From Gammaproteobacteria bacterium (GTDB taxonomy: Bacteria > Pseudomonadota > Gammaproteobacteria > Steroidobacterales > UBA11654): 37,397 nt of DNA. Below the pieces are notes generated by a model. That model made no database searches. It saw nothing but the letters and a program-made list of their open reading frames with translations, and had not been told where the DNA came from. A program made the position numbers and the translations under genes. Below are positions 1 to 37,397 of the stretch, piece after piece. Within the stretch, counting starts at the first letter, position 1, and each line of letters opens with the position of its first letter. Location: NCBI GenBank assembly GCA_002717445.1, contig PBDY01000008.1, positions 101,572 through 138,968 on the forward strand, written 5' to 3'.

Positions 1-1257
1 GTCAGATATCCTGTCATACTTGCCTGGTACTATCATTGGACACAGTTTATTGATATTGTCTTGAACAGTGGTCAATGATTCTCGTAATTTCTGAATTTGT
101 TCATATTCAATTGTGTTGTCGGCATGGGGTATATAACTTTCCCTGATGCCTAAGAGTTGATAATAATGTTTTCTAGGTATTGACGATTGATCACACATGT
201 TGGAGAAACTCTTTCTGATTGATTCTGGATATATATTCCATTCAAAGGACGAAGACAGCTTGGATAAGGATTTCCTTAAATTACTAATTGGTTTATTTGT
301 TTTAGGGTTATAAAAAATGAAATCGCTTTCAAAACCATTTTTGTATGCTTTTAAATATTTATTTGTGTGTGTTAGTGATCTTTGGATGTCATCTGTAATC
401 GGAACGATTTGAATAAAGTTATCTCTCTTCTTTATAGTAATGTGACTATTACCAGTGATTTGCTCTTTTTTTAACATCAACAAGTCATTCTTTTTCATGC
501 CAGTAATCGTCATTAGATAAATGATGTTACGAGTAATGATATTTATTTTGTGCTCATTCATAGGATCACAAAGATGATACAAGTATTCTGGATATTCATC
601 ATTAATATCTAATTGCTTTTTAGTTGTTTTTTGGCCTGTAATAATAAGCTTAGATCTCAATTCAATTGCTGGATTATTCTGTAAATGATAGAAGCCAGTC
701 ATCGTTGCATGTTTGAATATTTTTGAGATTAGCATCAATGCATTTTTAGTGGCGGCCGGTGTATGTTTATTATTTCTATACCAGATTTCTAATTTTTCTA
801 CTGTAATGCTTTCCATAGAATCATTGTGAAATGACCTCAGTTTTTTTGATAAAAGATAATTGTGATTGTGTCTAGAATGTTCAAAAGAGTGATCGCCTGC
901 TGATTTTTTTCCTATTAGATATTCATTCGCAATATCTATAAATTTAATTGAATTATAAAATTGTTTCTTTTTGGTCTTCTTTAGTAGATTTGGGTCAATT
1001 CCTTTCTCTAAAAGTTTTTTTGCCCTTATATGGAGATCAACAGCTTTAGGAAAGTCTAAGCTTTTTGTTGTTCCATGTGTGATTGTCCTGGGGTTTCCGC
1101 CTTGTAACCGTGCATAGGTGATATAACTAATTCTTCCATTTGGATTTACTTTAATTCTGAGCCCTTTGAATTCTATTACTTTAATGAAGTATGGCTTGTC
1201 TTTGACATCTAAGGCGTCAAGAAAATCAATCGTAATTATTTTGCTATTAATTCTCAT
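1..1257 (-). CDS. tyrosine recombinase (integrase)-like protein, partial, catalytic residues degenerate
   Basis: An open frame of 419 codons runs from an ATG at 1257 to base 1 with no stop, so the C-terminus lies outside the window. The N-terminal part, about residues 25-92, reads like the arm-binding domain (DUF4102-like) of P4-type integrases, including the LLEKGIDPN stretch near residue 83. Residues about 100-200 resemble a SAM-like core-binding domain, and residues about 235-385 the catalytic fold. Box I reads TGMKKNDLL, so the first catalytic Arg is Lys255. Box II reads PESIRKSF, so His is replaced by Glu345, while Arg348 is kept. The LLGH motif reads LLGI (Ile371), and no Tyr sits at the usual distance after it; Tyr375 and Tyr385 are the nearest. 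I infer a protein that may bind DNA but probably does not recombine by the standard mechanism. By eye it is more AT-rich than the neighbouring genes, which fits horizontal transfer. Confidence 0.75.
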   Translation of the reverse strand, partial: MRINSKIITIDFLDALDVKDKPYFIKVIEFKGLRIKVNPNGRISYITYARLQGGNPRTITHGTTKSLDFPKAVDLHIRAKKLLEKGIDPNLLKKTKKKQFYNSIKFIDIANEYLIGKKSAGDHSFEHSRHNHNYLLSKKLRSFHNDSMESITVEKLEIWYRNNKHTPAATKNALMLISKIFKHATMTGFYHLQNNPAIELRSKLIITGQKTTKKQLDINDEYPEYLYHLCDPMNEHKINIITRNIIYLMTITGMKKNDLLMLKKEQITGNSHITIKKRDNFIQIVPITDDIQRSLTHTNKYLKAYKNGFESDFIFYNPKTNKPISNLRKSLSKLSSSFEWNIYPESIRKSFSNMCDQSSIPRKHYYQLLGIRESYIPHADNTIEYEQIQKLRESLTTVQDNINKLCPMIVPGKYDRISD

Positions 1258-1294
1258 ATAGCATACATATATAGTGAGTAGTGTTTAATATATA

Positions 1295-1327
1295 TACTAT
1301 ATTAATAGTATTATTGAAATTAATACT
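1295..1327. repeat. two overlapping inverted repeats in the spacer upstream of the recombinase-like gene
   Basis: The 89-nt spacer 1258-1346 is almost pure A/T. It holds TACTAT-ATTA-ATAGTA at 1295-1310 and AGTATTA-N7-TAATACT at 1307-1327, which share the bases 1307-1310. The stems contain little G/C and no following T-run is obvious on the minus strand, so a terminator is less likely than a protein-binding site for the downstream gene. No function is shown by the sequence. Confidence 0.45.
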
Positions 1328-1346
1328 TTTTATATAATATTATGTT

Positions 1347-2099
1347 CTATAAGAAGTGATCGCCACCATTAGGGCTAATCGTTTGCCCAACAAAATGATC
1401 ACCGTCTGAAGATGCAAGGAACACATATGCTGGAATAATATCGCTGATATCAGCAATAGTGCCTTTAGGAATTGATGCTTTGATGCCGTCTAATATGTCA
1501 TTTGGCACCTCTGAAAGCATTCTAGTCATCGTTGCGCCCGGGGCAACACAGTTAGCCCTAATGTTTTTTGTACCAATTTCGAGAGACAAAGACCTTGTAA
1601 ATGAAATGATTGCACCCTTGGCAGCAGTGTAGTGTGAAAATCCAGCGCTCCCTTTATATGCGAGTTGAGAAGCCGTATTAATGATTCGCCCATAGTTATT
1701 TTCATACATGATCTTTAAGCATTCTCTTGTGCAATAAAATGTACCGTTGAGATGAATGGACAATAACTCCGTCCACATTTCTGTTTCCATTTCGTGAACC
1801 GGTGCGCTCGTTGCGATACCTGCATTGTTGACGAGAATATCAATTGTTTTAAATTTTTCTTTAACTGTATCGATCATATTGCTTACCTGATCTGGCGAAG
1901 ATACATCTGCCTTTAGAATGATTGATGTTTCTGAGTATGCCAATACTTCGCTCAGAACCTGTCTTGCATTTTCTTCTTCTTGCTCATTGGGGTAATTAAC
2001 TATTACCTGAGCACCTTCTTTTGCATATGCCAAAGCTACGCCGGCTCCGATCCCTGCAGAGGCACCAGTAATCAATGCAACTTTTCTATCTAATTTAAT
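1347..2099 (-). CDS. SDR family NAD(P)-dependent oxidoreductase (FabG-like), probable ATT start
   Basis: This is a classical short-chain dehydrogenase/reductase of about 250 residues, cytoplasmic, that would oxidise an alcohol or reduce a ketone with NAD(P)(H). The glycine-rich nucleotide loop TGASAGIG is at residues 11-18, followed by NNAG, the active-site Ser in NTAS, and the Tyr/Lys pair in HYTAAK. The substrate cannot be read from the sequence; FabG-like ketoacyl reductase or a sugar/steroid dehydrogenase are options. The usual start codons only allow a TTG at 2075, which would cut into the first beta strand. Reading eight codons further gives the standard start MKLDRKVALITG from an ATT at 2097-2099, with AAGGA 6 nt upstream and an in-frame TAA just before it. 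The gene lies divergent to the Rieske oxygenase, with which it might share a pathway. Confidence 0.88.
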   Translation of the reverse strand: MKLDRKVALITGASAGIGAGVALAYAKEGAQVIVNYPNEQEEENARQVLSEVLAYSETSIILKADVSSPDQVSNMIDTVKEKFKTIDILVNNAGIATSAPVHEMETEMWTELLSIHLNGTFYCTRECLKIMYENNYGRIINTASQLAYKGSAGFSHYTAAKGAIISFTRSLSLEIGTKNIRANCVAPGATMTRMLSEVPNDILDGIKASIPKGTIADISDIIPAYVFLASSDGDHFVGQTISPNGGDHFL

Positions 2100-2105
2100 G
2101 GATGG

Positions 2106-2110
2106 TCCTT
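2106..2110 (-). promoter_or_regulatory. Shine-Dalgarno AAGGA that supports an ATT start
   Basis: On the minus strand AAGGA (2110 to 2106) is followed by 6 nt and then ATT at 2099. The spacing is ideal for translation from ATT and much too long for the TTG at 2075, so this site decides the start of the SDR gene. Confidence 0.6.
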
Positions 2111-2165
2111 AATCTATTTTCATTTAATATAATTACAGATCATAATAAGTATTTGAATCATTTTT

Positions 2166-3191
2166 ATGGCACGGACTAAAACTTTATCCTCTGACTTCTA
2201 CCACTCATCATCAATATTTAGTCAAGAGATTGAGAATATTTTTAAAAATGAGTGGTTATGGGTAGCTAGGTCGGGCGACTTATCTCAAGCTGGATCATAC
2301 ATAACCACGGATATTATTGGCTATCCTATCATTATCCTTAGAGACCAATCATTTAATCTTAAAGCATTCCATAATGTATGTAGGCATCGAGCTGCCAAAG
2401 TTCTTTCCGCCAAAAGCGGCGCCTGTAAACATATGATATGCCCCTATCATGGTTGGAAATATGATCTTAATGGCAAACTAATGGATGCCCCTAAGTTTTT
2501 TGCCCATGATGATTTTAATCAAGAAAAGCATTCGCTTTTTGACATATCAATAGAAGAGCGCTTTGGTTTAATTTTTATTAACCTTAATACAAACTCTCAA
2601 GACCTTTGTCACTGGTTAGGGGGGTTTGATGCAGTCATTAGTCAATACTTCCAAAGTAACTTGGTTCACCATAGTGAGCTGAGGTTCGATGTGCATGCTA
2701 ATTGGAAAACTTATGTGGATAATTATCAAGAGGGTTACCACATTCCAATCGTTCATCCACAACTAAACAGAGACGTGGTATGGCAAGAATATGCGCTTGA
2801 AAACAAGGATGAATATAGCATCCATTCAGTGCCCGAGAGAAGGGGAAGCAATCAGCCCGGTAGTTTCGGTTGGCACTTTCCAAACTTCATATTCAATATC
2901 TACGGAAGAGGGATTGTGTTTCAAAGAATTGAGCCGCTCAAGCCTAAGTGGTGCAGGGTTGTTTACAACCTCTTTCGCCCGTCCGATGTTAGCGAGAATG
3001 ATTTTGAAAATAAAGAGGGTAAATATCAACTAGAGGTAAGCCTTGAAGACCAAAAATTGGTGCCAGAAATACAGCAAAATCTTCAAACAGGCATATATAA
3101 TGAAGGGCCGCTAAGCAAAAAATATGAAACTGGGGTCTCATTCTTTCATGGCCTCTATTTAAAAAAACTAAATTTGGAGAAAACGAAATGA
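2166..3191 (+). CDS. Rieske 2Fe-2S aromatic-ring-hydroxylating oxygenase, alpha subunit
   Basis: A 341-residue oxygenase component of the Rieske non-haem iron family. Cys72-x-His74 and Cys92-x2-His95 are the Rieske cluster ligands, spaced as expected. The mononuclear iron motif DNYQEGYHIPIVH spans about residues 185-197 (His192 and His197), and the third ligand is probably the Asp of LEDQKLV near residue 293. The family hydroxylates or demethylates aromatic or quaternary-amine substrates using electrons passed from a reductase and sometimes a ferredoxin; no such partner is encoded in the window. The length fits a short alpha subunit. The stop overlaps the NmrA-like gene start in ATGA, so both are translated from one message. 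A perfect TATAAT lies at 2128-2133, but I see no good -35 with it. Substrate unknown. Confidence 0.9.
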   Translation: MARTKTLSSDFYHSSSIFSQEIENIFKNEWLWVARSGDLSQAGSYITTDIIGYPIIILRDQSFNLKAFHNVCRHRAAKVLSAKSGACKHMICPYHGWKYDLNGKLMDAPKFFAHDDFNQEKHSLFDISIEERFGLIFINLNTNSQDLCHWLGGFDAVISQYFQSNLVHHSELRFDVHANWKTYVDNYQEGYHIPIVHPQLNRDVVWQEYALENKDEYSIHSVPERRGSNQPGSFGWHFPNFIFNIYGRGIVFQRIEPLKPKWCRVVYNLFRPSDVSENDFENKEGKYQLEVSLEDQKLVPEIQQNLQTGIYNEGPLSKKYETGVSFFHGLYLKKLNLEKTK

Positions 3192-4045
3192 TATTACTCA
3201 CTGGTGCCACAGGAAAAACAGGCTCTGCGACTGCTAAATCCCTTAATGAGAGCGGCATAAAGTTCAAAGCCTTGATAAGAAATGAGGAGAAAAGAGCGGG
3301 TTTAGAGTCGTTAGGCGCGGAAGTGATCATGGGATCAATTGATAACACAGAGTCTGTTGATCAATCAATGGAAGGCGTTGAAACAGCTTTAATATTGCTT
3401 CCAAACTCAGAAAGCCAACTCAATCTAGAGAGGCGGCTTGTGGATTCAGCAAAACAGGCGGGCGTAAAAAGGGTTGTTAAAGTCTCATCGATTGAGGCCA
3501 CCCCAGATGCAACGAGCCCCATTCCAAGGTTACACCTTGAATCAGAAGAATACATTAAGCAATCGGGGCTGAACTGGACAATGGTTAAACCAAATTTTTA
3601 CATGCAAAACTTGCTTGCATCGGCCGCCACAATCAAGGATCAGGGCAAGATCTTTCTGCCCATGGGTGAAGGAAAAACAGGCATGATTGACACAACCGAT
3701 GTAGGAAGCTTTCTCGCAAAAGTGCTTTCTGAGGACGGCCATGAATCAATGAATCATGAAATAACAGGCCCAAATATTTTATCTTTCTATGAGGTTGCAG
3801 AAATCTTTAGTCAAGCGCTTGGTCAAAAAGTTGACTATATAGATGTTCCCTTAGCTGCCTACAAAGAAACCCTTGGACAATTTCTGACAAATCAGTGGCA
3901 TTTAGATGCCGTCATTGATCTGTTCAAAGGAATAGCTGAGGGCGGCATTGAAGATAAAACAGACACCTACCAAGAATTAATGGGCGAGAGTCCAAAATCT
4001 CTTGAAGCATTCATTAAAGAGAATATGTTTATTTTTAAAAGCTGA
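3188..4045 (+). CDS. NmrA-like NAD(P)-binding protein (atypical SDR)
   Basis: A 285-residue protein beginning with the Rossmann motif GATGKTGS at residues 6-13, followed by an NmrA/isoflavone-reductase type core (VKVSSIEA, LNWTMVKPNFYMQN). It lacks the Tyr-x3-Lys active site of classical SDRs. Family members act as NAD(P)H-dependent reductases (for example azo- or quinone reductases) or as redox sensors. Its 4-nt ATGA overlap with the Rieske oxygenase gene indicates translational coupling and a shared pathway, but it carries no flavin or iron-sulfur motif that would make it an obvious electron donor. The stop at 4043-4045 abuts the ampG stop on the opposite strand with no spacer. Confidence 0.88.
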   Translation: MILLTGATGKTGSATAKSLNESGIKFKALIRNEEKRAGLESLGAEVIMGSIDNTESVDQSMEGVETALILLPNSESQLNLERRLVDSAKQAGVKRVVKVSSIEATPDATSPIPRLHLESEEYIKQSGLNWTMVKPNFYMQNLLASAATIKDQGKIFLPMGEGKTGMIDTTDVGSFLAKVLSEDGHESMNHEITGPNILSFYEVAEIFSQALGQKVDYIDVPLAAYKETLGQFLTNQWHLDAVIDLFKGIAEGGIEDKTDTYQELMGESPKSLEAFIKENMFIFKS

Positions 4046-5326
4046 TTATTGTTCCTTCCAACCTTTTCTAACAATTAAAAAAGAACAAAGTATTGAGGGT
4101 ATTCCCAGCAATGCAGAATATATAAATAGAGTAGCCCAACCACTGCTCTCAATGATCAGTCCAGAAAACCCACTGAGTGTAATTCCGGGCAGGAACATAA
4201 CAGATGTAAAAAGTGCATATTGACTAGCAGTAAAGTCTCTACTTGTCAGGCTTGAGAGGAACGCGATGAATACTGTTCCTGAAAATCCAAGCGCAAAATT
4301 ATCTGCACTTATTGTCAATACTAAGGCAGAGAGGCTCGGTCCTGCATTATTCAAAAATAAGAAAAATAAGTTGGTCGCTGTCAGCAAAATACTGCTGAGA
4401 ATCAGAAGCCTGCCAATCCCATAACGAGCCACGGATAGGCCGCCAACGATTGCGCCGATAATCGTTATCGTAAAGCCAAAAACCTTTGTCACTGTTGCAA
4501 TCTCAGAAAGGTTGAATCCAAGATCTGCGTAGAATGGATTGGCAGCTATACCAATGATTAAATCGCTGACTCGATAGACTGCAATAAACATCAAAAGAAA
4601 GAGAGACCAATATCCATTTCTCTTAAAAAATTCAGCAAAAGGTTCGACTAAGGTTTTTTTAAGCCAGCCTTTGGTGTTATTTTGTTCCGCTTGCTTGCTT
4701 GATTCTGGAATTAAAATGACCGTTATGATGCCCACCAACATGAACATTGACATGACCTGATATGTCAACGCCCAATCATAAAAACTAGCCATGTAAAGGG
4801 CTCCTGCACCTGACGTCAGTGCTGAGACTCTATAGCCCAGCTGATAACTTGCAGCAAGAACAGCTTGAAACTTGCTTTCAGCAATCTCAATTCTGTATGC
4901 ATCAATGGCGACATCCTGAGATGCTGAGGCAAAAGCAACGAGGATTGATAAATATGCCAAATAAATAAGGTCATGCTCCGGCCTAAGAAAGGACATAAAA
5001 ACCAAGCCCAGCAGAATGAGCATTTGTGTAAGAAGCATCCAAGACCTTCTTTGTCCGATCATATTTGTCAACCCAGGGAGTCTTAATCGGTCCAACATGG
5101 GTGCCCACAAAAACTTTATGGCATAAATAATTCCAACCCAACCAAACATGGTGATTTCAGATATCTTAACTTCGGCAGATGCCAACCAAAGTGTCAGAGT
5201 TGCAAACAAAAGCGGGTGGGGGAGGCCTGCAGAAAACCCGAGGAAAACCATTCTGATGGACTCTGAGCTGGTATAAATACCAAGCCCCTTTTCACTAAAT
5301 TCTGAAAGCGACCTATTCATATTCAA
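4046..5326 (-). CDS. ampG: AmpG-type muropeptide permease (MFS transporter)
   Basis: A 426-residue polytopic inner-membrane protein with about 12 hydrophobic segments. The start of the membrane domain (FLGFSAGLPHPLLFATLTLWL) and the YAIKFLWAPMLDRLRLP loop are hallmarks of AmpG, the proton-driven importer of GlcNAc-anhydro-muropeptides released during cell-wall turnover. SQDVAIDAYRIE near residues 135-146 is another conserved AmpG stretch. The family feeds peptidoglycan recycling and, in some gammaproteobacteria, beta-lactamase induction; no ampR or ampC is near here. The start overlaps the end of xthA by 14 nt, so the two are probably co-transcribed. A second in-frame ATG lies two codons downstream. 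Confidence 0.87.
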   Translation of the reverse strand: MNMNRSLSEFSEKGLGIYTSSESIRMVFLGFSAGLPHPLLFATLTLWLASAEVKISEITMFGWVGIIYAIKFLWAPMLDRLRLPGLTNMIGQRRSWMLLTQMLILLGLVFMSFLRPEHDLIYLAYLSILVAFASASQDVAIDAYRIEIAESKFQAVLAASYQLGYRVSALTSGAGALYMASFYDWALTYQVMSMFMLVGIITVILIPESSKQAEQNNTKGWLKKTLVEPFAEFFKRNGYWSLFLLMFIAVYRVSDLIIGIAANPFYADLGFNLSEIATVTKVFGFTITIIGAIVGGLSVARYGIGRLLILSSILLTATNLFFLFLNNAGPSLSALVLTISADNFALGFSGTVFIAFLSSLTSRDFTASQYALFTSVMFLPGITLSGFSGLIIESSGWATLFIYSALLGIPSILCSFLIVRKGWKEQ

Positions 5327-6109
5327 CGATTAAAGGGGCATGATCGGAAAACCGCTCAACCTTATAGACCGATGCCCTAAGTGGGGTTTTGGTAAAAAAC
5401 TTATTGTATATTTGGTAATCAATCCTCCATCCGACATTATTATTATAGGCATTCCCTCTGTTTGACCACCAAGTGTATTCATCGGCATCTTTATTAATGG
5501 ATCTGAATGCATCTGTGCACCCGTGCTCCTCAAAAATTTTATCCAGCCATGCTCTTTCCTCGGGCAAGCATCCTGAGTTCTTTTGATTTGATTTCCAGTT
5601 TTTAATGTCGATCTCTTTGTGAACAATATTAATATCTCCACAAAATACAAATGCCGTTTTTTTCTTATTGTATTCAACCAGTTTTTTTTCGAAAAAATCT
5701 AAGAAACGATATTTAGCCTCCTGTCTTGCATCACCAGACGACCCTGATGGGAAATAAGCTGAGGCAATTATAAGGTCTTGGTATGTGCACTCTATGTAAC
5801 GACCCTCTTGATCAAATTCCTCTGCGCCTAAAGAGTCTGAGACAGTCTCAGGCTCTTTTTTTGTGAAGATAGCTACGCCGCTATAGCCCTTCTTAACTGC
5901 CTGCTTGTGGAAGCAATGATAGTTCTCTGGCCAGTATTCTTCACCCGGAATGTCCTCTACCTGGGCTCTTACTTCCTGAGGCAAACAATGTCTGCATCTT
6001 GGTCATTGAGCCAACTAAACACTCCTTTTTTGTTTGCTGCTCGTATGCCGTTTACATTTAAGCTAATAATTTTTATGTGTTTTTCTCCAACCTTAATGCT
6101 TGTCTTCAT
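5313..6109 (-). pseudogene. xthA: exodeoxyribonuclease III, split by a single-base frameshift
   Basis: This gene encodes the ExoIII/AP-endonuclease fold that cleaves DNA at abasic sites in base-excision repair. The first part reads from an ATG at 6109: the beta strand IKIISLNVNGIRAA, then up to DIVCL at residue 44. After that the frame shifts and soon meets a TAA at 5969-5971. The rest continues in another frame from about 5980, starting QEVRAQ. One missing base between CCT and CAG would restore a single frame of about 265 residues, the family's normal length. The break falls exactly at the LQE motif that carries the metal-binding Glu. The downstream part is intact: GDINIVHKE, WRIDYQI and the terminal SDHAPLIVEYE. 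Without the N-terminal part the longest frame (5313-5984, from a TTG) lacks the first strands and would be inactive. It lies divergent to pyrE, as crc/xth does in Pseudomonas. A sequencing or assembly error is as likely as a true mutation. Confidence 0.85.
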
Positions 6110-6163
6110 TATCGAGTCATTCTGTGAGATGCTTAGCAGAAGACAAGTCTTAGTTTAGCGTTA

Positions 6164-6808
6164 ATGGAAAACTACAAACAGAAATTTATACGGATGTCGA
6201 TTCAGATAGGCGCTCTCAAATTTGGAGAGTTTGAGCTTAAGTCTGGAAGGGTTAGTCCTTATTTTTTTAATATGGGCCTCTTTTCAACGGGGGAAGCGAT
6301 AAAAAATATTGGTGATTGTTATGCTTCGGCACTAGAAGAGAGTGTTATTGAATACGATATGATTTTTGGTCCAGCCTATAAAGGAATACCGCTTGTATCG
6401 GTATTGGCCTCAAGCCTTAGCATGAATCATGGGAAAGATGTTCCTTTTGTATACAACCGCAAAGAGAAAAAAGATCACGGTGAAGGCGGCGAAACGGTAG
6501 GCCCTGCATTATCTGATAAAGTGGTCATCGTCGACGATGTGATCACTGCAGGTACCGCCATCAAAGAAGCATCGCAAATAATTCAGGGGGCCGGCGCTGA
6601 AATCTCAGGAATTCTTATCGCTCTTGATAGGCAAGAAAAAGGTGTGGGTGATTTGTCAGCAGTGGAAGAAGTCTCCTCAGATCTCCAGGTGCCGGTAATT
6701 TCTATAGTGGATCTGGGCCAAGTGCTCGTTTTTTTGAAAAACAACCCCAGTGAACTTGAGGCTCATGTGGAAGCAATAGAAAACTACAGGAAAAAATATG
6801 GTGTCTAA
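6164..6808 (+). CDS. pyrE: orotate phosphoribosyltransferase
   Basis: A 214-residue cytosolic enzyme joining orotate and PRPP to give orotidine 5'-monophosphate in pyrimidine synthesis. It aligns by eye along its whole length with the E. coli enzyme (213 residues): LKFGEFELKSGRVSPYFFN at the N-terminus, FGPAYKGIPL, the flexible loop KEKKDHGEGG with the catalytic Lys, and the PRPP-binding motif VVIVDDVITAGTA at about residues 122-134. It is divergent from xthA across 54 nt and convergent with dut, 7 nt away. A small inverted repeat AAGAC-AA-GTCTT at 6140-6151 sits just upstream, of unknown meaning. Confidence 0.97.
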   Translation: MENYKQKFIRMSIQIGALKFGEFELKSGRVSPYFFNMGLFSTGEAIKNIGDCYASALEESVIEYDMIFGPAYKGIPLVSVLASSLSMNHGKDVPFVYNRKEKKDHGEGGETVGPALSDKVVIVDDVITAGTAIKEASQIIQGAGAEISGILIALDRQEKGVGDLSAVEEVSSDLQVPVISIVDLGQVLVFLKNNPSELEAHVEAIENYRKKYGV

Positions 6809-6815
6809 CCCTTGG

Positions 6816-7289
6816 TTAGGCTTCTCCAGTATGACCAAATCCGCCCTCTCCCCGATCCGATTCATCGAAAGAGTCCACTAAATTAAAATTGACCTGCTGA
6901 ACCGGAAGAAAAACCATCTGAGCCAAACGCATGCCGGGTTCAATCACACAATTTTCTTTGCCCCTGTTCCAGCATGAAATAAAGACTTGTCCTTGGTAGT
7001 CAGAGTCAATCAACCCAACCAAGTTTCCCAAAACAAGTCCTTTCTTGTGTCCCAGCCCCGAGCGGGGCAAAAGCACAGCGGCAATACTAGGATCTCTAAT
7101 ATAAACTGCCATCCCGCTAGGGATAAGCTCAGTGTCACCCGGATGCAGTGTGAGTGGCGCATCAAGGCATGCGAGCAAATCAATGCCCGCAGATCCAGGC
7201 GTTTGATAATCAGGCATGTCAAACTCATTGCCGATTCTGGAATCTAAAACCCTTACGTCAATGTTTATCGGGTCTGCTTTTTTATTCAT
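6816..7289 (-). CDS. dut: deoxyuridine 5'-triphosphate nucleotidohydrolase (dUTPase)
   Basis: A 157-residue trimeric dUTPase that hydrolyses dUTP to dUMP and pyrophosphate, keeping uracil out of DNA and supplying thymidylate synthesis. The five family motifs are visible: [11 protein letters not shown], the [11 protein letters not shown] loop, the GLIDSDYQG uracil pocket, [12 protein letters not shown], and the Gly-rich C-terminal arm [10 protein letters not shown] that closes over the active site. The length is normal. It is convergent with pyrE, and its start faces the rpmB promoter region. Confidence 0.97.
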
Positions 7290-7353
7290 ACCGCTAGTTT
7301 AATTCTTTTTCATAATATGTGTTACCAATCGATATTTAATTTTTCATTAAGTC

Positions 7354-7382
7354 TTGATATGTAAGTGACCTATTGGTATAAA
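7354..7382 (+). promoter_or_regulatory. sigma70-type promoter of rpmB-rpmG
   Basis: TTGATA at 7354-7359 and TATAAA at 7377-7382 are separated by exactly 17 nt. This is a near-consensus housekeeping promoter, about 49 nt ahead of the rpmB start codon, as expected for highly expressed ribosomal protein genes. Confidence 0.7.
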
Positions 7383-7430
7383 AGCCGTCCTAAAGCAAAA
7401 ATAAATCAGTATCTGAAAGGTGAAACCAAA

Positions 7431-7667
7431 ATGGCAAGAGTGTGTCAAGTAACAGGTAAGAAGACAACCAGCGGGAATAATGTATCGCATGCCCATAATA
7501 AGACCCGAAGAAAGTTTCTACCAAACCTTCATACCCATAGAATCTGGGTCGAAAGCCAAAATAGGTTCGTGAAGCTTCGCTTGTCTAAAAAAGGCCTAAG
7601 AACCATCGATAAGCATGGAATTGATCACGTGCTAGAGAACCTCAAGGAATACGGAGAAAGCACCTAA
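7431..7667 (+). CDS. rpmB: 50S ribosomal protein L28
   Basis: A 78-residue basic protein of the large ribosomal subunit. It begins [11 protein letters not shown], continues [19 protein letters not shown] and ends near [13 protein letters not shown], all typical of proteobacterial L28. The frame is open further upstream, but the ATG at 7431 has an AAGGTGA ribosome-binding site at the right distance and gives the normal family length. The stop overlaps the rpmG start by one base in TAATG, so the two ribosomal proteins are translationally linked. Confidence 0.97.
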
Positions 7668-7822
7668 TGAGAGAGAAAATTAAATTGGTTTCGTCCGCTA
7701 AGACTGGTCATTACTATACGACCACAAAAAATAAAAAGGAACATCCAGATAAAATGGAAACAAAGAAGTTTGATCCAAGAATCAGAAAGCATGTTCTTTA
7801 TAAAGAGTCTAAAATTAAATAA
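7667..7822 (+). CDS. rpmG: 50S ribosomal protein L33
   Basis: A 51-residue large-subunit protein: [19 protein letters not shown] at the start, then [19 protein letters not shown] near the C-terminus. It is the cysteine-free form that does not bind zinc. The gene directly follows rpmB with a one-base overlap, the usual pair in proteobacteria, and is followed 29 nt later by mutM. Confidence 0.96.
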
Positions 7823-7851
7823 TATTCTCCCTAGTTAGCTAACCGATATTT

Positions 7852-8673
7852 ATGCCTGAGTTGCCTGAAGTAGAGGTCACTAAAAAGGCGCTAGAATCGG
7901 TCCTGAAAAACACCTCGATCACAGCGGTAAACATTAGAAACAAACAACTGCGCTGGCCTGTCGAAGAAAAAGAAATCAAAAAAATTATCCGCTCCGATAT
8001 CAAAAAAATATATCGGAGAGGCAAGTATATTGTTCTTTCCTGCCAAAATGGTTCAGCAATCCTTCATCTGGGCATGTCTGGAAGCATTGGTGTATTTGAT
8101 TGCAATGCTAAATATCATAAGCATGATCATGTTGAGTTCATTCTTGGGAATGGCAAGGCTATACGCTTAAATGATCCCAGGCGTTTTGGCTGTGTGATTT
8201 GGGCAAATAAAGACCCTCAAAAACATAGGTTGATAAAAAGACTTGGTGTTGAGCCATTGGAAGAGCCGAACCTGGGGGAGTATTTATACGCTAAGAGCAG
8301 AAACCGAAATACTGCAGTAAAAAACTACATTATGAACTCGAACGTGGTTGTTGGCGTTGGCAATATCTATGCCAGTGAGTCGCTGTTCAGGAGCGGCATT
8401 AACCCAGCAAGATCATCGAAAAGAATCAGTGAAGATCGATATAAAAAATTAGCTCTAGAAATCAAGAAGGTTTTGAATGAAGCAATCAAGATGGGTGGGA
8501 CAACATTGAGAAACTTCACTTACTACAATGAAATAAAACAAGTTGGCTATTTTAAACAAAAACTCTTTGTGTATGGAAAGTCAGGTAAAAATTGCAAAGA
8601 ATGCAGCAAAGAAATTAAAGAGCGGGTCATTGGTGGAAGAAATAGTTTTTTCTGCCCAAACTGTCAAACCTAA
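7852..8673 (+). CDS. mutM: formamidopyrimidine-DNA glycosylase (Fpg/MutM)
   Basis: A 273-residue bifunctional glycosylase/AP lyase that removes 8-oxoguanine and ring-opened purines. After loss of the initiator Met the protein starts PELPEVEV, giving the N-terminal Pro nucleophile and the catalytic Glu. The conserved Lys in RRGKYIVL and the helix-two-turn-helix with VVGVGNIYASE (about residues 163-173) are present. The C-terminal zinc finger has four cysteines, CKEC and CPNC, with the RVIGGRNSFFC strand between them. The length is normal, and it follows rpmBG as in E. coli. Its end is convergent with coaD across 35 nt. Confidence 0.97.
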   Translation: MPELPEVEVTKKALESVLKNTSITAVNIRNKQLRWPVEEKEIKKIIRSDIKKIYRRGKYIVLSCQNGSAILHLGMSGSIGVFDCNAKYHKHDHVEFILGNGKAIRLNDPRRFGCVIWANKDPQKHRLIKRLGVEPLEEPNLGEYLYAKSRNRNTAVKNYIMNSNVVVGVGNIYASESLFRSGINPARSSKRISEDRYKKLALEIKKVLNEAIKMGGTTLRNFTYYNEIKQVGYFKQKLFVYGKSGKNCKECSKEIKERVIGGRNSFFCPNCQT

Positions 8674-8687
8674 TTAAGCATAAGTCT

Positions 8688-8716
8688 GGGAGGCCTTTCC
8701 CGCCTATTTTATTTTT
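8688..8716. terminator. weak candidate terminator between convergent mutM and coaD
   Basis: GGGA-GGCCTT-TCCC (8688-8701) can form a 4-bp stem, or AGGC can pair with GCCT (8691-8705). A T-rich stretch follows on the plus strand. The stem is short, and the call rests mainly on the position between two convergent genes. Confidence 0.3.
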
Positions 8717-9185
8717 TATAGGCTTCGGCTAAAGCTTGATGCACCGTTGGGTGCACAAAGTCTGAAACGTCTCCTCCTTCTTGTGCAATTTGCCTGATCA
8801 ACGAAGATGATAAAAATGCATTCTGATCACCGCTGCTAAGAAAAACCGTTTCGATATCATCTGCAAGTTTTTTATTCATACTGGCCAACTCAAATTCATA
8901 TTGACCATCTGCCGGGGATCGAAGCCCTCTTACTATAACCCTTGCATCAATCTTTTTTGCAAAATCAATCGTTAACCCATCGTAAGGCTGAACTTCAATG
9001 TTGCTGAATGCATTCAAAACGTCATTAACCATTGCCAGTCTTTTTTCATGCTCAAATAAAGGCTGCTTCTCTTCGCTCACAGCGACCCCAACAACCAAGA
9101 TTTGGAAAATCGTTGAGGCTCTTCTGATAATTTCAAAGTGGCCATTTGTGATTGGGTCAAAGGTTCCGGGGTAAAGTGCAATCAT
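8709..9185 (-). CDS. coaD: phosphopantetheine adenylyltransferase
   Basis: A 158-residue nucleotidyltransferase that adenylates 4'-phosphopantetheine to dephospho-CoA, the fourth step of CoA synthesis. The N-terminal MIALYPGTFDPITNGHFEI contains the TxGH signature of the superfamily (Thr, Gly and His at about residues 13-17). The phosphate-binding RGLRSPADGQYEFE stretch and the SSSLIRQIA motif near residue 127 are conserved. It overlaps rsmD by 4 nt in ATGA, the usual rsmD-coaD pair, so the two are co-translated. Confidence 0.97.
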   Translation of the reverse strand: MIALYPGTFDPITNGHFEIIRRASTIFQILVVGVAVSEEKQPLFEHEKRLAMVNDVLNAFSNIEVQPYDGLTIDFAKKIDARVIVRGLRSPADGQYEFELASMNKKLADDIETVFLSSGDQNAFLSSSLIRQIAQEGGDVSDFVHPTVHQALAEAYKK

Positions 9186-9763
9186 CTTTCGCTATTTGGG
9201 GTTTTTAATTTAAGAATTCCATAATATACATTTCCAGCCTTTGAATCCTTAACTAATTGATATTTTGAAGACACCAGTTGATCCAAACATTTGTTGGACT
9301 CTAGATAAATCAGGCTGGCATCATTGGCCCAATTATTCTCATAGAGTTTCTCAATGATTTCATTTAATTCAAACTTTCCATAAGGCGGATCTATAAAAAT
9401 TATGTCGAAACAACCCTCCGTGTTCTCCTCCTGAATCATCTTGATTGAGTCTCTGCAGTAAATTTTTATGGCATCAATTTTGTACTGCGTAAGAGAGTCC
9501 TTTAAGGCGGCACAAGCTTTTTTTGATGAGTCAACATAAAGCGCTGAGCTAGAGCCTCTGGAGAAGCATTCAACACTAAGGCAACCACTCCCTCCGAATA
9601 GCTCTAAAATCTTGGTTCCTTCAATATTGGGTGACAACCAATTAAACAAAGTCTCGCGAACACGGTCCGGTGTCGGCTTTACCTGCTCATCCTCTACGGA
9701 AAGCATAATCCCTTTATGCTTGCCCCCAATTATTCTGACCTTTCTGTTTTTTTGTGCTGACAT
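9182..9763 (-). CDS. rsmD: 16S rRNA (guanine(966)-N(2))-methyltransferase
   Basis: A 193-residue SAM-dependent methyltransferase that modifies G966 of 16S rRNA during 30S assembly. Visible motifs are VRIIGGKHKG, the family signature TPDRVRETLFNWL, the SAM-binding LELFGGSGCLSVE at about residues 55-67, and the catalytic DPPYGK. It is followed by coaD. The ftsY-ftsE-ftsX genes that often sit next to it in gammaproteobacteria are not here; instead the divergent neighbour is rpoH itself. Confidence 0.95.
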   Translation of the reverse strand: MSAQKNRKVRIIGGKHKGIMLSVEDEQVKPTPDRVRETLFNWLSPNIEGTKILELFGGSGCLSVECFSRGSSSALYVDSSKKACAALKDSLTQYKIDAIKIYCRDSIKMIQEENTEGCFDIIFIDPPYGKFELNEIIEKLYENNWANDASLIYLESNKCLDQLVSSKYQLVKDSKAGNVYYGILKLKTPNSER

Positions 9764-9867
9764 ATGTTTTTGCGCAAATTTAACTCAAATATTACCAAAA
9801 ATACCCTTTTTAAGAAGTATATAATATATTGATATATATAGTTTTTTTAAAATAAATAAGTATATTT

Positions 9868-9894
9868 TTAGCACTCAAGTATTGAGAGTGCTAA
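9868..9894 (+). promoter_or_regulatory. CIRCE element (HrcA operator) upstream of rpoH
   Basis: TTAGCACTC at 9868-9876 and GAGTGCTAA at 9886-9894 are separated by exactly 9 nt. Both arms match the CIRCE consensus perfectly. It lies 36 nt ahead of the rpoH start, where an operator would block transcription or its early elongation. CIRCE is bound by the heat-labile repressor HrcA, usually at groESL and dnaK. The promoter itself is not clear in the AT-rich stretch 9820-9867; TTGATA at 9829-9834 is one possible -35. Confidence 0.92.
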
Positions 9895-9930
9895 TATTTA
9901 CTCCCTCGAAGTTATTTTCGGGTTAATTTT

Positions 9931-10788
9931 ATGAACGATGCAGTAATCAAAAATGAAATACAACTTCTCGGTCCAATTGGAAGCCTAGAGGCGTACATCA
10001 GTATTGTCAATCAAGCTCCCGTGCTTACCAAAGAGGAGGAATATGCGCTTGCTGTAAGGTTTAAAAAGAACAATGACCTTGATGCGGCCAGACAGCTGAT
10101 CCTCTCTCAGCTGAGATTTGTCGTGCATATAGCGAGAACATACAACGGTTACGGCCTGCCTCTCGCTGACATTATTCAAGAAGGGAATGTTGGTCTGATG
10201 AAGGCGGTTAAAAAGTTTGATCCTGAAAAAGGAGTAAGGCTCGTTACCTATGCCGTGCATTGGATTAGGGCAGAGATTCATGAATTTGTATTCGACAACT
10301 GGAAAATCGTCAAGATCGCAACAACTAAAGCTCAAAGAAAGCTCTTCTTTAAGTTGAGAGGCTCAAAAAAGAAAATAGGCTGGCTTACAAATGATGAGAA
10401 AAACTTAATTGCTGATGACTTAGGTGTGAGAGCAAAGGATGTTGAAACAATGGAGGAGCGTTTAGCCTCCAAAGATGTTTTGTTTGATCGGCCAGAAGAT
10501 GAAGGCAGCACCCATGTCAGCCCTGCTGGTTTCTTGCCGGCTCCAAACAGCGACCCCTCAAAACTCGTGGAAGAAGAAAACTGGCTCGAGAGCAACATAG
10601 AGTTAATGTCTGAAGCAATGGAAAAGCTTGATAACAGAAGTAAAGAGATATTGCGTCTCAGGTGGTTAGCCGATGAAAAAGTAACGCTTAAAGAGCTCGC
10701 AAAGAAATTCAATGTTTCTCTGGAGAGAATAAGACAAATCGAAGAACAGGCCATCCTTGATCTCCGTGAACAACTTCTCAGCTCGTAG
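9931..10788 (+). CDS. rpoH: RNA polymerase sigma-32 factor (heat-shock sigma)
   Basis: A 285-residue sigma factor that directs RNA polymerase to heat-shock promoters (chaperones and proteases). Region 2 is clear (RFVVHIARTYNGYGLPLADIIQEG, then KFDPEKGVRLVTYAVHWIRAEI), with the RpoH box QRKLFFKLR near residue 135 that separates sigma-32 from sigma-70. Region 4 ends the protein with VTLKELAKKFNVSLERIRQIEEQA, an HTH for the -35 box. The length is normal. No strong ribosome-binding site precedes the ATG. The perfect CIRCE element upstream predicts repression by HrcA. The end overlaps trmB. Confidence 0.96.
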   Translation: MNDAVIKNEIQLLGPIGSLEAYISIVNQAPVLTKEEEYALAVRFKKNNDLDAARQLILSQLRFVVHIARTYNGYGLPLADIIQEGNVGLMKAVKKFDPEKGVRLVTYAVHWIRAEIHEFVFDNWKIVKIATTKAQRKLFFKLRGSKKKIGWLTNDEKNLIADDLGVRAKDVETMEERLASKDVLFDRPEDEGSTHVSPAGFLPAPNSDPSKLVEEENWLESNIELMSEAMEKLDNRSKEILRLRWLADEKVTLKELAKKFNVSLERIRQIEEQAILDLREQLLSS

Positions 10789-11440
10789 GCCTGTCAGAAG
10801 CTTTGTTCGGCGACAAGGGAGGATTACCCCCTCTCAACAATCTGCTTTGGAAGAGCTTCTTCCCAAATACGGTATTCAATATTCGGCAGGCTTAGGCTTG
10901 CTGCCAATTAATTTACTTGGAAATCCTGACCTTCCCCTCACCCTCGATATTGGTTTTGGTGATGGAGAGCTGTTGGCATCAATGGCAAGTGGCAATACCC
11001 ATAGAAACTTCATTGGCATAGAAGTTTATACTGCTGGGATAGGGCACTGTCTGAAATTAATAGATCAAAAAAATATTCGTAACTTAAGGCTTGTGAGTGG
11101 CGATGCGGTTGAGGTAATGGAGTTTGGCATAGAGGGCGCCTCTATAAATGAGATCAACTTATTCTTTCCAGATCCTTGGCCAAAAAAAAGACACCGCAAG
11201 AGACGAATCATCAATGCTGCATTTATTGAGCTTATGTCAGAAAAACTAATGCCTGGCGGATTGGTTAACATCTCCACTGACTGGGAGAATTATGCAGAGC
11301 AAATTGAAGATTTGTTTGCAAAGAGAAAATATTTTGTAAAAAAATCATCCCTTGCAAGATGTGAAAGTACAAAATTTGAGAAAAGGGGTCTTTCCCTCGG
11401 CCATGAGATTTTTGACTTTACTTATGAATTGCTGGCCTAG
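10757..11440 (+). CDS. trmB: tRNA (guanine-N(7)-)-methyltransferase
   Basis: A SAM-dependent enzyme that makes m7G46 in tRNA. RSFVRRQGRITPSQQSALE near the N-terminus, the SAM loop LDIGFGDGELLASMA, and LFFPDPWPKKRHRKRRI near residue 136 match the E. coli protein. The C-terminal STKFEKRGLSLGHEIFD is equally conserved. The start is uncertain: TTG at 10757 gives 227 residues and GTG at 10766 gives 224. Both lie inside the end of rpoH (32 or 23 nt overlap), and neither has a strong ribosome-binding site, so translation probably depends on ribosomes finishing rpoH. The stop lies in a CTAG palindrome shared with the gltD stop. Confidence 0.95.
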   Translation: MISVNNFSARRPVRSFVRRQGRITPSQQSALEELLPKYGIQYSAGLGLLPINLLGNPDLPLTLDIGFGDGELLASMASGNTHRNFIGIEVYTAGIGHCLKLIDQKNIRNLRLVSGDAVEVMEFGIEGASINEINLFFPDPWPKKRHRKRRIINAAFIELMSEKLMPGGLVNISTDWENYAEQIEDLFAKRKYFVKKSSLARCESTKFEKRGLSLGHEIFDFTYELLA

Positions 11441-12930
11441 GTTTTTAGTGATCCCAATTTAAGGTTGGGCGCCGAAAGTCTGCTGGTGCCTTGAAGATGC
11501 CTATCAATTGCAAGGGCTGCGCCTCGGCCTTCATTCATTGCCCAGACAACCAAAGATTGGCCTCTTCTTGCATCCCCGGCAGCAAAAACACCCTCAATGT
11601 TGGTAGAAAAGCCTCCATAGGTTGAGTCTATATTTCCCTTTGTGTTTATGGAAACCCCAAAGCCGTTTAGAACTTCTTGTTCTGGCCCCATAAAACCGAG
11701 TGCCAACATCACCAAATCTGCTTTCCAAATTTTTTCTGTATTGGCAATTTCTTTCATTTGGATCTTTCCCCCTTTTTCTTGAGTCCATTCAATATCAACA
11801 GTCTTTAAACCAGAAACAACGCCGTCCTTGCTTAAAAACTCTTTACTGAGCAAAGAAAACCTTCTTGGGTCACTGCCAAATCTTTTTTCAGACTCCTCAT
11901 GCCCATAGTCGGTTCTTAAAATATTCGGCCAAAGGGGCCATGGATTATCTGGCCCTCTTCTTTCCGGTGGTTTAGTCATGATTTCCATATTCACCATATT
12001 TTTGCATCCGTGACGGATCGCAGTAGCAATGCAATCGGTTCCTGTATCGCCGCCCCCAATCACAATCACGTCTTTATCCTTGGCCTCTATATAATCTCCA
12101 TCTGACAGTGAGCTGCTCAACAAGCTTTTAGTATTCTGAGTAAGAAAATCCATTGCGAAATGAATATTCTCAGCGTCTCTGCCTGGGATGCTGAGATCCC
12201 TTGGTATGGTTGAGCCTGTCGCGATCAAAACAGCATCGAATGTATTTTGAAGCTCGTCGGCAGTTACGTCTATTCCAATATTAGTGCTGGTTTTAAATAC
12301 AATGCCTTGAGACTCCAAAAGCTTAATCCTTCGGCCCAATAAACTCTTAGAAAGCTTCATGTTTGGAATTCCATAAACAAGAAGACCTCCTATTCTATCC
12401 TCTCTTTCAAAAACAGTGACGCTGTGTCCAACTTTGTTGAGCTGGTCTGCTGCTGTCAAGCCTGCCGGGCCAGAACCAATGATTGCAATTTTTTTGCCGG
12501 TTGATTTTATGGGCTGTCTCTCTTCAACCCAACCTTCCTCGAAGGCTCTATCAATGATTGAATTTTCAATGTCTTTAATGGTGACCGCAGGCTCATTGAT
12601 GCCTAAAACACAAGCTCCCTCACAGGGAGCGGGGCATACCCTGCCCGTGAATTCTGGGAAGTTATTTGTTTTGGTCAGTCTTTCGTAAGCCTCTTTCCAT
12701 TTGCCTTTGTAGACCAAGTCATTCCATTCTGGAATTAGATTATCAATTGGGCAGCCGTGTTCGGATTCACAGAACGGCACGCCGCAGTTCATGCACCTTG
12801 CGCCTTGTTTTTTTAAATGCCCTTCTTCAGCAGGAACATAGATTTCATAATAGTCCAATGCCCTGTCAACAGGGTCACGCCAGGGCGTTTTTTTTCTTGG
12901 AAATTCCATGAAACCAGTTGGCTTACCCAT
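11437..12930 (-). CDS. gltD: glutamate synthase (NADPH) small (beta) subunit
   Basis: A 497-residue flavoprotein that passes electrons from NADPH to the large subunit for glutamate synthesis. The N-terminal iron-sulfur domain has two cysteine groups ([10 protein letters not shown]...CP near residues 45-60 and [11 protein letters not shown] near residues 97-107). The FAD loop [15 protein letters not shown] is at about residues 150-164, the NADPH loop [13 protein letters not shown] near residue 290, and the C-terminal FAD motif [18 protein letters not shown] is intact. The ATG directly follows the gltB stop (TAGATG). The length is slightly above the E. coli protein (472). Confidence 0.96.
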
Positions 12931-15900
12931 CTAAACGCCCTTCCTTTGAGATTTTCTGTCGTCAACATCAAAAATGGATTCAATCTCTTCATTGTGTTCG
13001 GCTCTCTCGTTCATCACACGCTTATAATCGACTGGCATGACCTTGACAAACTTTTGCAAACTGTTTTCCCAATCATCCATTATTGACTCTGCCAATGGCG
13101 AATCGGTGTATTCATGATGCAATTCGATCAATCGAAGTATTTCAGCGACGCTCGATTCATCTTCTAATGTTTCAAGCTCCACAGTGCCGGTATTGCATTT
13201 GGGTCCAAACTCATTCCTGGGATCATAAACATAGGCAATTCCACCCGACATTCCAGCAGCAAAATTAACGCCCGTTTCTCCCAATACTACAACCCTTCCC
13301 CCTGTCATATATTCACATCCATGGTCTCCAACGCCCTCAACCACTGACCATGCTCCGCTGTTTCTGACACAAAATCTTTCGGCTGCAATCCCCCTAAAGA
13401 ATCCAAAACCAGATGTTGCGCCATAGAGTGCCACATTACCAATAATGATGTTTTCCTCTGCTTTAAAAATTGAACCCTCAGGAGGGCGAACAATGATCTT
13501 CCCTCCAGAGAGACTCTTGCCAACATAATCATTTGCATCGCCAGCTAAATTAAACATCACCCCTTTAGCTAAAAAAGCTCCAAAGCTTTGGCCTGCAGAA
13601 CCAAAAAAGTTTATGCGAATACTGTCTTCAGTGAGCCCTTCCTCATCCCAGCGTTTTGCAATTTCGTGGCTCAACATGGCTCCAGCTGCCCGATTAAGAT
13701 TTGAAATAGGAAAATCATGCTCTACAGAACTTATCTTAGCTAGGGCATCCTGACACTTTTCTATCAACTCATGATCTAACACAGAGTCAATGTCATGAAC
13801 CTGCTTAATTGTTTTTCTTGTCTGGGCGCCATCTCTAATGCTATCAGGGTTTAACAAAAGTGGGCTCAAATCTAGCTGGCTCGATTTCCAATGTTTCTCT
13901 GCCCTCTCTGTCGATAATAAGTCTGTTCTGCCCACCAATTCATCAATCGATTTTATGCCCAGTTTGGCCATGATTTTTCTTGCTTCTTCAGCAACTAAAA
14001 ATAAATAGTTGATCACGTGCTCTGGCTGGCCCTTGAACTTCTGTCTAAGCATTTTATTTTGAGTGGCAATTCCAACCGGACAGGTATTCAAATGGCACTT
14101 TCTCATCATGACACAGCCCAGTGATATCAGTGGTGCTGTAGAGAAACCGAATTCCTCTGCGCCTAACAATGCAGCAATAATTACGTCTCTACCTGTTTTT
14201 AGGCCGCCGTCTGTTTGTAGTGTTACTCTGCTCCTTAGGTTGTTCATGATAAGTGTTTGGTGGGTCTCGGCTAGACCGAGTTCCCACGGCATGCCGGCAT
14301 TTTTAATGCTGGTCAATGGAGATGCCCCGGTTCCGCCAACATCGCCCGAAATTACAATATGGTCAGCGTGGGCCTTTACAACGCCTGCTGCAATTGTGCC
14401 TACTCCACTTTCAGAGACCAATTTGACGCTTATGTCAGCAACTGGATTACAGTTCTTTAAATCAAAAATTAACTGGGCCAAATCCTCAATTGAATAAATA
14501 TCATGGTGAGGTGGGGGACTGATTAGACCTACTCCCGGGGTTGAATACCTTATCGAAGCAATTTTCTCGTCAACCTTTCTTCCAGGAAGCTCTCCTCCCT
14601 CGCCTGGTTTAGCTCCTTGTGCAATTTTTATCTGCAGCTGCTTTGCGTTTGCAATATAGTTTGCTGTGACGCCGAATCTGCCTGATGCAATTTGTTTGAT
14701 CGCTGAAGATTTGGAGTCGCCATTCTTCATCAATTCGTATCTTGCAGGGTCTTCCCCGCCTTCACCGCTGTTACTTTTCCCACCAATTCTATTCATGGCA
14801 ACCGCCAGAGTTTCATGGGCTTCTGGAGAAATTGAACCAAAACTCATGGCACCAGTGCAAAAACGCTTGACTATTTCGCTTGCTGGCTCAATATTTTTGG
14901 TTGAGATTCCGCCCTCGCTTGGATATTTGAGTTTAAGCAGCCCCCTAAGATTTAATGCCTCTTCCGCCTTTTTGTTCACAAGTCTTGAAAACTTTTCGTA
15001 TGAATTTTCGTCATTGGTTCTGGCTGCCAATTGCAATGTCCACAGTGTTTCTGGGTCCCATCCTTTCTTTTCACCTTCACTTCTCCAATGAAAGTCTCCT
15101 GGATTTGGAAGGTCTGCGGCTACTTCGCCTTGATCTTCTGGATACCCAAGACTATGTCTCTGTGAATGCTCATGCTGAATTGTCTCAAGGTTGACTCCCC
15201 CAACCTTGCTTACGGTTCCATCAAAACATTTTTCAACCACTTCTTTTGATAATCCAATCGCCTCAAAAATCTGAGCGCCCTTATAGGACTGAAGCGTTGA
15301 AATGCCCATTTTCCCCATGACTTTCAAAATGCCTTTTACAGATGCTTGGCGATAAGCATCAATAACCTCTTCATATTCATCCAGAGGCACCCTGTTTTCT
15401 GGGCCTCTCTTATAATGGGTGTGTTTAATTACATTATCGCTTTTTGCCTGCATTAAAATCTCATATGTAAGATATGGGTTGATTGCATCAGCGCCATAAC
15501 CAAACAGCAGACAAAAATGATGGACTTCTCGAGCCTCACCTGTTTCGACGACTATTGCGGCCCTGGATCTCTTGGCAGTTTTTACCAGACGATGATGAAC
15601 TGCGCCACAAGCCATCAGAGCGCTGACAGGAATTCTGTTGTCGCTCATGCCTCTGTCGCTAAGCACTATGAACCCAATCCCGTCATCAATGGCCTCTTCT
15701 GCGGTACTGCAAATATCATCGATTGTTTTATTTAGCCCAACCCCTTTATCGTAAGTGATATCAATCACTTTGCTTCTGTGATTGAGGTAATCAAGATGCT
15801 TAAGGGCATACATGGCGGTGTTTGTGAGTATCGGGTTTTCAACTAGGATTCTGTTTGCGTGTTTTTCTGAAGGCTCTAAGAGATTTCCCTCAGGACCAAT

Positions 15901-17547
15901 ATAGCACTCAAGAGACATGACGATCTTTTCTCTGATTGAGTCTATTGCCGGATTAGAAACCTGAGCAAAGCGTTGCTTAAAGTAATCGTATATGAGTCTG
16001 TGTTTGTCGCTGAGTGATGCTAAAACTGTATCGTTGCCCATCGAGCCAAGCGGATCTCTTAAGTCATGCACCATTGGAAGGAGCATAAATTCGAGCGTCT
16101 CTGACGTATATCCAAATGCTCGCATTCTTTTGAGAAGCTCTTCCTTCCCATACAGGGGCTCATTGGAAAGCTGCTTAATTTTTCTGAACCCAAATCTATT
16201 GCCATGAAGCCAATCTCTATAGGGTTTTTCTTGCACAAGCGGGTCTTTCACATCGGAATCACTGAGAAGCTTCCCTTTGTTGAAATCAATTAGAAATATT
16301 TTTCCTGGCTCCAGTCTTCCTTTTTTAATTATTTTTTCCTCAGGCACATCCAGTACACCCACCTCGCTGGCCATGACCACCCTGCCATCTGATGTTAGAT
16401 AGTAGCGGCTTGGCCTGAGCCCATTTCTGTCTAATACGGCGCCGATTACATCGCCATTTGAAAATGTGATTGATGCGGGGCCGTCCCATGGCTCCATGAG
16501 GTTAGACTGAAATTCATAATAAGCCTTTCTCTCTTTTGAGACGGTCTTTTTTTTCTGCCATGCTTCAGGCACCATCATCAGCACTGACTCTTCTAGAGAT
16601 CTCCCCGATAAGGTTAAAAACTCGAGTACATTATCAAAATTTCCAGAATCAGAGCAATTTGGCTCAATGATTGGGAACAAGTCTTTAAGGCTGTCCTCAA
16701 AAATAGGTGATTTCATATTTCCTTCTCTGGCTCTCATCCAGTTTATATTTCCTTGAATGGTGTTAATCTCGCCATTATGAGACATGAATCGATTTGGCAT
16801 TGCTCTGTCCCAGCTCGGAAATGTATTTGTCGAAAACCTAGAGTGGATCATGGCGAGATGAGAGGCGTATTTGGGTTCATTTAGATCTATAAAAAAACTC
16901 CCTACTTGATCACAGGTCAGCATTCCTTTATAAACAATGGTCTTTGAAGAAAGGCTACAGATATAGAAAAGGTCTGACTCCTTTAAGTCTGGCTGGACGC
17001 GAAGATGGTTGCTGACTTTTTTTCTTGTAAGATAAAGTCTTCTTTCAAAATCCTCTTGATCAAAATTTGGCCTACTGTCAACGACAAAGACCTGCTCTAT
17101 ATGAGGCATTGCCTTCAGCGCTGTGGGGCCTATATCTGCTTTCTCTATGTCAATTGGCAACTTTCTCCAGCCGACTATTTTTAATTCATTCTCGTGACAT
17201 GCCCCTTCAAGACAGGACTTGCAAGCCCTTCTTTCATTTTCATCATTGGGAAGAAAAACATTTCCTGCTGAATAGCTTCCTGGCACAAGATCGGCTCCAT
17301 ACAGCTCTTTGGCAATGCCTGTAAAAAAAGCATGTGGCATCCCAGTAAGGATTCCAGCGCCATCGCCGCTATTGGGCTCCGCTCCTCTTGCTCCCCTATG
17401 ATCCATGTTACAGAGTATGGTTAAAGCATCTTTTATGTTTTCATGGCTGGGTTCTTTGTTGATATTAGCCACAAACCCAATGCCGCAACTCTCCCTTTCG
17501 AATCGAGAATCATACAAACCTATATTTGACTTGGATTTCAGCCTCAT
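12931..17547 (-). CDS. gltB: glutamate synthase (NADPH) large (alpha) subunit
   Basis: A 1538-residue enzyme that releases ammonia from glutamine and adds it to 2-oxoglutarate, giving two glutamates; with gltD it forms GOGAT. Cys21 in ERESCGIGF is the nucleophile of the N-terminal class II amidotransferase domain after removal of a 20-residue propeptide. The central and FMN-binding synthase domains follow (RFCTGAMSFGSISPEAHE, GGKSNSGEGGEDP, GGTGASPL). The 3Fe-4S cysteines lie in CVMMRKCHLNTC, and the C-terminal GXGXG beta-helix domain ends the protein. All key residues are present, and the length fits the family. Nitrogen regulation is likely in principle, but I cannot point to a binding site. 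Confidence 0.97.
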   Translation of the reverse strand: MRLKSKSNIGLYDSRFERESCGIGFVANINKEPSHENIKDALTILCNMDHRGARGAEPNSGDGAGILTGMPHAFFTGIAKELYGADLVPGSYSAGNVFLPNDENERRACKSCLEGACHENELKIVGWRKLPIDIEKADIGPTALKAMPHIEQVFVVDSRPNFDQEDFERRLYLTRKKVSNHLRVQPDLKESDLFYICSLSSKTIVYKGMLTCDQVGSFFIDLNEPKYASHLAMIHSRFSTNTFPSWDRAMPNRFMSHNGEINTIQGNINWMRAREGNMKSPIFEDSLKDLFPIIEPNCSDSGNFDNVLEFLTLSGRSLEESVLMMVPEAWQKKKTVSKERKAYYEFQSNLMEPWDGPASITFSNGDVIGAVLDRNGLRPSRYYLTSDGRVVMASEVGVLDVPEEKIIKKGRLEPGKIFLIDFNKGKLLSDSDVKDPLVQEKPYRDWLHGNRFGFRKIKQLSNEPLYGKEELLKRMRAFGYTSETLEFMLLPMVHDLRDPLGSMGNDTVLASLSDKHRLIYDYFKQRFAQVSNPAIDSIREKIVMSLECYIGPEGNLLEPSEKHANRILVENPILTNTAMYALKHLDYLNHRSKVIDITYDKGVGLNKTIDDICSTAEEAIDDGIGFIVLSDRGMSDNRIPVSALMACGAVHHRLVKTAKRSRAAIVVETGEAREVHHFCLLFGYGADAINPYLTYEILMQAKSDNVIKHTHYKRGPENRVPLDEYEEVIDAYRQASVKGILKVMGKMGISTLQSYKGAQIFEAIGLSKEVVEKCFDGTVSKVGGVNLETIQHEHSQRHSLGYPEDQGEVAADLPNPGDFHWRSEGEKKGWDPETLWTLQLAARTNDENSYEKFSRLVNKKAEEALNLRGLLKLKYPSEGGISTKNIEPASEIVKRFCTGAMSFGSISPEAHETLAVAMNRIGGKSNSGEGGEDPARYELMKNGDSKSSAIKQIASGRFGVTANYIANAKQLQIKIAQGAKPGEGGELPGRKVDEKIASIRYSTPGVGLISPPPHHDIYSIEDLAQLIFDLKNCNPVADISVKLVSESGVGTIAAGVVKAHADHIVISGDVGGTGASPLTSIKNAGMPWELGLAETHQTLIMNNLRSRVTLQTDGGLKTGRDVIIAALLGAEEFGFSTAPLISLGCVMMRKCHLNTCPVGIATQNKMLRQKFKGQPEHVINYLFLVAEEARKIMAKLGIKSIDELVGRTDLLSTERAEKHWKSSQLDLSPLLLNPDSIRDGAQTRKTIKQVHDIDSVLDHELIEKCQDALAKISSVEHDFPISNLNRAAGAMLSHEIAKRWDEEGLTEDSIRINFFGSAGQSFGAFLAKGVMFNLAGDANDYVGKSLSGGKIIVRPPEGSIFKAEENIIIGNVALYGATSGFGFFRGIAAERFCVRNSGAWSVVEGVGDHGCEYMTGGRVVVLGETGVNFAAGMSGGIAYVYDPRNEFGPKCNTGTVELETLEDESSVAEILRLIELHHEYTDSPLAESIMDDWENSLQKFVKVMPVDYKRVMNERAEHNEEIESIFDVDDRKSQRKGV

Positions 17548-17612
17548 AATTACTTCTTTTTACTTTTCTTAACCGTTGGCAAGTCTTATTTGGTCGCTCG
17601 CCATCATTTCAT

Positions 17613-17742
17613 AGTGGCCCGATGGGTCACTTATTGCTCAAAATCACTGGGAAATTGAAAATGGATTTTAGCAAATTTGAATTGAAATTTCTCATTCAAC
17701 GTTATTATATGACTACTCAGGCCATATCTATGTCATAGTCAT
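17613..17742. repeat. inverted repeats in the gltB / symporter divergent spacer
   Basis: The 230-nt spacer 17548-17777 must hold both divergent promoters. It contains AGTGGCCC-GAT-GGGTCACT at 17613-17631 (7 of 8 arm positions pair) and ATGACTA-N20-TAGTCAT at 17709-17742 (all 7 pair). A poor sigma70 candidate TTGAAA at 17682-17687 with TATTAT at 17703-17708 has a 15-nt gap. The second repeat lies just downstream of that candidate, where a repressor or leader structure could act on the symporter operon. No riboswitch is recognised. Confidence 0.4.
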
Positions 17743-17777
17743 CGGCAGGCTATATGCAAATTAAATAAGGAAAGAAA

Positions 17778-19433
17778 ATGGAAGAATTTAAATTAATTAT
17801 AGAGGCAATTGGTGGCTTTCTTTGGAATAACTATACGCTCTATGCGGTTGTTGTAACAGGCATCGTCTTCACAATTTGGAGCGGTTTTTCTCAATATTAT
17901 GCGTTGACCCATGGGTTCAAAGTCATCAAAGGGGATTATGATAATGATGATGATCCCGGAGCAATTTCTCACTTCCAGGCTCTTTCAACAGCGCTCTCGG
18001 CCACTGTGGGGTTAGGAAATATTGGTGGTGTAGCTCTGGCGATCTCACTTGGTGGGCCAGGAGCAGTCTTTTGGATGTGGGTTGTTGGTTTTTTAGGTAT
18101 GGCCATCAAATTGAGTGAAGTTTCGCTTTCAATGATACACAGAAACATTGATGAAGCTGACAATCCAAGCGGTGGGCCAATGTGGGTTGTTGAAAGGAAT
18201 TTTTCAGATAAAGCAGGCCTACTTAAGCCTCTGGGCAAGCTCATTGCAGGGACTTTCTGTTTCGCTCTCATAGTGAACACGATCACCGCTGGGAACATGT
18301 TTCAAGCTTGGAATGTTGCAAATCTTACACAAGCCTATTTTGGTGTACCAACGTTGGCTACTGGAACCATTCTTGCTGTAGTGGTTGGCGCCGTAATCAT
18401 TGGGGGCATCAAAAGAATTGGCGCTGTGACCTCAAAGCTTGTTCCGATAATGCTACTGATATATGTAATGGCATGCATTTACGTTCTGGCCATTAACCTT
18501 ACAGCAATTCCTGAGATGCTAGCGCTGATTGTAAGCGCCGCTTTTTCTCCAATGGAATCGAGCAATGCTTTCCTTGGGGGCACTGCTGGTTCGGCTTTTA
18601 TTTTTGGAATGCAAAGGGCTTTATTTTCAAACGAAGCGGGACAGGGTTCATCAGCCATTGCTCATTCTGCTGCAAAAACAGATGAGCCTATTAGAGAGGG
18701 TGTTGTTGCTGGCCTAGAGCCTTTCATTGATACGCTGGTTGTTTGCACCATGAGTGCCTTGGTCATTCTGGTTACAGGCATTTGGAACCGCCCTGCAGAA
18801 GTTCAGCTTTCCGATCTTACAATCAGCCAAATGGAGCAAAGCTGGTCTATTGATGGCGTCATCGAAGATGCTCCAAGTTTAAAAAACGGTAACAAGGTTT
18901 TCATGATCTATTCGGGCACCGATAACAAAGAGGCCGGTAATGATTTGCACAAAGTCTATGGAACGGTTGTGGTCGATGGTCCTACAAAATCCGTTGCATG
19001 GAATGCGATTGTTTCGGAAAAGCGTCCCGAAACAAATGGTGAGGTGTATCTTGATTATGTGGGAGCCAACCTGACTGCTGCAGCATTCGATAAGGTTTCC
19101 TCTGGGCTTGGGAAGTGGCTAGTAACTCTTGCGTCCTGGCTTTTTGCGATATCTACAATGATTTCTTGGAGCTATTATGGGGAAAAAGGTGTGTCATTCC
19201 TGCTTGGAGAAAAGGCAATTTTAGCCTATAAGCTATCTTTTTGCATTTTGGCAATCTTTTCAACAACTGGCTTCATACAAACCGATAAGGAGCTGAATCT
19301 GTTTGCAAACCTGGGTACCGGGCTCTGCATCATGGCAAACCTTCCAATATTGTGGCTTTTTGGATATCAGGCTATGCGGGATTACAAGCAGTACATCTCA
19401 AAACTAAAGGCCGGTGAATTTACAAAGGTATAA
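17778..19433 (+). CDS. alanine/glycine:cation symporter (AGCS family) with a soluble insertion
   Basis: A 551-residue inner-membrane transporter importing alanine or glycine with Na+ (or H+). Family motifs are clear: FQALSTALSATVGLGNIGGVALAISLGGPGAVFWMW at about residues 66-101, PSGGPMWVVER, and the signature QRALFSNEAGQGSSAIAHSAA near residues 279-299. Usual members have about 450-490 residues. The extra length is a hydrophilic block at about 337-432, between the helix ending LVILVTGIW and the helix starting with GLGKWLVTLASWLFA. The block has no recognisable domain. The gene heads an operon with spacings of 3 nt to each of the next two genes. A GGAAAG-like ribosome-binding site precedes the ATG. 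Confidence 0.92.
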   Translation: MEEFKLIIEAIGGFLWNNYTLYAVVVTGIVFTIWSGFSQYYALTHGFKVIKGDYDNDDDPGAISHFQALSTALSATVGLGNIGGVALAISLGGPGAVFWMWVVGFLGMAIKLSEVSLSMIHRNIDEADNPSGGPMWVVERNFSDKAGLLKPLGKLIAGTFCFALIVNTITAGNMFQAWNVANLTQAYFGVPTLATGTILAVVVGAVIIGGIKRIGAVTSKLVPIMLLIYVMACIYVLAINLTAIPEMLALIVSAAFSPMESSNAFLGGTAGSAFIFGMQRALFSNEAGQGSSAIAHSAAKTDEPIREGVVAGLEPFIDTLVVCTMSALVILVTGIWNRPAEVQLSDLTISQMEQSWSIDGVIEDAPSLKNGNKVFMIYSGTDNKEAGNDLHKVYGTVVVDGPTKSVAWNAIVSEKRPETNGEVYLDYVGANLTAAAFDKVSSGLGKWLVTLASWLFAISTMISWSYYGEKGVSFLLGEKAILAYKLSFCILAIFSTTGFIQTDKELNLFANLGTGLCIMANLPILWLFGYQAMRDYKQYISKLKAGEFTKV

Positions 19434-19436
19434 AAA

Positions 19437-20267
19437 ATGAGCCGTAAAAAAGAAATCAAGATCAAGCCTTTTTGGTATTCCGATATCTGGCTTTGGCCAA
19501 AACTAATTACAATCATCACTACATTAGACAAAAATGGGGTTGTGAATGCAGGCCCTTATTCTCATATCATGCAGTATGATGTGATGACGAAAAATCCAAG
19601 AATGCTGATAGGGTTTAGGCAGGACTCACATACGTTCGTCAACATTGAAGAAACCGGCGAGTTCGTTGTCAACTGCCCTAGCGCAAGCCACTTGGATGAC
19701 ATGATGGAGACCGCAAAATTTTATCCAGAGGGGATCAATGAGCTAGAGTTTACAAAATTCACTCAGATTCCATCCAAGAAAGTTTCACCGCCAAGCCTTG
19801 AAGAATGTCCACAAATAGCTGAATGCACGGTTGATGAAATTATCAAGCTGGAAAAAAGTACTGGCATTGTGATTGGTAAAATTGAGGCCATAGTGGTTGA
19901 CAAAGAATTGGTTTCTATGGGGAGAGAGCAAAGGATAAAAGCGATGGATCTTCCTATTGGAATGGGGGATGAAGCAAGACAAACTTATTATCACACGACT
20001 GCAGAAACGCTTATTAAACACGACCTTGGGCAACCAAAAACCGCCATGCAAGGAGCAGACGCAAAAACATCGATGGATTGGGACAATGATGCCACTGAAA
20101 TGCTGATGGGCGTTCCGCCGCCTTTGAGAAAAATGGTAATTGAAAACACCGAAGAGTTTGCGGTAGAAAAGAATGAAAACAAAGTCAGTGGAGAGCTATT
20201 CAAGGAATTGGCAAAGTCAGTTGGCATGGATCCGGAAGTCATGGAGAGATTTAGAAGCGGAGGATAA
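19437..20267 (+). CDS. flavin reductase-like protein with a PCP_red-like C-terminal domain
   Basis: A 276-residue cytoplasmic protein. Residues about 10-165 follow the flavin-reductase/FMN-binding split-barrel family (TIITTLDKNGVVNAGPYSH, MLIGFRQDSHTFVNIEETGEFVVN, and a conserved block ending near VVDKELV). These bind FMN and reduce it or another acceptor with NAD(P)H. The last 60 or so residues form a separate helical unit starting MDWDNDATEMLMGVPPPLRK, followed by an E-x2-A and a V-x2-x-L motif. It matches the pattern of PCP_red (the small C-terminal domain known from the ChlB/BchB subunits of dark-operative protochlorophyllide reductase). No photosynthesis gene is near. The gene sits tightly between the amino-acid symporter and the aldehyde dehydrogenase, so it likely serves the same pathway. 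Substrate unknown. Confidence 0.75.
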   Translation: MSRKKEIKIKPFWYSDIWLWPKLITIITTLDKNGVVNAGPYSHIMQYDVMTKNPRMLIGFRQDSHTFVNIEETGEFVVNCPSASHLDDMMETAKFYPEGINELEFTKFTQIPSKKVSPPSLEECPQIAECTVDEIIKLEKSTGIVIGKIEAIVVDKELVSMGREQRIKAMDLPIGMGDEARQTYYHTTAETLIKHDLGQPKTAMQGADAKTSMDWDNDATEMLMGVPPPLRKMVIENTEEFAVEKNENKVSGELFKELAKSVGMDPEVMERFRSGG

Positions 20268-20270
20268 GAC

Positions 20271-21728
20271 ATGGATATCAAGAACAAAAGCCTGTTGAAA
20301 AATCTCAGCTACGTGGATGGTGAGTGGATTAATGCAAACGATGGGTCTGTAACAGAAATCCTAAATCCAGCCAACTCTGAATCACTGGGCTCTGTCCCAA
20401 ATTGTGGCTCAAGTGAAACGGTTGCAGCAATCGAGGCTGCGACAAAAGCTCAGACCAAATGGTCAAAAGCAGATGTAAAAGAGAGGGCATTGGTCCTTAG
20501 AAACTTACATCGGCTGATGCTTGAAAACCAGGATGATTTAGCAAAAATTATTACGTTCGAGGGAGGCAAACCGATCTCTGAATCGGTTGGCGAAATTGCC
20601 TATGCAGCTTCCTTTTTTGAGTGGTTCTCTGAAGAGGCCAAAAGAGTTTATGGCGATGTAATCCCGGGCCATCAATACGACCGAAGAACGCTTGTCATAA
20701 AACAACCCATAGGTGTTGTAGGGTGCATCACGCCATGGAATTTTCCATCGGCAATGCTGGCAAGAAAAATTGCTCCTGCAATAGCTGTTGGCTGCAGCAT
20801 TGTTTCAAAGCCAGCGCCTGAAACTCCATTCTCAGCACTTGCAATGGCATACTTATCAGAGCTAGCAGGCTTGCCTAAAGGCGTGCTGAATATTGTCACC
20901 GGCGATGCTGAGCAAATTGGTGCCGCCCTGACCGGACATAAAGACATTAGAAAAATAACTTTCACCGGCTCGACTTCGGTTGGAAAGCTTCTGCTTAAGC
21001 AATCTGCCGAGTCTGTTAAAAAAGTATCTCTTGAGTTAGGCGGTCATGCGCCCTTTATTATCTTTGATGATGCAGACCTGGATGCTGCAGTTGATGGTGC
21101 TTTAATAGCAAAATATAGAAACAGTGGTCAAACATGCGTCTGTGCCAACAGAATTTACGTTCAGTCAAGCATCTATGATGATTTTTGTGAGCGCTTCACC
21201 CAAAAAACATCTGGGCTTTTGGTAGGTAATGGACTTGAGGAAAAAACCCAACAAGGTCCATTGATTAGCAACAACGCAATGAAAAAAGTATCTCTACATA
21301 TCAAAGATGCAAAAGATAAAGGCGCAAAGATTGCAACCGGTGGCAATCCTCATGCTTTGGGGGGGCTTTTCTTTGAGCCAACTGTTTTAACAGGGGTTAC
21401 GGACGACATGCTGATCGCGAAAGAAGAAACATTCGGTCCGGTTGCACCAATTTTCAGTTTTGAAAGCGAACAAGAAGTAATAAGGCGAGCAAATGACACC
21501 TCTTATGGATTGGCGGCTTATTTTTATACCTCTGACTTAGGCAAGTCTTGGAGGGTCTCTGAACAACTAGAATTTGGGATGGTCGGACTTAATACTGGAA
21601 TAATTTCCACTGAGATGGCTCCGTTTGGAGGCATAAAAGAATCTGGTCTTGGGAGAGAAGGTTCTAAATATGGTGTGGATGATTATTTGGAGATGAAGTA
21701 CATCTCTCTGGCCGGCATCGAAGAGTAA
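20271..21728 (+). CDS. gabD: aldehyde dehydrogenase, succinate-semialdehyde dehydrogenase type
   Basis: A 485-residue NAD(P)+-dependent aldehyde dehydrogenase. The nucleotide-binding block GVVGCITPWNFP, the general-base Glu in SLELGGHAP (near residue 255) and the nucleophilic Cys in GQTCVCANRIYVQ (near residue 289) are all present. The CVCANR sequence is characteristic of GabD, which oxidises succinate semialdehyde to succinate. Related enzymes for glutarate or methylmalonate semialdehyde are possible alternatives. It is the last gene of the operon with the symporter and flavin-reductase-like protein; no gabT transaminase is in the window. Confidence 0.85.
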   Translation: MDIKNKSLLKNLSYVDGEWINANDGSVTEILNPANSESLGSVPNCGSSETVAAIEAATKAQTKWSKADVKERALVLRNLHRLMLENQDDLAKIITFEGGKPISESVGEIAYAASFFEWFSEEAKRVYGDVIPGHQYDRRTLVIKQPIGVVGCITPWNFPSAMLARKIAPAIAVGCSIVSKPAPETPFSALAMAYLSELAGLPKGVLNIVTGDAEQIGAALTGHKDIRKITFTGSTSVGKLLLKQSAESVKKVSLELGGHAPFIIFDDADLDAAVDGALIAKYRNSGQTCVCANRIYVQSSIYDDFCERFTQKTSGLLVGNGLEEKTQQGPLISNNAMKKVSLHIKDAKDKGAKIATGGNPHALGGLFFEPTVLTGVTDDMLIAKEETFGPVAPIFSFESEQEVIRRANDTSYGLAAYFYTSDLGKSWRVSEQLEFGMVGLNTGIISTEMAPFGGIKESGLGREGSKYGVDDYLEMKYISLAGIEE

Positions 21729-21757
21729 TTGTTTTTAAAAGAAACCCCTTGTATGAT
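21729..21757 (+). promoter_or_regulatory. sigma70-type promoter of the MATE gene
   Basis: TTGTTT at 21729-21734, a 17-nt gap, and TATGAT at 21752-21757, in the 52-nt spacer. It would start transcription about 17 nt ahead of the MATE start codon, so the exporter can be expressed independently of the operon before it. Confidence 0.5.
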
Positions 21758-21780
21758 TCACTCCTATCGGTCATAACCCA

Positions 21781-23124
21781 ATGGAAAAAAGCGCCCCCAA
21801 ATTAACAGTCGGTCCTGTTTCAGGTTCCATTTTATCAATGATGCTGCCCATGGCTTTGGGCATTTTGGTAATGATAGGCAATGGTCTTGTTGATGCCTAC
21901 TTCATTGGTCAATTGGGTTACGCACAACTAGCTGCTGTCAGTTATGCGTTCCCTGTTTGGTTTGTCTCGGCAGGGATCGTCATGGGTCTTGGTACGGGAA
22001 CCTCATCTGTTTTGTCAAGATTCATTGGTGCTGAGGATACTGATAGCGTAAAAAAAATAGCGACTCATTCCATGGTCCTTGCAGTATTTGCAGGTGCAGT
22101 GGTCACGGGCATTGGCTTGCTGACTGTTGAATCTCTTTTCGGTCTGCTTGGGGCCAACGAAGAATCCATGCCTTATGTCAAAGAATACATGACGATCTAC
22201 TACTGGGGGTCATTGTTTTTGGGCATACCATTCATCGGTAATTCAATCTTGAGGGCCAATGGAGATGCCAAGACACCTTCATTACTGGTCGCTTCATCTG
22301 CCGTTGTTAATGCTATTTTAGACCCTATATTGATCTTTGGGTGGTTTGGGTTTCCAGAAATGGGGGTTGCTGGAGCCGCGCTTGCAAGTGTCATTTCAAC
22401 AATTACTTTCCTTCTGGCTTCTCTGTGGGTGCTGATCATTCGTGATGATTTGCTGACATCGATCGGTCACAGCGCTTCGTCAATGATCTCGTCATGGAAG
22501 CAGGTCCTACATGTAGGGCTGCCAGCAATTGCCAGCAACTTGATTGCTCCGCTCTCGGCTGCATTGGTTACCGCCCTTGTCAGTACCTATGGACAAGAGG
22601 CTGTGGCTGCATTTGGTTTGGCTGGAAGAATTGAGGCCCTTGTTATTGTTTTATTGATGGCATTAGGGGGGGCAACCGCGCCATATGTGGGTCAAAATTA
22701 CGGTGCAAAAAAATATGGGCGCCTTGTTGACGGGTTTCGGTTCTCTGCACGTTTTGCATTGTTTTATGCCATTTTTTGTATTGCATTCTTATATTTCTTT
22801 TCTGCCTCTATTTTAAGCGTTTTTACAAACAATGATGACGTGATTAGGTTGGCCATGATACAGCTCCTGATCTGTCCTTGGGGGTATGGTTTTCTTGGGG
22901 TGGCGTCTATCTGCAATGGTTCATTCAATGCTTTTGGAAGGCCTCTGCCAGCAATGACGATCTCAATTTCAAGAACACTGGTGGTTTATGTGCCTCTCGC
23001 CTACACTCTCGCCCATTATTTTGGGTTTCAAGGAATATTCATCGCACAAGTTTTGGCGAATATTTTTGCCGGATGTGTCGCGATTATCTGGTATAGAAAA
23101 ATTTTCAACCAAGTCACTGCGTGA
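21781..23124 (+). CDS. MATE family efflux transporter
   Basis: A 447-residue inner-membrane antiporter with about 12 helices in two homologous MatE halves. The first half has the family start (MMLPMALGILVMIGNGLVDAYFIGQLG) and GLGTGTSSVLSRFIGAED; the second begins near QVLHVGLPAIASNLIAPLSAALVTALV. MATE proteins expel cationic drugs, dyes or metabolites using Na+ or H+ gradients; the substrate here is unknown. It has its own likely promoter and ends convergent to acs with only 1 nt between stops. Confidence 0.9.
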   Translation: MEKSAPKLTVGPVSGSILSMMLPMALGILVMIGNGLVDAYFIGQLGYAQLAAVSYAFPVWFVSAGIVMGLGTGTSSVLSRFIGAEDTDSVKKIATHSMVLAVFAGAVVTGIGLLTVESLFGLLGANEESMPYVKEYMTIYYWGSLFLGIPFIGNSILRANGDAKTPSLLVASSAVVNAILDPILIFGWFGFPEMGVAGAALASVISTITFLLASLWVLIIRDDLLTSIGHSASSMISSWKQVLHVGLPAIASNLIAPLSAALVTALVSTYGQEAVAAFGLAGRIEALVIVLLMALGGATAPYVGQNYGAKKYGRLVDGFRFSARFALFYAIFCIAFLYFFSASILSVFTNNDDVIRLAMIQLLICPWGYGFLGVASICNGSFNAFGRPLPAMTISISRTLVVYVPLAYTLAHYFGFQGIFIAQVLANIFAGCVAIIWYRKIFNQVTA

Positions 23125-23125
23125 C

Positions 23126-25090
23126 CTATTCTTCTCCTTGGAGCTGCTTGATGATGGATTCATCTTCAAGAGTGGATATGTCTTGTGTGATTTCCTCTTG
23201 TCGAGCAACTGCTCTAAGCAGTCTCCGCATAATTTTTCCAGAGCGTGTTTTTGGCAAGTTGTCTGAAAAACGAATTTCATCTGGTTTTGCTATTGCGCCC
23301 ACTTGATCGCCAACCCAGTCTCTTAGTGTTTCTTGTGCTTTTCTTGCCTCTTCCCCAGTTGGTCTCTCTCCTTTTGTAACAACAAATGCAAATATGCTCT
23401 CGCCCTTGACTTCATGGGGTCTTCCAACGACAGCAGCCTCTACAACCTTTTCATTCGCAACAAGCGCAGACTCAACCTCCATTGTGCCCAACCGATGGCC
23501 TGAAACATTCAAAACATCATCTATTCTACCCATAATCCAGTGGCACCCATCCTCATCCTTGTAGGCGCTGTCTCCAGCAACATAGTATTTGCCGTCAAAT
23601 TTTTCCCAGTAAGTGTCAATGTACCTTTGGTTATCGCCCCATATGGTTCTTAACATTGATGGCCAAGGTTTTTTGATGACGAGATAGCCGCCCTGATTTG
23701 CTTCATCAACCGGATCTCCAGATTCATTCACAATACCAATGTCAACTCCGGGCATGGGGGTCGTGCATGATCCCGGCTTCGTACTTGTGATGCCTGGAAG
23801 CGGACTGATCATTGCGCCACCAGTCTCGGTCTGCCACCAAGTATCAACAATGGGGCAGCGCTCCTCTCCGATTACCTTGTGGTACCACATCCAAGCTTCA
23901 GGATTTATGGGCTCGCCCACCGTTCCTAGTAAACGGAGCTTTGATAGATCATAGTTTGCAGGTATTTCATCGCCGTGTTTCATTAAGGCCCTGATTGCAG
24001 TGGGGGCGGTGTAAAAGATGGTCACAGCATGTTTTTCACAAATGTTCCAGAACCTTCCCACATCAGGGAAGGTTGGGGCGCCCTCATAAATTAAAATTGT
24101 TGCTCCTGCAAGCAATGGTCCATAGGCAACATAAGTGTGTCCTGTAATCCACCCCACATCCGCAGTACACCAAAAAATGTCGTCATTTTTGATATCAAAT
24201 ATCCACGAAAACGTTGTTTTTGCATGCAAAATATACCCCGCTGTTGAGTGCTGAATACCCTTTGGCTTTCCAGTGGAGCCAGACGTATAAAGGATAAAAA
24301 GTGGGTGCTCAGCATTTAATGGGCTGGGATCGCAAACAGGATCGCAATCCGACACAAGGTCTTCCCACCAAACATCTCTCCCTTTGTTGAACCCGACCTT
24401 CACTCCCGTTCTTTTAAAGACCACCACATTATTTACCTCATATGAAGACTTTGAGACCGCCTCATCCGTTGCTTGTTTTAATGGGATAATGCTGCCGCCC
24501 CTATAGGCGCCATCAGCAGTAATTACAACCTTTGATTGCGCATCCTCAATCCTGTCTTTGAGAGCATTTGAAGAAAACCCGCCAAAAACAACGGAGTGTA
24601 TTGCTCCGATTCTTGCACACGCCTGCATCGCAATCACGGCTTCGGGACACATCGGCATATAAATCACAACCCTGTCCATAGGCTCAACACCAATCTTTTT
24701 GAGCCCATTTGCAAATTGAGATGTTCTTAAAAGCAGCTCTTCATAGGTGATGCGCTCAGATTCTCCATTTTCTTTTTCAAAAATGATTGCCGTTTTATCG
24801 GGGGTCTTACTGACGTTTATATCCAATGAATTATATGATGCGTTGATCTCCCCATCGTTGAACCATTCATAGTTAGGTGCATTTGATTCATCTAGCGTAT
24901 TGCTGAATGGACGAGACCAATGGAGTTGATCATTTGCTAGTTTTGCCCAATATTCTATGTGGTCATCTGCAGCTAGTTGTTTTAGTTTTTCGGCTTTTTT
25001 CTCATCAATATTGGCTTGGTCGGCAAACTCTTTTGGAGGGGGGAAACTTCTTGACTCATTCAATATTGACTCTATTAGCTCATCGGTCAT
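23126..25090 (-). CDS. acs: acetyl-CoA synthetase
   Basis: A 654-residue AMP-forming ligase turning acetate, ATP and CoA into acetyl-CoA, allowing growth on or salvage of acetate. The adenylate-forming signature YTSGSTGKPKGIQHSTAGY is near residue 265, WWQTETGG is near residue 415, and the C-terminal domain carries PKTRSGKIMRRLLR with the Lys that is acetylated to control the enzyme. Length and the N-terminal YNSLD/EHPLFILYTSG regions match Acs rather than propionyl-CoA synthetase. It is preceded on the same strand by the HNH gene with a 16-nt gap. Confidence 0.96.
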   Translation of the reverse strand: MTDELIESILNESRSFPPPKEFADQANIDEKKAEKLKQLAADDHIEYWAKLANDQLHWSRPFSNTLDESNAPNYEWFNDGEINASYNSLDINVSKTPDKTAIIFEKENGESERITYEELLLRTSQFANGLKKIGVEPMDRVVIYMPMCPEAVIAMQACARIGAIHSVVFGGFSSNALKDRIEDAQSKVVITADGAYRGGSIIPLKQATDEAVSKSSYEVNNVVVFKRTGVKVGFNKGRDVWWEDLVSDCDPVCDPSPLNAEHPLFILYTSGSTGKPKGIQHSTAGYILHAKTTFSWIFDIKNDDIFWCTADVGWITGHTYVAYGPLLAGATILIYEGAPTFPDVGRFWNICEKHAVTIFYTAPTAIRALMKHGDEIPANYDLSKLRLLGTVGEPINPEAWMWYHKVIGEERCPIVDTWWQTETGGAMISPLPGITSTKPGSCTTPMPGVDIGIVNESGDPVDEANQGGYLVIKKPWPSMLRTIWGDNQRYIDTYWEKFDGKYYVAGDSAYKDEDGCHWIMGRIDDVLNVSGHRLGTMEVESALVANEKVVEAAVVGRPHEVKGESIFAFVVTKGERPTGEEARKAQETLRDWVGDQVGAIAKPDEIRFSDNLPKTRSGKIMRRLLRAVARQEEITQDISTLEDESIIKQLQGEE

Positions 25091-25106
25091 GTCTGCTCCT
25101 TGAAAA

Positions 25107-25739
25107 TTAGTTTTTAAATACCGGCGGAGATGTATTTATGGACTGTATGCGCTCAATGATGGGGCTGGATTTTGGAATATGACTTAACAAGAACTTCATT
25201 TGATCAGCCAAAATGTTTCTGCCCTGAAGCAAAATATACTCGGCATAAGATGGTGCAAAAGGGATTGCCAAAAGCCCCATGCTTGCTTCTTCAGGGGTTT
25301 TTCCGCCTTTGAGGTTATTGCAGCGCTTGCAAGCGCTGACCACGTTTTGCCATACATCTTGACCGTTTTTGCTTATGGGCGTCACGTGGTCTCTGGTCAA
25401 CTCTCTCTTGCTGTGTTGGGACCCGCAGTATAGACACAAATGATTGTCTCTTTTAAAAAGGGTTTGGTTGTTTAGAGGTGGCGTGAAGTCTGCAAGCTTT
25501 TGTTGAAAATGCTTAGACCGACCCCTGGTGGCAATAATTGAGTTAATGCTTATCTCGCTCCTTAAGCCTGACTGAGCATTAATCCCTCCTCTGATTGTAT
25601 AGAGGTGATCCCCCAAGGTATAAACCACGTCTCCAACAGAGTAGAGTTTAGCTGCCTCCCTAAAGTCAATCCACTCAAGCGGAAGTCCGGTTGAGTCGAT
25701 TCTCAAGCTTCTGTAGGGGAAATTCATTAAGTATTCCAT
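25107..25739 (-). CDS. HNH endonuclease family protein
   Basis: A 210-residue protein. Residues about 95-160 form an HNH nuclease domain: the zinc-binding CLYC pair, the DHVTPISKNGQDVWQN stretch with the catalytic Asp-His and following Asn, and a second pair CKRCNN. The N-terminal region (about 1-85) begins with an SLRIDSTGLPLEWIDFREAAKLY segment also seen in a widespread chromosomal HNH family of gammaproteobacteria. Its cellular role is unknown. It is probably co-transcribed with acs, which is 16 nt downstream, and is divergent from pntAA. Confidence 0.85.
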   Translation of the reverse strand: MEYLMNFPYRSLRIDSTGLPLEWIDFREAAKLYSVGDVVYTLGDHLYTIRGGINAQSGLRSEISINSIIATRGRSKHFQQKLADFTPPLNNQTLFKRDNHLCLYCGSQHSKRELTRDHVTPISKNGQDVWQNVVSACKRCNNLKGGKTPEEASMGLLAIPFAPSYAEYILLQGRNILADQMKFLLSHIPKSSPIIERIQSINTSPPVFKN

Positions 25740-25796
25740 TAAAAATACTATAAAGACTTTTCATGACAAAAATAATAAAAATCTGAGCTTTTTTGT

Positions 25797-25824
25797 TTGG
25801 ATTTTTTCACAGGCATGGTAGTCT
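25797..25824 (+). promoter_or_regulatory. candidate promoter of the pnt operon
   Basis: TTGGAT at 25797-25802, a 16-nt gap, then TAGTCT at 25819-25824 preceded by TGG (extended -10). Match to the consensus is moderate; it lies about 39 nt upstream of the pntAA GTG start in the 123-nt divergent spacer. Confidence 0.4.
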
Positions 25825-25862
25825 CTTGCACCAACTGGATATAACTATCAAAGAATAAGCGC

Positions 25863-26978
25863 GTGGCTATAAAAATTGCAGTCGTAAACGAATCCAAAAA
25901 CCATGAAACACGTGTGGCCGTTGTTCCTGAAATTGCACAAAAACTTGCCTCAAAAAATGTCGTTTTTTCAATAGAAAAGAAATCGGGTGAAGCCTCGGGG
26001 TTTTTAGACTCAGACTATCCTAAAGATGCCTGTGTTTTTGTCGATTCCTCTTCTGATGCATTGAGCGATGCCGATGTGCTCTTCAAGGTCAATCCACCGA
26101 CCCCTGATGAGGTTGCTCTTATGAAAAAAGGCGCGCTAGCAATCTCCTATATGAATCCTTTTGAAAATCATGCACTCATAAGAACAATGGCTTCCTCGGG
26201 CATTGATGCATTTTCAGTTGAGCTAATTCCAAGGATCTCACGTGCTCAATCCATGGATGCACTGTCATCTCAAGCATCGATAGCAGGATATAAGGCGGTC
26301 ATTTTAGCAGCAAACCATGCCAATAAATTCTTCCCCATGCTCACCACGGCTGCCGGGACTGTTCGTCCTGCACAAACATTGATAATTGGTGCCGGTGTGG
26401 CGGGACTACAAGCCATTGCAACCGCAAAAAGGCTTGGCTCTAGGGTTATTGCATTTGATGTTAGAGGCAGCACAAAAGAACAAATTGAATCCCTGGGGGC
26501 TCAGTTTCTAGATACAGGAATAACCGCAGAGGGAGAAGGCGGTTATGCTAGAGAGTTGTCTGTTGAAGAGCTTAAAACCCAAAAAGAGGTGCTCTCTAAA
26601 ACCATGGGGCAGTCGGATGTTGTCATTACAACGGCAGCGGTTCCTGGCAAACCTGCGCCAAAACTCATAGACAAAAAAACGGTTGAATCAATGGTTCCCG
26701 GCTCAATAATTATCGACCTTGGGGCAGTCTCTGGAGGCAATTGTGAACTCACCAAGCCAGACGATGTTGTGGATCATGGAGGGGTAATAATCTTAGGGCC
26801 TACAAATTTACCGTCAACCATGCCAAGGCATGCAAGTGAACTTTACTCAAGAAATCTTTTAAACTTTCTTTCTCCTGCCATCTCTGACGAGGGGCTTAAC
26901 ATAAACTGGGATGATGAAATATTTAAGGGCGCGAACATAACTCGAAATGGGGAGGCAACCTTTAGCCAAGAGGGTTGA
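25863..26978 (+). CDS. pntAA: proton-translocating NAD(P) transhydrogenase, subunit alpha part 1
   Basis: A 371-residue soluble subunit that binds NAD(H) and transfers hydride to NADP+ at the expense of the proton gradient. Residues about 1-165 have the alanine-dehydrogenase/PNT N-domain (ESKNHETRVAVVPE), and the NAD-binding loop LIIGAGVAGLQAIATAKRLGS is near residue 177. It ends before the membrane helices, so the alpha chain is split into part 1 and part 2 as in Rhodospirillum, unlike the single E. coli PntA (510 residues). The start is GTG, and the stop lies 8 nt before the part 2 start. Confidence 0.94.
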   Translation: MAIKIAVVNESKNHETRVAVVPEIAQKLASKNVVFSIEKKSGEASGFLDSDYPKDACVFVDSSSDALSDADVLFKVNPPTPDEVALMKKGALAISYMNPFENHALIRTMASSGIDAFSVELIPRISRAQSMDALSSQASIAGYKAVILAANHANKFFPMLTTAAGTVRPAQTLIIGAGVAGLQAIATAKRLGSRVIAFDVRGSTKEQIESLGAQFLDTGITAEGEGGYARELSVEELKTQKEVLSKTMGQSDVVITTAAVPGKPAPKLIDKKTVESMVPGSIIIDLGAVSGGNCELTKPDDVVDHGGVIILGPTNLPSTMPRHASELYSRNLLNFLSPAISDEGLNINWDDEIFKGANITRNGEATFSQEG

Positions 26979-26983
26979 TTGAT

Positions 26984-27271
26984 ATGGAAACGTTTATTGC
27001 AATTTATATCTTTATGTTGGCCGCATTTACAGGTCTTGAGGTAATCTCAAAGGTGCCGGCAATTTTACACACGCCGCTTATGTCGGGGTCAAACTTTATT
27101 CACGGCGTTGTGCTTGTCGGGGCCATTATTGCTCTGGGAATGGCTGAAACAAATTTAGAAAAGACAATTGGGTTTTTTGGCGTTTTTCTCGCCTCTGGCA
27201 ATGCTGTTGGTGGTTATGTTGTAACTGAAAGAATGCTGGAAATGTTTAAGTCTAAAAAAGAAAATGAGTAG
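26984..27271 (+). CDS. pntAB: proton-translocating NAD(P) transhydrogenase, subunit alpha part 2
   Basis: A 95-residue inner-membrane subunit with about three helices, starting METFIAIYIFMLAAFTGLEVISKVP, that helps form the proton channel. A TTG at 26975 overlaps the pntAA stop and is in frame, but the ATG at 26984 gives the family-typical start and has GAGGG upstream at a spacing of 9 nt. It overlaps pntB by 8 nt. Confidence 0.92.
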   Translation: METFIAIYIFMLAAFTGLEVISKVPAILHTPLMSGSNFIHGVVLVGAIIALGMAETNLEKTIGFFGVFLASGNAVGGYVVTERMLEMFKSKKENE

Positions 27272-28637
27272 CGTAGAAACCATAATACAAAGCATATATG
27301 TGGTTGCTGCAGTCCTCTTTATTGTCGGCCTAAAGAGAATGAGCTCGCCGACAACCGCAAGGACTGGGATCATTTGGGCTGGGATTGGAATGCTCATGGC
27401 CACCATTGCCACGTTCTTTTACCCTGGTGTTGAAAACTTTGTCCTAATTGCTGTCGCCATTCTCCTGGGCACAGTCATAGCAGGATATACGGCAAAAAAG
27501 GTCGGGATGACGGAAATGCCAGAAATGATTGCATTGTACAATGGCATGGGAGGAGGAGCGGCGGCTGCCATTGCGGCCGTTGAATTATTTAAAGATCACC
27601 ACTTGTCGATCAGTGTTGCCACTCTTGCTTTAATTGGGGGCATTATTGGTTCAATTTCTTTCACCGGGAGCCTAATCGCATTTGGAAAACTTCAGGGAAT
27701 GATCAAAGGCACCTTTAGGTTCAAAGGACAGCACCAAATTAACCTAGTGCTTTTGCTCGGGTCGGTGGTGCTTTCTGCTCTCGTAGTTGCAGGTTTCGAC
27801 GCCGATGCAACCTTGGTAATTATGGTTTTTGTCATTGCCCTAATACTGGGTATCGCGATGACAATGCCAATCGGAGGAGGGGATATGGCGGTTATTATCT
27901 CGCTCTATAATGCGCTCACCGGTTTAGCAGTCGGGTTTGAGGGATATGTTTTGCAAAACTACTCGATGATCATTGCGGGCACGGTGGTTGGTGCTGCGGG
28001 AACATTGCTTACACAGTTGATGGCAAAAGCAATGAACAAAACACTCATCAGTGTGCTTTTTCCATTTGGTGAAACCGCACAAGTAAGCGGAGGCGAGGCT
28101 GAGGGAGAAATGAAGCCCATTGAGGCAGGGGATGCTGGGATTATGATGGCGTTTGCACAAAAAGTTATTATCATCCCTGGGTATGGTATGGCTGTTGCCC
28201 AGGCTCAGCAGAAAGTTTGGGAGCTCAGCCAACTTCTTATAGGGAAAGGTGTTGATGTAAAGTTTGCCATTCATCCAGTAGCAGGAAGAATGCCTGGGCA
28301 CATGAATGTTCTACTGGCAGAGGCTGGTGTGCCTTATGAGCTGATATTTGATGAAGACGAGATAAACCAAGAGTTTAAGAGTTGTGATGTGGCGCTGGTT
28401 ATTGGTGCAAATGATGTTGTGAATCCAATCGCAAGAACGGATCCGTCGAGTGAAATCTATGGTATGCCAATACTTAATGCCGACTATGCGTCCAATGTAA
28501 TTGTGGTCAAAAGAGGTCAAGGGACTGGGTTCTCTGGCATTGAAAATGTTTTGTTTTTCCTTGATAACACAAGGATGCTTTATGGAGATGGACAAGCCGT
28601 TGCTACGGACCTCGTGAACTCTATCAAAGAGCTCTAA
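27264..28637 (+). CDS. pntB: proton-translocating NAD(P) transhydrogenase, subunit beta
   Basis: A 457-residue subunit with about eight N-terminal membrane helices (roughly residues 1-260) and a C-terminal NADP(H)-binding domain. MYNGMGGGAAAAIAA-like helix residues and MPIGGGDMAVIISLYNALTG are conserved. The NADP loop is in IIPGYGMAVAQAQ, and DVALVIGANDVVNPIAR with IVVKRGQGTGFSG are further hallmarks. With pntAA and pntAB it makes NADPH, which the nearby glutamate synthase consumes. The start overlaps pntAB by 8 nt. Confidence 0.96.
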   Translation: MSSVETIIQSIYVVAAVLFIVGLKRMSSPTTARTGIIWAGIGMLMATIATFFYPGVENFVLIAVAILLGTVIAGYTAKKVGMTEMPEMIALYNGMGGGAAAAIAAVELFKDHHLSISVATLALIGGIIGSISFTGSLIAFGKLQGMIKGTFRFKGQHQINLVLLLGSVVLSALVVAGFDADATLVIMVFVIALILGIAMTMPIGGGDMAVIISLYNALTGLAVGFEGYVLQNYSMIIAGTVVGAAGTLLTQLMAKAMNKTLISVLFPFGETAQVSGGEAEGEMKPIEAGDAGIMMAFAQKVIIIPGYGMAVAQAQQKVWELSQLLIGKGVDVKFAIHPVAGRMPGHMNVLLAEAGVPYELIFDEDEINQEFKSCDVALVIGANDVVNPIARTDPSSEIYGMPILNADYASNVIVVKRGQGTGFSGIENVLFFLDNTRMLYGDGQAVATDLVNSIKEL

Positions 28638-28667
28638 GAAAAATAACTTTACGCCTCGTATTCCTAT

Positions 28668-28687
28668 CACAACAGTTGTGCTATTCT
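28668..28687 (+). promoter_or_regulatory. palindrome overlapping a candidate extended -10 promoter
   Basis: The perfect 13-nt palindrome CACAAC-A-GTTGTG (28668-28680) ends at the TG of an extended -10, TGCTATTCT (28679-28687). A repressor bound there would block the polymerase. The predicted transcription start (about 28694) coincides with the ATG at 28695, so the message might be leaderless. Confidence 0.45.
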
Positions 28688-28694
28688 CACCATC

Positions 28695-29810
28695 ATGTTT
28701 GTAGAATTTGAAATGGAACGCCTTCAATCGCTTTACGAAAATGAAGTGAAGTACAACCTGAGCGATAGCGGAAACCATCCATTATCGATGAACGACTTGA
28801 TGTCCGCTGAGGAGATAAAAGAAATCCTCAACATGGAAATATATTATGGCTATACGACTGGGGATCCTAAGCTCCTCTCTGCTATTGCATCGTGGTATCC
28901 GGGGGAAATTAATGCGGACAATGTTCTTGTAACGAACGGCTCTGCTGAAGCCAATTTTTTGATCGGTTGGACTTTGGTTGAGCCTGGTGATGAGGTTGTT
29001 ATGGTTCTGCCAAATTACATGCAAGTGCCTGGACTGGCAAAAAACCTAGGGGCGTCCGTAAAGACCATTCGTCTCAAAGAATCCCTGGGTTGGCATTTGG
29101 ATCTTGATGAGCTTGCATCGGTGGTCAACAAGAAAACAAAGTTGCTTTCTATCTGCAACCCAAGCAATCCAACCGGTGCAGTAATGACCGATGAGGAAAT
29201 GAAATCAATTGCTGCAATAGCGGACAAACACGGGGCATATATCCACTCTGACGAGGTTTATAGGGGCTCAGAACTTGACGGCAATGAAACAAAAAGTTTT
29301 GTTCACTTTTACGATAGGTCCCTTATTTCTTGTGGTTTATCAAAGTCATTTGCTCATCCAGGGTTAAGAATTGGATGGCTTGTTGCCTCGCCAAAGGTTA
29401 TTCAAAGCGTCTGGACCAGAAAAGACTATACAACCCTCTGCGCTTCTGTGATTTCACAAGAAATCGGAACCAAAATTATGACCCTGCCAACAAGAAAGAA
29501 AATTTTGGGGCGGTCAAGCAAGATGCTCAGAGAAAACTTAGTGTTGTTCCAAGATTGGGTTAATAGTCATGGCGAATTATTCACCTTTGTTCCGCCAAGG
29601 GCTGGTGGGATGGCATTTGTGGGCTACAACATGAACATCAATAGCACTGAGCTTGTTCATAAACTACGGGTTGAACAAAGTGTGTTGATTGTCCCTGGTG
29701 ATTGCTACGGGATGGATGGATATCTTAGGTTTGGAATCGGTGCAAACCAGGACTATCTAGCGGAGGGTCTGGATCGGGTCAGCGCTTGTATAAAATCCTT
29801 GGGCTATTGA
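28695..29810 (+). CDS. PLP-dependent aminotransferase, class I/II
   Basis: A 371-residue fold-type I aminotransferase-like enzyme. The NPSNPTGAVMT region (about residues 152-162), the Asp and Tyr of HSDEVYRGSE that contact the PLP ring, and the cofactor Lys in GLSKSFAHPGLRIGW (near residue 217) are all present. It resembles a broad group of amino-acid aminotransferases, and the donor and acceptor cannot be deduced. The genomic neighbours (priA, argS) give no pathway clue. There is no clear ribosome-binding site. Its stop overlaps the probable priA start in TTGA. Confidence 0.86.
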   Translation: MFVEFEMERLQSLYENEVKYNLSDSGNHPLSMNDLMSAEEIKEILNMEIYYGYTTGDPKLLSAIASWYPGEINADNVLVTNGSAEANFLIGWTLVEPGDEVVMVLPNYMQVPGLAKNLGASVKTIRLKESLGWHLDLDELASVVNKKTKLLSICNPSNPTGAVMTDEEMKSIAAIADKHGAYIHSDEVYRGSELDGNETKSFVHFYDRSLISCGLSKSFAHPGLRIGWLVASPKVIQSVWTRKDYTTLCASVISQEIGTKIMTLPTRKKILGRSSKMLRENLVLFQDWVNSHGELFTFVPPRAGGMAFVGYNMNINSTELVHKLRVEQSVLIVPGDCYGMDGYLRFGIGANQDYLAEGLDRVSACIKSLGY

Positions 29811-31792
29811 AGCCCCAAATTTTAAATGTTGTTGTTGACACCCCGGTGTCACAATTTTTTGATTATTACCCTCCCAAAGACCTGGATCATAAGCCTGAAA
29901 TTGGCCAAAGAGTCTTGGTTCCTTTTGGAAGAAGGGAGGTGGTTGGGTTTATTCATGCCATTTCTCATGAAACCACGCTTCCCAAGAAAAAAATTAAGCT
30001 CTGTAAATCAATAATCGATCAATCCCCTCTGGTTGATAAAAACACCAGCGATCTGATTTCATGGTGTAAGAACTACTACCACTACCCCATTGGAAAAGCT
30101 TATGCCGCAGCAATTCCAAAATACCTTCGGTCAGGAAAAACTCCAGAGCTTGAAAGCATGTTGTTTAAAAAATCCTCTGGCAAAAAAAAGCTGACCAATC
30201 ATCAAAAAAAGGCTTTTGACAAATGCGTCAAGTTGCTCAAAAATCCCGTGCCCATTCTTCTTAACGGAGTTACTGGTAGCGGAAAAACAGAACTATATCT
30301 TCAACTAATGGAGGGCGCTCTTAAGAGGGGGCAACAGGTTCTTTTTCTGGTTCCTGAGATCGGGCTAACCCCGCAGTTGTCTGAAGCAATAACTTCAAGG
30401 TTTGGGGGTTCTGTTGGCATAATACACTCGTCCACTACAGAAAAATCTAGGGCAAAGGTGTGGCTTGCTGCAAAAGAAAACGAGGTTTCAATTATTCTTG
30501 GTACACGCTCTTCTATATTTGTCCCCTTTCGCTCTCTTGGCCTGATTGTGGTTGATGAAGAACATGATGAATCATACAAACAACAGTCTGGGCTGCTGTA
30601 CTCTGCTAGAGACCTTGCTGTTATAAGAGCAAAACAGGTCGGTTGTGGCCTTATTCTCGGGTCGGCGACTCCCTCTTATGAAAGCTTATTGAATTCAGAG
30701 CGGGGGAAATACAGCGAGGTACAACTGAACAAAAAGGTTTTTTCTGCGAAGCCACCCGAAAAAAAACTTATCAATCTAAATATCAACCCATCCAACAAAG
30801 GCCTGAGTAGCCCTTTGATCAGCGCCATTTCTAATTCCTTGGAGAGAAACGAGCAGTCCCTTTTGTTTATAAACCGAAGGGGGTACTCGCCTGTGACAAT
30901 GTGTGAGGTTTGCGGAAAAATAGATGAATGCCCAAGATGCGAAAGCAACCTCGTCTCATACAAAGGCTCGGAAAAATTAAAGTGCCACCATTGTTCCTAC
31001 CGAAAAACAGCAGAAAAAAATTGCTCGGCCTGCATGGGAAAGAAAATAACCATTGGTCATGGTACTGAGAAAATCGAAGAGGAGCTCGAACAGAGATTTC
31101 CGGAAGAGTTGATTATCAGAATTGATCGTGACTCAACAAGGAGTAATAAAAAAAGGGAAGAGGTGTTCGAACACGCCAAATCAGGTGCCGCAAAGATTCT
31201 CGTGGGGACGCAAATGCTCACCAAAGGCCATGACTTTCCAAACCTATCGCTTGTGGCTTTTATTAATGTTGACCAGGGTCTTTTCGGAAGTGGTTACCGA
31301 AGTGGAGAGCGCTTTGCTCAGCAGTACTACCAAGCCTCAGGAAGGTGTGGAAGAAGAGACAAAAAAAGTTTGGTTTTGCTTCAAACCCATAACCCGAATA
31401 ACGAAGCCCTGAAATCTCTTTTAAATAAAAGCTATAGGGAGTTCTACGAGGAAAACAAAGGTGACAGAAAGCGTTTGGGGTGGCCTCCGTATACATATTC
31501 TGTTTTGGTAAGAGCAGAGTCGCCCAATGAGAACAGGGTATTTGACTTTTTAGATGCTGTGGCTGCGTTTATAAAAAACTCTGAGGGGTTAAGCTCGCTG
31601 AGGGTGCTTGGCCCAATTCCTTCTCCAATTGGAAAAATTCGAGGAAGAAAAAGAGGGCAGCTTATGCTTACAAGCAAGAGTAGAAAAAAACTACACATCA
31701 CGGGTGGGCGCTTGTTAAGCTTTGTTGATGAAAAAAAACTTGGGACAAAGCTCAAATGGTCAATTGATGTAGACCCTACAGATCACTCATGA
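29807..31792 (+). CDS. priA: primosomal protein N' (PriA helicase)
   Basis: A superfamily 2 DNA helicase, 661 residues, that restarts stalled replication forks by loading DnaB. The N-terminal 3'-DNA-binding domain covers about residues 1-95; Walker A GVTGSGKTE is near residue 155, and the DEEHDESYKQQ box (motif II) and GSATPS (motif III) follow. Two pairs of zinc knuckles with eight cysteines (CEVC...CPRC, CHHC...CSAC) lie near residues 370-410, and the C-terminal motifs include GTQMLTKGHDFP. A TTG at 29786 is also in frame (668 residues), but TTG at 29807 starts right before the conserved N-terminus and forms a TTGA overlap with the preceding stop. Confidence 0.95.
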   Translation: MKPQILNVVVDTPVSQFFDYYPPKDLDHKPEIGQRVLVPFGRREVVGFIHAISHETTLPKKKIKLCKSIIDQSPLVDKNTSDLISWCKNYYHYPIGKAYAAAIPKYLRSGKTPELESMLFKKSSGKKKLTNHQKKAFDKCVKLLKNPVPILLNGVTGSGKTELYLQLMEGALKRGQQVLFLVPEIGLTPQLSEAITSRFGGSVGIIHSSTTEKSRAKVWLAAKENEVSIILGTRSSIFVPFRSLGLIVVDEEHDESYKQQSGLLYSARDLAVIRAKQVGCGLILGSATPSYESLLNSERGKYSEVQLNKKVFSAKPPEKKLINLNINPSNKGLSSPLISAISNSLERNEQSLLFINRRGYSPVTMCEVCGKIDECPRCESNLVSYKGSEKLKCHHCSYRKTAEKNCSACMGKKITIGHGTEKIEEELEQRFPEELIIRIDRDSTRSNKKREEVFEHAKSGAAKILVGTQMLTKGHDFPNLSLVAFINVDQGLFGSGYRSGERFAQQYYQASGRCGRRDKKSLVLLQTHNPNNEALKSLLNKSYREFYEENKGDRKRLGWPPYTYSVLVRAESPNENRVFDFLDAVAAFIKNSEGLSSLRVLGPIPSPIGKIRGRKRGQLMLTSKSRKKLHITGGRLLSFVDEKKLGTKLKWSIDVDPTDHS

Positions 31793-33525
31793 CAATCGAA
31801 GAAAAAATAAAAAACCTGCTTGTGGGTGCCTTGTCGAAAAGCCAAAGCATAAATGAGAAAGAGGTTAACGAGATCGGTCTCGAGCTTTCTAGGAACAGCA
31901 ATAATGAGCATGGGGATTTTTCCAGCAACATCGCACTAAAACTGGCAGGAAGGGTTAAACGATCTCCGTTGAAAGTTGCTGAAGAAATCAGCGGCTCAAT
32001 TGAGACTTCCGAAGAGCTTGATCGAGTAGAGTTTGTAAGACCGGGCTTTATAAACTTCTATCTTTCTGCAGAAAAAAAGCATGGGGTTCTTCGGGTCATC
32101 GCCAACCAAGGCAGAGGGTTTGGGTCATTATGCGTCAAACAGAGAAAGAAAATCCTTTTGGAATTTATTTCTGCAAACCCGACAGGGCCCCTGCATGTTG
32201 GGCATGGCCGTCATGCTGCGTATGGTGATTCATTGGCAAGGCTTCTCAAAAAAGCGGGTCACGAGGTCTTTACTGAGTATTACTTGAACGATGCCGGGAG
32301 ACAGATTGATATTCTTTGTGCGAGTGTTCTGTTTGAGGTATTGATCACAGAAGGGGCGGCCTTAAAAAAGGTAGACGGCCTTTATAAAGGCTCATACATC
32401 AAAGATATTGCCGAGAAACTCCGTGATCAGGGTCTTGAAATCAACGAGAAACTTTCGCTTCCTAAGCTAAGCGGGACGACGGATGAGCTTGTTGACGCTC
32501 TGATACTTGAAATGAAGACAGTGGTCGGGCCTGATCTTTTTGCGGCCATATCAGATAAAGCCGTTTTACAGATGACGGAATTACTTCAAAGCGATCTGGC
32601 AGACTTTGGGGTCGCTCAAGACAACTTCTATTCAGAAAAATCTCTCTTTTCCGAGGGGAGAATTGAAGACGCCTGTGGAGCCATAAAGAAAACAGGTAAT
32701 GCGTATGAAAAAGATGGTGCGCTTTGGCTTGAATCAACAAAACACGGCGATGATAAAGATCGCGTGGTGATTAGAGAAGATGGAAGATCTACCTACTTTG
32801 CATCCGATATTGCTTATCATCAGCATAAAAAACTTCGGGGCTTTGATCTTTTGATTAATGTTTTGGGGTCAGACCACCATGGTTACGTTTCTAGGCTTGA
32901 GGCCGGGCTTGCCTCAACAGGAAACAACCCTTCTGATCTCGAAGTAATACTAATGCAGTTTGTAACCCTTTATAGAGGCAAGAAAAAGCTTCAAATGTCC
33001 ACACGATCAGGAAACTTTGTGCCTATGAGAGACTTGTATTCAGAGGTTGGTGTCGATGCAGCAAGATTTTTTTATGTCAGCAGGTCCCATGACCAACATC
33101 TAGATTTTGACTTGGAGCTTGCAACAAAACAAAACAATAATAACCCCGTCTACTATATTCAGTATGCAAACGCTCGAATTAAAAGTGTGTTTAAGGAAAT
33201 AAAAAAGAGGGGCTATGTTTTTGATGAGGGCTCAGAAAAATTAAACCTTGGGAAGCTTGGTTTGCCTATTGAGGAAGACATTGTTTCATTTTTGGGCAAA
33301 TATCCGGAAACCATTCTAAAAAGCGCTGACTCTCGGTCTGTTAACAAAATTGCAAATTACCTGAAATCGTTGGCGCAGCTTTTTCACTCCTATTATGGGT
33401 CTACCAAATTTGTCTCGGATGACGAAGAGACCAGAAATGCTCGCCTGCTTCTGCTGCTCTGTGTTTCGACAATAATTGAGGATGGTCTTGAAATTTTAGG
33501 GGTTTCATCCCCTGTTAAGATGTAG
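31789..33525 (+). CDS. argS: arginyl-tRNA synthetase
   Basis: A 578-residue class I synthetase that charges tRNA-Arg. The N-terminal Add-1 domain covers about residues 1-110. The HIGH-type motif appears as SANPTGPLHVGHGRHAAYGD near residues 129-148, and the KMSKS-equivalent is LQMSTRSGNFV, as in other ArgS. The C-terminal DALR domain (about 465-578) binds the anticodon. It overlaps priA in ATGA, the common gammaproteobacterial order, and its last 11 nt overlap ntrX on the other strand. Confidence 0.97.
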   Translation: MTIEEKIKNLLVGALSKSQSINEKEVNEIGLELSRNSNNEHGDFSSNIALKLAGRVKRSPLKVAEEISGSIETSEELDRVEFVRPGFINFYLSAEKKHGVLRVIANQGRGFGSLCVKQRKKILLEFISANPTGPLHVGHGRHAAYGDSLARLLKKAGHEVFTEYYLNDAGRQIDILCASVLFEVLITEGAALKKVDGLYKGSYIKDIAEKLRDQGLEINEKLSLPKLSGTTDELVDALILEMKTVVGPDLFAAISDKAVLQMTELLQSDLADFGVAQDNFYSEKSLFSEGRIEDACGAIKKTGNAYEKDGALWLESTKHGDDKDRVVIREDGRSTYFASDIAYHQHKKLRGFDLLINVLGSDHHGYVSRLEAGLASTGNNPSDLEVILMQFVTLYRGKKKLQMSTRSGNFVPMRDLYSEVGVDAARFFYVSRSHDQHLDFDLELATKQNNNNPVYYIQYANARIKSVFKEIKKRGYVFDEGSEKLNLGKLGLPIEEDIVSFLGKYPETILKSADSRSVNKIANYLKSLAQLFHSYYGSTKFVSDDEETRNARLLLLLCVSTIIEDGLEILGVSSPVKM

Positions 33526-34792
33526 GCTTTTTCTTCTTTTTATACTCAATGTCTAGCGACTGTAATTTTCTATATAGGTTTGTACGCTCCATATCCACCC
33601 TTCTAGACAGTTCGCTTATCTTTCCGCCGACAAGCTCTAACTGCCTAGTAAGATAGGCTCTTTCGAAAAGCTTTTTAGCCTCCTTCATGCTCAAGGAGAG
33701 GAGGTTGTTTTCTATAAGTATGTTTCCGCTTGGTCCTTGTAGAGTTATGATTTCTTGAATCTCGTCCACGTTTACTATTTCTTTGTCTTTTCTTGAAAGG
33801 AGTGCCTGGGCTAGATCTACAAGCTGCCGAAGGTTTCCTGGCCATTGGTATTTTGAGAGCATATTTTGAGATGCCAGACTAACCCTTCTATAGTCGTGTC
33901 CATCTCTTTCGACGAAAAACTTGATTGTTGTATCTAGTATTTGTGGCACCTCTTTGAGCGTGTTTCGCAAGGGTGAAATATCTAGCACAGCAATGTTTTT
34001 CTCCTCCAAAAAACTGATTTCATTGGTATCAGTAGCGCTAACAAATATCTTTATCGGCCGATTGTGTGTGCACGCAATTAATTTTTTTGAAACAGGTGCT
34101 TTGTTCTCTTCGAAAAGGTTTTTTATGTTCTCGATAAAGATCGTCGCATTTTTTTGATCCTCTAGTGTTTCAAACACATCCTTTCGTTCCTGCTCTATAG
34201 AGGTTTCTTTTTGTTTGATTTGAAGCTGCTTAAACTCACCCACTTCGCTATAGTGTTTTAAATGAAGAGCTCTGGCCCAAGCCACTTTTTCTTGGCCCTC
34301 TTCAGACTGCATCACAAATATCTTGTTTTTTATCATCTCTTGTTCAAGGCCCTCTAGTCTCTTGCTAAATGGTTGTGTGTTTTGAATCAAATGAGAAAAA
34401 ACATCCTCTCCTTTTATCTTTTGGGGCAGCGCCCCTTCTGCTGCTGCGAGCAGCTTTTCTATTGAGACGGGCTTTTCAATAAAATCTTTTGCGCCAAGTT
34501 TGGTGGCCTCAATCGCTGTCTCAATCGTTGCGTGCCCCGATATCATGACGACAGAAAAATCTGTTTCTGGTTGATCTTTCCAATCCTTCAGCAAACTTAT
34601 GCCATCCTCTCCTGGCATCCAAATATCGAGGAAAACAAGGTCGGGTTTTCTGCTCCTTGCCTGGTTTCTTGCATCCTCAGCAGACGAAGCGGTTGCGGTT
34701 GAGTACCCTTCGTCGCTTAGAATCTCTTGGATAATTTTTCGTATTTCGAGCTCATCATCAACGATGAGTATGTGCTGTTTTGTTTGTTTCAC
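33515..34792 (-). CDS. ntrX: NtrX-type response regulator with eroded AAA+ domain
   Basis: A 425-residue two-component regulator. The receiver (residues about 5-120) is intact: Asp12/Asp13, phospho-acceptor Asp56 in LVFLDIWMPGEDG, and Lys107. The C-terminal Fis-type HTH (about 384-415, GKISELSRRVDMERTNLYRKL) is also intact. Between them the sigma54-interaction domain is degenerate: Walker A reads QSEEGQEK near residues 162-169, Walker B FIENI in place of FLDEI near residue 219, and there is no GAFTGA loop. The sequence YQWPGNLRQL near residue 315 survives. I infer that it binds DNA under NtrY control but cannot remodel sigma54 holoenzyme. The start is GTG, overlapping the ntrY stop by one base. 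The name rests on the pairing with ntrY. Confidence 0.82.
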   Translation of the reverse strand: MKQTKQHILIVDDELEIRKIIQEILSDEGYSTATASSAEDARNQARSRKPDLVFLDIWMPGEDGISLLKDWKDQPETDFSVVMISGHATIETAIEATKLGAKDFIEKPVSIEKLLAAAEGALPQKIKGEDVFSHLIQNTQPFSKRLEGLEQEMIKNKIFVMQSEEGQEKVAWARALHLKHYSEVGEFKQLQIKQKETSIEQERKDVFETLEDQKNATIFIENIKNLFEENKAPVSKKLIACTHNRPIKIFVSATDTNEISFLEEKNIAVLDISPLRNTLKEVPQILDTTIKFFVERDGHDYRRVSLASQNMLSKYQWPGNLRQLVDLAQALLSRKDKEIVNVDEIQEIITLQGPSGNILIENNLLSLSMKEAKKLFERAYLTRQLELVGGKISELSRRVDMERTNLYRKLQSLDIEYKKKKKPTS

Positions 34793-36540
34793 TAAATGCC
34801 TTCCTTCGATTTATTTTGTTTTGTTGGCAAAATGATTTTTATGCTTGCGCCCCGATTGCTGTTTTCTATACTTATTTCTCCTTTGTGTTCATCAATGATG
34901 CTTTTTACAATGGCTAATCCAAGGCCTTTTCCACCCTTTTTTGATGTTTGGTAAGGCTCAAAAGCATTGCCAATAATATCCTCGCCAAAACCTTGTCCGT
35001 TATCGCTCAATGTCACCTCACAGAAGGTTGCAGAATCGGCTTTCTTTGGTTCTGTTTCAATAGTAATTTTTGGATTTTTTGTGTCTTGACAAGCATCGAT
35101 TGAATTTAGCAGCAGGTTGTTTAACACTTGTTGAATCTTGTTTGAATCCACCTCAATCAAATCTAAGCCGCCTCTGTTTAAGCCAAAAGAAATATTCTTA
35201 TGTTGTATAGAAAAGAGCTGTATGGTTTCGTCAATCAGGTTGTTTATGTCTGTTTTTTTAAAGTTGAGTTTTTCGCGTTCTGCAAAATTACTAAAGGCGC
35301 TAACAAGGTCTCGGAGCACATCCACTTGGTTTATGATTGTTCTGGTTGATGAGTCAATAAACTCCTTTTCCTCGGCTGAGGCGCTAAACCTTTTTTGGAT
35401 TCTCTCGGCCGACAGCTGAATAGGTGTCAGCGGGTTGTTGATCTCATGCGCCATCCGTTTGGCAACATCGCTCCAAGCAGCTTCCTTTTGGGCTGCCATA
35501 AAAGAGTTAACAAGAATGCTGATTTCATCTTCGCCGTCGCTGGTTGAGGAGAGCTTCTTTTCTGGGCTGCTTTTTTTGTCCGTCTGTTTCTCTAGAGCCT
35601 CAATTGGCTTCACCAGCCTGTCTGCAAACTCAAAGGAACCATAGATTGCCAACAAAAGAGCCAACAGCACGACGATGCCCAAAGTCAGCGCATAGCTATA
35701 TTGTATTGGCGTTTTCATGAAGCTTAGCATTCCATATCTGGCATAGGTTTCCTCAACAGAATAGGCCATCATGCTTAGTTTCGGATCAACGCTGTAAAGG
35801 GCTTGCAAATAAATCGGTTTTTCGTTCAATGAGAAGTTGACTGCGGGGACCAAGACCCTAATTAGGTACTGATCGTCTGCGGTTGAATCTAAGCTGGTCC
35901 AGGATTGTTTAAGCGCAACCTGGTTTATTTCAAAGCTTGTTGGAATCCTGCTCGATGACCGATCGAGCTGTGACGAACTATTGGCTAAAAGTCGTAGGTC
36001 CGAGTCAATTAAAGAGAGTTGGAGTGCATTATTTTCTTTTCTCTGTTTTTCAAGTGTCTGGGCTATGTTCTCCATTCCTTTGAGTTGGATGGATATGTTT
36101 GATGTAGCAAACAAGCCGTCTTGGATTCTCTCGTCCAAAGCAGACCTTCCTAGCATTAAAGCATCGCTTAAGCCTTTCTCGACATCCGCATCTGACCAAA
36201 CGCTGATGCCTTTATTCATGAAATTGATTGCAAAAAAGAATATAACAATCGCCGGAATAAGCGCTAAGCCTGAAAAAGCCAAGGCCAGCCTAAATCTCAA
36301 TTTTGCGCCTAGTTTTTTTTGTTTGTAATCAAAAAATAGTTTTTTTACGCTCAACGCAACGATTGGCAACAAGACTAAGAATGAAGCCAGGTTAATGGCG
36401 AGCAACGAAACTTGGATTCTGTTAAGCTCGCTTGGGTCATCGTCTGAAAACAAAAGTGCGGCCAAGGATACAACACTTAAGAAAATGAGCGCGGAAACCA
36501 ATCTCCTTATATTTAAAGCCTTTAATCCAAAAGCATCCAT
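34792..36540 (-). CDS. ntrY: NtrY-type sensor histidine kinase
   Basis: A 582-residue membrane kinase. Hydrophobic segments are at about residues 12-32, 46-66, 86-106 and 284-300, with a large periplasmic sensor region of about 175 residues between the last two. A HAMP-like linker precedes the dimerisation helix WSDVAKRMAHEINNPLTPIQ with His365. The ATPase has the N box (NKIQQVLNNLLLNSIDAC), G1 (SDNGQGFG) and G2 (GKGLGLAIVKS). NtrY is linked to nitrogen or redox/envelope sensing in other proteobacteria; the signal is unknown here. The start overlaps the DUF4390 gene end by 19 nt. Confidence 0.9.
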   Translation of the reverse strand: MDAFGLKALNIRRLVSALIFLSVVSLAALLFSDDDPSELNRIQVSLLAINLASFLVLLPIVALSVKKLFFDYKQKKLGAKLRFRLALAFSGLALIPAIVIFFFAINFMNKGISVWSDADVEKGLSDALMLGRSALDERIQDGLFATSNISIQLKGMENIAQTLEKQRKENNALQLSLIDSDLRLLANSSSQLDRSSSRIPTSFEINQVALKQSWTSLDSTADDQYLIRVLVPAVNFSLNEKPIYLQALYSVDPKLSMMAYSVEETYARYGMLSFMKTPIQYSYALTLGIVVLLALLLAIYGSFEFADRLVKPIEALEKQTDKKSSPEKKLSSTSDGEDEISILVNSFMAAQKEAAWSDVAKRMAHEINNPLTPIQLSAERIQKRFSASAEEKEFIDSSTRTIINQVDVLRDLVSAFSNFAEREKLNFKKTDINNLIDETIQLFSIQHKNISFGLNRGGLDLIEVDSNKIQQVLNNLLLNSIDACQDTKNPKITIETEPKKADSATFCEVTLSDNGQGFGEDIIGNAFEPYQTSKKGGKGLGLAIVKSIIDEHKGEISIENSNRGASIKIILPTKQNKSKEGI

Positions 36541-37073
36541 TCTATTGTCTCAAATTCTGTATCTAGGTTTTGTCTCCAAAAGGATAGGGTTTTAATCCAT
36601 TGCGATATGCCTTCTGCGGTTATGCTTGCTTGCATTATTACGCTGTAGTTCCGTTCAATGTCTAAAATTGAGTCGTCAACCAAGGGTATGTTTTTGATTT
36701 CTGAAAGAAAGCTCTCTACTTCTTGGGTTGAGGAAAGGGCAAACTTTGTCCCGATGTTTAGGTTTGTTATCGAGTATCTGCCCGTGAATGCGTTTAGTCT
36801 GATTGAATAGGCTTGGCTCAGCGTTCCTATGTCGCGGTCTATCCTCCAGCTCCTTACATCAACAATTGAAAAATCCAATTGAAAGCTTAGTGTCACACCA
36901 GAGTCCAGCGCCTCAATTTGTTGTTGCTCGAGCCTAAAAGGGAGTTGGATATCACTGTAATAAACACCGTCTCTGACATAAGACTTTCCACCCCCTCCTT
37001 TTGCAAAGCCTTGCGTGCCTGAAAGAAGCAGAATTAAAACAATTGTGGCTGAATATTGCAGTTTTTTACTCAT
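36522..37073 (-). CDS. DUF4390 family protein, exported
   Basis: A 183-residue protein of unknown function. It begins MSKKLQYSATIVLILLLSG and looks like a signal peptide with cleavage after TQGFA, so it is probably periplasmic. The remainder follows the DUF4390 pattern (YSDIQLPFRLE, GVTLSFQLDFSIVDVRSWRID, PLVDDSILD). The frame is open upstream, but the start at 37073 overlaps the fmt stop in ATGA and gives the signal peptide. In many gammaproteobacteria it precedes ntrYX directly, which suggests a role in their signal pathway. Confidence 0.85.
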   Translation of the reverse strand: MSKKLQYSATIVLILLLSGTQGFAKGGGGKSYVRDGVYYSDIQLPFRLEQQQIEALDSGVTLSFQLDFSIVDVRSWRIDRDIGTLSQAYSIRLNAFTGRYSITNLNIGTKFALSSTQEVESFLSEIKNIPLVDDSILDIERNYSVIMQASITAEGISQWIKTLSFWRQNLDTEFETIEWMLLD

Positions 37074-37397
37074 GAAAAGAGCCTGCCCTCTAGTTTGTTT
37101 CCTCTTGCAAAGTCTGTTGCGAGCATTTCTTTTTTTCCCTCTGGTTGAATCCCTTTGAGTGCGATCTTGCCCTCTTTGCATTTAACGATAACCCCCTCTT
37201 TGCAGACAGACACCACCCTTCCAGGCCTGTTACCCTCTCCATTCCCTAACAAGACTTCAGAGTCCCATATTCTGATATATTTTTCGCCCAAATAAGTGTG
37301 GGCCACTGGCCATGGGTAGTAAGCCTTAATTTTTTTGTCTATGGTTTCAGACGACTCGTTCCAGTCAACACGGGCGTGCTCTTTTTTTATAATCTTA
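37070..37397 (-). CDS. fmt: methionyl-tRNA formyltransferase, C-terminal part (partial)
   Basis: The frame enters from the right edge, so only about 108 residues are seen. They match the C-terminal domain of Fmt, which formylates initiator Met-tRNA: RVDWNESSETIDKKIKAYYPWPVAHTYLG, then a beta-barrel with GRVVSVCKEGVIVKCKEGKIAL and the terminal QPEGKKEMLATDFARG. It ends in an ATGA overlap with DUF4390. The rsmB gene common between fmt and DUF4390 in relatives is missing here. Confidence 0.93.
   Translation of the reverse strand, partial: KIIKKEHARVDWNESSETIDKKIKAYYPWPVAHTYLGEKYIRIWDSEVLLGNGEGNRPGRVVSVCKEGVIVKCKEGKIALKGIQPEGKKEMLATDFARGNKLEGRLFS

Follow-up and report, generated by a model that had tools for sequence, protein, structure and literature searches.

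A perfect CIRCE element, the operator of the HrcA repressor, lies directly upstream of rpoH in the window, that is, the whole 37,397-nt stretch of marine bacterial DNA analysed here, and it very probably acts as a functional HrcA operator that represses this gene. The site reads TTAGCACTC-AAGTATTGA-GAGTGCTAA, matching the HrcA/CIRCE operator pattern TTAGCACTC-N9-GAGTGCTAA with 0 mismatches, and it is separated from the rpoH ATG (9931) by about 36-37 nt. When the window was scanned with up to 3 mismatches allowed, this was the sole match, and 0 of 100 dinucleotide shuffles of the window contained one. It was again the sole match in the entire genome from which the window comes (1.5 Mb, 84% complete). 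The initial annotation had described a perfect CIRCE directly upstream of rpoH, and this description is borne out by the mismatch count, the shuffles and the curated RpoH model. Its statement that both arms and spacer match the consensus exactly holds for the two 9-nt arms, the spacer agreeing in length only; to our knowledge, no consensus spacer sequence exists for CIRCE. The features of the region are collected in Table 1.

Table 1. Features around the rpoH control region of the window
Feature	Position	Strand	Basis or remark
rsmD, divergent neighbour	9182..9763	-	TIGR00095, 142 bits (cut-off 117.5)
AT-rich block TnTAATnTATTGATnTATAnnG	9820..9841	+	profile of the window's family; about -48..-27 relative to CIRCE
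CIRCE (HrcA operator)	9868..9894	+	consensus arms perfect, spacer 9 nt
Possible weak -35, TTAGCA	9868..9873	+	4/6, spacer 18, for the extended -10; sequence only, speculative
Putative extended -10, TGCTAATAT	9889..9897	+	right CIRCE arm and 3 flanking bases
Small hairpin CTCGAA..TTCGGG	9905..9922	+	terminator-like call; between CIRCE and ATG
rpoH, heat-shock sigma factor sigma32, 285 aa	9931..10788	+	TIGR02392; Pfam sigma-70 regions 1.2, 2, 4
trmB, downstream	10757..11440	+	TIGR00091, 148.6 bits (cut-off 112.65)

The product of rpoH is an RpoH by its score against TIGR02392 (371 bits, cut-off 323) and carries the RpoH box QRKLFFKLR. Its control region is contained in the 167 nt between rsmD and rpoH, and on the other side the longest ORF of trmB overlaps the end of rpoH. 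The AT-rich block in the intergenic region is conserved across the window's genus and may be part of either divergent promoter; on the minus strand it resembles an IHF site. The small hairpin between CIRCE and the ATG is followed by a T-rich run and is restricted to a subclade of the genus, with similar sequence in four genomes (G002, G003, G005 and G008). A role of CIRCE itself as a terminator was rejected, this hairpin being the only terminator-like call in the region. The idea that the rpoH leader holds an RNA thermometer was rejected as well, its fold z-score of -1.0 giving no support.

The repressor was sought in the same genome, where its absence would have spoken against the proposal, and hrcA was found there (G000:C20:26155) in the gene order hrcA-grpE-dnaK. 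It encodes 345 aa scoring 209.7 bits against a cut-off of 22.2, and the protein matches the HrcA structure 1STZ (1.8e-20). The E. coli control genome was negative in the HrcA search, in agreement with the earlier remark that E. coli has no HrcA. As for the additional CIRCE sites that had been suggested at chaperone genes, congeners do have a second CIRCE at groESL, where it sits at groES, while the window's genome holds the rpoH site only. groES was sought in this MAG and not found, probably owing to an assembly gap, which, if it is one, would explain the single CIRCE. In relatives, the groES CIRCE follows CTTGAAA-N-CCCCTATTA, a promoter of the sigma32 type, and it fits the consensus with 1 mismatch against 0 for the rpoH CIRCE of the same genomes.

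At the hrcA-grpE-dnaK locus, no CIRCE was found in most genomes of the order. Upstream of hrcA in family f2 (L181, L187 and L194), TTGACACTC-N9-GATTGCTAG is a 4-mismatch relic of CIRCE that can also be read as a -35/-10 pair; better copies upstream of hrcA in f8 and f16 hint at a lost autoregulation. We looked in 30 genomes for a sigma32 promoter upstream of hrcA that could complete a feedback loop; most scores did not exceed those of shuffles and the window's genus offered no convincing candidate, and for this reason we do not claim such a loop. One genome (G112:C39:148762-152840) has hrcA and rpoH on one strand, with hrcA about 2.6 kb upstream, an arrangement that recurred in none of the other genomes compared for gene position.

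We observed the rpoH CIRCE in every genome of the window's family (f1) whose rpoH region was read, with 0 mismatches in all nine profiled regions. Among the nine genus genomes, including the window, the arms are invariant while 9 of the 9 spacer columns vary. In the order, 37 of the 39 genomes with an rpoH above the curated cut-off have the site, a count made up of 36 upstream regions showing it and of G010. The two exceptions, G022 and G035, are both of the sampled f13 genomes: they lack hrcA, keep rpoH and groES, and contain no CIRCE anywhere at up to 3 mismatches. Their rpoH genes (L130 and L129) have a sigma32-like CTTGAAA-N-CCCC upstream of TGGTAAAAT, which suggests a possible autoregulation of rpoH in a family with no RpoE over the cut-off. 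In two other genomes of the order (G013 and G028), CIRCE is present at rpoH and no hrcA was detected. The close relatives returned by the genome scan were marine MAGs and single cells only, and the SAR86 rpoH loci returned by the same scan showed no CIRCE at up to 4 mismatches.

For the class Gammaproteobacteria, we sampled one genome from each of 143 families, looked for RpoH, HrcA and RpoE in them and read the regions upstream of rpoH, the site being counted as present when a CIRCE with at most 3 mismatches lay within 450 nt upstream of rpoH. The rpoH CIRCE was found in 86 of 92 genomes with hrcA, six thus lacking it, versus 10 of 38 without detected hrcA (p=1.6e-14, a value that ignores shared ancestry, although, with a single genome taken from each family, shared descent alone is an unlikely, yet possible, cause). 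Where hrcA was undetected, the site was mostly absent too, in 28 of these 38 class genomes and in 2 of 2 from f13. The ten genomes with the site and no detected hrcA include some incomplete ones and several estimated to be 97-100% complete; many genomes are fragmented, so that a missing hrcA can be an assembly gap. Conservation of the site at the rpoH of relatives, whose loss had been named as a refutation, therefore holds throughout the genus and the order, and in the class for most of the families sampled. In L295 (G049), an additional CIRCE half-site, GAGTGCTAA, immediately precedes the rpoH CIRCE, and G070 has two rpoH genes (L270 and L343) with CIRCE at one only.

In most relatives, CIRCE overlaps a putative sigmaE-type rpoH promoter. 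In the 27 genomes of the order outside f1, GGAAC stands at -16..-12 of CIRCE (63-93% per base) and the CIRCE spacer starts with TAA (74/93/78%), resulting in the layout GGAACYY-N16-TCTAA of the sigmaE type, whose -10 (TCTNA) consists of the last two bases of the left CIRCE arm and the first three of the spacer. Across the class, GAAC was found at -16..-14 of CIRCE in 60 of 94 sites, with 0.85 expected, and the spacer starts with TNA. Its presence follows that of RpoE, both in the class (60/80 with RpoE, 1/14 without, p=2e-6) and in the order (24/25 with, 1/11 without, p=5e-7). In G108, the lone class exception, the RpoE search gave 225 bits, just below the cut-off, with a match that lacks the first 38 profile positions.

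On the right side of the operator, most relatives have a corresponding putative extended -10, TGCTAAAAT, completed by AAT to the right of CIRCE; in the window, TGCTAATAT at this place would put the transcript start about 7 nt downstream. This AAT flank is found at 85/78/100% in the 27 relatives and is not shared by the groES copies of CIRCE. TGNTANAAT is kept in 12 of 37 rpoH regions without CIRCE, where 0.53 would be expected. In G115, a genome without hrcA, GAAC, a near-intact left arm (TTGGCACTC) and TGCTAAAAT stand in their original register, the remaining right arm having decayed. Together with G022 and G035, these cases indicate that the promoter elements can outlive the operator.

The window's own lineage appears to have lost the sigmaE-type promoter that most of the class has in addition. 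GGAAC is absent upstream of rpoH in the window and in all nine f1 regions profiled, and the sigmaE-dependent arrangement (GGAACTT, about 16 nt, TCNNA) was not found in the window. RpoE exceeded the cut-off in no f1 genome, the best match in the window's genome, which is 84% complete, reaching 48 bits against a cut-off of 236. The remaining candidate promoter for rpoH would be the weaker extended -10, of which the hexamer TAATAT matches at 4/6. A sigma70 scan of the window called no strong promoter on the rpoH strand, nor did it call the possible -35 of Table 1.

Could the palindrome be something other than an HrcA operator? Its main role might be that of a hairpin in the leader RNA of rpoH, through stability or attenuation. 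Transcribed from a start further upstream, a perfect inverted repeat of 9 bp would fold, and in Bacillus CIRCE does affect mRNA stability. In most relatives, however, the left arm contains the sigmaE -10, so that the transcript would begin in the spacer and could not fold into the hairpin; moreover, the arms hold one exact sequence, as for a protein site, and the site disappears together with hrcA, so that we regard this reading as very unlikely. That another regulator sharing the CIRCE sequence reads the palindrome seems to us scarcely credible: the ten class genomes with the site and no detected hrcA, some of them nearly complete by estimate, would fit it, but across families site and hrcA are strongly associated (p~1e-14), and groES, the classical target of HrcA, bears the palindrome too in the same genomes.

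A relic at rpoH, with HrcA acting on groESL only and rpoH controlled post-transcriptionally, would be in keeping with E. coli, where RpoH is controlled mainly by translation and stability, with the reduced genome of the window and its lack of an RpoE over the cut-off, and with the genomes that retain the site while hrcA is undetected. Yet a relic would hardly keep invariant arms in the genus while the spacer columns vary, nor fit the consensus better than the groES copy does, and it should not usually be gone where hrcA is gone; we consider it improbable. Repression of rpoH by HrcA, as the initial annotation had put it in the form of an HrcA-sigma32 cascade, is well supported on comparative grounds, since hrcA is present, the site is conserved, and the two co-occur and co-disappear.

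From these sequence comparisons we infer binding, repression, release by heat, promoter use and the identity of the sigma factor at rpoH, and the circuit would run as follows. At normal temperature, HrcA, kept active by GroEL, would bind CIRCE and cover the rpoH promoter. HrcA would lose its activity on heating or in the presence of misfolded protein, directly or via titration of GroEL, and its release would allow transcription of rpoH, sigma32 then switching on its regulon. In relatives, the second CIRCE right after the sigma32 promoter of groESL would make this operon a target of both HrcA and sigma32, hence a feed-forward loop, and GroEL, once restored, would bring HrcA back into action and end rpoH transcription. 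In most of the class, HrcA would cover a sigmaE-type promoter and form a two-signal gate that requires envelope stress and loss of HrcA, whereas in the window's family, where RpoE and the sigmaE -35 are gone, it would cover a probable housekeeping promoter of the extended -10 type. As E. coli RpoH control is mainly post-transcriptional, the transcriptional gating may be modest. In Campylobacter, GroE enhances HrcA binding and heated HrcA loses DNA binding (PMC8533110).

CIRCE at rpoH is not unprecedented: in the part of PMC545781 consulted, a predicted CIRCE upstream of rpoH is listed at -51 for Geobacter sulfurreducens (Table 8). As in the window, where the 27-nt site begins 63 nt before the ATG, this is a perfect CIRCE near the rpoH start codon in a genome with hrcA and groESL; it differs in coming from one deltaproteobacterium, with CIRCE also at hrcA-grpE-dnaK-dnaJ, and neither promoter overlap nor clade-wide conservation was found described in that part of the paper. 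In a partial search of the literature treating HrcA, CIRCE and rpoH together, CIRCE at rpoH was found in PMC545781 only. The class-wide extent, the co-loss with HrcA and the composite operator/promoter were not found in the literature searched and are apparently new. Part of this may be known, since Permina & Gelfand 2003, outside the reach of the search, is said by its title to concern gammaproteobacterial HrcA regulons.

In most accounts of the heat-shock response, repression by HrcA and activation by sigma32 figure as alternatives. An HrcA site over the rpoH promoter suggests that the two control systems may form one circuit. With the HrcA/CIRCE systems of Bacillus, Campylobacter, Chlamydia and rhizobia, the window shares the repressor family, the operator and the release expected on heating or on titration of GroEL; the classical targets are chaperone operons (groESL, dnaK), while here the heat-shock sigma factor would itself be a target. 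The rpoH gene of E. coli has a sigmaE-dependent promoter, P3. Relatives of the window share with it and with Vibrio the sigmaE-type -35 GGAACTT and the TC-N-N-A -10 and, probably, the driving of rpoH by RpoE under heat; in Vibrio alginolyticus, RpoE binds the rpoH promoter, with canonical motifs given as GGAACTT/TCAAA (PMC4890791). E. coli differs in having no HrcA or CIRCE, whereas the hrcA-containing relatives have the operator fused with the -10, and in the window's family the -35 is gone and no RpoE passes the cut-off. We lean, with some reserve, towards an HrcA-sigma32 hierarchy as the ancestral gammaproteobacterial heat-shock design, with the HrcA operator and the sigmaE/sigma70 promoter of rpoH in one element, and E. 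coli-type control as the state reached once hrcA had been lost and the operator had gone with it while the promoter elements stayed; the partial decay of the site in G115 points this way. The bases shared by operator and promoter would constrain the normally free CIRCE spacer at its first positions and offer a simple route to lose the repressor yet keep the promoter. Should HrcA occupy rpoH in most of the families retaining hrcA, a transcriptional gate on sigma32, set by a repressor that senses GroEL, would be a general feature, and E. coli, the gammaproteobacterium studied best, would be the derived case.
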